From assembly GCF_011516735.1 (NCBI RefSeq), contig NZ_WOSX01000004.1, positions 62,001-126,000 on the forward strand: 64,000 bases of DNA, written 5' to 3'. This stretch comes from Acetobacter fallax (GTDB lineage: Bacteria; Pseudomonadota; Alphaproteobacteria; Acetobacterales; Acetobacteraceae). Below are positions 1 to 64,000 of this stretch, piece after piece. The position numbers were made by a program, and so were the translations under genes. Under the pieces are notes generated by a model. That model was not told where the DNA came from and ran no database searches. It was given only the letters and a program-made list of their open reading frames with translations. Numbering within the stretch: position 1 is the first letter of the stretch; each line of letters opens with the position of its first letter.

Positions 1-1
1 G

Positions 2-76
2 CAGGAGGGTGAGCGCGCCCGGAGCGCGGACTTTCGGGGGGGCATGACGAATCCGCGCCGGGCCTTGCGGGTCTGA
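2..76 (+). CDS. Possible 3' end of a gene entering from the left edge
   Basis: An open frame runs from the left edge (codons from base 2) to a TGA at 74-76, encoding about 24 residues ending in RRALRV. Reading frame and composition are compatible with the tail of a plus-strand gene, but nothing in it is recognisable and 24 codons can occur by chance in GC-rich DNA. The 99 bases between it and the acyltransferase start show no clear promoter or terminator. Confidence 0.2.
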   Translation, partial: QEGERARSADFRGGMTNPRRALRV

Positions 77-175
77 GCGTTCGGAGCTGGTTTGCCGGGG
101 CTCTGACAGCGGGGCGCGGGTCTGACGACGGCGCAGGGGAAGGGAAAATCGTCCTCTCATCAGTTTCTTAATGAC

Positions 176-1411
176 ATGAATACGTATCGAAGTGATGCGG
201 GTCAGGCTGAAAAATCCCTCTTTTCATACGATTTTTTGTCTGCCTTTCCCGTGCGTTGTCGTCATCGGTTGTTTGAGGCTATGAGAGGGCATGAATCTGG
301 CTTTTCTTTGCCCGCGTCTGATGGCGGGCAGCATGACTCTGTCCTGGTCGGACCCGGCATGAAGGTTCCTCTGCTGAAGCGGCGCACACCGCCTTTCAGG
401 ATTGATCCTGATGAACTGGACCGGATTGACGCGCACGAGCGCCTGGTGGCCGGGCGGAGCATTTATCGTCGTGTGCGCGCTGCCGCGCGGCTGGCGGCGA
501 TCACGGTCTGGGTTCCGACCTCGGTCGGGTTTGAGGCGTGTCTGCTGCTGGTTCCCGGGACGGCGAAGATTCGCTGGACGCGGGTGATCTGGGGCGTGAT
601 CTGCAAGCTGCTGTCACTGAAGATCAATGTGATCGGCCGGCGGGCGGGCACTGTTGGCGGGGCGCGGGCGCGGGCGCGTGGCGATCGTCCTGTGATTTAT
701 GTTTCGAACCATTCGAGCTGGCTGGACGTGCCGGTTCTGGGGACGATTCTCCCCTCTGTGTTTGTGGCGAAGGGCGACATTGAGCACTGGCCGGTGATGG
801 GGCTGGTTTCGAAGATCGGGCGGACGATTTTTGTCAGCCGGCAGCGCAACACGACCGGGCGTGAGCGGGATGAGATGATTTCGCGTCTGGCGGGTGGCGA
901 TAATCTGGTGCTGTTTCCGGAGGGGACCTCTTCGGACGGGTCACGTGTGCTGCCGTTTATGTCGGCGTTTTTTGCGATCGCCAAGCCGCCGCGTCTGCGG
1001 AACGTGGATCCGAAGGATATGGGCATTTCGTTTCCGCCTGGAATGGTGCCGCTGATTCAGCCGGTTTCAGTGGTTTACGATCAGCTTGACGGGCTGCCTG
1101 TTGGCAAGGCGCGGCGGCCTGTTTTTGCGTGGTATGGCGACATGGATCTTGGTCCGCATCTCTGGCAGCTCGTGAAGTGGCGTTCGATGCGGGCCTCGGT
1201 TTTGCTGCATCCGCCTCTGGACCCGGATGATTTTCCGAGTCGGAAAGCGCTGGCGATGGCGACCTGGCGGGCGGTGACGACGGGAGCGGCCGGACTTCGG
1301 CAGAATACGGACCCTGAGGTGCCGGAATGGGAGCTGAAAGCGTCCGATCGGGCGGCGTCGTGTGGACGTGATAAAGCTTCTCTTGACAAGACTCGTCCGT
1401 CTTTTGCCTGA
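176..1411 (+). CDS. 1-acyl-sn-glycerol-3-phosphate acyltransferase family protein (PlsC-like)
   Basis: Predicted membrane-associated acyltransferase that would put the second acyl chain on lysophosphatidic acid in phospholipid synthesis. The protein carries the family's NHSSWLD (HX4D catalytic motif) around residue 178 and FPEGTSSDG around residue 249, in the right order and spacing. A hydrophobic stretch near residues 105-125 probably anchors it. The 411-residue frame is longer than typical PlsC (about 240-280) and the first 60 residues look unconserved, so the true start may be the ATG at 281 or at 359; none of the three has a strong ribosome-binding site. It precedes miaB by about 250 bases and could be a separate transcript. 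The substrate could also be another acyl acceptor (an ornithine-lipid or hopanoid-linked acyltransferase). Confidence 0.85.
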   Translation: MNTYRSDAGQAEKSLFSYDFLSAFPVRCRHRLFEAMRGHESGFSLPASDGGQHDSVLVGPGMKVPLLKRRTPPFRIDPDELDRIDAHERLVAGRSIYRRVRAAARLAAITVWVPTSVGFEACLLLVPGTAKIRWTRVIWGVICKLLSLKINVIGRRAGTVGGARARARGDRPVIYVSNHSSWLDVPVLGTILPSVFVAKGDIEHWPVMGLVSKIGRTIFVSRQRNTTGRERDEMISRLAGGDNLVLFPEGTSSDGSRVLPFMSAFFAIAKPPRLRNVDPKDMGISFPPGMVPLIQPVSVVYDQLDGLPVGKARRPVFAWYGDMDLGPHLWQLVKWRSMRASVLLHPPLDPDDFPSRKALAMATWRAVTTGAAGLRQNTDPEVPEWELKASDRAASCGRDKASLDKTRPSFA

Positions 1412-1657
1412 TACGGGTCTCTTATGAGGCCCGGAAAAAGCGGTGTCTGGTCGGGTTTTGTAGCTCTTGCGAGGAGTTCGGGTTCTGACAGGATTCTGGT
1501 CTTCCCGACGTGACGGCGCCGGTTTTCACGATGTCGGTTTTTCAGCTCTGGCCGGTGCGATGACCGGGGCGGGGTCTTGACCGGCGCGTCTTCACGCATG
1601 ATTTCTCCGTTCCGTCGTCCGGAATGGTCCGGCGGCCTGCCGGAGCGAGCCTGAGCT

Positions 1658-3097
1658 GTGACGACTGAATTCGCCCCCATCCCTGACATTTCTGACACGC
1701 GCGATGTGTCTCCCTCCCCTGTTTCCCGGAATGGCGGCGCGCGTCGTGGTCTGCACATGATCACCTGGGGATGCCAGATGAATGTGTATGACAGTGCGCG
1801 GATGACGGATGTGCTGCGGCCGCTCGGATATGCGCCGGTAGATAATCCTTCTGATGCTGACATGATTATTCTCAATACCTGTCATATTCGCGATCGTGCC
1901 GCGGAGAAGGTATTTTCCGAGCTTGGGCGTTTGCGGGTGATCAGGGACGAGCGGAAGGCGGCGGGGCGGGAGACTGTTCTGGCTGTTGCCGGCTGTGTGG
2001 CGCAGGCGGAGGGCGAGCAGATTCTCAAGCGCGCGCCTTATGTGGATATTGTGCTTGGGCCGCAGACCTATCACCGGCTGCCGGAGATGGTGGCACGGGC
2101 GGCGCGGGCGGGCGGATCTGTGATCGACACGGATTTTCCGGCCGAGCAGAAGTTCGATTTTCTGCCTCAGGACGCGGCGCCGCAGACGGCGGCGAATGTT
2201 TCGGCGTTTCTGACCGTTCAGGAAGGCTGCGACAAGTTCTGCTCCTTTTGTGTTGTACCTTACACGCGCGGCGCTGAGGCGAGCCGTCCGGCGGCTTCGG
2301 TTCTGGCCGAAGCGCGGCGGATGGTGGCTGGTGGGGTGCGGGAGATCACGCTGCTGGGGCAGAATGTGAACGCGTATCATGGCGAGGGGCCGGATGGTGG
2401 CGTGTGGGGGCTGGCGCGGCTGGCTTACGCGCTGGCGAAGATTCCGGGGCTGGAGCGCATTCGCTACATGACGTCTCATCCCCGTGACATGGATGATGCA
2501 CTGATTGCGGCGCACCGGGATCTGCCCGAGCTGATGCCGTTTCTGCATTTGCCGGTTCAGTCGGGCTCAGATTCCATTTTGAAGGCGATGAACCGGGGGC
2601 ACACGGCGGACGAATATCGCCGGCTGGTGGACCGGCTTCGGGTGGCGCGGCCGGATCTGGCGCTGTCGTCTGATTTCATTGTTGGCCATCCGGGTGAGAC
2701 GGATGAGGACTTTGAGGAGACGATGCGGCTGATTGGCGATGTTGGTTTTGCGCTGGCCTATTCGTTCAAGTATTCCATTCGTCCGGGCACGCCTGCGGCC
2801 GGAGCGCCGTTGCAGGTTGCTGAGGATGTGAAGGATCGGCGTCTGCAGGCGTTGCAGGCGCTTCTGCGTGAACAGCAGGATGACTTTAACGGTTCGGTGG
2901 TGGATCGTGTGGCACCTGTTCTGTTCACCGGACGCGGTCGGAAGCCGGGCCAGATGGTCGGGCGGTCGCCGTGGTTGCAGCCCGTTCATGTGGACGGGAC
3001 TGATGAGCTGGTTGGCACGGTTCGTCCGGTGCTGATCACGACACGGCTCAGCAACTCGCTGGCCGGAACTCTGACTGAGGAGTGCGCGCTCGCTTGA
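1658..3097 (+). CDS. miaB: tRNA-2-methylthio-N6-dimethylallyladenosine synthase
   Basis: Radical-SAM methylthiotransferase that adds the 2-methylthio group to i6A37 in tRNAs reading UNN codons. The N-terminal UPF0004 domain shows the three cluster-binding cysteines ([33 protein letters not shown]). The radical-SAM CX3CX2C motif follows as [17 protein letters not shown], and a C-terminal TRAM domain ends the protein at about 470 residues, the usual size. The GTG at 1658 is the start taken; the first 32 residues precede the conserved MITWGCQMN block and are probably disordered. The 3' end overlaps phoH by 16 bases, so the genes are translationally coupled. MiaB, PhoH and YbeY clustering is widespread in alphaproteobacteria. 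Confidence 0.96.
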
Positions 3098-4221
3098 CCC
3101 AACTGTCAGCCACAGGAACTCCGCATCCCCGCACCAGGGGCACCCATTCTCTTGCCGGAACGGGGGTGTCGAAACCAACGACCCTCCAGTTTGGCGACAA
3201 CGCGTTACTGGCGCAGCTTGTTGGCGATCATGACCGCCATCTGCACCATCTGGAGGAAGCGCTCGGTGTTCGTCTGACGCGACGGGGAAACCGGGTGGCG
3301 ATCAATGGTGATCCGGGGCGTGTGGCTCTGGCTCATTCGGCGCTGACCTCGCTTTACCGGCGGGCTGAGCGGGGCGGAGTGATCGACACGGGGGAGATCG
3401 ACGCGGCGATCAGGCTGTCTGACATTCATGCGGCGTTGCGTGATCCGGCGCCGGGCGCAATGGGAGCGGGTGCTGTGGCTGAGGGACCGGCTCTGGCGCT
3501 GGTTGATCTCCCGGCGATCCGCACGAAGCGCGGGGCGATCGAGGCCCGGTCGCCTGGTCAGGCGGCTTATATGGACATGCTGGCGAGTCAGGAGATGGTG
3601 TTTGGTGTCGGGCCTGCGGGCACGGGCAAGACCTATCTCGCGGTGGCGCAGGCTGTGGCGATGTTGCAGGCCGGTCAGGTGGACCGGATTGTTCTTTCCC
3701 GGCCTGCTGTTGAGGCGGGTGAGCGGCTCGGGTTTCTGCCGGGGGACATGAAGGACAAGATCGATCCGTATCTGCGGCCGCTTTATGACGCGCTGCATGA
3801 CATGATGCCAGGGGATCAGGTGATCCGGCGGATGGCGACGGGTGAGATTGAGGTGGCGCCGCTGGCGTTCATGCGCGGGCGGACTCTGGCGCATGCTTAT
3901 GTGATTCTCGATGAGGCGCAGAACACGACGCCGGCGCAGATGAAGATGTTTCTGACGCGCATGGGCAACGGGTCGCGCATGGTTGTGACGGGCGATCTGA
4001 GCCAGGTGGATCTGCCTTCGGGCACGGTTTCGGGGCTTCAGGATGCGCTGAATACGCTTGAGGGGGTTCAGGGTATTGCCGTGAACCGCTTTGACGCGCG
4101 CGATGTGGTGCGGCACAGACTGGTCGCGCGCATTGTTGATGCGTATGATCAACGGAAGACGGCGGAACGGGACACCTCCCGCAACAGGTTCCGCCGGGAG
4201 CAAGATGGAACCGCCAGGTAG
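3082..4221 (+). CDS. phoH: PhoH-like P-loop ATPase
   Basis: PhoH/YbeZ-type ATPase associated with YbeY in RNA processing and ribosome maturation; the precise reaction is not settled for the family. The Walker A motif is [13 protein letters not shown], followed by [19 protein letters not shown] (Walker B with sensor region) and [11 protein letters not shown]. The frame opens with a GTG at 3082 that overlaps the end of miaB; an in-frame GTG at 3166 would give a 351-residue protein closer to the common family length and begins right before the conserved region [11 protein letters not shown]. It overlaps ybeY by 17 bases. The overlap chain miaB-phoH-ybeY-corC indicates one transcript. Confidence 0.95.
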
Positions 4222-4774
4222 TATTGGTCGCGGTCTCGCGGCCGCGACAGAGAGTGACCCTTCCCGATGGAACGGGTCACTCCCCTCCCCTCTTTTTGAC
4301 GGCGAGGGCGATTTTGAACCCGATGACGATGGTCCTGAGATCATTGTCGAGGAGAGGCGCTGGCGGGCTTTTATCCCTCGTGCCGAGGCCTTTGCCTGGC
4401 GTGCCTGTGCCGCGGCGTGTCTGCATGCTGAAGCTCCTGTTCCCGAGACGATTGTGTTGTCTTCGGATCGGGTGGTGAAGCGGCTGAATGCGCGGCATCG
4501 GGGCCGTAACAAACCGACGAATGTTCTGACTTTTGAGCCGCCGGCGGGGTTTCCGGGTGGCGAGATTATTCTTGCGCTGGAGACTGTGTGTCGTGAGGCG
4601 CGGGCGGCGCGGCGGCCGGTTGCCGACCATCTGATGCATCTTGTGGTTCACGGCGTGCTGCATCTGGACGGTCATGATCATCACGGGGCTGGCGAGGCCA
4701 GGCGGATGGAGATGGAAGAGGCTCGTGTTCTGTCGACGATTGGCGTTCCCAACCCATGGAAACCACGGACATGA
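4205..4774 (+). CDS. ybeY: Endoribonuclease YbeY (16S rRNA 3'-end maturation)
   Basis: Metal-dependent single-strand endoribonuclease needed for 16S rRNA 3' maturation and ribosome quality control. The signature [11 protein letters not shown] at the C-terminal third supplies the three histidines that hold zinc. [16 protein letters not shown] sequence (here [17 protein letters not shown]) is also typical. The open frame continues upstream to 4091 inside phoH, but the ATG at 4205 gives 189 residues and the expected overlap with phoH. A low-complexity acidic segment ([14 protein letters not shown]) precedes the conserved domain and is an N-terminal extension. The last 19 bases overlap the start of the CBS-domain gene. 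Confidence 0.94.
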
Positions 4775-5697
4775 CCGGATCTGACAACACATCTTCGGGC
4801 GAGAGATCTGACGGGAACGGTCGCGGCAAACGCGGATTGTTTTCGCTGTTTGGCCGGAAGCGTGACCAGGGATTGCGGCATTCGATTGCGGCGCTGGTTC
4901 AGGAAGCGGCGGATGCAGGGGATTCGGGCGATGAGACGCCGGAACTCGATCGTCAGGAACGGGCGCTGATTGCGAATGTTCTGCGGCTGCGTGAGACGAG
5001 CGCGGATGATGTGATGATTCCGCGGGCCGATATTATCGCGATGTCGGCGGATATCAGTCTGGATGACGCTCTGGCGATGATGCGGCGGGAGAATCATTCC
5101 CGGATGCCGGTGTATCGCGGGCAGCTCGATGACATTGTGGGCATGATCCATGTGAAGGATCTGATTGCCTATCTGGGCACGAGTGAGGCCTTCACGCTTG
5201 ATCCTCTGCTGCGACAGCCGCTGATGATTGCGCCGCAGATGCCGGTGCTGGATCTGCTGCTGATGATGCGTCAGCGGCGGATGCATATGGCTCTGGTGAT
5301 TGACGAATATGGCGGCATCGACGGGCTGGTGACGATCGAGGATCTGGTTGAGACGATTGTCGGTGATATTTCGGACGAGCATGATGAGCCGACGACGGCG
5401 ATGATCGTGGAGCGTCCGGACGGGTCTTACGACATTGATGCGCGGTGTCCGGTGGAGAAGTTCGAGCATGTGCTCGGGCCGATCCTGACGGAGTCTGAGC
5501 GTGAGTCGGAGATTGAGACCATTGGGGGGCTTGTGTTCCGGCTGGCGGGGCATGTTCCGACGCGGGGTGAGGTGTTTACCCATGAGGGAGGGTACGTGTT
5601 CCGGGTTCTGGACTCTGACGCACGGCATATTCGCCGTGTACGGGTGCGGAAGACGGTGGTGGAGACTGCCGGCGAGGAGGATTCCGGCGGGAAGTAG
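4756..5697 (+). CDS. CorC/HlyC-type CBS-domain protein
   Basis: Soluble hemolysin-C/CorC family protein. Residues about 84-205 form a pair of CBS domains ([17 protein letters not shown], then [13 protein letters not shown] and [20 protein letters not shown]), and residues about 215-300 form the transporter-associated CorC_HlyC domain ([20 protein letters not shown]). The family has been linked to magnesium/cobalt efflux and adenine-nucleotide sensing; the role here is inferred. No membrane segment is visible, so this is the short soluble type. The start at 4756 overlaps ybeY; an in-frame ATG at 4771 is an alternative. In many proteobacteria the apolipoprotein N-acyltransferase gene lnt follows; here it does not. 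Confidence 0.9.
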
Positions 5698-5971
5698 GGC
5701 TTTTTGTCCGCCTGGAAGTGGAGCGTTCTTTCGTGTGGAAGCGCCTTTCCATTTTTCGGGCCAGACCGGAGAAGCGGCTTTGTCGGGCGCCGTGGGGGGG
5801 TGAAACTCCGGGCCGTATTACGATGATGATCGGGGGGGAGTGGTCGTCCCCGTCCGGAGATGCCGGCTTCGGTTTGCTGGCAGACTTGACTGGCAGGCAT
5901 CATTATTTTGCTGCAAATTTCCGTTACTGTGAATAAGGACGGTTTCCGCCTGTCCTCTGACTCTTAGCTGG

Positions 5972-7984
5972 TTGCGCATGCATACGTATTTCGGTTTTTC
6001 GGCTTTTCGCATGCGTCGTTATTTGCGGGCTTTTTCGGGAGGCATCATGCCTTCGGGGCTGGCGCACTGGCTGGGTGTGCGGGCGATTTCGATTGCTCCG
6101 GAGCAGATTGCTGTTCGGGAAGGGCTGCGGGCCGGCGTTGCGGTCGGGCTGGTGATGATCGTGGCGTTACGGCTCGGGATGCCCCTGATGGCCTGGTCGG
6201 CGTTTGCGGCATTCTGGACGTGTCTGGTTGATCCGGGTGGATTGCTGCGTCCGCGCCTTGGAGCAATGCTGAAATTCGGGGCGCTGGGCACGGTGATTAC
6301 GGGTGTGGTCTCGGTGGCATCCGGTGTGGGCGGGCTGCTGGCATTTTCTGCGCTGGGGATTGCTGTTTTTGGGTGCGGGCTGATGCGGGTGCGCGGCGGT
6401 GTGGCCACGCAGATTGGCGTGCTTGCTGCAATCGTTGCTGTTGTGGCCGTCTGTTATCCGCAATCCCCGTCTGGCGCGCTGAAACTTTCCGGATTTTTTC
6501 TGGCCGGCACGATATGGGCCACGCTCGTGTGCGTTCTGGCGTGGCCGGTCGATCCGTGGTCGCCGTTGCGGCAGGCCTGTTCGGGAATTTTTCGCGAGCA
6601 GGGCCGGATGACCGGGCGTTTGCTGGAATGCATGATGGTGTCTGCGGATATGCGCATGGAGGAGCAGGCGATCAGCGCTTACCGACGTGATATTCGCGGC
6701 AGGATCGAGCAGGCGCGGAGCCGGATCGAAGTGCTTGCGGCGGATCCGACGACTGGTCGGACCCGGGCGACGCTGTTGCCTGCTGTTGAAGCGTGCGACC
6801 GGATTTTTATTGCGATCATGGCGTTTGAACATGCGATTTTATCCGGAGTGGAATCGACCGGTGCGCGTCGGGTTGTGCGGCTTGTTGCGGCGGTGTTGCA
6901 GCGGGTTGGCGGCGAGATCGTTCTTCCGGAAGGAAATCCTGATGCTTTGCGGAAGCATATTGGTTTTTTGCGACAGGCTTCCGATCGTGGCGAGGATCTG
7001 TTCAGCCGGGGAGCCGGTGTCTGTGCGGATGCTCTGACGGATCTTCTGAATGCGTGGGAGCAGCCGGAGAGCCGGAGTGTTGCTGACGACATCACAGAGC
7101 GTTCGCGAAAGGCCGGGCCTGCGAGCCATCTGGTTCTGCGTCATGCGGGGCGGGTCTGCGCGGCGGTTCTTGTGGCGTATGCAATTACGCTCTGGCTTGC
7201 GCTTCCTTACGCCTACTGGGCGATGATGGCTGTGGTTGTGGTGATGCAGCCCAGCGTGACGACGACGTTGCCGCGTACGATTGAGCGTGTGGCGGGGAGC
7301 ATTGCCGGTGGTGTGCTGGCGGCGGTGATGGGCGTGGTTTTGCCTGTCTGGTGTATTCTTCTGCTGATTTTCCCGATGGCGGCGGCGACGATTGCGTTGC
7401 GGGGCGTCAATTATACGCTGTGCGTGACGTTTATGACGCAGCTTTTTGTGCTGGTAACGGATCTGGTCAGCCCGACGCTGGGATGGGACGTGGGCTTGTC
7501 GCGGGCGGTCAATAATATCATTGGCAGCATGGTCGGGCTGGCGGGGTGTCTTCTGTTCTGGCCGGAGCGACGTGCGGCACCGCTGGCGGTTCTGGTGAGC
7601 GAGGCGTTTACAGCGAATATTGCGTATGCGGCGCTGGTGACCGGGCCGGAGCGGGTGGACTGGCAGCGGATTGAGGCGGCGCGGCGGCAGGCGGGCACGA
7701 CGAGCACGCGGGCGGAGATTCAGTGTCAGCAGGCACGGATTGAAGGACTGCGACGGTCTCCGACTCTCGTGAAGGCGGCAGAGATTCTCTTTCTTCTGCG
7801 CAAGATGGCAGGGGCTGCGAGCGTGTGGTGGCTGGAGCGCGAGGATGTTCCCTCACTGGCCATGGAGAAGCGGACCGGGGCTTATGCTGCTGTTGCAACA
7901 TTGTCCCGATCGGGTGCGTCTCTGATGGACAATCCGGAGGCGATGGTCGGGGGTTTACGGACTCTGGATCGTGACTGGTTTTGA
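5972..7984 (+). CDS. FUSC family inner-membrane protein (aromatic-acid efflux-like)
   Basis: Integral membrane protein of the fusaric-acid-resistance / AaeB type. The layout is two hydrophobic blocks of several short helices each (about residues 45-190 and 385-525) separated and followed by long charged cytoplasmic regions, the standard FUSC arrangement. The length of 670 residues fits. Such proteins are thought to export aromatic carboxylic acids with a membrane-fusion partner, but no HlyD-type partner lies in this window. The ATG at 5978 is an alternative start a few codons in. It ends three bases before the next gene, which suggests co-transcription. The 274 bases before it show no obvious operator. 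Confidence 0.82.
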   Translation: MRMHTYFGFSAFRMRRYLRAFSGGIMPSGLAHWLGVRAISIAPEQIAVREGLRAGVAVGLVMIVALRLGMPLMAWSAFAAFWTCLVDPGGLLRPRLGAMLKFGALGTVITGVVSVASGVGGLLAFSALGIAVFGCGLMRVRGGVATQIGVLAAIVAVVAVCYPQSPSGALKLSGFFLAGTIWATLVCVLAWPVDPWSPLRQACSGIFREQGRMTGRLLECMMVSADMRMEEQAISAYRRDIRGRIEQARSRIEVLAADPTTGRTRATLLPAVEACDRIFIAIMAFEHAILSGVESTGARRVVRLVAAVLQRVGGEIVLPEGNPDALRKHIGFLRQASDRGEDLFSRGAGVCADALTDLLNAWEQPESRSVADDITERSRKAGPASHLVLRHAGRVCAAVLVAYAITLWLALPYAYWAMMAVVVVMQPSVTTTLPRTIERVAGSIAGGVLAAVMGVVLPVWCILLLIFPMAAATIALRGVNYTLCVTFMTQLFVLVTDLVSPTLGWDVGLSRAVNNIIGSMVGLAGCLLFWPERRAAPLAVLVSEAFTANIAYAALVTGPERVDWQRIEAARRQAGTTSTRAEIQCQQARIEGLRRSPTLVKAAEILFLLRKMAGAASVWWLEREDVPSLAMEKRTGAYAAVATLSRSGASLMDNPEAMVGGLRTLDRDWF

Positions 7985-7990
7985 GGTGTG

Positions 7991-9592
7991 ATGACCGGAA
8001 TGAGAAAAACGAGGATGAATGATGACGTTAAACACGACAAAAAACTGATAATTTATTGTTTGTCGTGGTTCGCTTTCCTGATTTCAGGTCTCTGGATGAC
8101 TTTTCACGACCAGTTTTCACTGTGGAGCGTGGATGGAGATACTCTTGATCCTTTCGTTATTATGGACGGGATCAGGCAATATGGTGTGAATTTCTTATAC
8201 ACGTGGCGCTATACACAGGATAACTGGGTTTTTTCTCTTCTTCCAGGAGTGGCTGCGCTGACGGTGCTGGGATTTCATCCTTCTCTCGTCGTTTTGTCGG
8301 GGTGGCTGATTTATATCGGGTCGGGGATTCTTCTGACGGTTCTGGCGCGGCTTATGATCGGCCGCCCGGGATATCTTATCGCGATCATCTATCTTTTTTG
8401 TGATCGGGAGGCACGGGGATGGACCGGATTTCTTTCCAGTCCGGTGAGCCATGATGTCACGTTGTTATGGGGGCTGGCGGCGCTGCTCTGTGCGTGGTTT
8501 GCGATTGCCCGCCACGGTGGATTTGCAGTTCTGAGCGCTGTTCTGGTGACGCTTGCCTCGTTATCGGACCCGTGGGGACAGGCGGCTGTTGCCGGGCCTG
8601 TCGCTGGCGGGGCCTTTCTTGTGTTTTTGCTGAAGAAAGAGGTCAGGCGGCGGGCGGCATGGTTATGCGCCATGATGGTATTGTCTGTTGTGGTGACCGG
8701 GACACGCTGTTTCGGGTTTCTTGACTGGTTGCCCCAGACGGCATTTCAGCTCGGGACATGGGCCGGATTCAATGCGAATCTCGCAACCTGGTTTAAGGGG
8801 ACAGCCCGGATACTGAATATTATTCCGGGTTATACCGGGACATCGCTTGCGACGACACTGGGCGTCTGGAGCGTGTTTCTTTTTGTTCTGTCCGCGGTAT
8901 TGCCGTTTCTGTGGAGAGCGCGGCAGTCCATCTCAGGGGCGCAGTGGCTTGTCGTCGGCAGCATGATGTTGTCGTGCCTGTGTACGTCTGTGCTTTATGT
9001 GATCGGAGCTTTGCCTGACACGATGAATGCGGCGCGGTTCTTTGCGGTGCTGGTGCTGTTTGTTCCTTTTCTGATTTTGTTCTGTCTTGTTCAGGGACGA
9101 TCATGGGAAGGCGGTTTCGCGAAATTCGCTTCTGTTGCTGTTCTGTTTTTACTTCCGGTTTCCGGTCTGTGTTCGGTTCCGGCGCAGACATGGCTGCGCC
9201 CGGTCAGAGTGTATATGAATGGATCGGACGGGTTTATCGATTTCCTTAAAAGCCATGATCTTGTTTATGGTTATGGGCCTTATTGGGGAACGAACCCGCC
9301 TGGGGTGACGTGGCTCAGCCGGGGCAGCGTCATCATGCGACCGGTGCAGTTTGATGGGGCGGGATCCATGCGGCAGCGCGGAGCTCAGGTGTCGCCACTC
9401 TGGTATGACGGGGATGTTTCGACGCGCGGGCGCAGATTTTTCGTTGCTCTGGTTCAGGATGAAGAGAATTGCAGTTCCCTTTCCCTGTGCAGGGATGCGC
9501 TGCAGAAGCATTTTGGGACACCTGCCGAGCGCCTTCAGTATGGCGCGATCCAGGTTTTGGTCTGGGATCAGCCGGCGCCACGTATTGAGTAG
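7991..9592 (+). CDS. Polytopic membrane protein of unknown function
   Basis: A 533-residue protein with about ten to twelve predicted membrane helices, a short basic N-terminus (RKTRMNDDVKHDKK) and a C-terminal soluble tail of about 120 residues. The first extracytoplasmic loop is acidic and aromatic (WSVDGDTLDPFVIMDG), a layout seen in GT-C-fold glycosyltransferases, where an acidic pair lies in the first periplasmic loop; that is a structural hint, not an identification. The tail (YGYGPYWGTNPPGVTWLSRG) would be periplasmic. GTG at 7988 and ATG at 7991 are both possible starts, and ATG at 8018 is a further option. The first 200 bases are more AT-rich than its neighbours. It probably shares a transcript with the FUSC gene. 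Confidence 0.7.
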   Translation: MTGMRKTRMNDDVKHDKKLIIYCLSWFAFLISGLWMTFHDQFSLWSVDGDTLDPFVIMDGIRQYGVNFLYTWRYTQDNWVFSLLPGVAALTVLGFHPSLVVLSGWLIYIGSGILLTVLARLMIGRPGYLIAIIYLFCDREARGWTGFLSSPVSHDVTLLWGLAALLCAWFAIARHGGFAVLSAVLVTLASLSDPWGQAAVAGPVAGGAFLVFLLKKEVRRRAAWLCAMMVLSVVVTGTRCFGFLDWLPQTAFQLGTWAGFNANLATWFKGTARILNIIPGYTGTSLATTLGVWSVFLFVLSAVLPFLWRARQSISGAQWLVVGSMMLSCLCTSVLYVIGALPDTMNAARFFAVLVLFVPFLILFCLVQGRSWEGGFAKFASVAVLFLLPVSGLCSVPAQTWLRPVRVYMNGSDGFIDFLKSHDLVYGYGPYWGTNPPGVTWLSRGSVIMRPVQFDGAGSMRQRGAQVSPLWYDGDVSTRGRRFFVALVQDEENCSSLSLCRDALQKHFGTPAERLQYGAIQVLVWDQPAPRIE

Positions 9593-9781
9593 TGCTCAGG
9601 AGAAAAATATTGACATTTTCCGGACTGACCTGTTGTGGTGTGCCGGTGTCGTTCGGTTTTCAGGCCGTGCGTCCGTAGGCGTTAACGTGAAACAACGCGC
9701 AGAAACCAGCAACTTGCGGGCTGGCTCTGTGCGTCTGTACATTTGCAGTCGCTGGTGCTACCCGCCGGAAAGGACTTGCAG

Positions 9782-10564
9782 ATGAGTTTGACTTCTTTTT
9801 TCTCTTCAAAAAACGGCCCGGAGATACGTCGGGTCCGGCATGAGCTGAAGCGGCGGACACTGGATGTGGTCTCGGCTGAGAGACTGACGCCGCACATGAT
9901 CCGGGTGACGCTGACGAGCAATGATCTGAGCTCGTTTGTGAGTGCGTCGCCTGATGATCACATCAAGATTTTTCTTCCGGGGTCAGATGGTGAGCCGGTT
10001 CGTCGGGACTATACGCCTCGGCGCTTTGATGCGGCACGGCGGGAACTGGTGCTGGATTTTGTCAGCCATGAGGGCGGACCCGCGGCGGCATGGGCACGGG
10101 CGGCGCGGGCGGGTGACAGGCTGGATATTGGCGGGCCGCGCGGGTCTCAGGTGATTGAGGGAGAGATTGATCACTGGGTGCTGATTGGCGACGAAACGGC
10201 TTTGCCGGCGATCGGGCGGCGTGTTGAGGAACTTACGGCCTCGGCGCGCGTGACAACGGTTGTTGCTGTTCCGGGTGCTGAGGATGAGCAGGTGTTTGTG
10301 ACCGGGGCACGGCATGAGGCGCACTGGGTTCATCGTCCTCTGGAAGACGCTGATCGGGCGGAACCTGTTCTGACCGTGCTGAAGACGCTGGAGTGTGGTC
10401 CCCGGACGTTTGTGTGGGTGGCTGCTGAGGCAATGGTGGCCCGGGCGGTGCGGCGGTATTTTCTGGAGGAACGCGGGCTGGACCGGGTGTGGCTGAAGGC
10501 TTCGGGGTATTGGGTTAAGGGGCGTGCGGATGCGGCGGTGAAGGATTTTGACGCGGAGGGATGA
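9782..10564 (+). CDS. Siderophore-interacting protein (ferric-siderophore reductase, FAD-binding)
   Basis: Cytoplasmic flavoprotein of the SIP/ViuB family that reduces ferric siderophore and so frees the iron. The N-terminal half is the FAD-binding 9 domain, with the diagnostic RRDYTPRRF motif that holds the flavin, then FVSHEGGPAAAWARAARAGD and the G-rich IGGPRGS. The C-terminal half (from DHWVLIGDETALPAIGRR) is the NAD(P)H-binding SIP domain, ending in WLKASGYWVKGRAD. The start at 9782 is chosen for its AAAGGA site eight to ten bases upstream; the frame stays open to 9743. No siderophore synthesis or TonB receptor gene is adjacent, and no clear Fur box was seen in the 189-base upstream gap. 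Confidence 0.9.
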   Translation: MSLTSFFSSKNGPEIRRVRHELKRRTLDVVSAERLTPHMIRVTLTSNDLSSFVSASPDDHIKIFLPGSDGEPVRRDYTPRRFDAARRELVLDFVSHEGGPAAAWARAARAGDRLDIGGPRGSQVIEGEIDHWVLIGDETALPAIGRRVEELTASARVTTVVAVPGAEDEQVFVTGARHEAHWVHRPLEDADRAEPVLTVLKTLECGPRTFVWVAAEAMVARAVRRYFLEERGLDRVWLKASGYWVKGRADAAVKDFDAEG

Positions 10565-10581
10565 CGGGGTCGGGTCTGGCT

Positions 10582-11214
10582 TTACGAGGACTGTGCGATC
10601 CAGTGACTGAGCCCATCGACGCTATGGAAGTCTTCTGTCGCGTGACAGGGAATGTCCGGCAGTGTGTTGCGTGCCATGCGGGTCAGCGCGGTGCCGGGTC
10701 CTGTTTCAATGATCCTGCTGACATCAGCTTCTCTGCAGCCCTGAAGGCAGGCCTGCCAGTTCACTGTTGTGCTGACCTGTCTGGCCAGTCTCATACACCC
10801 GTCATCGATGCGGAGAACGGGTTCTCCGTCCAGTCCGCTCAGCAATCGCACTTCTGGTGACGGCTGTTCTGGTTGCAGGGTGTGGAGGGCGTGCAGCAAT
10901 GGGTCCACCGCGCTCTGAAGAAGGGGTGTATGGGACGGGACTGCGACGTGCAGCCGTTTTGCGGTGGACGCACCCAGTTGCAGCGCGTGTGCGACAGCCA
11001 GATCGAGTTGCGCTGCGAGGCCGCCGATGACGACATTATCCGGTGCGTTTACGATGGCGACGAATGTTCCGGTTTCTTTCAGGATCGATTGCAGGCGGTC
11101 ATCCGGCAGACCGGCTATTCCTGCGAGGCCGGCGTTTTTCGGGCTGGCCTGATCCATAAGCGCCGCGCGGGTGGCGGCAAGTTCCAGGACCTGGTCCGGA
11201 GTGAGGCAGCCTGC
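10582..11214 (-). pseudogene. mdcH: 3' part of malonate decarboxylase epsilon subunit gene (mdcH remnant)
   Basis: About 210 codons match the C-terminal two-thirds of MdcH, the malonyl-CoA:ACP transacylase of malonate decarboxylase. Visible family features are LTPDQVLELAATRAALMDQ, FVAIVNAPDNVVIGG, RLHVAVPSHTPLL and IIETGPGTALTRMARN. The N-terminal acyltransferase part is missing, including the GQG entry motif and the GHS catalytic serine loop, so the fragment cannot be an active transacylase. The frame is continuous upstream into unrelated sequence, and 11218-11370 encodes about 50 residues that I could not assign. No other mdc gene is in the window. This is what a deletion that removed the rest of an mdc operon would leave. 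Confidence 0.75.
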
Positions 11215-11449
11215 TATTCCCCAGGCCGGGAGTCTTAGAGGCAGTTCTTCCGTCAGGAAGCCGTCTTTTACGATAGAGTTCTTCTGAAAATCCGGACTGA
11301 TCAGGCTGGCGCCGTACCACTGTATGGTGACGGGTTCGGATGTGACGGGGCTCGGGGCGGCTGTGTAGTCTGAAGCTACTTTCGGGTCTCCTTTACCGCT
11401 GTATCGGGCAATGAGCGGGAACGGATAAATCGGGCGGGTGTGCGGCGTG

Positions 11450-11814
11450 AGGCATTGCCGATGCTGGCGTTGACCATACCGCAGAGGCCACCGCAGCCTG
11501 ATTGGACAAAGCGCCGGGTCCATTTGTTCTGAGGCAGATCGATCTCGAAGCTGATGGCCGGGGCGATGGTGCCGGTGACTTTGCAGAATGTGCCTTTTGC
11601 TGTGGTCAGGGATTTGCTTTGCGTGGTGACGCGGGCGCCTTCGACAGTCGTGGGTGCGGCGGTGGCGAGGTAGGTCTGACGACGGATAGGTGTGTCGGGG
11701 TACACCTTGTGCGTGGGCGGTGCCTGCTGAGACGAGAACGATGCTGGTAAAGAATGCGACTTTCAGAAGCGTGATTGAAGGGCCTCTGGAGGGAATGGCA
11801 GGCAGCGGCGTCAT
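11450..11814 (-). pseudogene. 5' end of a tannase / feruloyl-esterase family gene, frameshifted
   Basis: The ATG at 11814 has an AGAGGA site and opens a convincing signal peptide (hydrophobic core KVAFFTSIVLVSAGTAHA, cleavage after AHA). Just after the cleavage site, near 11706-11709, the frame is lost. The adjacent frame continues with sequence typical of the tannase family N-terminal region: KGTFCKVTGTIAPAISFEIDLP, then KWTRRFVQSGCGGLCG. Similarity stops near 11450, so the catalytic serine, aspartate and histidine of the family are absent. The gene is therefore broken twice, by a frameshift and by loss of its 3' part, and its remains abut the mdcH fragment on the same strand. Confidence 0.7.
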
Positions 11815-11960
11815 GAGCTGTCCTCTGGAAGTTCTCGGTGCGGGCCGTTGAGTTCCTGAGCGTCTTTTCCGAGGCAGAGGAAGTGCATTGCCGCACGTGT
11901 GGGAAGTGATCCGGGGCGTGCGGCACCGGATCACTTTGTTCCTGATTTTAACCGGAGTTT

Positions 11961-13067
11961 TTAGTTCGGCGGCAGGAACAGTTCTTTGAGGGTATGAGGC
12001 TGGCAGCGGAGGTACTGGTTCGGGGCTTTGATCTGCGCGCCGAGGTGGGCGGCGGCGTGCCAGGGCCAGCGGGGATCGTAGAGGATGGTGCGTGCCAGGG
12101 CGATGAAATCGGCGTCGCCGGTGGAGACGATGGCTTCCGCCTGTTCGAAGCCGGTGATGAGGCCGACAGCGATGACGGGGATGTCTGTTTCGGCTTTGAC
12201 GGCGCGGGCGAGCGGGACCTGGTAGCTCGGGCCGACGGGGATCTGCTGTTGCGGGCTGAGGCCGCCACTTGAGACGTGGATGGCGTCACAGCCACGGGTT
12301 TCGAGCGCTTTTGCGAGGGCTATGCTCTGGTCGATGTCCCAGCCACCGGGGACCCAGTCGGTTCCCGAGATGCGGATGGTGACGGGGCCTTCGGGGAAGG
12401 CTTCGCGGATGGTGTCGAAAACTTCGAGCGGGAAGCGGAGGCGGTTTTCGAGGCTGCCGCCGTAGTCGTCGGTGCGCTGGTTGGAGAGCGGCGAGAGGAA
12501 CTGATGGATGAGGTAGCCGTGGGCGGCGTGGAGCTGGATGGCGTTGATGCCGAGCCGGGCGGCGCGTTTTGCGGCGGTGCCGTAGGCGTTGCGGAGGGAG
12601 GCCAGGTCGGCTTTGTCGAGGGCGTGGGGCGGGTTGGTGCCTTCGGTGAAGGGGATGGCTGAGGGGGCTTCGGTCTGCCAGCCTTCGGGCGCGCCGGGCG
12701 GAATGTGTTTGCCGCCTTTCCAGGGGACCGCGACGGAGGCTTTGCGTCCTGCGTGGCCGAGCTGGATGGCGACGGGAATGTCGGAGGCGGTGCGGATGCC
12801 CTTCAGGGCGCGGGCCATGGCGGCTTCGGTGGTGTCGTCCCAGAGGCCGACATCGTGTGCGGTGATGCGGCCTTCCGAGGTTACGGCGGTGGCTTCGATG
12901 GTGAGGATGCCTGCGCCGGAGAGGGCGAGATTACCGAGATGGATGAGGTGCCAGTCGGTCATGCAGCCGTCGATGGCGGAGTACTGACACATCGGGGCGA
13001 TGATGATGCGGTTGGCGAGCGGGAGCGTTCCGATCTGTTTCGGCTCGAAGAGTTTTGGTCCGGACAT
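11961..13067 (-). CDS. NADH:flavin oxidoreductase, Old Yellow Enzyme family (YqjM/NamA-like)
   Basis: FMN-dependent ene-reductase that reduces activated C=C bonds (enones, maleimides, possibly nitro compounds) with NAD(P)H. The 368-residue protein is a single TIM barrel. The motif APMCQYSA near residue 26 carries the cysteine diagnostic of the YqjM-like class; HAAHGYLIHQFLSPLSNQRTDDYGG and the phosphate-binding region IAVGLITGFEQAEAIVSTGDADFIALAR are canonical. The physiological substrate is unknown, as for most of the family. It is transcribed toward the tannase/mdcH remains and is separated from them by 146 bases. Confidence 0.92.
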   Translation of the reverse strand: MSGPKLFEPKQIGTLPLANRIIIAPMCQYSAIDGCMTDWHLIHLGNLALSGAGILTIEATAVTSEGRITAHDVGLWDDTTEAAMARALKGIRTASDIPVAIQLGHAGRKASVAVPWKGGKHIPPGAPEGWQTEAPSAIPFTEGTNPPHALDKADLASLRNAYGTAAKRAARLGINAIQLHAAHGYLIHQFLSPLSNQRTDDYGGSLENRLRFPLEVFDTIREAFPEGPVTIRISGTDWVPGGWDIDQSIALAKALETRGCDAIHVSSGGLSPQQQIPVGPSYQVPLARAVKAETDIPVIAVGLITGFEQAEAIVSTGDADFIALARTILYDPRWPWHAAAHLGAQIKAPNQYLRCQPHTLKELFLPPN

Positions 13068-13113
13068 GGTTTTTTCCTGTCTGTGGGTTCCGGCTCAGGC
13101 CCGGACCTGGAAC

Positions 13114-13776
13114 TCAGTAGAACTGAAGGCCGCTGATTTCCATTTCCGGGTCCAGATAATAAGGCACGTAGAAGGTTGGTGTGGCTGAGGTGGTGGTTGC
13201 GTTGATGCCTGTCGGCGGCGTGGCGGGTCTGAGGCCGCTGGCGGCGAGGCAGGTGTAGAGGGTGCTGCGAAGTTTGCCATCTGCGAGGCCGGTCTGGCGG
13301 GTGTTACGGAACAGGTCCTCTGCATAAGGTTTGCAGGCCGCGGGTGTGTGATTGAGTTTGTCCGTGATCTGTTTCTCGCGGTAGGTGGCGACCTGGGCGT
13401 CGGTCAGCCAGACGCGGAAGTAATCGGGCGAGGCCGGATCGAGCCAGAGGGCGCGCCAGCTTGTCGGGCCACCTTTGAGGCGTGTGACGGCGACGCCTTC
13501 TTCCTTTGAGCCATCGGCGCGTGTGAGTGTGCCGTGGCAGGCCATGACCTGGTAATGAGACCCGAACAGCGAGCCCCGGATGGTGCCGTTGCTGAATGAG
13601 GCGGCCTGGCTTGCGGGGGCGGTGCCGGTGACGTCAGGCAGGGGTGACGGGGCGTTTGCGATCCCGGTGACGGCGCTGGTGATATCCGGTTCAGCGCAAT
13701 AGTTTTTCAGGGGATCGACGGTATAGGAACAGCCGGTGACGAGGAGGGCCACGAGGGCCGTGAGGCGGGATTTCAT
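13114..13776 (-). CDS. Putative outer-membrane or periplasmic lipoprotein, function unknown
   Basis: A 220-residue protein with a lipoprotein signal: MKSRLTALVALLVTGC, the LVTGC lipobox placing the modified cysteine at residue 16. The mature part contains several further cysteines (in NYCAEPD, MACHGTL, ACKPYAED and YTCLAASGL) that could form disulfides in the periplasm. I do not recognise a domain. It lies 46 bases upstream of the Old Yellow Enzyme gene on the same strand and may be co-transcribed, but nothing links the two functionally. Confidence 0.7.
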   Translation of the reverse strand: MKSRLTALVALLVTGCSYTVDPLKNYCAEPDITSAVTGIANAPSPLPDVTGTAPASQAASFSNGTIRGSLFGSHYQVMACHGTLTRADGSKEEGVAVTRLKGGPTSWRALWLDPASPDYFRVWLTDAQVATYREKQITDKLNHTPAACKPYAEDLFRNTRQTGLADGKLRSTLYTCLAASGLRPATPPTGINATTTSATPTFYVPYYLDPEMEISGLQFY

Positions 13777-14027
13777 GGGTCAGGCTCACTGCGTGTGTTT
13801 GCCCACCACCGGTTCCGGCCGGAAAGCGCCTGGATCGGAAGGGCGACGAACGGTTATTGATTGTGCTTCGCATGGGATGGTGTGTGCCGCAATGCCCTTG
13901 ATCAATTCGGGGCTGCGTGGAGGGGCGCCGGGTGGCGCGGCTCGACGTTCGGGGTGGCATCCTGTAACGAGTCGCGCCCTGAAGGTGTGTTGTGTGCTGA
14001 GGTCAGGGTTTTGAGGTGGGGCGTTTC

Positions 14028-14918
14028 ATGTCAGTTGCATCCGTGAATGGATCTGCCGCGTCTGGCGGGTTTCGCACGCTCACTCTGAGCTGTGTGAACC
14101 GGCCTGGCATTGTGGCGGCGATTGCGCAGAAGCTGTTTGAGCTGGGCGCTAATATCACCGAAGCTCAGCAGTTTGACGACACGGAGAGCGGCAAGTTCTT
14201 CATGCGGGTTGTTTTCAGTCAGTTTGACGGGCGCGAGCCGGTTCATCTGATTTCCGTGATGTCGGCTCTGGCGGCTGAGTTTGGCATGACATGGACGATC
14301 AAGGACAACACGCGGCCAACGCGGGTGATGCTGCTGGTTTCAAAGTTCGATCATTGTCTTGTTGATCTGCTGTATCGCTGGCGCGTTGGTGAGCTTGCGA
14401 TCGAGCCTGCCGGCATTATTGCCAATCACCCTCGCGACGTTTACGCGGATGTCGATTTTGGCGGGATTCCGTTTCACTATCTGCCAGTGACGGCTGCGAC
14501 GAAGGCGGCTCAGGAAGCGCAGATTCTTCAGCTTGTGGAGGAGACGGGCACGGAACTGGTGGTTCTGGCGCGTTATATGCAGATCCTCTCGAACGAAATG
14601 GCGGCGAGGCTGTCAGGGCGCTGCATCAATATTCATCATTCGTTTTTGCCGGGTTTCAAGGGTGCGCGGCCATATCATCAGGCTTATGCGCGGGGTGTTA
14701 AGCTGATCGGAGCGACTGCGCATTTTGTGACGCACGATCTCGATGAGGGGCCGATCATCGAGCAGGATGTGGAGCGGATCAGTCATGCGGATACGCCGGA
14801 GGATCTGATCCGCAAGGGGCGTGATATTGAGCGGCGGGTGCTGGCGCGGGCGGTGCGGTATTATACCGAGCAGCGGGCGCTCCTGAACGGGCGGAAGGCA
14901 ATTGTGTTTCTGGATTAA
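14028..14918 (+). CDS. purU: Formyltetrahydrofolate deformylase
   Basis: Hydrolyses 10-formyl-THF to THF and formate, balancing one-carbon pools and supplying formate. Residues about 12-85 form an ACT domain ([22 protein letters not shown]); the rest is the formyltransferase-fold catalytic domain, with [20 protein letters not shown] and [19 protein letters not shown] containing the catalytic Asn, His and Asp. The ATG at 14028 is preferred because a GAGGTGGGG stretch lies at suitable distance; GTG at 14016 is in frame. The usual length is about 285 residues and this gives 296. Its stop is followed by a small stem and a T-run (around 14915-14935) that might terminate it. Confidence 0.94.
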
Positions 14919-14938
14919 TCTTCCGGGATTTTTTGGTT

Positions 14939-15313
14939 CTATGCTGTCAGAGAACGGAATTTTGCGTAGTCCGGCTGCCCGTTGAAGACGAACAGCATAT
15001 AGTAATCGAGATAGTGTCGTTTGTTGCGGGCGACTTTTGAATAGAACGGGTAGGCGTTGAACGGCCCGTGATACTCTGGCGGGATCGGATCTCTGCCGAG
15101 GATGCACTGCGCACGGAAGAGCGGGACGTAGATTGCGCCGTCTTCGTTCTCGCGTTTTCTGACATGATAGAGATCCTTACGGAAATCCTTCAGTCTGTCA
15201 GGAAGGATGAAGATCATCGTTTTTTCGATGAAGGGCTTCGAGAACTCTTTCGGCTTCAGGTAACGCATATCGTCAGGCATGTCGCAGAAATAGGGATGAT
15301 CCTGAACGATCAT
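14939..15313 (-). CDS. Conserved-looking hypothetical protein, 124 residues
   Basis: Small, charged, aromatic-rich protein (YLKPKEFSKPFIEKTMIF, PFYSKVARNKRHYLDYY). No signal peptide, membrane helix or known motif is visible. The start at 15313 has a GGAGG site six bases upstream, which is better than the longer frame that opens at 15463 and runs through the repeat between this gene and gyrB. It lies downstream of gyrB on the same strand, but a pair of strong hairpins separates them. Confidence 0.6.
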   Translation of the reverse strand: MIVQDHPYFCDMPDDMRYLKPKEFSKPFIEKTMIFILPDRLKDFRKDLYHVRKRENEDGAIYVPLFRAQCILGRDPIPPEYHGPFNAYPFYSKVARNKRHYLDYYMLFVFNGQPDYAKFRSLTA

Positions 15314-15369
15314 GCAGCGGCCTCCGGATTGTATAATGTGCAGGGGCTTTGCCGTGTGTGGGACTGGCG

Positions 15370-15426
15370 GGGGGCTCCGGGTGAACCCGGAAGGGAGCGC
15401 GGCTCCCTTCACCCTGATCTGTTGAG
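15370..15426. repeat. Partial family-B element (two perfect hairpins) downstream of gyrB
   Basis: Contains two adjacent perfect inverted repeats: CCGGGT-GA-ACCCGG and AAGGGAGC-GCG-GCTCCCTT, followed by TTCACCCTGATCTGTTGA. The same order and flanking words occur in the family-B copies near 38.0 kb and 60.7 kb, where the second stem reads AGGGGTC-GCG-GACCCCT. Both arms are changed together here, so the stem is conserved rather than the letters. The outer ends of the family are missing. The position, about 40 bases past the gyrB stop, suits a transcription terminator for gyrB. Confidence 0.65.
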
Positions 15427-15462
15427 TGCCAAACCGGACACCAGCCTCAGAGCAGGCCGGCA

Positions 15463-17952
<2,490 letters not shown>

Positions 17953-18053
17953 TTATACGCCTTTTGCTGCGGCGGGGCCAGCGCGCAGCCTTCGGAAGGG
18001 TGTGATTTCCGGCGGTTTTTCGCGAAAGCCGGCGGTTTTGGGGCGCAGGTCCG

Positions 18054-19235
18054 TTATGCTTCGGGGGGGATGCCCTCCCCTTTTCCTTCATCGGTGAAAA
18101 TACCGTGATGCAGGCGCATGAAACGGGCGTGGTCGCGGAGCGGCGCGAAGGGTCCGGGATCGGTTCCCGTCAGCAGGACCGGGGTTCTGAAATCGAGCAA
18201 TGTGTTCATCAGAGCGGCGCGGCGACCCGCATCGAGATGGACCAGCGGTTCGTCCAGCAGCAGCATTGGCGCGACAGTGCCGGGAGCGCTCATCAGGCGG
18301 GCATGGGCGAGAATGATGCCGATCAGGAGCGCTTTTTGCTGGCCGGTGCTGGCTTCGGCGGCGGGACGCCCGGTTTCCAGGTCCTGAAGGGCGAAATCGG
18401 TGCGATGGGCGCCGAGTGTTGCGTGACCACGGAGGCGATCCCTGTCACGGGCTTCACGGAGTTGCGTGCGCAGCCAGTCTTCGACGGCGAGAGCGGGCTC
18501 TGCTGCCAGCCGGGTGGCAATGGGACACAGGAGGGAGAGGAGCGCGGAGGGAAATGCGCCGGTCGGGTCGGCGCCGGTTGCGTTCAGGCGGCTGACAAGT
18601 TCCTGACGGGCGGCGACAGCCGCGACCCCATGACGGGCCATGGCGTCTTCGATGCCGGAGAGCCAGGCGGGATCAGTGGATTGTGTGGAGAGGATACGGT
18701 TGCGCTGGGCGGTGGCGCGTTCACAGGCGGCGAGTTCGCGGGCGTGGTGCGGGGCCATCGCGACGACGAGACGATCGAGAAAACGCCTTCTGCCGCTTGC
18801 GCTTTCACCGAACAGGCGATCCATCTGCGGCGTGATCCAGACGGCGGAAAGATGGTCCGCGATGGCGGTGCGGGCACGGAGGGCGGTGCCATTGAGGAGA
18901 AATTTCCGGGCGCCGTCCTGTCCCTCCTCCATGCCGGTGGCGACATCGAAGGGGCCGCGATCATCGGTAAAGCGGGCTGAGACGCCCCAGCCTGCGGTCT
19001 CGCCTGTGTCCTGGCCCGTATTGCGGTCGGCGGTTCCGGGCGTGTGGCGACGAAGTTCGGCGGTGCGGGCGCCGCGGAGGCCCCGTCCGGGGGCGAGGAG
19101 AGAAAGGGCTTCGAGGAGGTTGGTTTTTCCGCTGCCGTTATCGCCGGTGATGACGACGGGCGATCCTTCCGGCTCCCAGGTGAGCCGGTCGTAATTGCGA
19201 AAATTCGTCAGCACAAGGCGAAGAAGGCGCGTCAT
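18054..19235 (-). CDS. recF: DNA replication and repair protein RecF
   Basis: SMC-like ATPase that helps load RecA at gaps with RecOR. The Walker A motif GDNGSGKTNLLEA lies near residue 33, the ABC-type signature STGQQKALLIG and Walker B MLLLDEPLVHLDAGRR come near the C-terminus, and the N-terminal LVLTNFRNYDRLTWEP is typical. The 393-residue length is normal. The central segment contains an extra low-complexity insertion (TPGTADRNTGQDTGETAG). It follows dnaN by 68 bases on the same strand, so dnaN-recF is likely one transcript. Confidence 0.96.
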   Translation of the reverse strand: MTRLLRLVLTNFRNYDRLTWEPEGSPVVITGDNGSGKTNLLEALSLLAPGRGLRGARTAELRRHTPGTADRNTGQDTGETAGWGVSARFTDDRGPFDVATGMEEGQDGARKFLLNGTALRARTAIADHLSAVWITPQMDRLFGESASGRRRFLDRLVVAMAPHHARELAACERATAQRNRILSTQSTDPAWLSGIEDAMARHGVAAVAARQELVSRLNATGADPTGAFPSALLSLLCPIATRLAAEPALAVEDWLRTQLREARDRDRLRGHATLGAHRTDFALQDLETGRPAAEASTGQQKALLIGIILAHARLMSAPGTVAPMLLLDEPLVHLDAGRRAALMNTLLDFRTPVLLTGTDPGPFAPLRDHARFMRLHHGIFTDEGKGEGIPPEA

Positions 19236-19303
19236 CGACGGGGGCCGGAGGGCTCCGGTCCTGCTTTTCGTGGTCTGGTATGTGGCTGCGTCCGGGACGG
19301 GTC

Positions 19304-20428
19304 TCAGACCCGCATTGGCATCAGCACGTAGAGTGCTGAGGGGCTGTCCACATCGCGAACGATGGTCGGGGCTGCACTGTCTGCGAAGACGAATTCGACA
19401 TCTTTGGCGACCTGATCGGTGATGTCATTGAGATAACGGGCCTGGAAGCCGATCTCCATGTCTTCGCCGTCATAGGTCACGCGGTTGTCGTCGAGTTCTT
19501 CCTTGGCGGTTCCCTGATCGGCGCTGGTGGCGGACAGGATGAGGAGGTCACGCGACAGGGCGAGTTTCACCGGGCGCGAGCGTTCCTGGCTGATCGCGGC
19601 GACGCGGGCCACTGCATCGGAAAAATCTTTTTTGCCAACACGAAGAATGCGATTATTTCCGGACGGAATGACGCGCTGGTATTCCGGGAAGGTGCCGTCG
19701 ATCAGCTTCGACGTAAGGGTGATCGGACCCACGGTGAACTGGATGCGGGTATCGGAGACCGAGACATCGACTTCTTCCGGTGCTTCATCGAGAAGTTTGC
19801 GGATTTCTCCGACTGTCTTGCGGGGAATGATCACGCCCGGCATGCCGGCGGCGCCTGCGGGGAGTTCGGTTTCGACGCGGGCCAGGCGGTGGCCGTCTGT
19901 TGCGACGGCGCGGAGGAGGCCGCCCGTCTCGCCTTCTGTCACGTGAAAATAGATGCCGTTGAGATAGTAGCGGGTTTCTTCGGTGGAGATTGCGAAACGC
20001 GAGCGATCAATGAGGGATTTCAGGACGGCGCTGTTCAGTTTGAACTGATGTGGCAGGTCGCCTGCGATCATAGAGGGAAAGTCATCGACGGACAGGGCGT
20101 TCAGGCGGGTTGCGTAACGGCCCGCGCGGAGGTCGAGCTGGGCGTCGGCGCCGGGGTGGCTGAGTTCGACGTCGCTGCCATCGGGGAGTTTGCGGACGAT
20201 TTCGTAGAGCACGGCGGCGGGCGCCGTGACGGAGCCGGGCGTGTGGATTGTGGCCGGGAACTCCTCGACAATGGCGATTTCCATGTCTGTCGCGGTGAGG
20301 GCGAGGCGACCGTCACGCGCGTCGATCAGCACATTGGCCAGGATGGGGATGGTATTCCGCTTTTCGGCAACGCTCTGGATGTGAGCGAGGGCCTTCAGCA
20401 GGGTGGCACGCTCGGCCGTAAACTTCAT
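19304..20428 (-). CDS. dnaN: DNA polymerase III beta subunit (sliding clamp)
   Basis: Ring-shaped processivity clamp. The protein begins MKFTAERATLLKALAHIQSVAEKRNTIPIL, the standard opening, and ends SPSALYVLMPMRV, the standard close. The frame continues upstream to 20530, but the start at 20428 gives the normal 374 residues. Three repeats of the clamp fold are present (for example VSDTRIQFTVGPITLTSKLIDGTFPEY in the last third). Lies 361 bases from the end of dnaA on the same strand. Confidence 0.98.
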   Translation of the reverse strand: MKFTAERATLLKALAHIQSVAEKRNTIPILANVLIDARDGRLALTATDMEIAIVEEFPATIHTPGSVTAPAAVLYEIVRKLPDGSDVELSHPGADAQLDLRAGRYATRLNALSVDDFPSMIAGDLPHQFKLNSAVLKSLIDRSRFAISTEETRYYLNGIYFHVTEGETGGLLRAVATDGHRLARVETELPAGAAGMPGVIIPRKTVGEIRKLLDEAPEEVDVSVSDTRIQFTVGPITLTSKLIDGTFPEYQRVIPSGNNRILRVGKKDFSDAVARVAAISQERSRPVKLALSRDLLILSATSADQGTAKEELDDNRVTYDGEDMEIGFQARYLNDITDQVAKDVEFVFADSAAPTIVRDVDSPSALYVLMPMRV

Positions 20429-20763
20429 CGACGCCTGTTCCTCTTTGAGCCCGGATCTGGCCGCGCTGTCCGGCCATGATGGCCGGAAAAAATTGGTGGG
20501 GCAGTCTAACAGGACGGGGGCTGACGGCAAAGGCAGGCGGGAGAGGTTTTTTCTGATGGCGATGTGTGGGTGGAGTTTCCGGTCGGGATGCAGCTCCCGG
20601 GTATTGCGATGCGGAATGGCAGATCCTCTGTTCCGCGCGGAGCCAGTCGATCGGCTCCCGCTTCACTGAAGGAAATCCGGGCAGGGCCTCATGATGAAGC
20701 CCGCTTTGTTGTGCCGACCCTCTGCCGGGATCACGCCGTTGCTATTTGCAGGGTCGGCTGAAA
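20429..20763. other. Intergenic stretch between dnaA and dnaN
   Basis: About 335 bases without a convincing gene on either strand. It should contain the dnaN promoter on the minus strand, but no clear -35/-10 pair or DnaA-box cluster was seen by eye. An AT-containing patch (GGAAAAAATTGG near 20485) lies about 60 bases upstream of the dnaN start. Confidence 0.4.
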
Positions 20764-20793
20764 CTGAGACTTCGCGACGCTCCTGCGTCTCAG
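20764..20793 (-). terminator. Possible terminator at the dnaA 3' end
   Basis: Inverted repeat CTGAGAC...GTCTCAG, with an inner GACGC-AGGA-GCGTC hairpin, overlaps the dnaA stop codon and is followed on the minus strand by TTTCAG. The T-run is short, so intrinsic termination is uncertain. Confidence 0.35.
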
Positions 20794-22280
20794 CTTTCAA
20801 GCATGCGTCTCATGAGTTCGACATCTTCGGCGAAGGCGGTATCGCGCTCCATCAGCTCGGTGATGCGGGAGACGGCGTGCATGACGGTGGTGTGGTCGCG
20901 GTTGCCGAATTTGCGACCTATTTCGGGGAGGGATCGGCTGGTGAGCTGTTTGGCGAGGTACATGGCGACCTGACGCGGGCGGGCGACGGCACGGGCGCGG
21001 CGGGCGGAGGACATATCCGTGAGGCGGATGTTCCAGTGTTCGGCGACCTTGCGCTGGATTTCCTCGATGGTGACGCGCCGGTCGTGGGCCTTGAGGATGT
21101 CGTGGAGGACTTCCTGGGTGGATTCCAGCGTGATCGGGCGGCCGAAGAGGTTGGCGTGGGCGACGAGGCGGTTCAGGGCGCCTTCGAGTTCGCGGACGTT
21201 GGTGGTGATTTTGTGGGCAAGGAATTCGAGCACTTTTGCCGGAATGGTCACCCCTGACGCGGCGGCTTTGGCTTCCAGAATGGAGATACGGAGCTCGAAG
21301 GTGGTGGCGTGGATGTCGGCGACCATGCCGCAGCCGAGGCGGGTGCGGAGGCGGTCTTCGAGGCCGGAGAGATCGGACGGGGATTTGTCGGCCGAGACGA
21401 TGATCTGGCGCCCGGCGTCCACGAGGGCGTTGAAGGTGTGGAAGAATTCTTCCTGGGTGTTGTCCTTGCCGATGAGGAACTGGAGGTCATCGATCATCAG
21501 CACATCGACGGAGCGGAGCTGATCCTTGAACTCGACGGTGGACTGGGACCGGATCGCTGCGATGAAGCGGTACATGAATTTTTCGGCGGACATGTAGGCG
21601 ACCGAGATCTGGCCTCCCCGCATGAGTTCGGCGCCGATGGCGTGCATGAGGTGGGTTTTGCCGAGGCCGACGCCGCCGTACAGGAAGAGCGGGTTGAAGC
21701 CGGCGCTGGAGGGTTTTTCCGCGACGCGGCGGGCGCAGGCGTAGGCGAATTCGTTTGGCTTGCCGACGATGAATGTATCGAAGGTGAAGCGTGGATCGAG
21801 AGGGGCCGCGAGATCTGAGCGGGCGTCACCATGACGGTCCTGCGCGCGTTCGGGAGGCCGGGGCGGCGGGGATGTGGTCGGGAACGGAGTGGGTTCGGTC
21901 ACGGGGCCGGCGACGGCTGGCCGGGGCACGTCGCCGGGGCGCATGACCTGGAGCTCGACGCGGCGGATGGTCGGGATTTCCTGGTTCCAGAGTGTGCTGA
22001 GGCGATCACCATACTGGCTGCGAACCCAGTCGCGCAGGAAGCGCGTGGGCAGGAGGAGGGTGACTTCGTCGCCGTCGACGGGTCCGGGGACGATCTGCTG
22101 GAGCCATGTACGGTATTCGACGTCACCGACTTCTGACTTCATGCGGGCGGCGATGCGGGTCCAGGCATCGGTGACGAGACCGGCAAGACCGCCCGTCACA
22201 GCCTGTTCGGTGTCCGAAAGGCTTTCGTTCAGCAATTTCCCGGACGGTGTAGGAACCAGCATCTTTCCGCGCGCACCCAT
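20790..22280 (-). CDS. dnaA: Chromosomal replication initiator protein DnaA
   Basis: AAA+ initiator that binds oriC and melts it. Domain I (AWTRIAARMKSEVGDVEYRTWLQQI) is followed by a proline-rich linker; domain III has Walker A (YGGVGLGKTHLMHAIG), Walker B (VDVLMIDDLQFL) and sensor sequences; domain IV ends with the DnaA-box-binding signature GRKFGNRDHTTVMHAV. The start is uncertain: the frame runs to a TTG at 22340, with ATGs at 22280 (used here, 496 residues) and 22262. None has a perfect ribosome-binding site, and the segment before domain I is unconserved. It is divergently spaced by 430 bases from rpsT's 3' end, on the same strand. Confidence 0.97.
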   Translation of the reverse strand: MGARGKMLVPTPSGKLLNESLSDTEQAVTGGLAGLVTDAWTRIAARMKSEVGDVEYRTWLQQIVPGPVDGDEVTLLLPTRFLRDWVRSQYGDRLSTLWNQEIPTIRRVELQVMRPGDVPRPAVAGPVTEPTPFPTTSPPPRPPERAQDRHGDARSDLAAPLDPRFTFDTFIVGKPNEFAYACARRVAEKPSSAGFNPLFLYGGVGLGKTHLMHAIGAELMRGGQISVAYMSAEKFMYRFIAAIRSQSTVEFKDQLRSVDVLMIDDLQFLIGKDNTQEEFFHTFNALVDAGRQIIVSADKSPSDLSGLEDRLRTRLGCGMVADIHATTFELRISILEAKAAASGVTIPAKVLEFLAHKITTNVRELEGALNRLVAHANLFGRPITLESTQEVLHDILKAHDRRVTIEEIQRKVAEHWNIRLTDMSSARRARAVARPRQVAMYLAKQLTSRSLPEIGRKFGNRDHTTVMHAVSRITELMERDTAFAEDVELMRRMLES

Positions 22281-22647
22281 TTCTCTGGAGTCCGGAGCGG
22301 ACAGGGCCGGTTTGGGGCTCCTGTCCGTCGACTCCAGCAATCGTTTTCATTTACAGGCCCGCACCGCGAGGGAGCGATCTGTCAGAGCGCCGTGTTTCAT
22401 ATCACCCGCGCACAGGAAACCTGTTGCGGTCTGAATTCCGCCGACTCTGACGTCCGCCTCTGGCCGCAACAGGCGACCAGACGGTCTGCGTCTGCATATC
22501 AAGCTGTTGAGGTGGAAAGTAGATCATCGATTCGGGAGGCGCAACGAGATTCTCGACTCGGTAACGCGATTTGATCGAAGGTATAGAGAATCGCGAATAA
22601 TGGCCCGATAGCAGGAAACTATTTGTTCATTACATTGTTTTTCAGAC
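22281..22647. other. dnaA upstream region
   Basis: No gene is visible. The part from about 22540 is clearly more AT-rich than its surroundings and should hold the dnaA promoter on the minus strand. No perfect copy of the consensus DnaA box was found here, so there is no direct support for an origin, although the location next to dnaA makes it a reasonable candidate. Confidence 0.4.
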
Positions 22648-22686
22648 AAATAAGCCGAAACACCCGACGGGCATTCCGGCTTATTT
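22648..22686 (-). terminator. Stem-loop between rpsT and dnaA
   Basis: Perfect 10-bp inverted repeat AAATAAGCCG...CGGCTTATTT with a 19-base loop. On the minus strand it lies downstream of rpsT, and the second arm supplies a moderately T-rich run (CTTATTTGTCTG). It would stop rpsT transcription before the dnaA promoter. Confidence 0.6.
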
Positions 22687-22711
22687 AAACACATTCTGAA
22701 TAACAACTGAG

Positions 22712-22737
22712 GCAAAGGCAGAAATTAACGCCTTTGC
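22712..22737 (-). terminator. Second stem-loop directly after rpsT
   Basis: Perfect 8-bp stem GCAAAGGC...GCCTTTGC with a 10-base AT-rich loop, 32 bases past the rpsT stop on the minus strand. There is no T-run after it; it may act with the neighbouring stem or stabilise the rpsT 3' end. Confidence 0.45.
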
Positions 22738-22768
22738 GGCCCTGTTTTCTGCCCTGTGTGCTCAGGCT

Positions 22769-23038
22769 TCAGGCTGTAGCGATAGCTTTGATCCGCGAAG
22801 ACAGGCGGGAGATTTTGCGGGCTGCGAGGTTGCTGTGGATAACACCCTTTGTCGCGGCGCGCTGGATTTCCGGCTGAGCCACTTTCAGAGCTGCGTTCGC
22901 TTCGTCTTTGTTGCCCGACGCGATTGCTGCCTCGACCTTCTTGAGGAAGGTGCGCATGCGGGACATGCGGGCAGTGTTGCGAAGGGTGCGACGCTCCGTC
23001 TGACGGATGCGTTTACGAGCGGATGCGATGTTCGCCAT
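22769..23038 (-). CDS. rpsT: 30S ribosomal protein S20
   Basis: Small basic protein that binds 16S rRNA early in 30S assembly. It begins [21 protein letters not shown] and is 89 residues, standard for S20. The frame stays open upstream into the mutM side, but the ATG at 23038 is fixed by homology to the family N-terminus. Position next to dnaA is common in alphaproteobacteria. Followed by two stem-loops. Confidence 0.97.
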
Positions 23039-23214
23039 TGTTTTCTGTCTGGTCCAGCAAGATCGATGTGTTGATGCGTATCCCGTCTTGCGACGGTTAA
23101 GCCCGAATAAGGTTGGCTTCTCTAGTCCAGTGCCGGTCTGCGCGTCAAGCTGGAGTTCTCGGGCGACCGCGCTTTGTGCGACACGGGGGTCATGCATCAG
23201 CCGCAGGGCGTGGT

Positions 23215-24084
23215 TCACGATGCCGCCGGGTCTGTTTGCAGGCGCGGGCAGAAGAAGGTCGAACGGCCGGACTGGGTGATCCTGACGATGCCCGGGCAGG
23301 CGTCTGTTCCGTCTGCCCCCTGCCCTTTCGTCGGGCATTCCGGGCAGGGCTGGCCGGCGCGGCCATAGACGCGCCAGGCGTGCTGGAAATAGCCGAGTTC
23401 ACCGTCGGGCTGAACGTAATCGCGCAGGCTGGAGCCTCCGGCGGCGATGGCTTCGGTCAGGACGGCACGGATGGCGCGGACGAGGCGGCGGATGGCGGGC
23501 ATGGTGAGGATGCCGGCCGGGGTGGCGGGGTGGATGCGGGCACGGAACAGGGCTTCGCAGACATAGATATTGCCGAGGCCTGCGACGATACGCTGATCGA
23601 GGAGCATGGCTTTGATCGGGGCGCGGCGGCCGGCGAGGCTTTGAGCCAGGGTGGCGGCGGTGAAAGCGGGGTCGAGAGGTTCCGGTCCCATGCCGGAGAC
23701 GAAGCGATGGGAGTCTTCTTCCTTTGTGGGCACGAGGTCGATGGCGCCGAAGCGGCGGGGGTCGATCAGGCCGAAGCATCGTCCCTCTTCTGTCGTGAAT
23801 GTGACGTGTTCGTGGAGGGTGACCTCGCCGGAGGCGTCCAGGGTGACGCGACCGGACATACCGAGGTGGAGGAGCATCGACATGCCGCCGGAGAGACGCA
23901 TGAAGATGTATTTGCCGCGGCGACGGAAACTTTCGATGCGGCGCCCGTTGAGAATTTTTGTGAGATCCTTCGGGAGGGGCCAGCGGAGGTCCGGGCGGCG
24001 GACGACGGCGGAGATGATCCGGTGGCCTTCGAGGCTGGCACGCATGCCGCGCATCACGGTTTCGACTTCGGGGAGTTCTGGCAT
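23215..24084 (-). CDS. mutM: Formamidopyrimidine-DNA glycosylase (variant zinc finger)
   Basis: Bifunctional DNA glycosylase/AP lyase that removes 8-oxoguanine and FapyG. The N-terminal catalytic motif PELPEVE (Pro1 nucleophile after Met removal, Glu2) fixes the start at 24084. The H2TH region ([18 protein letters not shown]) is intact. The C-terminal finger is unusual: CPEC is followed by an insertion of about 12 residues containing another cysteine (DACPG), and the last pair reads FFCPRLQ instead of CxxC. Four cysteines are still present, so zinc may be held with altered spacing. It is divergent from ubiE, the two starts overlapping regulatory space of 28 bases. Confidence 0.95.
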
Positions 24085-24112
24085 TGCGACAAACACGCTA
24101 TAGGTCGGCGCC

Positions 24113-24907
24113 ATGACCGACAATGCCCCTTACGAGATCCATGAAACAGCCGGCGCCACCGGTGCGGCTGCTGATGAAACCACCGATTTCGGCTATCGCG
24201 CCGTGCCGCGCACCGACAAGAAGCCGCTTGTCCGCGCGGTGTTTGACAGTGTTGCGAGTCGCTATGACGTGATGAACGACGTGATGTCACTGGGCGTGCA
24301 TCGCGTCTGGAAGCGGATGTTCAATGCACAGCTGGCGCCGCAGCCGGGTCTGTCGCTGCTGGATCTGGCTGGCGGAACGGGCGACGTGACGTTTGGCTGG
24401 CTGGCCGGTGGTGGCGGGCCTGCGATCATGACGGACATCAATGAGAAGATGCTGGCGGTGGGCCGGGACCGGGCGATTGCGCGCGGGTATGTGTCCGATC
24501 TGTCTTTCTGTGTGGTGGATGCGGAGCAGATTCCTCTGGCGGACCGGTCTGTGGACCGGGTGACGATTTCCTTCGGGCTGCGAAACTGCACGGACAAACT
24601 GGCGGTGCTGAAAGAGGCGCGTCGGGTTCTGAAGCCGGGCGGGCGGTTTATGTGTCTGGAGTTCTCCCAGGTTCAGGTCGCGGCGCTGGCACCGGTTTAT
24701 GATGCCTGGTCGTTTAAGGTGCTGCCGGCGATGGGGCAGTTTATCGCGAAGGATCGTGAGAGCTATCAGTATCTTGCGGAGAGCATTCGCATGTTTCCGG
24801 ATCAGGAGACGCTGGCCGACATGTTCCGGGAGGCCGGGTTCGCGCATGTGAAGTATCAGTCGCTGTCCGGCGGGATTGCGGCGATTCACTCCGGCTGGCG
24901 GCTCTGA
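24113..24907 (+). CDS. ubiE: Demethylubiquinone C-methyltransferase
   Basis: SAM-dependent methyltransferase of ubiquinone (and, where present, menaquinone) synthesis. Signature sequences are [32 protein letters not shown] (SAM motif I), [26 protein letters not shown] and [21 protein letters not shown]. The 264 residues fit the family, with about 40 extra N-terminal residues. It is followed after six bases by coaBC, so the two are probably co-transcribed. Confidence 0.97.
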
Positions 24908-24913
24908 CGTCCG

Positions 24914-26248
24914 ATGGGTGTCGCCGCCGGTAAGCCTGACGACGTTTCTGGCGGGTCGGCCCGGAAGCGGGTTCTGCTGATCGTCAGTGGCGGGATTGCG
25001 GCTTACAAGGCGCTGGAGCTGGTGCGTCTGCTGAAGGCGGCGCGGGTGGATGTGCGCTGTGTTCTGACGAAGGCGGGAGCGGAGTTTGTGACGCCGCTGT
25101 CGTTGCAGGCACTGAGTGGCGAGCCGGTTTATCAGGATCTGTTTTCGCTGACGGATGAGCAGGAGATGGGGCACATTGTGTTGTCCCGCTCGGCTGATCT
25201 TGTGGTTGTGGCGCCGGCGACGGCAAACATTCTGGCGAAGATGGCGCAGGGTCTGGCGGATGATCTGGCGACGACGCTGCTTCTGGCGACGGATACGCCG
25301 GTGATGGTGGCTCCTGCGATGAACGTGCGCATGTGGGAGCATCCGGCGACGCGGGCGAATATGGCGCTGCTGACGGATCGGGGCGTGCAGGTTGTCGGGC
25401 CTGATGACGGTGAGATGGCCTGTGGTGAGTTCGGACCGGGGCGGTTTGCTGAGCCGGTCGTGCTGCGGGATGTGATTCTGGCGTGGCTCGGGCGGGCTGA
25501 CATTCGGGGTGCTTCGGCTCTGATCGGGTGGTTCCGGCCGACGCATGGGGGGATTGCCTGGGAGCCGCTGGCGGGACGTCGGGCGCTGGTGACGGCGGGG
25601 CCGACGCATGAGCCGGTTGATCCGGTGCGGTATCTGGGGAACCGGTCTTCCGGGTTGCAGGGTTATGCGATCGCCTCGGCGCTGGCGGCGCTTGGGGCGC
25701 GGGTGACGCTGGTGAGCGGACCGGTGGCGCTGGCTGATCCGGCTGGTGTGGATGTGGTTCGGGTTGAGACGGCGCTGGAGATGGAGCGCGCTGTGCGGGC
25801 GGCGTTACCGGCGGACATTGCGGTCTGTGCGGCGGCGGTGGCGGACTGGCGGGTGGATGGTGTTGCGGGTCTGAAAATTAAGAAGCAGGCCGGGGCGCCG
25901 CCTCCCGTGCTGACGTTGAGTCCGAATCCGGATCTTCTGGCGATGCTGTCCGCGCCGGGGCCGGAGCGTCCGGCTCTGGTGGTCGGGTTTGCCGCCGAGA
26001 CTGACAATGTCGAAGCGAATGCCGTGGCCAAGCGGACCCGCAAGGGGTGCGACTGGATCGTTGCGAATGACGTTTCGACCGGCACGAATGTGATGGGTGG
26101 GCTGGATAACCGGGCCATTCTGATCACGCGGGATGGAATTGAGCACTGGCCGCTGCTGGCCAAGACAGAGCTGGCGCGTCGTCTGGCGGAGCGGATTGCG
26201 GCGTGGTTTGAGATGCCGGTCATGGCGGATGGTGGCGACCGGGTCTGA
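24914..26248 (+). CDS. coaBC: Bifunctional phosphopantothenoylcysteine decarboxylase / phosphopantothenate-cysteine ligase
   Basis: Makes 4'-phosphopantetheine from phosphopantothenate and cysteine in CoA synthesis. The N-terminal flavoprotein CoaC domain shows VSGGIAAYKALELVR, the catalytic-histidine region MGHIVLSRSADLVVVAPATAN, PAMNVRMW and the substrate-clamp GEMACGEFGPGRF. The C-terminal CoaB domain begins RRALVTAGPTHEPVDPVRYLGNRS and contains GLKIKKQ. Total length 444 is normal, with a short insert between domains. Between ubiE and dut, presumably one operon. Confidence 0.96.
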   Translation: MGVAAGKPDDVSGGSARKRVLLIVSGGIAAYKALELVRLLKAARVDVRCVLTKAGAEFVTPLSLQALSGEPVYQDLFSLTDEQEMGHIVLSRSADLVVVAPATANILAKMAQGLADDLATTLLLATDTPVMVAPAMNVRMWEHPATRANMALLTDRGVQVVGPDDGEMACGEFGPGRFAEPVVLRDVILAWLGRADIRGASALIGWFRPTHGGIAWEPLAGRRALVTAGPTHEPVDPVRYLGNRSSGLQGYAIASALAALGARVTLVSGPVALADPAGVDVVRVETALEMERAVRAALPADIAVCAAAVADWRVDGVAGLKIKKQAGAPPPVLTLSPNPDLLAMLSAPGPERPALVVGFAAETDNVEANAVAKRTRKGCDWIVANDVSTGTNVMGGLDNRAILITRDGIEHWPLLAKTELARRLAERIAAWFEMPVMADGGDRV

Positions 26249-26300
26249 GTCCCTTCACGATGGTTTTTTCTGAGATCTGTGGGTTTGTGGGAGATTGCGT

Positions 26301-26756
26301 ATGACGGCGCCACTGGTTCCTGTTTCTGTTCGGCGGCTTGACCATGCGGAGGGGCTTCCCCTGCCCTCTTATGCGACGGCGGGGGCTGCCGGGATGGATC
26401 TGCTTGCGGCGGTGACCGGTTCGCTGAGCGTGTTGCCGGGCGGGCGGGCGATGATTCCGACGGGGCTCTGTATTGCGCTGCCGCCGGGGTATGAGTTGCA
26501 GGTGCGGCCTCGTTCGGGGCTGGCGCTGAAGCACGGAATCACTTTACCGAACACGCCGGGGACGATTGACGAGGATTATCGGGGCGAGATCTGTGTGATT
26601 CTGCTGAACACGGGGACTGAGGTGTTCACGGTTGAGCGTGGGATGAGGGTTGCCCAGGCGGTGATTGCGCCGGTGTTTCGGGTGTTGTGGAACGAGGTGG
26701 ACGATCTGGACGACACGGATCGTGGCGCGGGCGGGTTTGGCAGCACGGGACAGTAA
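26301..26756 (+). CDS. dut: Deoxyuridine 5'-triphosphate nucleotidohydrolase (dUTPase)
   Basis: Hydrolyses dUTP to dUMP and PPi, keeping uracil out of DNA. All five trimeric dUTPase motifs are present: [44 protein letters not shown] and the C-terminal arm [13 protein letters not shown] at 26301 follows a GGGAG site by seven bases and gives 151 residues, the typical size. The coaBC-dut neighbourhood is common. Confidence 0.97.
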
Positions 26757-26854
26757 TTTCCGGTTCTGCTTCGGGTGAAAAGCGCACTGAACCTTTGACA
26801 ACGGGGCCAGGAAAGGGCTCCATTTCATTGTCACAGGCAGAAACCGCGAGAAGT

Positions 26855-28612
26855 ATGAGCGCCTCCGCCAGTCTTTCGTCAGATCGTTATTCGGCAGATG
26901 AAGCGTCGCTTCGGGTCGGGGTTCGCCGGTTTGTGGGGATGCGGGCGCTGATCTGCGTTCTTTGTTTTGAGATGCTGGCCGGAGTGGCTGTGCATCTTCT
27001 GACGGGGGAGGACACGATTTCGGGCCGCCAGACGGTGCTTCTGTCTCTGCCCGGGTTACCGGACTGCGCGCTGCACACGGCACTTCGGATGGCGACTGTC
27101 CTTGTTCTGTCCGTCATGTTTTCGGTCTTCTGTGCGATCGTCACGGACCGGCGGGAGCGATTTCGGGAAAATATCCTTTCTTTTCTTGATGAATCACGGG
27201 CGGTTCCGGTCTGTGGATTTCTTGTTTTCGCGGCACCGTTGTTTTCCATGCTGGTTCCGGGGCATGGGATTGCGGGAGAGTGTCTGACGGGTGCTGCGGT
27301 TTTTCCGGTTCTCGCCGGGCCGATGACAGCGGCGCTTCTCCGATCGGGGGGCCGTGGTTCGGGGGAGCTTGATCTGGTCGCTCGGGGATTCCGGTTGACG
27401 GGCTGGCAGAGATTCTGGCGGCTGGACATGCCTGTTGCGATTCCTGTGCTTGTAAAGGGTGCAGTTGAAGCCATGCCATTTGCGTGGCTGGCCCTGCTCT
27501 GGGTGGAGATTTTCGTGTGGCAACGGGCGGCTTTCGTGGCGCCTGGTCTGGGCGCCTGTGTGGCGGCAGCGGCGGCGACGGGCATTGTGTGGCCGGTTGT
27601 GCTGGCGGCGCTGATCATGATGCTGATTGTCATTGGATATGACTGGCTTGTTTTTCGTCCGCTTCTTTCCTGGTCGGCGCGGTTTCAGATTGAGGGCGAT
27701 GGGGCTGGTCTGTCAGGCTTGCCGTCTGAGCCACCGGTTTTACGATTTCTCCGTCGGGCTCCTGTTGTGGGACGACTGGGCGAGGCTGCCCTGTATGCGG
27801 TTCGGAGGCTGGGAACGCTTCGCCTTGGGCGCGCGCCTGTTGCCGTTCCGTCGTCAGAGACGGCCGGGCGCCCGTATCTGGCTGAGACTGTCGCACTGGC
27901 AGGACTGTGTGCGACGACGCTGGCTGTGTGCTGGCAGCCGCTGATTTTTCATATCGGGCCGGACGAAGTCGTGCGGGTTGCAGCACTGGGATTTGCGACG
28001 CTTCTGCGCGTTCTGCTCATGGTGCTGCTGGCATCTGTTATCTGGCTTTTTCCAGGTATGTGGCTGGGGAGGCGTCGGGCCGAAGCGGCTGAGTGTGTTT
28101 CGCTGATGCGACTGCTGGCTGTCTTTCCGACGGTGATGCTGTTTCCGCTTATGGCTGGTCTGATTACGGGGCTGCGGCTTTCATCCGGGTTCTGGCTGAT
28201 GCCGCTGGTGATGATCGGACCGCAATGGTTTCTGGCGGCAAAGCTGACTGGCGGTGTGGCGACGTTTCCGCGTGGCCTGTTTGAGGCGGCGCGGGCTTAT
28301 GACATCCGGGGCTGGCTGTGGTGGCGGTCTGTTGTGTTGCCCGGCATTGGCAGAGGCTGGCTGGCCGGAGCACGGATGGCGTTTTTCGGGGCCTGGAATC
28401 TGGCGATTGCGGCGGAATTTGTTCGCTGGGGCGATGTGCGGCTGATTTCTGCTGGTCTGGGCGCGTATATCGCTGAGGCTATGGAGGCCGGGGACAGCGT
28501 CCGTGCGGCGTTTGGTGTGACGGTGATGACGGCGTTCGCCGCACTTCTCAGTGCGCTGGTGTGGGAACCACTGGCGGCATGGGTGCGGCGGCGGACGATG
28601 GGGGCTGAGTGA
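26855..28612 (+). CDS. ABC transporter permease, two fused BPD-type membrane domains
   Basis: Inner-membrane permease in which two binding-protein-dependent transport domains are joined in one chain (585 residues). Each half has five to six helices and an EAA-like loop: ELDLVARGFRLTGWQRFWRLDMP in the first, LFEAARAYDIRGWLWWRSVVLPG in the second. Such fused permeases of the nitrate/sulfonate/taurine group usually lie next to an ATPase with a C-terminal AAA-associated domain; that ATPase is found here about 8 kb away (36433). The start is uncertain: ATG at 26855 is used; a TTG at 26828 has a better AGGAAAGG site. The substrate is unknown and no binding protein is nearby. Confidence 0.85.
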   Translation: MSASASLSSDRYSADEASLRVGVRRFVGMRALICVLCFEMLAGVAVHLLTGEDTISGRQTVLLSLPGLPDCALHTALRMATVLVLSVMFSVFCAIVTDRRERFRENILSFLDESRAVPVCGFLVFAAPLFSMLVPGHGIAGECLTGAAVFPVLAGPMTAALLRSGGRGSGELDLVARGFRLTGWQRFWRLDMPVAIPVLVKGAVEAMPFAWLALLWVEIFVWQRAAFVAPGLGACVAAAAATGIVWPVVLAALIMMLIVIGYDWLVFRPLLSWSARFQIEGDGAGLSGLPSEPPVLRFLRRAPVVGRLGEAALYAVRRLGTLRLGRAPVAVPSSETAGRPYLAETVALAGLCATTLAVCWQPLIFHIGPDEVVRVAALGFATLLRVLLMVLLASVIWLFPGMWLGRRRAEAAECVSLMRLLAVFPTVMLFPLMAGLITGLRLSSGFWLMPLVMIGPQWFLAAKLTGGVATFPRGLFEAARAYDIRGWLWWRSVVLPGIGRGWLAGARMAFFGAWNLAIAAEFVRWGDVRLISAGLGAYIAEAMEAGDSVRAAFGVTVMTAFAALLSALVWEPLAAWVRRRTMGAE

Positions 28613-28619
28613 TCTGAGA

Positions 28620-28809
28620 GAGGCTGTTTCAAAAGCTCTTTGCAGAGCAGGAGCGTCCCTGACAGGCGCGGCTGGCGTTGCGTTTCTGAGCGCCGGAGCG
28701 GAGCGGCCTTACGGCCCGTGAGCACTGGGCCATGAGTATCGGGGCCGTGAGCATCGGGGCGCGGAAAACCCGTGCGGGGTCGCCAGCAGAGAGCTTTTGA
28801 AGCCGGCTC
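28620..28809. repeat. Family-A element, copy A1
   Basis: 190-bp intergenic element bounded by inverted ends GAGGCTGTTTCAAAAGCTC and GAGCTTTTGAAGCCGGCTC. Inside are the words TTTCTGAGCGCCGGAGCG and GGCCGTGAGCATCGG followed by GGAAAA, shared with copies A2 and A3. It fills the gap between the ends of two convergent genes, its last base touching the stop codon of the M20 peptidase. Confidence 0.75.
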
Positions 28810-30203
28810 TAATGCGAGAGATCCGGCAGAAGCGACAGATAGAAGTCTATCGCCGGGCCGATGGCTGCGACCGGGGTGCGTTCGTTCAGACCGTGGGAGA
28901 AATTTTCTGATGGTTTGAGGAAGACGGGGCTGATTGAGTAGCTGGGGACGTGGTGATTTCGGAACCACATGCTGTCGCTGGCACCTGAGGTCATGCCGGG
29001 GAAGACGGGCAGGCCGGGGTGGATGCCGTGCATGGCTTTTTCGACGGCCTGGGTGAAATCCGGGCGCATGGGAGAGGCTTCGGTTTCGACGGAGCCCTGG
29101 GTGACGTCGGAAAAATGCACGTCCGGGTCGGCGGCGGCTTTTTCGAGTTCGGCCATGATGGCACTGCGCGGGTGGCCGGGGAAGATGCGGCAGTTGATGT
29201 TGGCGGTGGCGCTTTGCGGAAGGGCATTGAGGGCGTGGCCACCATTGATCATGGTGACGACACAGGTTGTGCCGATTTTACCGATCAGGGCCGGGTCGGC
29301 GCTGAGAGTGGCGATGGCGGATTGACTGGCGGGATTTGCGGCGAAGTTACGCATGGCTGTGGCGATTTTCGCGGGCTGGAACTGAGCGGCGCTGGTGAAA
29401 TAGCTTTTGCTCAGCGCGTTGAGTTCGGGCCTGAACTGATATTTCTGAATACGCAGGAGGGCTGCGGCGAGGCGATCGATGGCGTTATCGGCGCGTGGTT
29501 CTGACGAGTGACCGCCGGGATTGGTGACGGTCATTCTGAAATCGGCGTAGGTTTTTTCGGCGCCTTCCCAGGAATAATAGTCAGGTTTGCCGGTTTTTTC
29601 ATCGAGGATGCCGACGCCAACATCGCCGTTGAGGACGAGATCGGCGTTTGAAAGTTTATCGGCGAGAATTTTACCCGTTTCCATTGCGGTTTCTTCATCG
29701 CCGGAGAGGGCGAGGATGATGTCGCGGCGGGGGGTGTAACCTTCGCGTTTCAGTTCGATCAGGGAGGCGATGACCAGGGCGGCGTCGAGTTTCATGTCGG
29801 TGGCGCCACGTCCGAAGAGGTAGCCATTTTCGACGACCGGTTTAAAGGGGTCACGCTGCCAGTCGGCGGGTTTTGCTTCGACGACATCCATGTGGCCGGA
29901 GATGACGACGGGTTTGAGGGACGGATCGGAGCCGGGCCAGCGGGCGGTCATGTACGCCGTGTCCCCGAAGGGGGTGATGGTGATGTCTTTTGCCTGGAAT
30001 CCGCCTGCGATGAGGGTGGAGCGGAAGAGTGCAGCGACCTGCGGAGTCTGGTTTCCGGGACCGGCGACGGAGCGGAGGGCAATGGCTTTTTCGGCGAGGG
30101 TGAGTGCCTGCTCTTCGGCCTGAGGGTGTTGCGCGGTGTCGGCCTTTGCCACGAGCGGAGGCGTGAGCGCGGTGAGAGCAAGCAGGATGAGCGCCTTACG
30201 CAT
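28809..30203 (-). CDS. M20 family metallopeptidase with signal peptide
   Basis: Zinc-dependent amino- or carboxypeptidase-like enzyme of the M20 (ArgE/DapE/CPG2) clan, exported to the periplasm. A signal peptide is clear (MRKALILLALTALTPPLVAKA). Zinc ligands and catalytic residues appear as SGHMDVVEAKPADW, GRGATDMK, SGDEETAMETG and GDVGVG; the dimerisation-domain mark NPGGHSSEPRADNAIDRL follows. Length of 464 fits. The natural peptide is unknown. It is convergent with the ABC permease and bounded on one side by repeat A1, on the other by a permease fragment, so it lies in a rearranged segment. Confidence 0.9.
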   Translation of the reverse strand: MRKALILLALTALTPPLVAKADTAQHPQAEEQALTLAEKAIALRSVAGPGNQTPQVAALFRSTLIAGGFQAKDITITPFGDTAYMTARWPGSDPSLKPVVISGHMDVVEAKPADWQRDPFKPVVENGYLFGRGATDMKLDAALVIASLIELKREGYTPRRDIILALSGDEETAMETGKILADKLSNADLVLNGDVGVGILDEKTGKPDYYSWEGAEKTYADFRMTVTNPGGHSSEPRADNAIDRLAAALLRIQKYQFRPELNALSKSYFTSAAQFQPAKIATAMRNFAANPASQSAIATLSADPALIGKIGTTCVVTMINGGHALNALPQSATANINCRIFPGHPRSAIMAELEKAAADPDVHFSDVTQGSVETEASPMRPDFTQAVEKAMHGIHPGLPVFPGMTSGASDSMWFRNHHVPSYSISPVFLKPSENFSHGLNERTPVAAIGPAIDFYLSLLPDLSH

Positions 30204-30314
30204 TGACCGTGTCTCCGTCTGTCATCTGGTTCGGTTGGGTAACATCCTGGTTTCGGGAAGAACAGGGGGGCAGATGAGGCTTCCTGTTCGGGTAGTGGAG
30301 ATCGGGGAGAGTGC

Positions 30315-30422
30315 TCGGGCCGGCACCCCCCAGGCATAAGTCTGGTGATGACGATGTCTGCGACGACTCTTGGTGCGCCGGTGTGGGCGCCGCTGGCGGC
30401 GTGGGTGTGGAGGCGGGAGTAA
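30315..30422 (+). pseudogene. 3' fragment of a second ABC permease gene
   Basis: The last 25 codons (from GTG at 30345 to TAA at 30422) read VMTMSATTLGAPVWAPLAAW then VWRRE. Sixteen of 25 positions match the C-terminus of the permease at 26855-28612 (VMTAFAALLSALVWEPLAAW then VRRRT). Weaker similarity, out of frame and interrupted by a stop, extends back to about 30315. This is the decayed end of a duplicated or homologous permease gene, placed beyond the M20 peptidase. Confidence 0.65.
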
Positions 30423-30605
30423 CATTCCCTCTGGCCTGCTCGCGCGTCGGGGCGCATGGGAGCTGCTGAGCGACGTTTTTTCAATTCGTGAAGAATACTG
30501 TCCCGACAACGGGAACCTGGAAAAACCTGTTTCGGGTTCGGACGTAATCAGTATCGGGATCTGATGCCGCGAGGAGGAGGGTCTGTCTTTTATGGAGACA
30601 ATCCG

Positions 30606-31574
30606 GTGAATTCTGATGATCTGGCGCTTTTTGCTCTCGTCGCGAATGATCTCAGCATTTCCAGAGCGGCTCTGACCATCGGGCTGGATCAGTCCACGGT
30701 AAGCCGGCGGATTGGTTTACTGGAGGCGCAGCTCGGCGGGCATCTTTTTCGCCGCAGCGGACATGGCGTCAAGCTGACAGAGAGCGGGCGGCTGTTGCTG
30801 GAGTATGCTCAGCGCGTCGCCCGGATCATGGAGGAAGCCAGCGAGGTGATCGGGGCCTGTTCCCGTACAGGTCCGGCACGTCTTTGTATTGCCGCTCAGC
30901 CCACTATTGCGCGGATGCTGTTTGGCACATTCAGCCGTGCACTCAGGGAACGTTATCCCGCGACCCGTATTCGTCTTATTGAGGGGCTTGCGGCTCAGAT
31001 TCTTCCCATGATGGAGGCGGGCGAGGTCGATCTTTCCGTTCTCTACGTTCCTGAATGTCCCGGCGGGCTGCACTGGGAGAAGCTTCTCCATGAAGATGTG
31101 CGGCTGATCACGCCATGGGATCATCCCCTGGAAGGAGGGTCTGTCGATGTTCGGGATCTGGGGGAGATCCCGCTTATTCTGCCGACGACGCATCATGGTC
31201 TTCGTGTTCTGGTTGAGAGACTTGCGGCGCGTCACAATTTTCCGCTCCGGATCGCGCTGGAGTGTGACGGGTCGATTTCGATTACCAAACGGCTTGTGCG
31301 CGAGAACTGCGGCTGCACGATTCTGCCGTCGGCGGCGGTGACGGAGGATATTGCCAGCGGGGTGCTGAAAAGCTTTCGGCTCGTCAATCCTGAGATTACG
31401 CGCACTGTTGCCGCGACATGGCCGAAGAAGAGTCTGCTGCCGGATGATCTCTCGGCCATTCTTCGCCTTCTTCGCCAGTGCACTGAAACGCTTGTGAATG
31501 AGGGCCGCTGGCCGGATGCGCGCCTGTGTCCGGCGACGCCTGTGCCGGCGGCCTCATTCAGTGAAGGCGTTTAG
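30606..31574 (+). CDS. LysR-family transcriptional regulator
   Basis: N-terminal winged helix-turn-helix (LALFALVANDLSISRAALTIGLDQSTVSRRIGLLE) followed by a substrate-binding domain of about 230 residues, total 322. The GTG at 30606 is preferred: it gives the usual short LysR N-terminus (NSDDLALFALV) and has GGAG about nine bases upstream; an ATG at 30564 is in frame. It converges on the aldehyde dehydrogenase gene, whose stop lies only three bases from its own, and is probably the regulator of the aldehyde dehydrogenase / ThDP-enzyme / MFS operon, an inference from proximity. Confidence 0.9.
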   Translation: MNSDDLALFALVANDLSISRAALTIGLDQSTVSRRIGLLEAQLGGHLFRRSGHGVKLTESGRLLLEYAQRVARIMEEASEVIGACSRTGPARLCIAAQPTIARMLFGTFSRALRERYPATRIRLIEGLAAQILPMMEAGEVDLSVLYVPECPGGLHWEKLLHEDVRLITPWDHPLEGGSVDVRDLGEIPLILPTTHHGLRVLVERLAARHNFPLRIALECDGSISITKRLVRENCGCTILPSAAVTEDIASGVLKSFRLVNPEITRTVAATWPKKSLLPDDLSAILRLLRQCTETLVNEGRWPDARLCPATPVPAASFSEGV

Positions 31575-31577
31575 GGG

Positions 31578-33158
31578 CTACTGATCCTGGACGGGAGTGC
31601 CGTCGCGGCGACGCCACAGATGCAGGGGGTTCGTGCTTTTCAGGGATGCCGGCAGCAGATCCTCGGGAAGGTTCTGGTAACAGACCGGGCGCAGAAAGCG
31701 GTCGATGGCTTCGCTGCCGACTGACGTTGTGCGACTGTCAGAGGTGGAGGGCCAGGGGCCTCCGTGGACCATGGCGTCACAGACTTCCACCCCGGTCGGG
31801 TAGTCATTGACGAGGATGCGTCCGGCTTTGCGTTCCAGAACGGGCAACAGGCCTCGCGCCATTGGATAATCGTTCGGCTCAAGGTGCAGGGTTGCGGTCA
31901 GTTGTCCGGAGAGATGTTCGGCGACCAGTCGCATCTCGTTGAAATCCTGGCAGACGACCAGCAGGGAACCGGGGCCGAAAACTTCGTCTTCCAGTGCTGG
32001 GTCGGACAGGAAGGCCGCGGCATTGGTGCGGAACAGCACGCCGCCCGCCCTGCCCTGCTCCTGATCGTTCGGCCTGCCGGCGACCCGGCTGACTTTGGGA
32101 TTGTGGCTGAGCCTGTCGATCCCTTCCCGCCAGGACTGGCAGATTTTTGACGTGAGCATCAGGGTCGGAGGGAGTGTGGGCAGGACTGACGCCACCGTAT
32201 TCTGAAAACGCTCAAGCGCCGGACCTGCGAAGGCGATGAGCAGACCGGGATTGGTGCAGAGCTGTCCTGTTCCTGTTGTCAGGGATGCCGCGAATCCTTC
32301 GGCGATTTTCTCCGCGCGGGCTTCGAGAGCGGCTGGCATCAGGAAGACCGGATTGATGCTGCTCATTTCGGCATAAAGTGGAACTGGCTGAGGACGTGCC
32401 TGTGCAAGTCGCAGCAGTGCGATGCCTCCTTGCCGCGAGCCGGTGAAGCCGATGGCCTGTATGGCCGGATGACGCACGAGAGCCTGACCGATTGTCATAT
32501 CGTGTGCGAAAAGCATGGAAAATACGCCGTCTGGCATCTCTGTGCGGGCTGCGGCGCGCATGATTGCCACGGCGGTCATTTCCGATGTGCCGGGATGGGC
32601 TTCATGGGCTTTGACGATCACCGGACAGCCGGCGGCGAGAGCGGAGGCGGTATCGCCGCCGGCGACGGAAAAGGCGAGCGGAAAGTTGCTGGCACCGAAC
32701 ACGGCGACGGGACCAAGCGGGATGCGTCTCTGGCGCAGATCCGCGCGCGGGGGCTGCCGGTCAGGCAGGGGTGAGTCCAGGACAGGGGCTTCGTTGCGGC
32801 CCTCGCGCACGAGACGTGCGAACAGACGCAACTGATTGACGGTGCGCTGACGCTCTGATGTCAGACGTGCCATTGGCAGGCCGGATTCTTTGTGGGCTCT
32901 TTCGGGAAGAGCGTCTCCGATGGCCATGATTTCCTCGCCGATGGCTTCCAGAAATGCGGCGCGTCGTTCGGCGGAAAGCTGTCGGTACTCATCGAAGGCT
33001 GATTCTGCGAGGGTGCAGGCCGTATCGACGTCCGATGTGACCGCGCCGCCAAAAACGGGATCAGGCATTTCGCCGCCATCTGCCGCCTGAGCGTGGAAGT
33101 CTCCGCCTGTTCCGCGTGTGCGCCGCTGGCCGATTACCAGTTCACCAGTGAGTTTCAT
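31578..33158 (-). CDS. Aldehyde dehydrogenase, 2,5-dioxovalerate / alpha-ketoglutaric semialdehyde type
   Basis: NAD(P)-dependent oxidation of an aldehyde, by similarity to the 2,5-dioxopentanoate dehydrogenase group that feeds sugar acids or hydroxyproline into 2-oxoglutarate. The 526 residues carry FGASNFPLAFSVAGGDTASAL (cofactor region), FTGSRQGG, the general-base glutamate in AEMSSINPVF (E264) and the nucleophilic cysteine in TTGTGQLCTNPG (C301). It is the last gene of a minus-strand operon, 30 bases after the ThDP-enzyme gene. The true substrate could be whatever aldehyde that enzyme produces. Confidence 0.9.
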   Translation of the reverse strand: MKLTGELVIGQRRTRGTGGDFHAQAADGGEMPDPVFGGAVTSDVDTACTLAESAFDEYRQLSAERRAAFLEAIGEEIMAIGDALPERAHKESGLPMARLTSERQRTVNQLRLFARLVREGRNEAPVLDSPLPDRQPPRADLRQRRIPLGPVAVFGASNFPLAFSVAGGDTASALAAGCPVIVKAHEAHPGTSEMTAVAIMRAAARTEMPDGVFSMLFAHDMTIGQALVRHPAIQAIGFTGSRQGGIALLRLAQARPQPVPLYAEMSSINPVFLMPAALEARAEKIAEGFAASLTTGTGQLCTNPGLLIAFAGPALERFQNTVASVLPTLPPTLMLTSKICQSWREGIDRLSHNPKVSRVAGRPNDQEQGRAGGVLFRTNAAAFLSDPALEDEVFGPGSLLVVCQDFNEMRLVAEHLSGQLTATLHLEPNDYPMARGLLPVLERKAGRILVNDYPTGVEVCDAMVHGGPWPSTSDSRTTSVGSEAIDRFLRPVCYQNLPEDLLPASLKSTNPLHLWRRRDGTPVQDQ

Positions 33159-33188
33159 GATCTTTATTTCCCATTGTTCCAGAAGTAT

Positions 33189-34862
33189 TTATGCGAAACC
33201 GACCGGGGCCAGACGGATCTGTGCCGTGATCTGTCGGGGATCGACACAGAGTTCGATCAGAGCCGCCTTGCCTGCTGCGCGGGCGCGTTCGAATGCTGCG
33301 GGGAAATCCTCTGTTCTCTCGATGCGCTCGCCATGTGCGCCGAAGGAACGGGCGAACAGGACAAAATCGGGGTTGGACAGATCCGTGCCGCTGATCCGGC
33401 CGGGGAATTTCTGTTCCTGGTGCATCCGGATGGTTGCCAGCATGCCGTTATTCACGACGATGACGATGACCGGTGCGCCAAATTGCATCGCGGTTGCGAG
33501 TTCCTGTGGATACATCATGAAGCAGCCGTCTCCCGCGAAGCAGATCGCTGGTCGTGACGGGTTCTGGAGGCTGGCGGCTATGGCGGCGGGCAGGCCGTAG
33601 CCCATTGCGCCGTTGGTGGGGGCCAGTTCGGTTCCCTGCTGACGGTAGCGATAAAAACGATGAACCCAGGCGGTGTAGTTTCCGGCGCCGTTGGTGATGA
33701 TGGCGTTATCCGGCAGGACATCGTCCAGCCACGCCACCACGCGGGCGAGGTCGACGCCTTCCAGATCAGGATGCGGGACAGGTGGTGTCGAATGATGCAG
33801 ATAATCCGCCCGTGCGGCCTGGGTCCAGGATGTCCACAGGGCATTTTCGACGGGGGCGAGATCCGCCAGGGCGGCGGCAAATCCCTGCATTGAGGCATTG
33901 ATCGGGAGCCGGGCCTGATAGACGTGACCCAGTTCTTCCGGATCAGCATGAATGTGGATCATGGCCTGTTCCGGTTTTGGAACTCTGACCAGGGTGTAGC
34001 CCGATGTCACGGCTTCGGACAGGCGGGAGCCGGCGACCAGAAGCAGGTCCGCGTTTCTGACGCGCTCTGTCAGGGCTGGCGAGATTCCGATGCCGATCTG
34101 TCCGGCATAGTTGGGGAGGCGGTTATCGAACAGATCCTGCCTTCTGAAAGATGCCGCGACGGGCAGATTGTTTGCGATGGCAAACTGTTCCAGTGCTTTA
34201 CAGGCTGAAACGGACCAGCCTGTACCACCGACGATCATCAGGGGGCGTTCCGCGCTGGCCAGCATGTCGCGCAGTTCCGTCATTGCCTGCGGGTCGGGAG
34301 CGGAACGGGCGATGCGGGGCGCCGGGATATCGGCAACTACGCTCGTTCCGAACAGGATGTTTTCGGGAAGGGCGATCACCACCGGTCCGGGGCGGCCGGA
34401 CAAGGCGACGGAAAACGCACGTGATATGATCTCGGGAATGCGCTCGATGCTGTCGATTTCGGTGACCCATTTCGCGATGCCGCCGAACATCTGCCGGTAG
34501 TCGATTTCCTGGAATGCCTCGCGGCCCAGAAAATCGGTTTCCACCTGGCCCGCGAACAGGATCAGCGGTGTGGAATCCTGGTGTGCCGTGTGGATGCCGT
34601 TGCTGGCATGGGTAGCGCCCGGACCACGGGTGACGAAGCAGATTCCAGGCCGTCCTGTCAGCTTTCCATAGGCGTCGGCCATGTTGGATGCGGCGCCTTC
34701 GTGACGGGTGACGATGGTACGTATTCCGGTTGCGTCATGCAGAGCGTCCAGGACGGGGAGGTAACTTTCGCCGGGCACGCAGTAGATTGTATCGACGCCG
34801 TTGGCGGAGAGGGCGGAAACGAGAATTTGTCCGCCGTTACGCTGCGGGGTGATTTCAGACAT
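33189..34862 (-). CDS. Thiamine-diphosphate-dependent enzyme (acetolactate synthase / 2-oxoacid decarboxylase family)
   Basis: 557-residue protein with the three-domain layout of the acetolactate synthase superfamily: PYR domain with the cofactor-activating glutamate (TRHEGAASNMADAYGK, E55), middle domain, and PP domain with the GDG...NN motif (FAGDGCFMMYPQEL through VNNGM). It lacks evidence for a regulatory subunit nearby and so is unlikely to be the housekeeping IlvB; decarboxylation or carboligation of a 2-oxoacid is the better guess. The open frame extends upstream to 35249, but only as antisense of the transporter; ATG at 34862 is the start, overlapping the transporter's last eight bases. 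Confidence 0.87.
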   Translation of the reverse strand: MSEITPQRNGGQILVSALSANGVDTIYCVPGESYLPVLDALHDATGIRTIVTRHEGAASNMADAYGKLTGRPGICFVTRGPGATHASNGIHTAHQDSTPLILFAGQVETDFLGREAFQEIDYRQMFGGIAKWVTEIDSIERIPEIISRAFSVALSGRPGPVVIALPENILFGTSVVADIPAPRIARSAPDPQAMTELRDMLASAERPLMIVGGTGWSVSACKALEQFAIANNLPVAASFRRQDLFDNRLPNYAGQIGIGISPALTERVRNADLLLVAGSRLSEAVTSGYTLVRVPKPEQAMIHIHADPEELGHVYQARLPINASMQGFAAALADLAPVENALWTSWTQAARADYLHHSTPPVPHPDLEGVDLARVVAWLDDVLPDNAIITNGAGNYTAWVHRFYRYRQQGTELAPTNGAMGYGLPAAIAASLQNPSRPAICFAGDGCFMMYPQELATAMQFGAPVIVIVVNNGMLATIRMHQEQKFPGRISGTDLSNPDFVLFARSFGAHGERIERTEDFPAAFERARAAGKAALIELCVDPRQITAQIRLAPVGFA

Positions 34863-36093
34863 GCTCCAGCTCCGTGCCGAGAGTTTCAGGAAGGAAGATC
34901 GCAACGATGAAGACAAGGACGTAGGAACAGGCGGCCCATGCGCCGATTGCCAGCGCCAGCCCCATTGATGCGCTGGTGAAACCGACGATTGTGGGCACCA
35001 TGGCGCCGGCGCCCCGGCCCACATTGTAGGAGATGCCGGCGGCTGTTCCGCGGATGCGTGTCGGGAAGAGTTCGGTGAAACAGGCGCCCATGCCGGAGAC
35101 GATGCCGGACTGGAAGAAGCCGAGCGGGAAACCGAGGACGAGGAGTACGCCCGTCGGGAGGTCGAGCTGCGTGTAGGCGAGGACGGTGACGAAGGCTCCG
35201 GCGGCGGAGAGGGAGAATGTTTTGCGCCGGCCGATATAGTCGCTGACATGCGCCATCAGGACGTAGCCCACGAACGATCCCGCGATATTGACCGAGAGAT
35301 AGAGAGACGTCATGTTGACGGTCATTTCCTGCGTCTGACGCAGGTAGGTCACCAGCCATGTCAGGATGGTGTAGTTTCCGCCGAGGGCGCCTGCGACCAT
35401 CAGGCAGGACAGGATCATTCTGGAACGCACTCCGGACGCCATGAGCTGAGAAAGGACGGACCGGTCATTGGCCTGTCTGCGTTTTTCGACGGCGACTTCG
35501 AATGCGTCTGAGTCTTTGATGCCGCGCCGGATCCACAGCACAAGGAGTCCCGGAAGCAGGCCAACGAGAAACAGGGCTCTCCAGGCGATGTGTTCCGGCG
35601 CGAGGCTGAAGACGATCCACCAGGCCAGGGCGGCTGCGGCATAGCCAACCGGCCAGCCGGCCTGCACCGAGCCGACGGCGCGCCCGCGAATACGCTTATC
35701 CACCACTTCCCCGATCAGGATTGCGCCTGCCGTCCATTCTCCGCCGAAACCGATGCCCTGGAGGCTTCGGGTGAACAGCAACTGGTGGAAGGAGTTTGTG
35801 AAGGCTGACAGACCCGTAAAAAGGGTAAACCAGAGGATGGCGAGTTTAAGAACTTTCACCCGGCCTATGCGGTCGGCGAGTGTTCCGGCGAGGATACCAC
35901 CGAGGGCGGATGTCATGATGGCGGATGTGCTGATGATGCCGGCCTGTCCTTTTGTCATTCCCCAGAGGGGCAGCAGGGTTGGAATGACGAAGGCGAAAAG
36001 CTGGACATCCATCGCGTCGAGAGCCCAGCCGAGAAAACATGCCCAGAACGTTCTGCGCTGATCGGGCGGCATGGTCTGATACCAGGAAGACAT
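34855..36093 (-). CDS. MFS transporter, metabolite/aromatic-acid:H+ symporter type
   Basis: Twelve-helix major facilitator of 412 residues. The loop 2-3 motif (GTLADRIGRVKVLKL) and the N-terminal DAMDVQLFAFVIPTLLP are typical of the organic-acid symporters (AAHS, NanT-like and related groups). The start has a GGAGAGG site five bases upstream. It opens the operon transporter - ThDP enzyme - aldehyde dehydrogenase, with an eight-base overlap, and would bring in the substrate for the following enzymes. Confidence 0.9.
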   Translation of the reverse strand: MSSWYQTMPPDQRRTFWACFLGWALDAMDVQLFAFVIPTLLPLWGMTKGQAGIISTSAIMTSALGGILAGTLADRIGRVKVLKLAILWFTLFTGLSAFTNSFHQLLFTRSLQGIGFGGEWTAGAILIGEVVDKRIRGRAVGSVQAGWPVGYAAAALAWWIVFSLAPEHIAWRALFLVGLLPGLLVLWIRRGIKDSDAFEVAVEKRRQANDRSVLSQLMASGVRSRMILSCLMVAGALGGNYTILTWLVTYLRQTQEMTVNMTSLYLSVNIAGSFVGYVLMAHVSDYIGRRKTFSLSAAGAFVTVLAYTQLDLPTGVLLVLGFPLGFFQSGIVSGMGACFTELFPTRIRGTAAGISYNVGRGAGAMVPTIVGFTSASMGLALAIGAWAACSYVLVFIVAIFLPETLGTELEHV

Positions 36094-36432
36094 GGAACCT
36101 CTCCAGTTCAGCTATTTTTTTTATTGTCCGCATACGTGGAACGGCCCGGGGATCATGGCGCAAACTTCCGGTCCGCTCAGGGCGCGGGGCGCATATCTGT
36201 TATGGACGGGGGTGATTTGCGTCACCGACCGGTCCGATGGTCGTGTCAGTGGCGTGGTGAGGGCGGCTTTGCGGGAATTTCGGGGCGGAGGGCCGCCGTC
36301 GGTTCATCAGGCTGAACAAAGAAGCAGATGACGCTTCCTTCCGGGGCGATGAGGCGATAGCGTGACCGGGTGTGTTTCTGATCTCCTTTCACATCCGGTG
36401 GGAAGGAGGACCATTTTCTGACCGAAGACCTG
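36094..36432. other. Intergenic region between divergent MFS operon and ABC ATPase
   Basis: About 340 bases with no supported gene. It must contain the promoter of the minus-strand operon; a T-rich tract (CTATTTTTTTTATTG at 36112) lies close to the MFS start. A strong ribosome-binding site AAGGAGGA at 36403-36410 belongs to the ATPase gene. No LysR-type T-N11-A operator was confidently identified. Confidence 0.4.
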
Positions 36433-37842
36433 ATGCACCCCGCGATGCCGGATTTCTTTTCTGCACCTCCCTCTCCCGAGCCTGTCGATGATCCGGCGGA
36501 AGCGGATGAACGGGAGACGCTGCTTTCGCTGAGGGCGATCAGGCAGTGCTACCATCGTGGCGCCAGTGCTGATCTGCTGGTGCTTGATGATGTGTCGATG
36601 GACATTGTTTCGGGCGAGATCGTCGGGCTGCTGGGACGGTCGGGGTCGGGCAAGTCGATGCTGCTGCGGATCATGGCGGGGCTGATGGCGCCGACATCCG
36701 GGGCGGTGATCTGGCGGGGCGAGCCGCTGCATGGGCCGGTTCCGGGCATTGCGATGGTGTTTCAGTCCAGTGCTCTGTTTCCCTGGCTCAGTGTGCAGGA
36801 CAATGTGGAGCTTGTGCTGGAAGCGCAGGGCGTCGCGCGGAAGGCGCGCGAGGTCCGGGCGAGAGAAGCGATTGATCTGATCGGGGCTGGTGGTCACGAA
36901 AATGCCTGGCCGCGCGAGTTGTCGGGCGGGATGGCGCAGCGGGCCGGGCTGGCGCGGGCATTATCTGTGCTGCCGGATCTGCTGCTGATGGATGAGCCGT
37001 TTTCCTCGCTGGATGTGCTGACGGCGGAGAATTTGCGGACTGATCTGGTTGAGCTGTGGTGTGAGAACAAGCTGCCGGTGAAATCGATGCTGATGGTGAC
37101 GCACAGCATTGAGGAAGCGGTTCTGATGTGTGACCGGATTCTGGTTTTCGCGGCCAATCCGGGGCGTGTTGAGCATGTTGTGACGGTTCCCCTGCCCCAT
37201 CCGCGTCTGCGGGATGATCCTGCGTTTCGGGAGCTGGTGGACCGGATCTACGGCCTGATGACGCGGCGGGCGCCGGTTCTGTCGGAGGCTGATCTGCCGG
37301 AGGATGGTGTGGTGGTAACGCCGCCCGCGCCGGCTTATGTGGCGATTGCGCCGGTGACGATCGGCAGCATGGTCGGGCTGATCGAGGGGCTTGCCGCGGC
37401 GCCGCTGAACGGGCGTGCGGATCTGCCGTTACTGGCGGAGAAGGCACAGCTGGAGCTGGATGACCTGTTTCCGCTTGTCGAGGCGTTGCAGCTGCTTGGG
37501 TTTGCCGAGCTGGAAGATGGTGACATTCTTCTGACGGAAGAAGGTGTTCGTTTCCCGGTCAGCGAGTTTGACGAGCGCAAGACGATCCTCCGGCATGCTC
37601 TGTTGCAGCAGGTGCCGCTGGTGAAGGCGATTTGCGTGGCTCTGGATGAGCGTCCGAATCATGTTGTGGATGCCGGGAGATTTCGCGAGGAACTGTGCGA
37701 CGGGATGTCGCCTGGTTATGCATCGCAGACGCTGCAGACGGTGGTGGACTGGGCGCGTTATGCGGAACTGTTTGATTTTGACGAGGACGCGGATCAGTTT
37801 TTTCTGGACGAGGACGGGGAGTCAGGAAGAGCTGCCCGGTAA
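36433..37842 (+). CDS. ABC transporter ATPase with C-terminal AAA-associated domain
   Basis: Energy-coupling ATPase of the nitrate/sulfonate/taurine transporter group. Walker A GRSGSGKSMLLRI, Q-loop FQSSALFPWLS, signature LSGGMAQRAGLARALS, Walker B LLLMDEPFSSLD and H-loop VTHSIEEAVLM are intact. From about residue 295 a winged-helix AAA-associated domain follows, ending in an acidic tail (FDFDEDADQFFLDEDGE). The likely permease partner is at 26855. Start: ATG at 36433 is used, but the good AAGGAGGA site lies 22 bases upstream and is correctly spaced for an in-frame CTG at 36418, which would add five residues. Confidence 0.92.
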   Translation: MHPAMPDFFSAPPSPEPVDDPAEADERETLLSLRAIRQCYHRGASADLLVLDDVSMDIVSGEIVGLLGRSGSGKSMLLRIMAGLMAPTSGAVIWRGEPLHGPVPGIAMVFQSSALFPWLSVQDNVELVLEAQGVARKAREVRAREAIDLIGAGGHENAWPRELSGGMAQRAGLARALSVLPDLLLMDEPFSSLDVLTAENLRTDLVELWCENKLPVKSMLMVTHSIEEAVLMCDRILVFAANPGRVEHVVTVPLPHPRLRDDPAFRELVDRIYGLMTRRAPVLSEADLPEDGVVVTPPAPAYVAIAPVTIGSMVGLIEGLAAAPLNGRADLPLLAEKAQLELDDLFPLVEALQLLGFAELEDGDILLTEEGVRFPVSEFDERKTILRHALLQQVPLVKAICVALDERPNHVVDAGRFREELCDGMSPGYASQTLQTVVDWARYAELFDFDEDADQFFLDEDGESGRAAR

Positions 37843-38014
37843 TCCGGGCAGACCGGGGTGGCGGGGTCTGCGGACTCTGCGGGGTTCTGGCTGTGTCCGG
37901 CGCTCTCACTCACAGCTCAGGCTTCACAGCTTCTGATATTACGAAAATACTGAGGCGAAGACTGAGTGTTTCATGCCAGTCCGGATCAGGGCTGACCGAC
38001 GTGATGAGACGCAA

Positions 38015-38143
38015 CGGGCTCTGCCCGGACCTGGAAAGGGTCGGAGACCCCTTCACCCCTGTCTGTTTGTCAATAAGGTCTGTGACCCTTGGTGGTTCCA
38101 GGGCAAAGCCCTGAGACCGGACCAGCACTTAACGATAACAGAT
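38015..38143 (+). repeat. Family-B element, copy B2 (left end missing)
   Basis: Begins CGGGCTCTGCCCGGACC and ends CACTTAACGATAACAGA. Internal palindromes correspond one by one with copy B1: GGGTC-GGA-GACCC, a GTGACCC word, and CAGGGCAAAGCCCTG. The outer left segment present in B1 and B3 is absent. It lies between two convergent genes, the ABC ATPase and the M16 protease. Confidence 0.75.
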
Positions 38144-38163
38144 CGGATTGCGGAGGGGTGTCA

Positions 38164-38189
38164 CCGGCATCGCAGGGAGGCGATGCCGG
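38164..38189. terminator. Strong hairpin between ABC ATPase and M16 protease
   Basis: Perfect 10-bp stem CCGGCATCGC/GCGATGCCGG with a six-base loop, 17 bases from the M16 stop. No T-run follows on either strand, so it could be a processing or Rho-assisted boundary rather than an intrinsic terminator. Confidence 0.45.
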
Positions 38190-38205
38190 GACGATGTTTC
38201 TCAGA

Positions 38206-40929
38206 TCACCATTTTGGATCGGGACCTTTGACGATTTCGGCGAGGTCGTCAGGGCGGACCCATTTGGTGAAGGCGGCCTGAACGTCTGCTGCGGTGGCTT
38301 TGTAGTAGGCCTGAGCGGCGATGTCGGGCGTGTTGAGTGGCAGGCCGAGCTGGATCAGGTGCAGATAGCTGCTGGCGATGGCATCCAGGTTGGCGCGGCC
38401 GAGTGGCAGGCCTCGCAGGAGGCCGGATTTGGCGATGGTGAGTTCATCGTCCGTGACGGGTGACGTCTGCATGGCACGGATGTCGTGCATGGCGGCTTCG
38501 CGGGCCAGGCCGACTTTATCGGGATCAGCGCCGTAGGAGACGGAGTAGCCACCGCGGGTTCTGCCGATCGTAAAGCTGCTGCTGACGGAATAGACGTAAC
38601 CCGTTTTGACGCGAAGGTCGCGGTAGAGGCGTGACGAGAAGCCGCCACCGAGAATTTCGTCACCGACTGTCAGCATATAGCGATCGGGATTTGCTGCGGT
38701 GATGCCGAGGCTTTCCGCCAGAGCGACCGTGTCCTGAACGTTGCTTTTATCCGGGACATGGGCGCGTGAAGTTTTGCTGTCGGGCCAGCCGGGCAGATCG
38801 ACCTGTGGTTTCGGGCCGGTGGCCTTCCAGTCACCGAAGGTTTTTTCAACCGTGGAACGGGCTTTTTCCGGGGTGATATCACCTGTGATGACGATGGTGG
38901 TCATGTCAGGGCGCCAGACAGCGCCGTAATACGCACGGACATCCGCGAGGGAGAGGGCCATGATGGTTTGTGGCGTGGCCTGACGCAGCGAGGGATCGGC
39001 TTTTGGGGAGAGCGCTGTTTTGATGGCGCGCCCGAAGATATAGCCAGGGGATTGCAGCACGCCGGCCTGTCCCTGGGCATTCTGCACTTTCACGACCTGG
39101 AACGCCTGTTCCGGGAAGGCCGGGTGCAGTTCGTTTTCGGCGAGGAGATCCATTCCCTGATCGAATTTCGCGGCGGGGACGCTGAGGGAGAAGCCGGTGC
39201 CGGCGCTTTCCCAGGCCGGGACATCGTCCAGGGCTTTATGGAAGGCCAGACGGTCGTGCTTTGTTGTGCCGTAACTAAAGAGTTCTTCGGTGACGCCGGA
39301 CAGGCCTTCCTTACCTTTCGGCACCTGGAGGTCGGCATTGTTGCGGATCAGGCCCGAGACTTCGATGGTCTGGCTGACATGGGACGGGTGGACGATGAGC
39401 GTGAGGCCGTTGGGGAGGGTCTGGACGGTCGGCAACGGAACGGGCGGTGGCAGGTCGAGCTTTGCCAGCGCTGTTTCCGCCCATTCCGGGAGTTTGACGG
39501 GTTTATCGGGAGCGGAAGCGAAGGATTCCGCACCGCCGAAACCTTTGTCGCTCTGTGGTTTTCCGGATTCTTCCGGTGTCAGGATTGCGGTGACGGCGCG
39601 GGCCGGATCGAGGATGCGGGCTGCCAGGCGGTTGACGTCTTCCGGGGTGACGGCGCGGTAGGCGGCCGCGATGTCGTCCGGGGCGGACAGGTTCTGAAAT
39701 GCGAGGGCCTGTGACCAGCTTTCTGCGAGACCGCTGATTGAGTTCGCGGAGAAGCCGAGCTGGGCGATTTCCTTCGTTTTTGCCGCTTCGACGAGTTCGG
39801 CCGGGACGCCGTGGGCGCGGATATCGGTGAGGATATCCTTCATGTCGGCAATGGCTTTTGCGGAATTGCCGCCTTTCGGGAAGGCGGAGAGGGCGATGCC
39901 GAGGCCGGCGCGTTTGATCGGGTTGAACTCGAAGCCGGCGAAGAGGGCTTTGCCTGCCGGGACGAGCTGGTAGAGGGCGCCACGCTGGCTGGCGAGAACA
40001 TCTGACAGGATATCGGCGGTTGCGAATTCCTTTGATGTCAGGCCGGGCATCGGGAAGGCGAGTGTTGCGATACCGACGGGAAGATCAGTCGGGAAGGCAA
40101 GGGCCTGCGCTGGCGCGGGCGCGGGGTTTACGGGAAGGCGCTCCGGGAGAACGCGGCTGGGGATGGCTCCGAAAGCCTGTTTCACCTGGGCGAGAGTGGC
40201 CTGGGGGTCGATATCGCCGACGATGACAAGGATGGCGTTATTCGGAGCGTACCATTTCTCGTAGAAACTCCGCAGCAGGGCGGCGTTTGTTTTGTCGAAG
40301 GACGGGCGGGTTCCGAGCGCGTCGTGTTCGTAGGGCGTGCCTTTGAAAAGGATCGAGCGGAGCTGCGAGATGTAGCGATAGACGGGGCTGGAGAGGTCAC
40401 GGGAGACTTCCTGCTCAATGGCGCCCCGCTCTTTGTCCCAGTCGGCTTCCGACAGGGTGAGGCCGTTCATGCGCAGGGCTTCGATGTGGAGCAGCAGGCC
40501 GAGGTCTTCGGCGGGCGCTGTGTAAAAATACTGTGTGACGTCTTCGGTGGTATCGGCGTTGTAGCTGCCACCGAGACGGGCTGCGAGGGCTGCGAGCTGG
40601 TCTTTATCGAGGCCTTTGCTGCCACGGAACATCATGTGTTCCAGGGCATGGGCGCTTCCGGGGAAGCCATCCGGGGCGTTGGCTGAGCCGACGAGGTAAT
40701 TGAGTTCGGTGGTGACGACCGGGGCCAGGCGGTTCTGCACGATGACGACCTGAAGGCCGTTGGGCAGCGTGGCGTGGGTAACGTTGCCGGTGGTGCTGCT
40801 GATGCGGGCTGGTTCCGGGGGGCGTGCCGCGGCGTGAGGCGCTGTGATTGCCGTGCCGGTGAGCATGGTTCCGGCGAGGAGACCCGCGCACAGGAGTGAC
40901 GGAAGGGGTCTCGAAAATCTGGAAATCAT
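38206..40929 (-). CDS. M16 family zinc protease (insulinase-type), periplasmic
   Basis: 907-residue protein of two tandem M16 modules with a signal peptide (LPSLLCAGLLAGTMLTGTAITAPHAAA). The inverted zinc motif is SAHALEHMMF (H94-x-x-E97-H98), with the distal glutamate in TTEDVTQYFYTAPAEDL-region sequence. The second module (from about residue 500) keeps the fold and the GGGFSSRLYRDLR substrate-binding motif but has no zinc motif, as in pitrilysin-like two-domain enzymes. The frame extends to 40980; ATG at 40929 is preferred because it places the signal peptide at the N-terminus. No gene partner is evident. Confidence 0.92.
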   Translation of the reverse strand: MISRFSRPLPSLLCAGLLAGTMLTGTAITAPHAAARPPEPARISSTTGNVTHATLPNGLQVVIVQNRLAPVVTTELNYLVGSANAPDGFPGSAHALEHMMFRGSKGLDKDQLAALAARLGGSYNADTTEDVTQYFYTAPAEDLGLLLHIEALRMNGLTLSEADWDKERGAIEQEVSRDLSSPVYRYISQLRSILFKGTPYEHDALGTRPSFDKTNAALLRSFYEKWYAPNNAILVIVGDIDPQATLAQVKQAFGAIPSRVLPERLPVNPAPAPAQALAFPTDLPVGIATLAFPMPGLTSKEFATADILSDVLASQRGALYQLVPAGKALFAGFEFNPIKRAGLGIALSAFPKGGNSAKAIADMKDILTDIRAHGVPAELVEAAKTKEIAQLGFSANSISGLAESWSQALAFQNLSAPDDIAAAYRAVTPEDVNRLAARILDPARAVTAILTPEESGKPQSDKGFGGAESFASAPDKPVKLPEWAETALAKLDLPPPVPLPTVQTLPNGLTLIVHPSHVSQTIEVSGLIRNNADLQVPKGKEGLSGVTEELFSYGTTKHDRLAFHKALDDVPAWESAGTGFSLSVPAAKFDQGMDLLAENELHPAFPEQAFQVVKVQNAQGQAGVLQSPGYIFGRAIKTALSPKADPSLRQATPQTIMALSLADVRAYYGAVWRPDMTTIVITGDITPEKARSTVEKTFGDWKATGPKPQVDLPGWPDSKTSRAHVPDKSNVQDTVALAESLGITAANPDRYMLTVGDEILGGGFSSRLYRDLRVKTGYVYSVSSSFTIGRTRGGYSVSYGADPDKVGLAREAAMHDIRAMQTSPVTDDELTIAKSGLLRGLPLGRANLDAIASSYLHLIQLGLPLNTPDIAAQAYYKATAADVQAAFTKWVRPDDLAEIVKGPDPKW

Positions 40930-41040
40930 AATGTGTGTGCGGTCCCGCTGCCTCTGATTGCGGGGATCATGCAGGCTCATTCGTGCTCTGTCACGTCTGC
41001 TTGTTATCTGGCGGTTACAAACAGACGGTCCGACTGCCGG

Positions 41041-41880
41041 TTACTGGTTCGGGGGTCTGCCGCAGGCGCGGGCGGAGCCGCGTCGGCCGAACCAGGTCAG
41101 AACGGGGAGCGCCAGGCGGAGGAGCTTCGGAAACATCATGCAGAGGCGACCGAACAGGCCGTCTATGGCGGGTTCGAAGCGTTCCTGGCCGGGATGACGG
41201 AGGGCTTTCATGACGGCGGCGGCGATATTTTCCGGCCTGGCCGGAGGGCTGACGAAATTGAGGACGGAGCCGCCCTGGGCCATTTCATCACGGAGCATGG
41301 GGGTATCGACGGCGCCGGGGAAGATGGATGAGACGGCGATACCGACCGATTTTGTTTCCAGTGTCAGGGCCAGAGCGAAGCTGCGGAGGGCAGCTTTACT
41401 GGCGACATAGACGGCGCTGTTGGCGAGCGGGATGACAGCGGCGAGTGAATTGATGAAGACGATGTGTCCGCCGCGCGGGATCAGCGGCAGGAGCTGCGAT
41501 GTCAGCAGGATGGGGGCGGTCAGATTGATGGCGATCTGACGCTGAACATCTTCCGCGCGCATGGACTGCACCGGGCCGGGCACAATGACGCCGGCGCAGT
41601 GGATGAGAACCTGAACAGGCCGGCCTTCGGTCACGAGCTGTCCGGCAACGCGGGCGAGATCGTCGGCATTGGCAAGGTCACAGGGAATGTGACGAATCTG
41701 TCCGGTTCGGCTGTCGGGACGCGGGGGCGCGTTGCGGGAAAGGGTGACCGTGTCGTACCCTTTGCGGGCCAGGGCGAGAAGGATTGTCTGTCCTATTCCG
41801 CCTGATCCACCGGTCACGACGGCGAGTGGCGGTCTTCCTGTGTACGCTGAGTCGCCCGCAAACGGCCCGGTCTTGCTCAT
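41041..41880 (-). CDS. Short-chain dehydrogenase/reductase
   Basis: NAD(P)-dependent oxidoreductase of 279 residues. Rossmann glycine motif VVTGGSGGIGQTILLAL, structural CAG motif (IHCAGVIVPG), catalytic serine in VFINSLAAVIP and YxxxK (YVASKAALRSF) are present. A C-terminal hydrophobic stretch (LCMMFPKLLRLALPVLTWFG) may attach it to the membrane, as in several lipid-acting SDRs. ATG at 41880 has a GAGGG site. Substrate unknown. It is 90 bases downstream of the mechanosensitive channel gene on the same strand. Confidence 0.9.
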   Translation of the reverse strand: MSKTGPFAGDSAYTGRPPLAVVTGGSGGIGQTILLALARKGYDTVTLSRNAPPRPDSRTGQIRHIPCDLANADDLARVAGQLVTEGRPVQVLIHCAGVIVPGPVQSMRAEDVQRQIAINLTAPILLTSQLLPLIPRGGHIVFINSLAAVIPLANSAVYVASKAALRSFALALTLETKSVGIAVSSIFPGAVDTPMLRDEMAQGGSVLNFVSPPARPENIAAAVMKALRHPGQERFEPAIDGLFGRLCMMFPKLLRLALPVLTWFGRRGSARACGRPPNQ

Positions 41881-41970
41881 ATTTTCCCTCACATGCCGGT
41901 TTCTACACTGGCTGTGCCGCGTGTTCCAGCCCACCCTGCCCTTCCGGGGTAGATTGTGCGCGTGACCACT

Positions 41971-44541
41971 TCATGACGTCGGCGCGACGGTGGCGACGAT
42001 GCCGTTTTCGTGCAGGGCGCTCCACAGGGCGAGGCGGACGGCGTTGGCGGCGGCATCCACGTTGCGGGGCGAGGAGGTTTTCGCGGAGGCGGTGAGGGTC
42101 ACCGTATCGACGGCGATGGACGCGATCGTGACGGTGGGAGCCGGATCTTTCAGCAGGCCGGGAACGCTTTCGAGGGCTTTGCTCATGACGCCGACGGCTT
42201 TCGAGAGGTCGGTGCCCAAAGGGAGGCCGATGGAGACGGACATGGCGCCCGTGGGGTGACCGAGGGTGACGTTACGGACGGCGGAGGTGATGAACTGCGA
42301 GTTCGGGACGATCATCGTGGAGCCGTCGGACAGACCGATATCGGTGGACCGGACGCTGATTCGGCGGATGTCGCCTGTGGTGCCGTTGATCTGGACGAGA
42401 TCTCCGATTGTGACGGGGCGTTCGGCGAGCAGGATGATTCCGGACACGAAATTCTGAACGATGGACTGAAGGCCGAAGCCGATGCCGACGGAAAGGGCGC
42501 TGACGACCCAGGTCATGCTTTTCACGGTGATGCCGATGGTCGACATGATTGTCAGGCCGACGAGAATCCAGGCGGTGTAGGTGAAAATGGTGACGATGGA
42601 AGTCTGGGCACCGAGATCGAGGGCTGTTGTCGGGAACAGGCGGTTTCTGAGCCAGTTCTGGACCAGGTGGATGAGGTAGTAGCCGATGACCGGCACGGCG
42701 ATGCATTTCACGATGACGTCGAAGGACAGGCTGACGCCGCCGATGTTCTGTCCGAACACGACTTTTTCGATGTTTCCAAAGATCACGGAGAAGTCGAAGT
42801 CGCCACCCGACTGTGCGACGGCGACGGCGATGAAAACCAGGAAGACGCTGAGCAGGCCGCTGATAACCGTGCTGCCCTGGTCGACGAGCCGGGGCGCGAT
42901 GCCGAGACGGACGAGGTGGGCACCGAGGGGGCCGGCGCTGGTGAAGACGGTTGTTGCGAGGTCGTTGATCAGCAGGAAGACCAGCGACAGGCCAAGCAGG
43001 GTGACGACCATGGAGCAGATCCATGACAGCGTCGTGTAACCGAGCGGGATATAGCCCATGAGGCTGGCTGCCACGCAGAAGATGGACACAAAGAACGCCA
43101 GGACGCGGACGACGCGCCCGATGGTGCTTTGCAGCAGTGGCGTGTCGTCCGCGTCGGCATCGCTTTGCCGGACAATCTGTCTGGGCGTCATGAACAGGAG
43201 GGGGGCGGCGGCGAACACGAAGACGATATCGGCGGCCTGGATGCCGAACTGGCCGAGGCCGGCTTCTGTATCGATATAGCGGAGCGCGCCACGCAGGAGG
43301 AGCAGGAGCGCGAACCAGAGTGCATAGGGCGCCATCGCGCGGGCGGCACTGTCACAGAGCGGGACGACGCGCCAGTCCGGTTTGCCGGGAGACAGGATGG
43401 CGGCGGCGGCACCGAGGATGAATCCGACCAGCGGAATCTGGGCTCCGACAAAGCTGGCGAACCGGGCGAGATCACTGCCATCCACATCGGTTGCGCCTGT
43501 GATGCCGATCCAGAAGACCATGGCGCCGAATCCTGAGAAAGCGCCGCAGCAGACGGAATACAGCACGGCGGCGCCGACGCGGCGCACGCGTCCGACCGGC
43601 AGAAGGCGCGCGGCGGCGCGACGGGTCTGGTTCAGGAGAAAGAAGGGGGCCGCGAAGAGCACGCCTGCGCCGAAGAGGCAGATCAGCAGCGTCGGGAGGG
43701 CTGAGCTTTGGGCCGTGGTGGCGACGGTCTGCGCGGCTTCGCTGACGAAATCACGTCCCCGGGTGAGGTCGGAGGCGAATTCGGCGGAGAGGTGGCTCCA
43801 GAACGCGGGGGCCAGGGGGGATGGGAACCGTTGCAGCAGCATCGCCTGCTGGGCGGCGTTATTCCGCTGACCGAGGACGAGGACGAGCTGATGCGCCTGG
43901 AGAGCGTAGAGGCGGGCACGGGTGAGGCGTCCGGTCAGGTCGCGCTGGGCGGCAAGCAGTCTGTTGCGATGTTCTGTCAGGGTTGCGTCTTCGGGGGGCG
44001 CGTCCTTTGCGGGGGCCGGACCGAGCACGTCGAGCATCGATCTGAAGATTTTTTCGTAAGGTTCAAGCTGCGCGACCATGGCGTTCGCTCTGGTCTCCGC
44101 GGCGCCGGCACGCTGGGAAAGTTCCGCGACGGTGCTGGCATTGCGACTCGAACTGGCATCGATGCGGGTGCGGAACACGTCCCGGATGGTTTTATCGAGC
44201 GCGTCCAGGGCGGAGTCAGGGGCGATGCTGGCGGGCACGGCGAAGAGGGTATCCTGAGTGCCGGTCGTGCCAGTGGTGGTGCCTGTATCCGGTGCGGTGA
44301 CGCCTGGCACGGTGGCATCCGTCGCGCGGGCGTCTGCTGTCGTCGTTGTCGCCACCAGACCGAGACCGGCAGCGGATGCGAGGAGCGCCGTTTGTCCCAC
44401 AGGTCCGCAGATGAGACTGAGCAGGCAGAGGATCGCTGTCAGCGCTGGCCTCCGGGGGCGGGGCGGTTTCGACGTGCGTGCTCTTATTGGGAATGGCATA
44501 ACGGCGGTATCGGACGCTCCTGGCATCGGTGTTCCTGACAC
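41971..44541 (-). CDS. MscS-family mechanosensitive channel with DUF3772-type periplasmic region
   Basis: Large MscS relative (856 residues). A signal or first helix near the N-terminus is followed by a Thr/Ala/Gly-rich linker, a coiled periplasmic domain (about residues 115-250), then about ten membrane helices and the conserved MscS core: VGIGFGLQSIVQNFVSGIILLAERPVTIGDLVQI, GDIRRISVRSTDI and TMIVPNSQFI. The start chosen is a GTG at 44541, which has AGGAGGA four bases upstream; the frame continues to 44688. It protects against hypo-osmotic shock by family knowledge. Confidence 0.88.
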   Translation of the reverse strand: MSGTPMPGASDTAVMPFPIRARTSKPPRPRRPALTAILCLLSLICGPVGQTALLASAAGLGLVATTTTADARATDATVPGVTAPDTGTTTGTTGTQDTLFAVPASIAPDSALDALDKTIRDVFRTRIDASSSRNASTVAELSQRAGAAETRANAMVAQLEPYEKIFRSMLDVLGPAPAKDAPPEDATLTEHRNRLLAAQRDLTGRLTRARLYALQAHQLVLVLGQRNNAAQQAMLLQRFPSPLAPAFWSHLSAEFASDLTRGRDFVSEAAQTVATTAQSSALPTLLICLFGAGVLFAAPFFLLNQTRRAAARLLPVGRVRRVGAAVLYSVCCGAFSGFGAMVFWIGITGATDVDGSDLARFASFVGAQIPLVGFILGAAAAILSPGKPDWRVVPLCDSAARAMAPYALWFALLLLLRGALRYIDTEAGLGQFGIQAADIVFVFAAAPLLFMTPRQIVRQSDADADDTPLLQSTIGRVVRVLAFFVSIFCVAASLMGYIPLGYTTLSWICSMVVTLLGLSLVFLLINDLATTVFTSAGPLGAHLVRLGIAPRLVDQGSTVISGLLSVFLVFIAVAVAQSGGDFDFSVIFGNIEKVVFGQNIGGVSLSFDVIVKCIAVPVIGYYLIHLVQNWLRNRLFPTTALDLGAQTSIVTIFTYTAWILVGLTIMSTIGITVKSMTWVVSALSVGIGFGLQSIVQNFVSGIILLAERPVTIGDLVQINGTTGDIRRISVRSTDIGLSDGSTMIVPNSQFITSAVRNVTLGHPTGAMSVSIGLPLGTDLSKAVGVMSKALESVPGLLKDPAPTVTIASIAVDTVTLTASAKTSSPRNVDAAANAVRLALWSALHENGIVATVAPTS

Positions 44542-44831
44542 ATTTCCTCCTGTCCGGTGACCGCCGGTATGGCGGATTGTCATGGTCTGTCCGTGTATTA
44601 ACCCGTGAAGATGCTGTCTGGTTTCCATGTGCAGACCGCGCGGGACGTTTGCATATCGAACCAGTTCGGTCATCATGGGGGACTTCATCGGGCAGTGTGC
44701 GCGTCGGGCCGTATGCCGGCACGCGGCTCTTCGTCAACCGGAGTCCGGCGCCGGAGGGCTGATTGCCGTATCCGGAGGGTCTCCGGTTGCGAGCGATGGT
44801 TTTCGTGTCGGAATTCTCGCAGGATCGCTTT

Positions 44832-46781
44832 ATGCCGCAGCCCGTTTCGTCCCGCGAACTCACTGTTCGTGGTCTCATTATCGGTGCTCTTATCACCGTG
44901 GTTTTCACGGCATCCAACACCTATCTGGGGTTGCGGATCGGGCTGACATTTGCCTCTTCGATTCCCGCGGCGGTCATTTCGATGGCGGTGTTGCGGCTGC
45001 TGGGCGGCGGATCGATTCTTGAGAACAACATGGTGCAGAGTCAGGCCTCGGCGGCCGGGACGATCTCCACGGTGTTCGCGGTGTTTCCGGCACTGATTCT
45101 GGTCGGACACTGGGCGCGGTTTCCTTATCTTGAGACGATGGGGCTGACGGCGGCGGGAGGGATGGCGGGCGTGCTGTTCACGATTCCGTTGCGGCGGGCG
45201 CTGGTGAATGAGAGTTCCCTGCCCTACCCCGAAGGTGTTGCGGCGGCGGAGATTTTGCGAGCCGGACATGAACAGTCTGAACGGGGGGCGCGGAGTGACG
45301 GGCTGGTCACGCTGATTCTGGGCACTGTGATTTCCGCCGTCTTCTCGTTTGCGAGCGGCGGATTGCGGGTGCTTTCGGACGGAGCGGCGGTGGTCTTTAC
45401 GTCCGGTTCAGCGGTGTTCCGGCTTTCCACGGGGTTTTCACTGGCGCTTCTGGGAGCGGGTTATCTGGTCGGGATCGCGGGCGGGCTTGCGATGCTGTTC
45501 GGGTATGTTCTGTCCTGGCTGATTGCCGTACCCTGGCTGACGGCGATCACGCCGAACACTGACCATCTGGCTCCGGCGGCTTTTGCGACCTGGGTGTGGA
45601 TGCACAAGGTGCGGTTTATTGGCGCGGGGGCGATTGCGCTGGCTTCGGTGTGGACGCTCGGGGAACTGGCCGGACCGGTGATCCGGGGTGTGAAGGACGC
45701 GCTGACTTCGCGGGTCGGGGTCGCCACGGATAACCGCGATCTGTCGCCGCGGACGATCGGGCTGGTTGCTGGCGGGCTTTTTGTCGTGGTTGCGGGGTTG
45801 CTGACGGTGTTTCTGCTGCCGTTTACGTCGCATGTGATTGTGCCGGTTCTGTTCGGGACAGTGTTTCTGTTTATCTTCGGGTTTCTGACGGCAGCGGCCT
45901 GCGGCTATATGGCGGGGCTGGTCGGCTCTTCCTCGTCACCGATTTCGGGCATTGTTCTGATTGCGACTGTTCTGGTTTCGTCTTTCATGCTCGGGATGGA
46001 TTATGTCGGGCTTTTGCCGGCAGTTTTTTCGGCGAACGGCCATCATCTGGCGATTGCGTTCACCATCTTCATTCTGTCCGCGATTGTCGCTTCGGCGGCG
46101 ATTTCGAATGACAATCTTCAGGACCTGAAGACGGGGCAGCTTGTGGGAGCGTCGCCATGGAAACAGGAGGCGGTGCTGCTGCTGGGGTGCGGAATCGGGG
46201 CGCTCGTTGTGCCGCCGATTTTGAATCTTCTTTATCAGGCTTATGGGTTTACCGGTGCTTTACCTCGTCCGGGCATGGACCCGGCACGGGCTCTTGCGGC
46301 ACCGCAGCCTGCGATCATTGCCATGGTGTCTTCGGGCATTTTTGAACACAACCTTGACTGGACGATGATTTCCATTGGCCTGGTGCTGGGCGCGGCCCTG
46401 ATCGTGCTTGACCGGGTTCTGAAGCGGCGCGCGCTTTCGCTTCCGCCTCTGGCTGTCGGGATCGGGCTTTATCTGCCTCCGGCGGTCTCCACGACGATTG
46501 CTGTTGGCGCGGGCCTTGGCTGGTGGCTTCAGCGCCGGATGGGACGGACTGAAGCCGAGGCTGGCGCGGGGACGATGATCGCATCCGGGCTGATTGTCGG
46601 GGAAAGCCTGATGGGGGTGGCGCTGGCTGCTGTGTCCGGACTGAGCGGGTCGGACAGTGCGCTGGCGGTCGTTGGGAGCGGGATTGCGCCCTGGGACACG
46701 ATTCTGGGCTGTCTGGCGTTTGTGTGCGTGTGCTGGTGGTTTGTGGTGCGTGTCAGGAAGACGACGGGTACGTGCATGTAA
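44832..46781 (+). CDS. OPT family oligopeptide transporter
   Basis: Polytopic transporter of about 15 helices, 649 residues. Family sequences include FTASNTYLGLRIGLTFASSIPAAVISM and NMVQSQASAAGTIS near the N-terminus and AACGYMAGLVGSSSSPISGI in the middle. Members import oligopeptides or metal chelates; the substrate here is unknown. ATG at 44832 is preferred for an AGGATC site seven bases upstream and for agreement with the family N-terminus; ATG at 44796 and the frame start at 44763 are alternatives. Its last 29 bases overlap the convergent TadE-like gene. Confidence 0.9.
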   Translation: MPQPVSSRELTVRGLIIGALITVVFTASNTYLGLRIGLTFASSIPAAVISMAVLRLLGGGSILENNMVQSQASAAGTISTVFAVFPALILVGHWARFPYLETMGLTAAGGMAGVLFTIPLRRALVNESSLPYPEGVAAAEILRAGHEQSERGARSDGLVTLILGTVISAVFSFASGGLRVLSDGAAVVFTSGSAVFRLSTGFSLALLGAGYLVGIAGGLAMLFGYVLSWLIAVPWLTAITPNTDHLAPAAFATWVWMHKVRFIGAGAIALASVWTLGELAGPVIRGVKDALTSRVGVATDNRDLSPRTIGLVAGGLFVVVAGLLTVFLLPFTSHVIVPVLFGTVFLFIFGFLTAAACGYMAGLVGSSSSPISGIVLIATVLVSSFMLGMDYVGLLPAVFSANGHHLAIAFTIFILSAIVASAAISNDNLQDLKTGQLVGASPWKQEAVLLLGCGIGALVVPPILNLLYQAYGFTGALPRPGMDPARALAAPQPAIIAMVSSGIFEHNLDWTMISIGLVLGAALIVLDRVLKRRALSLPPLAVGIGLYLPPAVSTTIAVGAGLGWWLQRRMGRTEAEAGAGTMIASGLIVGESLMGVALAAVSGLSGSDSALAVVGSGIAPWDTILGCLAFVCVCWWFVVRVRKTTGTCM

Positions 46782-47403
46782 CACCTGAGCTGGTGTTGCT
46801 GCCGGCGGTCAGGGGAATGGATGTGGATTGCCGTGGCACCATGTAGAGATTTTCGTACATGGGCAGCGAGTAACTGTTTCCCTGCCCCGTGCCGGACACT
46901 GTCGGCATGAACTGGCTGATGACGGGAGGGGTGAAGGAATACCAGCTCTCGCCGTAGATGAGGTAGGCTGAGCCTGAGGAATCGGTTCCGGCCGGCAGGG
47001 TGATGTTCGCGTTCAGGGTATGCGGTGCGTGGTTGAGGCCGCAGCTCCAGATGATCGTGCCCTGACCGCTGCTTCCGACGGAAATTTCTGAAACGACCGT
47101 CTGTGCCGAACTTGTCGGATAGGGTTGCAACACCATCTGCGCGGCTTCCAGGATGATTGCGGCGTCATCTGTGGTCATGGTGTCGTACTGCGTTGTCAGA
47201 TTTGCGACGGTGTACGATGTGGAGGTGACTTTTCTCAGAACGACGACGGCTTCCTCGATTTCGGTGCCTCCGACGAACATGGTGATGAGGATCGGGGCGA
47301 GCAGTGCGAATTCAACGGCGGAAACGCCACGTCGGCAGGCCAGGAAGCGCTGCCACTGGTTTTTCCCGGAGTTTTTGCTGCCTGCGTCATCGGAACGGGT
47401 CAC
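46753..47403 (-). CDS. TadE/TadG-like pilus-assembly or pseudopilin protein
   Basis: 216 residues. After a polar cytoplasmic leader comes the TadE-type segment FLACRRGVSAVEFALLAPILITMFVGGTEIEE, in which a Gly/Ser-Ala-Val-Glu-Phe word precedes one membrane helix; the rest is a Ser/Thr-rich exported domain with two cysteines. It overlaps the preceding gene by four bases (ATGA) and is thus translationally coupled to it. The tad secretion ATPase and prepilin peptidase are not in this window. The 3' end overlaps the OPT transporter gene on the other strand. Confidence 0.8.
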   Translation of the reverse strand: MTRSDDAGSKNSGKNQWQRFLACRRGVSAVEFALLAPILITMFVGGTEIEEAVVVLRKVTSTSYTVANLTTQYDTMTTDDAAIILEAAQMVLQPYPTSSAQTVVSEISVGSSGQGTIIWSCGLNHAPHTLNANITLPAGTDSSGSAYLIYGESWYSFTPPVISQFMPTVSGTGQGNSYSLPMYENLYMVPRQSTSIPLTAGSNTSSGVTCTYPSSS

Positions 47404-47954
47404 GAGGCTGGCTCCGTCTTGATGACGACGGTCGAAAGCAGGAGCAGCGACTGCCCGGCGCCCTGAGTGACGGGGTTGAATCCTCCCAGGCCGGCGACTG
47501 TCGGGATGGGCAATCTGTACATCAGCTGAAGTGCTACGATGTCTCCGGGACTGCCGGGCTCATAGTTCAGCTTGTTTGAAATCTGATCACTGCTGTCGTA
47601 CGTTGGCGTGACAGACGGCTGTGCGAAGGTGGTGACAGTCTGCACATTAACATACAGTGAAGAACAGCTCAGATAAGAGGGTAGCTGGGTGCAGGCCTGT
47701 GTTTTAAAGGCGGCGGAGGAGGAAGGAGCGGTCCCTGTCAGGAGGGGCCGGGACATCTGGTCCGCGACGAAATCGAGTGCATCCTGAGTGAAATAGATGA
47801 CGCTCATCATCACCGAGGCGTAAAGAAGCGTGCAGAGCGGGATTGCGATGAACGCGAATTCAAGAGCGGTGGTGCCTGACTGGTCTCTGATGAAGAGGCC
47901 GGGCACAATTTTCCATGTGCGGGCTTTCCGAAGGGGCCGGGAAGCGGAACGCAC
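47400..47954 (-). CDS. TadE-like pseudopilin
   Basis: 184 residues with the same architecture: basic leader, then DQSGTTALEFAFIAIPLCTLLYASVMMSVIYF, in which TALEFAFIAIP is the hallmark of TadE-like proteins, followed by an exported domain with a CTQLPSYLSCSS disulfide candidate. The start is a GTG at 47954. It is the first gene of a two-gene unit. Function is likely minor pilin or assembly factor of a Flp/Tad pilus encoded elsewhere. Confidence 0.8.
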   Translation of the reverse strand: MRSASRPLRKARTWKIVPGLFIRDQSGTTALEFAFIAIPLCTLLYASVMMSVIYFTQDALDFVADQMSRPLLTGTAPSSSAAFKTQACTQLPSYLSCSSLYVNVQTVTTFAQPSVTPTYDSSDQISNKLNYEPGSPGDIVALQLMYRLPIPTVAGLGGFNPVTQGAGQSLLLLSTVVIKTEPAS

Positions 47955-48089
47955 TGTTGAAAATCTTATAATTGCTCCCCCTTTGCGTCCGCCCGCTGAT
48001 GTGATTGCCGAGATTGCGAGGCCCGCATTATTTCATGGTTTTCAGAACAGAAGCGCAGTCTGTCATCCGCGTATTAATGACGCGTTTAT

Positions 48090-48248
48090 GAGACTGTTTC
48101 GGAGGTTTCTCCGGTGAGCGGGAGCGCCTGGCGGGGGTATGTCCTCGTGTGGTTTTGAGCACCAAGGCTCAGCGGCCGGAAGGGCCGGGAACATCGGAGT
48201 GCAGAACATGTGCGTCGGATCGTCATCGGAGGGACTTCTGAAACCAGT
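48090..48248. repeat. Family-A element, decayed copy A4
   Basis: Left end GAGACTGTTTCGGAGG, right end ACTTCTGAAACCAGTG. Internal words TTTTGAGCACC, ACATCGGAGTG and GCGTCGGAT align in order with copy A2 (TTCTGAGCACC, GCATCGGAGCG, GCGTCGGAT). The arms no longer match each other well, so this is an old copy. It lies between the divergent tadE-like and copA genes. The remaining bases 47955-48089 and 48249-48449 hold nothing else that I recognise. Confidence 0.55.
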
Positions 48249-48449
48249 GTCCTGAGCCTGGGTATCGCTCCTCTTGCGTCTCCGGCGGAAAATTCCCTTA
48301 TCGACGGGAGCAGTCCTGCCGCGCATGGTGACCGGGACCGCATATTGACCGGGGATGAACCTGGCATCTGGCCGGGTGCGTGACGGAACTTACGAAATAG
48401 AGTGCCGGCGGGAGGCCTGAAGGGTTTTTTCCGGCTATCGGGGGCGGTG

Positions 48450-50846
48450 ATGTCTGCATCGGTTTCTCTGCCAGTTGAGGGCATGACGTGCGCGGCGTGT
48501 GCGGCGCGTATCGAAAAGGTTGTGAACCGGCTTCCCGGCGTCATCGCCACTGTGAATTTCGCGTCCGGAAAGGCGTCTCTGGCTCTGACCGGGGATCATG
48601 CCCCTGTTTCCGACATTGAAGCGGCCATTGAGCGGGCGGGATTCACGGTGCCGCATGAGCATGTTTCGCTGGCGATTGAGGGGATGACCTGCGCGGCGTG
48701 TGCGACGCGGATTGAGAAAGTTCTGAACCGGCTTCCCGGCGTGACGGCACATGTAAATTTCGCGGCGGCGCGGGCGACGGCTGATGTGACGCCGGGGCTG
48801 GCGGGTGTTGATGATCTGATTGCGGCGGTGAGTCAGGCGGGCTTTCGGGCGGGGCTGGCGGAGACGGATGAGGTGGCGCGCGAGGCGCGGCGGGCCGGGG
48901 CGCGGCGGCGGCTGAAGATGGAACTGGCTGTGGGCGTGGTGGCCACGGTGCCGCTGCTTCTGGAGATGGTGCCTGGAGCGGGCCATGCGCTGATGCTGCC
49001 GCGCTGGATACAGCTTGTGCTGGCAAGCGTCGTGCAGTTCGGGCTCGGGCTGAAATTCTATCGGGGGGCATGGGGGGCGCTCCGGGGCGGCGGCGCGAAT
49101 ATGGACGTGCTGGTAGCTCTGGGAACGACGATTGCCTGGCTTTCGAGCGCGATTGTTACCGTGTGCGGGCTGGATGCGCCGGTGTGGTTTGAGTCCGGAG
49201 CGACGGTTCTGACGCTGGTGACGACCGGCCGGCTGATGGAGACGAATGCGAAGGACCGGGCGGCGTCCGGCATTGCACGGCTGGCGAAGTTGCAACCCCG
49301 GACGGCGCATGTGGAGACGGCGGACGGGGTTCTGGACCGGCCGGCGGCGGGGCTGGTTGTGGGTGATGTGTTTGTGGTCCGGCCCGGAGAGGCTGTGCCG
49401 ACGGATGGCGCGGTGCTGACGGGTGAGTCGGCTCTTGATGAGGCGATGCTGACGGGTGAAAGCATGCCGGTGCCGCGTGAACCGGGGGATGCGGTGCGCG
49501 GCGGGACGCTCAATGGCGATGGCGTTTTGCGGGTGCGTGCGACGGCTGTCGGGGCGGACACGGCGCTGGCGCGGATCACCCGGATGGTGGACGAGGCGGA
49601 AGGGTCCAAAGCGCCGATCGAGCGGCTGGTGGACCGGGTTTCGGCGATTTTTGTGCCTGTCATTCTGGGGATTGCGCTGCTGACGCTGGGATTTGGCTGG
49701 GCGATATCGGGCTCATTTGAGTGGAGCCTGGTCAATGCCGTGGCGGTTCTGGTTGTGGCGTGCCCGTGTGCTCTGGGGCTGGCGACGCCAACGGCGATCA
49801 TGGTCGGGGCCGGCCGGGGCGCGGCGGCGGGGCTGCTGTTTCGCTCGGCGGAAGCGCTGGAGCAGATGGGGCGTGTGTCCGTGCTGCTGATGGACAAGAC
49901 CGGGACGCTGACGGAAGGACGGCCTCAGGTGACGGGAGTGTTTCCTGTGGACGGGCTGACCAGGGGGGATGTTCTGGCGCTGGCGGCGGGAATGGAGGGG
50001 GAGTCTGCGCATCCGCTGGCGAAGGCGGTTCGTGAAGCGGCGGAGGCTGACGGCATTGTTCCTGTCGCGGTGTCTGGCGGGCAGGCTGTGGCCGGACACG
50101 GGCTGACGGCGCAGGCAGAGGGTGTGCCGGTGCGGCTGGGATCTGAGCGGTTTCTTGGCGTGACGGCTCAGGGAGCGGCGGCGGAGGCGGGAGTGCATGG
50201 GCAGACGCTGATCGGGGTTGAGCGGGACGGTGTTCTGACCGGCTGGATTGCGGTCGCGGACACAATCCGGCCGGATGCGGCGCAGAGTGTGGAGTTGCTG
50301 AAAGATCTGGGGATTCGTCCGGTGATGGTGACGGGGGATTCCGAGGCTGCGGCGCGGCGTGTGGCGGCGCTGGTGGGCATTACGGATATCCGGGCCGGGG
50401 TGTTGCCGGGCGACAAGGCTGCCGAGGTGGCGGAGGTGAAGGCTTCAGCGGGTGATGGCGGTCTTGTTGGCATGGTGGGCGACGGGATCAACGATGCGCC
50501 GGCTCTGGCGGCGGCGGATGTTGGCATTGCGATGGGTGGCGGAACGGATGTCGCGCTGGACACGGCGGAGGTTGTGCTGATGCGGTCGCAGCTTCTGGCG
50601 CTGGTTGACGCCGTCAGCCTGTCACGGGCGACATCCCGCAAGATCCGGCAGAATCTGTTTTTCGCGTGTATTTATAATGGTCTGGGTGTGCCGCTGGCGG
50701 CCTTCGGGATGCTGCCGCCGATGTTGTCGGGCGCGGCCATGGCAATGAGTTCCGTGTCTGTTGTGAGCAATGCGCTGCTGCTCAACAGGTGGCGGCCGGT
50801 ATCGCTGGATGAGCGGTCTGTTCCCGTTGTCGGGGGTGGACATTGA
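48450..50846 (+). CDS. copA: Copper-translocating P1B-type ATPase
   Basis: Exports Cu(I) from the cytoplasm. Two N-terminal heavy-metal-associated domains carry GMTCAACAARIE and GMTCAACATRIE. The membrane metal-binding site is CPC (VVACPCALGLATPT), the phosphorylated aspartate is in DKTGTLTEG, the A-domain motif is LTGESMPV, and GDGINDAPALAAADVGIAMG closes the ATP-binding part. From the ATG at 48450 the protein has 798 residues; the frame continues to 48402. It is followed by a CopZ-like chaperone gene, which supports copper as substrate. No CueR or CopY regulator gene is adjacent. Confidence 0.96.
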   Translation: MSASVSLPVEGMTCAACAARIEKVVNRLPGVIATVNFASGKASLALTGDHAPVSDIEAAIERAGFTVPHEHVSLAIEGMTCAACATRIEKVLNRLPGVTAHVNFAAARATADVTPGLAGVDDLIAAVSQAGFRAGLAETDEVAREARRAGARRRLKMELAVGVVATVPLLLEMVPGAGHALMLPRWIQLVLASVVQFGLGLKFYRGAWGALRGGGANMDVLVALGTTIAWLSSAIVTVCGLDAPVWFESGATVLTLVTTGRLMETNAKDRAASGIARLAKLQPRTAHVETADGVLDRPAAGLVVGDVFVVRPGEAVPTDGAVLTGESALDEAMLTGESMPVPREPGDAVRGGTLNGDGVLRVRATAVGADTALARITRMVDEAEGSKAPIERLVDRVSAIFVPVILGIALLTLGFGWAISGSFEWSLVNAVAVLVVACPCALGLATPTAIMVGAGRGAAAGLLFRSAEALEQMGRVSVLLMDKTGTLTEGRPQVTGVFPVDGLTRGDVLALAAGMEGESAHPLAKAVREAAEADGIVPVAVSGGQAVAGHGLTAQAEGVPVRLGSERFLGVTAQGAAAEAGVHGQTLIGVERDGVLTGWIAVADTIRPDAAQSVELLKDLGIRPVMVTGDSEAAARRVAALVGITDIRAGVLPGDKAAEVAEVKASAGDGGLVGMVGDGINDAPALAAADVGIAMGGGTDVALDTAEVVLMRSQLLALVDAVSLSRATSRKIRQNLFFACIYNGLGVPLAAFGMLPPMLSGAAMAMSSVSVVSNALLLNRWRPVSLDERSVPVVGGGH

Positions 50847-50937
50847 CGGGCTGTGGCGCGATGGTCGCCGGCTGTTGAAGACGGCGGGCGGTCTGGTGGC
50901 GACGATGTCGCCGGCTGCGCGTGTAAGGAGAAAAGCG

Positions 50938-51144
50938 ATGAAAACCGAGACATTTCTTGTGCAGGGCATGACATGCGACGGGTGTGTTGCATCGATCAGG
51001 CGGGCGCTTGAGGGCATCGCCGGCGTGAAAGAGGCGCGTCCTTCCCTGGAAAAAGGCGAGGTTACCGTTGACTATGACCCGTCTCTGACCGGTGAGACGG
51101 CGCTGCGCCGTACGATTGAGGCGGCGGGCTTCGACGTCAACTGA
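50938..51144 (+). CDS. Copper chaperone, heavy-metal-associated domain protein (CopZ-like)
   Basis: 68-residue single HMA domain: the CxxC copper site is in GMTCDGCVASIRRAL, followed by the standard beta-alpha-beta pattern (VTVDYDPSLTGETALRRTIEAAGFDV). It would carry Cu(I) to CopA. The start at 50938 has an excellent AAGGAG site eight bases upstream; the frame continues upstream through the end of copA but only by chance. It lies 91 bases after copA. Confidence 0.93.
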   Translation: MKTETFLVQGMTCDGCVASIRRALEGIAGVKEARPSLEKGEVTVDYDPSLTGETALRRTIEAAGFDVN

Positions 51145-51313
51145 CATTTTCGCTATCGGGTGGTGTTTTTGTACGGCTTTCTCCCCTGCCCTGCTGTGGC
51201 TTCGGCCATGCAGGGGGCACGCGGGGGGCCTGCCGGGGACGGACTTCATTGATGTGGCGGAACGTGGCAGACGGGGAAGGCTGTGGCAGGGCTGTCACGG
51301 TGCATGGTCAGGA

Positions 51314-51652
51314 ATGAACGAGGTCGCGGTGTCTCATCCAGTTGAAACCAGGAAGCACGGTTTTGGGCGGACCGCTTTCCGCAGGGTTGTTCCGCTTCTG
51401 GCGTTATGTGCAGCCGGGTGCTCGGCGGAAATGGGACGAACGATCAACGACACGGACATTTCATGTCTGCGCAAGCAGATGGGGTCTGAAATTCACACGT
51501 CCTTTCCCCTCGCGGCGAATACGTGTCAGCGCTGGACGAATCACAACACGATTTTCAACCAGAAGAGCGCGAAACCGATCCCGCTCAATCTGAAGGGCGC
51601 GCCGGATCTGCAGGCGCAGGCTGAAGAATATAGCTACACTTATACGAAGTGA
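51314..51652 (+). CDS. Small putative lipoprotein
   Basis: About 112 residues with a signal sequence ending in a lipobox (VVPLLALCAAGC). The mature part has two more cysteines (DISCLRKQMG, NTCQRWTNH), so a disulfide in the periplasm is likely. I do not recognise it. The start is unsure: ATG at 51314 gives a long basic leader (SHPVETRKHGFGRTAFRR); a GTG at 51329 is an alternative. It converges on the HNH endonuclease gene with only seven bases between stop codons. Confidence 0.55.
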   Translation: MNEVAVSHPVETRKHGFGRTAFRRVVPLLALCAAGCSAEMGRTINDTDISCLRKQMGSEIHTSFPLAANTCQRWTNHNTIFNQKSAKPIPLNLKGAPDLQAQAEEYSYTYTK

Positions 51653-51662
51653 GGCTGTTTCA
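51651..51662. repeat. Possible solo end of a family-A element
   Basis: GAGGCTGTTTCA, identical to the outer 12 bases of copies A1 and A2, lies at the junction of two convergent stop codons. There is no second arm or core here. Twelve bases can match by chance, but the location at a 3'-3' gene junction is the same as for A1 and A2. Confidence 0.3.
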
Positions 51663-52220
51663 GGTTTCGAGTTCGACATCCCAGTAGAGGTAATCGCGCC
51701 AGCTTTCATGCAGGTGGTTTGGCGGGAAAGCACGGCCATTTTCCTGCAGTTCCCATGTTGAGGGCTGTGCGGGCCGGCGGCGCGGGAACATGCGGATTTC
51801 GTGTGGCATGTGGTCGGCTTTGAGCAGATTGCAGGTTCCGCAGGCGGTGATGACGTTTTCCCAGGTTGTTTTTCCGCCTTTGCTGCGGGGGATGACGTGA
51901 TCGAATGTCAGTTCGTGCGTGGGCAGGTGATCATCGCAGTACTGGCAGGAGAAATTGTCCCGCAGGAAGACGTTGAAGCGCGTGAAGGCAGGGCGGCGGG
52001 CGGTCGGGACGTATTCCCTGAGGGCGATGACGCTGGGAAGGCGCATGCGGCAGCTTGGGGAGCGGACCTCGGTATCGTATTCATTCAGGACGGAAACACG
52101 GTCCAGGCAGACGGCCTTGATGGTGTCCTGCCATGACCACAGCGAAAGCGGAAAATATGAAAGCGGCCTGAAGTCGGCATTCAGGACGAGAGACGGATAG
52201 TGCATACTGCCACTGGTCAA
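51660..52220 (-). CDS. HNH endonuclease family protein
   Basis: 186-residue nuclease-like protein with the HNH zinc/metal motif: CQYCDDHLPTHELTFDHVIPRSKGG, then WENVITACGTCNLLKADH. CX2C pairs flank the catalytic histidine. This short form is widespread as a lone chromosomal gene in alphaproteobacteria and is not a homing endonuclease by context. A TTG at 52220 has an AAAGGA site eight bases upstream; an ATG at 52205 (MHYPSLVLNADFRPLSYFP) matches the usual N-terminus but has no clear site. Confidence 0.9.
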   Translation of the reverse strand: MTSGSMHYPSLVLNADFRPLSYFPLSLWSWQDTIKAVCLDRVSVLNEYDTEVRSPSCRMRLPSVIALREYVPTARRPAFTRFNVFLRDNFSCQYCDDHLPTHELTFDHVIPRSKGGKTTWENVITACGTCNLLKADHMPHEIRMFPRRRPAQPSTWELQENGRAFPPNHLHESWRDYLYWDVELET

Positions 52221-52392
52221 AGCCCGTGTCCTTTCCCCGGAGACGGCTCATGAGTCGCATGGCTGGGCTCGAAACAGAACGCCATGGATCACGCGTCGTC
52301 GAGAAGTATCGTAAAAACTATAAGCCTGGAAATTCGGGTACTGCAAGGAAGCGGACTCTGCCGGAATATGAGACTTCGATGACAGAGCGACG

Positions 52393-53316
52393 ATGGCGGA
52401 TCGGCACAGGCCGGTTGAGTGTCCGGTGAGCAATGCGCTGTTTCCGGTGCGTGGACCGGTCACGACGCGGTTTGCGCCGAGCCCGACGGGGCCTCTTCAC
52501 CTGGGGCATGTGGCAGCGGCGTTTTTTGCAGGGCGGCATGCGGGATCGAACGGCCGGTTTCTGTTGCGGATTGAGGATATCGACACGCGGCGGTGTCGGA
52601 AGCGGTTTGTTGATGAAACTCTTGAGGATCTGACCTGGGTCGGGCTCCGGTGGGATGGGCCGGTGATCCGGCAGTCGGCACGGATGGTGTTGTATCGGGA
52701 GACGCTGGCGGGGCTTGCGGCGCGGGGGCTGGTCTATCCGTGTTTCTGCACCCGGGCGGAGATCGCCCGGGAGGTGATGGAGGCGGCATCAGCGCCGCAT
52801 CATGCGCCGGACGGAAGTCTGGTTTATCCGGGGATCTGCCGGGGGCTGGACGCGGAGACGCGGGCCCGGCGAATTGCGTCCGGACAGTCATATGCGTTGC
52901 GGCTGGATGTGGCGCGGGCGGTCGGGACGACCGGGCGTGGTCCCCTCACCTTTCGGGATCTGGACCGGGGTGTTGTGACGTGTGACCCGGTTGCGTTCGG
53001 GGATGTGGTGCTGGCGCGGCGGGATGTGCCGGTCTCTTATAATCTGTGTGTCACGCAGGATGATGCGGCGCAGGGCGTGACTCTGGTGACGCGGGGCGTG
53101 GATTTGCGGAATATCACGGCGATTCACCGGCTTTTGCAGGAGCTGATGGGGTGGCCGGTGCCGGATTATGCATTTCATCCATTGCTGTGTGACGCGGCGG
53201 GAAAGCGGCTTTCGAAGCGGAGTGGCGCGTTGTCGGTCCGGGCGATGCGGGAGGCGGGGATGAGCGCTGAGGCTGTGCGGCAGGCGGCAGGGGTGCGGGA
53301 CAGCCTGCGAACCTGA
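52393..53316 (+). CDS. gluQ: Glutamyl-Q tRNA(Asp) synthetase
   Basis: Truncated class I synthetase that attaches glutamate to the queuosine at position 34 of tRNA(Asp). HIGH-type motif APSPTGPLHLGHVAAAF, zinc cysteines in CFCTR and the distal YPGIC, and the KMSKS counterpart KRLSKRSGA are present. At 307 residues it lacks the anticodon-binding domain of GltX, which distinguishes it from a true GluRS. Start at ATG 52393 precedes the conserved region by about 20 residues; an in-frame GTG at 52426 is possible. Confidence 0.94.
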   Translation: MADRHRPVECPVSNALFPVRGPVTTRFAPSPTGPLHLGHVAAAFFAGRHAGSNGRFLLRIEDIDTRRCRKRFVDETLEDLTWVGLRWDGPVIRQSARMVLYRETLAGLAARGLVYPCFCTRAEIAREVMEAASAPHHAPDGSLVYPGICRGLDAETRARRIASGQSYALRLDVARAVGTTGRGPLTFRDLDRGVVTCDPVAFGDVVLARRDVPVSYNLCVTQDDAAQGVTLVTRGVDLRNITAIHRLLQELMGWPVPDYAFHPLLCDAAGKRLSKRSGALSVRAMREAGMSAEAVRQAAGVRDSLRT

Positions 53317-53379
53317 ACCGGAACGGAGCGCCCTGAAAAAACACGTTTTCCGTCCGGTGGGTTTCAGAAAGACGGGCAA

Positions 53380-54300
53380 TCAGGCCTGAGTATTGGTTCG
53401 TGTCCTGTTGCCAAAGCCGAGCAGAGTTTCGGCGATCTCCTGTTCAAGTGTTCTGGTGGTCGATTGTCCGGAAGTGAAGAGGTGATACGTCGAGGCGGCC
53501 GGAGTGGCTGACGATGACGATCCTGTGGATTTTTCGCCGGATGAGCCAGTCTGAGTAGCCGAGACCTGTCTGGAGCTGGTCGTTTCGGTTATGACATCTT
53601 TTTCGCCGGATCGTTCGGATGGATCTATGAAGGTCGGTACAAGCTGAACGTTGGTGATGTTTTCGCGCGTTATTCCGTAGGTAAAGGTTGAGTTGACGGT
53701 TGTACCTGACGCAGTCTGCGCTGTGCTGGAATTCATTTTGTCTGTGTAAGTGACTGTGGTGAAATCAGCGGAATTTCTGATGTTCTGCGCTGCGTTATAC
53801 AGCGCAGTTTCGAGTTTCGAGGCGTTTGGAGGCAGGGATGTGGCCTCGCTCATTGCGAGAGCCGTTTTCATGAACGGACTGTTTTGCGTGGCGTTGTAAA
53901 ATGCCTGTTCGATGGCTGTCATTGCGGGCGCGATCTGGTTTGTCGAGGCGTCTCCGTACCTGAACATGGCGATATCAGCGGTGACTGTAGTCCAGACGGA
54001 AATTTTATCGTTGTCGGATGTGGTGGTGCTGTTGATTGCGGCTGCCGCCTGACTGAAGATTGTTGCCAGTGTGCTGATCCCTGCGGTTCCGCTGTCTGCC
54101 ATGGCATCAAGGTCGCGGCGATCGTCGCTCGTGACGAACAGGCTGCTTTGAGCGGATGTCGCGGCGGTGTTACCGGCGTCTGATGTGCTGATTTCACTCT
54201 GCCGGGTCAGAGGCAGGAAAGAGTCCAGCATTCTGAACACGAACTGATCTTTGGCCAAAGTTTGTGGGAGGCTTGAGACAGACGAAACGGGATCGGTCAT
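53380..54300 (-). CDS. Ser/Thr-rich protein of unknown function
   Basis: 306 residues, unusually rich in Ser, Thr, Ala and Asn, with almost no cysteine. No signal peptide or membrane helix is visible. The C-terminal 90 residues are low-complexity (SSGEKSTGSSSSATPAAS) and end in a helical tail (TRTLEQEIAETLLGFGNR). The ATG at 54300 has a GGAGAA site. Base composition is lower in GC than neighbouring genes and codon choice is more mixed, which suggests recent acquisition or weak constraint. I do not recognise a family; an exported or surface-structure protein using a non-Sec route is one possibility. Confidence 0.6.
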   Translation of the reverse strand: MTDPVSSVSSLPQTLAKDQFVFRMLDSFLPLTRQSEISTSDAGNTAATSAQSSLFVTSDDRRDLDAMADSGTAGISTLATIFSQAAAAINSTTTSDNDKISVWTTVTADIAMFRYGDASTNQIAPAMTAIEQAFYNATQNSPFMKTALAMSEATSLPPNASKLETALYNAAQNIRNSADFTTVTYTDKMNSSTAQTASGTTVNSTFTYGITRENITNVQLVPTFIDPSERSGEKDVITETTSSRQVSATQTGSSGEKSTGSSSSATPAASTYHLFTSGQSTTRTLEQEIAETLLGFGNRTRTNTQA

Positions 54301-54429
54301 GGTAGTTCTCCGGCATTTTGCGGGGCGAGTTTTCTGAGCACCACGATGAGGAGGAAATCTTAATCAGAGTTTATGACCGGTCTTATTTCTCATTATTGTG
54401 ATACTTTTTGATACAGATCAGGATTGCTC

Positions 54430-54620
54430 TGATTCTGTTCGCGTTAAGTACCGGTACCTTCTCAGGGCTCTGCCCTGGAACCCGCCAAAAATCGCAGATC
54501 TGTGGAAACCGGCTTGTTTATCAACAGTTTGGGATGAAAGGGGGCTGCGACCCCTTCCGGGTTCGGCCGGAACATGGTCTTCCGCTGATCCTTTGAAAAA
54601 TCACAGAGCGTGAACAGAGC
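54430..54620 (-). repeat. Family-B element, copy B3 (inverted relative to B1)
   Basis: Read on the minus strand it runs from GGCTCTGTTCACG through TGTGATTTTTCAAAGG, GAACCCGGAAGGGGTCGCAG, CTGTTGATAAACAAGC, GGTTCCAGGGCAGAGCCCTG to CGGTACTTAACGCGAACAGA, following copy B1 nearly throughout. About ten bases of the outer left end are missing. ATTGCTC flanks it on both sides in the same direction, a possible remnant of a target duplication. It fills the gap upstream of the first aminotransferase; the rest of 54301-54806 shows no gene. Confidence 0.75.
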
Positions 54621-54671
54621 CATTGCTCCTGTTCTTTTGTGATTCGAACCGGTGTTTCAGCGTATGGATGA

Positions 54672-56009
<1,338 letters not shown>

Positions 56010-56014
56010 GGAGA

Positions 56015-57244
56015 ATGGGTGTGACCGACGACGCTGTTTCGGGACCACGGCTGGCGAAGCGTCTTGAGGGGCTGCCGGCTCCGGCGACGATGGAAATGGC
56101 GCGCCGGGCACGGGCGTTGCGGGCGGAGGGGCACAATGTGATCTCTCTGGCCCTGGGCGAACCGGATTTTCCGACGCCGCCTTATGCGGTTGAGGCCGCG
56201 CATCAGGCCGCGCTGGCGGGAGATACGAAATATCCGCCGGTGGACGGGAAGCCGGCGCTGAAGGCTGCGATTGCGCGGAAGTTTGAGCGCGAGAACGGGC
56301 TGACCTATGCGCCGGATGAGCTGATTGTCTGCAATGGCGGCAAGCAGGTCATTTTTAACGCGTTCATGGCGACGATCGATCCGGGGGACGAGGTTGTTGT
56401 TCCCGCGCCTTACTGGGTGAGTTATCCGCTGATTGCCCGGATGTTTGGTGGTGTTGCGGTTCATCCGGAATGTGATGAGGCGGACGGGTTCAGTCTGCGG
56501 CCGGAGCGACTGGCGGCGGTGATGACGCCGAAGACGAAGTGGCTGGTGCTGAATTTTCCAAACAATCCGTCCGGGGCGCTGTGCACGGAGGACGATCTGC
56601 GCGGCATTGCGGCAGTGTTGCGGGATTATCCTGATGTGTGGATTCTCTCTGACGAGATCTATGAGCATCTTGTTTTTGACAATCATTCTTTCCGCTCTTT
56701 CGCGGCGATCGCGCCGGATTTGCGGGATCGTGTGCTGACGATGAATGGTGTGGCGAAGGCTTATGCCATGACCGGGTGGCGTGTCGGCTACGCTGGTGGG
56801 CCACGGGAGCTGATCGCGGCGATGCGGGTTGTTCAGGGTAATGCGACGTCGGGCATCTGCACGGTGGCGCAGGCGGCGGCGGCGGCGGCGCTGGACGGGC
56901 CTGCGGATATGATCCGGGAGATGGTGGCGACCTATGCGCGCCGTCGGTTGATGGTGGTTGAGGCGCTGCGCGCCATTCCCGGGTTTAGCTGTGCGATGCC
57001 GTCGGGGGCGTTTTATGCCTATCCGGGAATTGCGGCGTGCCTTGGAAAGACGACGCCCGACGGACGGGTGCTGCGGACGGATACTGATTTCGCGATGGCG
57101 CTGCTGGAGCAGGCTTATGTGGCGACGGTGCCGGGGAGCGCGTTCGGGTTGTCACCTTATCTGAGGCTGTCCTGCGCGACGGCTGATGCGGATCTGAAAG
57201 AAGCCTGCGGGCGGATCGCGGCGTTTGTCGCGACGTTGCGGTGA
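56015..57244 (+). CDS. Class I aminotransferase, tandem paralogue of the preceding gene
   Basis: 409 residues with the same motifs as the gene before it: SLALGEPDFPTPPYAVEAAH, CNGGKQVIFNAFMATI, FPNNPSGALC, SDEIYEHLVFD, PLP lysine in [21 protein letters not shown], and arginine in YLRLSCATAD. The shared order and the nearly identical length and end point show a tandem duplication followed by divergence. It is likely to differ in substrate (aromatic or branched amino acids versus aspartate). It is followed 14 bases later by repeat A2. Confidence 0.92.
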   Translation: MGVTDDAVSGPRLAKRLEGLPAPATMEMARRARALRAEGHNVISLALGEPDFPTPPYAVEAAHQAALAGDTKYPPVDGKPALKAAIARKFERENGLTYAPDELIVCNGGKQVIFNAFMATIDPGDEVVVPAPYWVSYPLIARMFGGVAVHPECDEADGFSLRPERLAAVMTPKTKWLVLNFPNNPSGALCTEDDLRGIAAVLRDYPDVWILSDEIYEHLVFDNHSFRSFAAIAPDLRDRVLTMNGVAKAYAMTGWRVGYAGGPRELIAAMRVVQGNATSGICTVAQAAAAAALDGPADMIREMVATYARRRLMVVEALRAIPGFSCAMPSGAFYAYPGIAACLGKTTPDGRVLRTDTDFAMALLEQAYVATVPGSAFGLSPYLRLSCATADADLKEACGRIAAFVATLR

Positions 57245-57258
57245 AGCTGTGTGTTTTT

Positions 57259-57392
57259 GAGGCTGTTTCAAAAGTCTCGTTGCTGAGGGGCGTGACCGGC
57301 GTGTGTTTCTGAGCACCCGGGCGCGGGCCGTGAGCATCGGAGCGTAAAAACGCGCGTCGGATTGCTGGCAGAGGGGCTTTTGAAACAGCTTC
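57259..57392. repeat. Family-A element, copy A2 (best preserved)
   Basis: 134 bases bounded by inverted ends GAGGCTGTTTCAAAAGTC and GGCTTTTGAAACAGCTTC (14 of 16 inner positions complementary). The core has TTTCTGAGCACCCGGGCGC and GGGCCGTGAGCATCGGAGCG, then TAAAAA. It exactly spans the gap between two convergent genes and stops one base before the stop codon of the 2OG oxygenase. Confidence 0.8.
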
Positions 57393-58238
57393 TTAGCGGC
57401 TCCGTTTATGTGTGAAGCGGGATCGGATCTGACGCAGTGATCTGACGATCGGTTGCGGGAAAATGTCTCTGAGGGTCATCTGGAGATGACTGGACAGAGG
57501 CATGCCGGGGCGGCGGATATAGCGGGTTGTGCTGATCATGGCGCCGGCTGGTTTGTCTGGCTGCGAATAGAAATAAGCGATCAGAGCGCGGCGTGGGCGG
57601 GAGCCGGGCAACGGTTCGGGATAGCCATGCGCTGCGACAGGCGACTGTCCCATGATGACGGTTCGGCCGAGCAGAGGCGGGATGGTTGCGCCGGACCGGT
57701 TGTCTTTCATGTTCCAGAGTTCGAGCGCGCCGCCATCGGCTTCGGTCCAGTCTGTGTTCAGATAAGTGATGACCGCGAGGCGATTTTGCAGCCCTGTTGA
57801 GGGGTGTTTCTGAAAATCGACGTGGATTTCAAAATGACCGTTTGCGCCCGCTTCATGCACACCGCCGCCGAGGAGGGTGAGATCGGGCCGGAGTGACGGG
57901 ATGCCTGTGACGGCTTCCAGGAAAGCGATGAATTCCGGTGCGTTGACGAGTGAGAAATAGCGTGCGGCTGAGAATGGCAGATCTGCCGGTTTTCCGGTCA
58001 TACGTTTTTTCTGGAGCGCCGTGTAATGCGGGGACCAGTCAGCGGACGGGAGGCGTTTTATCTCGTCGGTGATTGCTGTGAGGAAGGCCGGGTCGAACAG
58101 ACCGTCGATGACGAGATGTGGAAACGGGCTCGCCTGGGTGAACTGGCTGGCGAGCCTTGCCTCGTCCGTTTCTGAGGGGGGCTGCCACAGGGCGACAGTG
58201 CCAGGCCTTTCGGCAACGGAAAGCTGATCGGTTGCCAT
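57393..58238 (-). CDS. 2-oxoglutarate-Fe(II) oxygenase (prolyl-4-hydroxylase-like fold)
   Basis: 281 residues. The double-stranded beta-helix ligands are visible: HFEIHVDFQKHP (H139 and D141), the distal histidine in VAAHGYPEP (H204) and the 2-oxoglutarate arginine in RPRRALIAYFYS (R216 or R217). This is the type of enzyme often paired with peptide or sugar modification, but no substrate gene is adjacent, so the role is open. The gene is flanked on both sides by family-A repeats, A2 at its 3' end and A3 at its 5' side. Confidence 0.88.
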   Translation of the reverse strand: MATDQLSVAERPGTVALWQPPSETDEARLASQFTQASPFPHLVIDGLFDPAFLTAITDEIKRLPSADWSPHYTALQKKRMTGKPADLPFSAARYFSLVNAPEFIAFLEAVTGIPSLRPDLTLLGGGVHEAGANGHFEIHVDFQKHPSTGLQNRLAVITYLNTDWTEADGGALELWNMKDNRSGATIPPLLGRTVIMGQSPVAAHGYPEPLPGSRPRRALIAYFYSQPDKPAGAMISTTRYIRRPGMPLSSHLQMTLRDIFPQPIVRSLRQIRSRFTHKRSR

Positions 58239-58324
58239 GAGAGGAGATCCTTGCCAGCCGGAGGTCAGGTGACGGTCCGCAATAGCGTCTCACTTACGGT
58301 GATTTGTCTTAATATTTGTCTTAT

Positions 58325-58499
58325 GAACTGTTTCAAAAGCTTCGCTGTTGATTGAGACCGCGCCTGAGGCACGCGACCGGGTTGTGTTTTTAAGCACCGA
58401 AGTGGAACAGGCCGTGCGGATCGTGAGTATCGGAGGCCGGAAAATCCGCGTCGCAACGCATGTCGGATCGGCGGCTGCGGGGCGTATGAAACAGCCTCT
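58325..58499. repeat. Family-A element, copy A3
   Basis: 175 bases with inverted ends GAACTGTTTCAAAAGC and GCGTATGAAACAGCCTC. Core words TTTTTAAGCACCGAAG, GTGAGTATCGGAGGC, GGAAAA, ATGTCGGATCGGCGG match A1, A2 and A4 in order. It lies between the divergent 2OG oxygenase and pepF genes, so it must overlap or abut their promoters. Confidence 0.75.
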
Positions 58500-58568
58500 G
58501 AGATGGACATCGTTTCATTCTCTCCGAGACCGGTGGACGGGCGGCGAGCTCAGTGCCACGATACCGGA

Positions 58569-60248
58569 ATGAAGCCGGAATTTTCCTCCCTCACCTTTCC
58601 CCGTCCCACGGAAGCCAGTCTCGCGGACGGTTTCGGGGCTGTTGTTGCTCTGCTGGATGCGGGCGACCTCGCTGCGGCGCTTGAGCGGTTTGACCGCGAG
58701 CGGCGCACGCTCGATAGCTGGGCGGCGCTTGTTTATCTGCGGTTTTCGCAGGACACGACCAGTGAGACGAGTAAGGCCGGGCGGGACTACGCCGACAAGC
58801 TGGCGCCGAAGGTGACGGCGCATGAGGTGGCGATCAAGAAGCGTCTTCTCGCTGATCCGAACCGGGACGCGCTCGTTGCCGTGGTCGGCGCGCATGTCGT
58901 GCAGCTCTGGGAGAGTGACGTCACCACGTTTGATACGCGCATTGAGGCGGCTCTTGAGGAAGAGTCTCGTCTTTGCAGTGAGTATACGGCGTTACTGGCA
59001 TCAGCGCGGATTACGGTTGCGGGGCAGACGGTCAATCTCTCAGGGCTGGCACCATGGCTGGAGAACGCGGACCGGACGGTTCGGCATGAAGCGGAGCGAG
59101 CGCGCTGGGCGTTTTTTGCTGAGCACGGGGACACGCTTGATACCCTCTATGCGCGGCTGGTTGCGTTACGGACGGAGATGGCGCGGACGCTGGGTTTCGA
59201 CAGCTACACACCGCTGGGGTACCGGCGGATGCGGCGGGTTGATTATGGGCCGGAGCAGGTGGCCCGGTTTCGCGAGGAAGTTCTGACGCATGTGACGCCA
59301 CTGGTGGCGAAGCTGCTTGAGGCGCGGCGTGAGGAGATGGGCTGGGATCATCTGCGGTACTGGGATGAAAACTTCATTGATCCGAAGGGCAATCCGAAAC
59401 CGGCGGGGGATTATGATCTTCTGATCGGGCGGGCGCAGACGATGTTCGACCGGATGTCAGGCGGGCTGGGGCCGTTTTTTGCGGATATGGTGAAGGGTGG
59501 TTATCTCGATCTGAAGAACCGGGACGGCAAGGCGGGTGGCGGGTTCTGCACGGCGTTTCCGGATGTCGGCATGCCGTTCATCTTTGCAAACTTCAATGGC
59601 ACACATGGGGATATCAGTGTTTTTACCCATGAGATGGGCCATGCGTATCAGAACTGGCGCAGTCGCGATCTGCCATCGATTGATGAGTTGTGGCCAACGA
59701 TGGAGGCGGCGGAGATTGACTCGATGGGGCTGGAGTTTCTGACCTGGCCGCATATGGAACTGATGGTTGAGGACGGAGCGGCGGAGCGGTTCCGGCGGAT
59801 GCACCTGATCGGGTCTCTGAGTTTTCTGCCTTATGGCGTCTGCGTGGATCACTTTCAGCATGAGGTTTATGCGCGGCCGGAGATGACGCCGGCGGAGCGG
59901 CATGAGACATGGCGACGGCTGGAGCGGCAATATATGCCGTGGCGGGATTACGGCGATGTTGCTTATCCGGCGAAGGGCGGCCGCTGGCAGGCGCAGGGGC
60001 ATATTTACAAATCTCCTTTCTATTACATCGATTATACGCTGGCTCTGTGCTGTGCGATGCAGCTGTGGCTGCAATCGCGCCGGGATGAGCCGGCGGCGAT
60101 GAAGGCCTATGAGAAGCTCTGCGCGCGGGGTGGGTCGGCACCGTTCACGGCACTGGTGGCGGAAGCGGGTCTGGTGTCGCCATTTGCGCCCGGGGCGCTG
60201 GCCGATGTGGTTCGGGAAGCGTCTGCCGTGCTGGGAGTGGCGGAGTAA
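58569..60248 (+). CDS. pepF: M3 family oligoendopeptidase F
   Basis: Cytoplasmic zinc metallopeptidase that cuts short peptides. The HExxH site is FTHEMGHAYQNW (H354), with the distal glutamate in EAAEIDSMGLEFLTWP. The C-terminal part (YIDYTLALCCAMQLWLQSR) is typical of the PepF clade. 559 residues from the ATG at 58569; the frame continues upstream to 58503 inside the end of repeat A3, which makes the shorter start safer. Confidence 0.92.
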   Translation: MKPEFSSLTFPRPTEASLADGFGAVVALLDAGDLAAALERFDRERRTLDSWAALVYLRFSQDTTSETSKAGRDYADKLAPKVTAHEVAIKKRLLADPNRDALVAVVGAHVVQLWESDVTTFDTRIEAALEEESRLCSEYTALLASARITVAGQTVNLSGLAPWLENADRTVRHEAERARWAFFAEHGDTLDTLYARLVALRTEMARTLGFDSYTPLGYRRMRRVDYGPEQVARFREEVLTHVTPLVAKLLEARREEMGWDHLRYWDENFIDPKGNPKPAGDYDLLIGRAQTMFDRMSGGLGPFFADMVKGGYLDLKNRDGKAGGGFCTAFPDVGMPFIFANFNGTHGDISVFTHEMGHAYQNWRSRDLPSIDELWPTMEAAEIDSMGLEFLTWPHMELMVEDGAAERFRRMHLIGSLSFLPYGVCVDHFQHEVYARPEMTPAERHETWRRLERQYMPWRDYGDVAYPAKGGRWQAQGHIYKSPFYYIDYTLALCCAMQLWLQSRRDEPAAMKAYEKLCARGGSAPFTALVAEAGLVSPFAPGALADVVREASAVLGVAE

Positions 60249-60259
60249 GGTCGGGGTTT

Positions 60260-60635
60260 ATGAGATTAGGATTCCGGAGCCTGAGACGGAGCGGCTGGTT
60301 CGGTATCGTGGTCTGTGGTCACTGATGGGTTATGGTTTCCGGGCGGTTTGCCGGTTTCCGGCGAAACATGCAGTTGCGACCTGAGAATGTGCCGGAAGCG
60401 GACTGGTTTTTGCGGCGTGGTCGCATAGGCCGGGGGTATGCGGGTGAGGCGCTGACTGCCGCGCTGGCGTGACATGACGGGGAGGCCGGATACGAGCGGT
60501 CTTTCTATTATTTCGCCGGATAATGCGTCGTTGCTTCGGCTGGCCGGGTGGCATGGGTATCGGGATGCGGGACATGTGTTGTTTTCCCGTAGGGATACGA
60601 TGTTGCTTATGCGCGAATGCGAGGATGTCGTCTGA
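60260..60635 (+). pseudogene. GNAT-type acetyltransferase gene, broken
   Basis: Three pieces in order but in different frames. First, IRIPEPETERLVRYRGL near 60262, the usual first strand of RimJ/GNAT proteins. Second, GRIGRGYAGEALTAALA near 60415-60470, the acetyl-CoA pyrophosphate loop, ended by a TGA. Third, SIISPDNASLLRLAGWHGYRDAG through to TGA at 60633-60635, the C-terminal region of the family. The stop codons and frame changes show a dead gene. It directly precedes repeat B1. Confidence 0.7.
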
Positions 60636-60657
60636 CGACATTGTGGCCTTCGGAAAG

Positions 60658-60855
60658 GCTCTGTTGTCGTTAAGTGTTGATCTGTGATTTTTCAAAGGGT
60701 TAGAAAAAGATCGGGCTCTGCCCGAACCCGGAAGGGGTCGCGGACCCCTTCACCCCAATCTGTTGATAAATAAGCATATTTCCAAAGGTTTGTGACCTTT
60801 GGTCAGTTCCAGGGCAAAGCCCTGGGAAGGAACCAACACTTAATGACAACAGAGC
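60658..60855 (+). repeat. Family-B element, copy B1 (complete)
   Basis: 198 bases. Left end GCTCTGTTGTCGTTAAGTG... and right end ...CACTTAATGACAACAGAGC form 22-bp inverted repeats with one mismatch. Between them lie GGGCTCTGCCC, AGGGGTC-GCG-GACCCCT, a CTGTTGATAAATAAGC linker, CCAAAGG-TTTGTGA-CCTTTGG and CCAGGGC-AAA-GCCCTGG, a row of short palindromes. The 11 bases TTCGGAAAGGC occur as direct repeats just outside each end (60649-60659 and 60857-60867), as a target-site duplication would. Confidence 0.8.
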
Positions 60856-60955
60856 GTTCGGAAAGGCCTGATCTCCGACGGATCAGGACAGAGTGTTGTT
60901 ACGCAACAGCCGGCTCCGGCTTTGTTTATAAGATTAGCAAAAGGAATTACCGGGA

Positions 60956-62080
60956 ATGGCGTCCGGACGAAGAATTTTTCTGGCCAATACAATGTTGCTC
61001 TCTGCTGCCATGGTGGTGGGGAGAGGAGCTGGTGCGGCGCCTGCGCGTGGAAAGACTGATGAGGATCTGACTGCGTTCATTCAGGCGATGCCGAAGACGG
61101 AACTCCATGTGCATATTGAAGGCACACTTGAGCCAGAGATGAAATTTCAGCTGGCGAAGCGAAATGGCGTTGCGCTGCCTTACAATACGGTCGCGGACAT
61201 GCGGGCGAGCTATAATTTCCACGATTTACAGAGTTTTCTGAAAATTTTTTATGAAGGAAAGAGCGTTCTGCTGAAGGAGCAGGATTTCTACGATCTGACC
61301 TATGCGTATCTGACAAAGGCAGCGTATCAGAATGTCCTGTATTCCGAGATCTTCTTTGATCCGCAGATGCACACGGATCGGGGTATTCCGTTTGAGACGG
61401 TCATCATGGGTCTGACGCGGGCTCAGGCTGATGCCCGGCGCCAGCTCCATATCGATTCTCAGCTTGTTATGTGTTTCGAGCGGGAGCTGAGCGCCGATTC
61501 AGCGATGAGAACTCTGGAAATGGCTTTGCCATATCGTCAGCATATCGTGGGTGTTGGTCTGGATTCTGATGAGAAGAACAATCCGCCCGACAAATTCAGG
61601 ACGGTCTTTGCCAGGGCACGTCAGGCTGGCTTTCATCTGACGATGCATTGCGATCTCGATCAGCTGGAGACGCATGAGCATATCCGGCAGGCGCTGGAGG
61701 ATCTCCATACTGACCGGATCGATCATGGTGGCAACATTCTGGAGCGGGCTGATCTTGTTGCTGTGGCACGGAGGCGTGGTGTTGCGTTTACGGTATGCCC
61801 GGTTGCCTGTGGCTGGCTGCGCCAGAATGGCGAGAACATCAATATTGTCCGGGGCATGCTTGATCAGGGACTGAAAGTGACTGTCAGTTCAGATGACCCG
61901 GCATATATGAAGGGAAATTACGTCGGGCAAAGCCTGATCGTGGCTCAGGGAGATGCGGCGCTGAGCAGACAGGATCTTTTGACGATCACCCGGAACGGGA
62001 TTGACGCGGCGTGGATCAGCGCGGCTCAGCGGAAAGATTACCTCAGCCGCCTGGAGGAATTTCGTCGGCAGTGGACCTGA
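60956..62080 (+). CDS. Adenosine-deaminase-family purine deaminase with Tat-type signal
   Basis: 374 residues. The first 30 contain a twin-arginine pattern (SGRRIFLANTMLLSAAMVV, then AGAAPA), predicting Tat export of a folded metalloenzyme, unusual for this normally cytosolic family. The barrel has the metal ligands HVH (H51, H53), H231, and SSDDPAYM (Asp313/314), with RIDHGGN (H257). Where classical deaminases read HAGE, this protein reads MHCDLDQ, the mark of a subgroup that, as far as I recall, includes N6-substituted adenine (cytokinin-type) deaminases; the substrate must be treated as open. It is followed by a terminator-like stem. Confidence 0.87.
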   Translation: MASGRRIFLANTMLLSAAMVVGRGAGAAPARGKTDEDLTAFIQAMPKTELHVHIEGTLEPEMKFQLAKRNGVALPYNTVADMRASYNFHDLQSFLKIFYEGKSVLLKEQDFYDLTYAYLTKAAYQNVLYSEIFFDPQMHTDRGIPFETVIMGLTRAQADARRQLHIDSQLVMCFERELSADSAMRTLEMALPYRQHIVGVGLDSDEKNNPPDKFRTVFARARQAGFHLTMHCDLDQLETHEHIRQALEDLHTDRIDHGGNILERADLVAVARRRGVAFTVCPVACGWLRQNGENINIVRGMLDQGLKVTVSSDDPAYMKGNYVGQSLIVAQGDAALSRQDLLTITRNGIDAAWISAAQRKDYLSRLEEFRRQWT

Positions 62081-62107
62081 TACCGCTCTGTTTTTCCTGA
62101 GACCTGC

Positions 62108-62128
62108 AAAAGGAACTTGTCCCTTTTT
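62108..62128 (+). terminator. Terminator after the deaminase gene
   Basis: Stem AAAAGGAAC/GTCCCTTTT with one mismatch, followed by a T-run ending in TTTTTGG. Lies 28 bases past the stop codon on the plus strand. Confidence 0.6.
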
Positions 62129-62264
62129 GGTTTAACGAGGCACACATGAAGCTGCGCCATTTACAGGGGATGAGTCAGAGCTGCGTGTAAGCGACAAGGT
62201 CAGCGTAGTTTCCGACACTCTGTAGCGGTAAGGAATATTTCCACATCGCTGAAAAAACGGGCAC

Positions 62265-62297
62265 AAAAAAAGGAGGGCGAAATCGCCCTCCCCTTTT
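62265..62297 (-). terminator. Intrinsic terminator of groEL
   Basis: GC-rich stem GGAGGGCGA/TCGCCCTCC with tight loop, flanked by A7 on one side and TTTTT on the other, so it can act in both directions. Its place 28 bases from the groEL stop on the minus strand identifies it as the groE operon terminator. Confidence 0.85.
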
Positions 62298-62324
62298 TCG
62301 GTATGAAACCGGCTGTCGAATGGA

Positions 62325-63980
<1,656 letters not shown>

Positions 63981-64000
63981 TTAAAGGATGAAAACGAACA

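Follow-up and report, generated by a model that had tools for sequence, protein, structure and literature searches.

The stretch of Acetobacter fallax DNA analyzed here, which we refer to as the window, comprises 64,000 nucleotides of a source genome assembled into 162 contigs (4.21 Mb). It contains B1, a gene-less, palindrome-rich block bounded by inverted ends and short direct repeats.

60657..60856, plus strand: MITE copy B1, 200 bp; borders derived from the comparison of 51 distinct genome copies
60657..60679, plus strand: left terminal inverted repeat, 23 bp, GGCTCTGTTGTCGTTAAGTGTTG
60834..60856, minus strand: right terminal inverted repeat, 23 bp; differs from the left repeat at positions 1 and 13
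60649..60656, plus strand: left target duplication TTCGGAAA, from copy comparison
60857..60864, plus strand: right target duplication TTCGGAAA, from copy comparison

A preliminary description of the locus, drawn from the letters alone, had placed inverted ends of 22 bp with one mismatch at 60658-60855. These are present, with the true end lying one base further out on each side. It had also reported an 11-bp direct repeat at the borders; while this sequence, TTCGGAAAGGC, indeed occurs at both, the target duplication comprises only 8 bp, TTCGGAAA. The longer repeat is apparent because the left end starts with GGC and the right flank by chance continues with GGC, copy comparison identifying this triplet as element start on the left and as flank on the right. 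The block encodes no transposase, as had been stated, the longest open reading frame wholly within B1 amounting to 49 amino acids. The row of internal palindromes is likewise real: folding of 60640-60890 gave z-scores of -8.6 (DNA) and -9.0 (RNA), and none of 200 shuffles folded as stably, with the long paired ends adding to this stability.

Two relatives of B1 had been noted within the window, and both proved genuine.

54431..54621, minus strand: second full but degenerate copy, 191 bp, inverted, with both ends; 78% over 174 bp to B1
54423-54430 (ATTGCTCT) and 54622-54629 (ATTGCTCC): flanks of this second copy, equal at seven of eight positions; a non-consensus site
38015..38145, plus strand: truncated copy spanning element positions 56-200, 76%; left end missing, right end degenerate

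A short piece of hairpin chain also lies at 15372-15425 of the window (81% to B), and no end matched there.

Searching the own genome with the element by BLAST, with 40 of 270 candidates scored, returned at least 78 matches, of which 14 span the full length at 91-100%. The end pattern, at up to three mismatches, matched 244 times as opposed to twice for the reversed control, and the B-type pattern at one mismatch matched 171 times. These end counts suggest a copy number of roughly 85-120, the 244 matches also taking in ends of a sister family (family A, below) and of an insertion sequence (IS). Element BLAST, end search and alignment of copies agreed that the outer ends are common to copies elsewhere in the genome, in line with what had been anticipated for a mobile element.

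For flank analysis, we drew on best BLAST hits and best end matches to collect 51 distinct copies with both ends at no more than three mismatches and 170-240 bp apart; because both ends were required, truncated and decayed copies are absent from this set. The copies are 188-222 bp long, 42 of the 51 falling at 198-201 or 221-222 bp. Their 8-bp flanks are identical in 11 of 51 cases (permutation mean 4.1, p = 0.0002, right flanks permuted) and agree at seven or more of the eight positions in 22 (permutation mean 12.7, p = 0.0002), such agreement being absent in the other 29. The target consensus is the palindrome TTTSSAAA. Given its strength, flanks agree fairly often by chance—those of mismatched pairs are identical in 7.7% of cases—and the variable central two positions therefore tell most: at flank positions 4 and 5, the two sides carry the same base in 67% and 71% of copies, where 42% and 44% would be expected. 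Positions just beyond the eight flank bases showed no excess agreement among the 51 copies. The alignment of copies with their flanks, as previously proposed, thus revealed conserved ends and a target duplication, albeit one of 8 bp and in a large fraction of copies only. A convincing empty site of the window copy did not emerge from sister genomes: its right flank matched one of the 48 other genomes of the genus, at 65% (up to eight candidates scored per genome).

We determined how widely the element is distributed. End matches at up to two mismatches occur in 9 of 49 genus genomes, with 205 here, five and three in two others and one each in six, single matches being a level that the reversed control also gave in several genomes. 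At one mismatch, 14 of 397 genomes family-wide have an end match. Element-like matches beyond the own genome were confined to three Gluconacetobacter genomes and one genome of another genus. A plasmid search with the element found nothing, and an end-pattern search of viral contigs hit 20, and in none of these did another end face the first one within three mismatches. Rare in relatives and present in about a hundred copies here, the element therefore looks like the product of a burst in one species, under one-genome-per-species sampling.

Which transposase could mobilize such an element? The family-wide end search pointed to Gluconacetobacter dulcium LMG 1728, where six contigs end inside an IS (three left and three right ends). 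The three left ends begin GGCTCTGTTATCGTTAAGTGTTG, and the longest includes a start codon followed by the zinc-binding N-terminus of a transposase of IS1/IS1595 type; the three right ends begin GGCTCTGTTGTCGTTAGGTGTTG, and translation of one yielded an IS1595-type transposase C-terminus. Profile searches returned NF050000 (IS1/IS1595 zinc domain) at 2.4e-11, above cut-off, and NF033547 (IS1595 transposase) at 1e-9, below cut-off for a 60-aa piece, while Pfam PF12760 reached 13.4 of the required 25.4 bits on the N-terminus and so remained below cut-off. In tblastn, the same N-terminus retrieved plasmid genes annotated as IS1595 family. The six 8-bp flanks would form three duplications, TTTCCAAA/TTTGGAAA, TTTGGAAA/TTTCCAAA and TTCGGAAA/TTTCCGAA, a pairing that rests on matching 8-mers, without assembled joins. 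Judging from the shared terminal repeat, the N- and C-terminal pieces would belong to one IS. Of 24 positions, its left end shares 22 with the MITE end, and its fragments lie in targets like those of the MITE.

In the own genome, too, contigs break off inside this IS, again in such targets: contig C33 closes and C32 opens with identical 100-bp left ends, and C66 closes with a right end of 128 bp, DNA identities to G. dulcium being 84% (left) and 90% (right). Several MITE copies have ends identical to these over the outer 23-25 bp; in the window copy, the left end departs from the IS ends on C33, C32 and C66 at one of 23 positions (position 17, A for G). On C66 the order is MITE, 8 bp, MITE, 8 bp, IS, and on C32 it is IS, 8 bp, MITE. 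An IS with the same ends, such as the preliminary description had proposed to look for, is thus present in both the same genome and G. dulcium, the IS being known from fragments. Together with the shared outer ends and an 8-bp duplication above permutation, this supports the earlier reading of the B1 block as a non-autonomous transposon, that is, a MITE.

Neither the own-genome nor the G. dulcium assembly contains a complete transposase gene or the catalytic middle of the IS, and the middle is not among the 40 smallest contigs of the own genome. Such gaps are frequent for repeated elements in draft assemblies. PF12762 found nothing in G. dulcium and, in the own genome, only a degenerate remnant below cut-off (C33:3629-3883), which belongs to a separate decayed IS1595 element (77% identical to the right end from G. 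dulcium along 165 bp).

We extended the comparison to relatives of the IS, considering the best 80 of 150 loci that encode relatives of the G. dulcium piece in species genomes. Within these best 80, relatives beyond Gluconacetobacter are 36-49% identical and nearly all proteobacterial. An inverted repeat was detectable around the gene at 31 loci and starts with GGC on both sides in 27 of the 31 (for example GGCTATGTCACCGTTAAATGTGGAA); the other four (L219, L226, L247, L284), in which no GGC end was found on both sides, were left out of the end consensus. The 54 ends from the 27 loci gave the consensus GGCTATGTCACCGTTAATTGTTGA, which agrees with the MITE end at 19 of 24 positions, a score that none of 100,000 shuffles reached. 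Identical 8-bp flanks surround 18 of these 27 loci.

Several other candidates were considered as helpers. IS6, ISL3 and other IS1595 elements of the host genus were dropped because the transposase is absent or matching ends were not found around the gene. IS1595 elements in other Gluconacetobacter genomes lack a pair of matching ends, and a fragmented G. takamatsuzukensis locus, whose transposase piece is 91% identical, likewise shows no matching ends. Separately, a matching end was seen at locus L193 (G177:C33, around position 4787) beside a reading frame that, read by eye, starts MKRSRFSEDQI and looks like an IS3-type orfA; this is probably one IS abutting a MITE end.

Inspecting the sites of insertion revealed a marked preference. 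At least one flank is a hairpin chain of family A or B in 39 of 52 insertions, and both flanks are in 20, as compared to 17 of 1000 random 100-bp window pieces that match a chain. (The underlying table has 53 rows for 52 insertions, the window copy—itself without a chain flank—being entered twice.) In 34 of the 39, the chain flank ends within two bases of one site, namely TTTCCAAA in B or TTTGCAAA in family A. B1 carries this site as well.

60779..60786, plus strand: TTTCCAAA, the site in the chain where other copies insert, since insertion borders fall there

Several insertions show exactly eight duplicated chain positions, such as 99-106 on both sides, and in another Gluconacetobacter genome TTTCCAAA borders a 197-bp copy on either side. 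With insertions at one chain site, uninterrupted chains thus act as related empty sites; direct empty-site matches (16 of 53) take in self-matches within tandem arrays and are not our main argument. Because the MITE interior is itself a hairpin chain, copies lie in earlier chains and in tandem arrays, and because that chain includes the favored target, each copy brings a new landing site. It also follows from most insertions lying in a chain that flanks are often repeated among copies.

Family A, with the end GGCTCTGTTAGCGTTATACCAGAGG, is a sister element whose hairpin chain is of the same type; B insertions frequently split it.

L172:10240-10467; L168:13355-13450 and 13652-13782; L171:11923-12140; window 37848-37943: family A

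The decayed IS1595 remnant on C33 (L091:1315-1914) has its end fused to that of a family A element, close to the GTTA common to the terminal repeats, and this fusion may record the origin of family A. At L166 (C66:9500-10723), L003/L008 (C37) and L027 (C32), MITE and IS copies spaced exactly 8 bp apart form tandem arrays, as if each insertion had reused the previous duplication. A third palindromic repeat also serves as a landing site, with TTTTGAAA duplicated in two copies.

L012 and L022 flanks; L034 downstream of 1504: third palindromic repeat, GAGGCTTTTGAAACAGCCTC

We consider the element a MITE of the IS1595 family, with an IS1595-type IS bearing the same ends as its likely helper and with landing in its own kind of chain, and assign this reading a probability of about 0.93.

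The preliminary description had further raised the possibility that the hairpins are used at the level of RNA or single-stranded DNA. The chain of B1 comprises five of them.

60688..60708, plus strand: palindrome 1, TTTTTCAAA/TTAGAAAAA, AT-rich; right arm kept in only part of the aligned copies (alignment by eye)
60712..60724, plus strand: hairpin 2, CGGGC/GCCCG; 97.4% of cells paired across 54 sequences
60731..60751, plus strand: hairpin 3, GAAGGGGTC/GACCCCTTC; 91.6% of cells paired; two compensated versions
60782..60802, plus strand: hairpin 4, CCAAAGG/CCTTTGG; 98.1% of cells paired
60810..60824, plus strand: hairpin 5, CAGGGC/GCCCTG; 98.8% of cells paired

The 54 sequences are the 51 copies, the second window copy, one from Gluconacetobacter and one from another genome of the host genus. 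In the 221/222-bp class (L170, L158, L037, L044, L053, L176), hairpin 3 is lengthened by an extra stem of about 22-24 bp (GTCACGCGAAGGCGTG...).

Selection might keep this chain for its own sake, as RNA or single-stranded DNA acting as a terminator, a processed RNA or a transposition aid, with the mobile ends being only its vehicle. Consistent with this, 94.1% of cells in the named structure pair as compared to 92.0% in shuffles, and cells changed on both sides number 77 as compared to 33.6, a count as high in none of 500 shuffles. Chain order is kept in the Gluconacetobacter copy at 74% identity, and the minus strand of the element contains two terminator-like matches that overlap. However, 50 of the 77 double changes concern just two pairs within hairpin 3, where, given its two versions, few events may have been counted many times, and 25 of the other 27 fall in the terminal repeats. 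Pairs with a double change number nine, a figure also reached by 29 of 500 shuffles; the RNAalifold covariation term is small; the window contains no match to an Rfam family; and arm-to-arm correction can also keep palindromes. Pairing is therefore retained, whereas the double changes stem mostly from two versions of one hairpin, and an RNA or single-strand role stands as possible. That selection for such a role accounts for the chain appears rather unlikely to us; as parts of an IS1595-family MITE, the hairpins are probably payload and landing site.

A subset of junctions invites another view of how insertion proceeds. By a simple flank rule, 12 of the 51 lack a duplication and have seemingly lost the target hairpin: six read CCGGCAAA-element-TTTGCAAA or its mirror image, four more carry another TTTSSAAA-like sequence on the far side, and two do not. 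The near border of this class mostly lies where the family A hairpin GGCGAGCC would end, and in 11 chain flanks the border is family A position 140, with the eight bases GGCGAGCC of the reference copy missing. Nor do the 12 copies form one lineage, as eight are nearer to a copy outside the class, two tie and two are nearer inside by at most 0.005. A further 17 of the 51 copies fall in neither junction class, 11 with weaker flank agreement and six with none.

These features would fit an element of the same kind of which some insertions occur by stem-loop replacement, the transposase swapping the target hairpin for the element and leaving no 8-bp duplication. IS1272, a member of another IS family than IS1595, offers a parallel. 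For that element, stem-loop-replacing transposition has been proposed (PMC5678879), and the ten junctions with a TTTSSAAA-like far side, the missing GGCGAGCC bases and the multiple lineages all speak for a comparable event here. Yet the same product results from ordinary insertion at TTTGCAAA followed by deletion between the two AAAGGC repeats that flank the family A hairpin, and the sequences compared include no before-and-after pair. Such a deletion explains the no-duplication class most simply, and we regard replacement as unlikely. Similarly doubtful is the more far-reaching proposal of a self-landing MITE whose own chain is the preferred docking site of the transposase, with an IS1595-type transposase that acts on folded targets and sometimes replaces a stem-loop.

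In principle, a hairpin chain with many copies and strong folding could also be a REP/BIME-type repeat, dispersed at the single-strand level by a Y1 (RAYT) transposase. Such repeats are palindromes of 20-40 bp linked to a RAYT transposase, an anatomy unlike that of B1. Long inverted ends, 8-bp duplications and the ends of an IS1595-type IS are not REP features, and the window again lacks an Rfam family match, so that this reading is already disfavored and strikes us as very improbable. Its chances next to nil, a MITE of another IS family, IS6 or ISL3—suggested by a resemblance of ends, as these also begin with GG and give 8-bp duplications—is already refuted as far as the assembly goes, with zero PF13610 matches in the own genome and with a single ISL3 element whose ends are GGTTCTTCCGCACTTTTCGTGATG and whose locus holds no MITE-type end at up to three mismatches.

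For the IS1595-family MITE, we envisage the following course. The transposase of the IS1595-type IS would bind the MITE ends, move the MITE and insert it with an 8-bp stagger. The favored target, as the copies show, lies next to one particular hairpin within a chain, and the interior of the MITE is itself such a chain; this self-supplied target may have helped the burst in this species. Hairpin-rich repeats of this bacterial family, otherwise anonymous palindromes, would thereby be explained as mobile and as carrying their own landing site, their driver most likely being an IS1595-type IS. The system lends itself to asking how a gene-less element reaches about a hundred copies in one species while being rare in the relatives sampled, and whether the shape of a target is recognized by a DDE transposase.

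One of the closest known systems is a MITE of ISHwa6 (IS1595 family) in Haloquadratum walsbyi, with 165 bp, seven copies, inverted repeats of 25 and direct repeats of 8 (PMC3852290). The two share IS1595-derived ends of about 25 bp, 8-bp duplications and the lack of a gene. Unlike B1, the ISHwa6 MITE resides in an archaeal host and in few copies, and the accessible part of PMC3852290 describes neither a hairpin-chain interior nor self-nesting. In the IS1595 family, 8-bp duplications are usual and an N-terminal zinc finger occurs in all groups but IS1016 (PMC8101967); ISApl4 has A/T-rich 8-bp repeats and the ends GGGGCTGTACTAGA (PMC12561309). The element resembles these ISs in its 8-bp duplications and in an end that follows the relatives' consensus at 19 of 24 positions; it differs in lacking a transposase and in having one defined palindrome, TTTSSAAA, as its target, for the most part within hairpin chains.

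Insertion sequences are known to target REP palindromes (PMC1525189), and insertion at fixed places in repetitive palindromes is common to them and the B element, which, unlike them, is built of the same kind of palindromes as its target. As with IS1272, up to 12 of 51 junctions here have lost the target hairpin and lack a duplication; unlike in the IS1272 proposal (PMC5678879), the usual duplication is present in 22 of 51, and simple deletion also explains the no-duplication class. The literature searched yielded no description of the B element or of any IS1595 MITE in acetic acid bacteria, and no bacterial IS1595 MITE that consists of its own target palindromes. Given that IS1595 MITEs are known and that self-nesting was not found in this literature, we file the element as an IS1595-family MITE, with self-nesting as its new feature.
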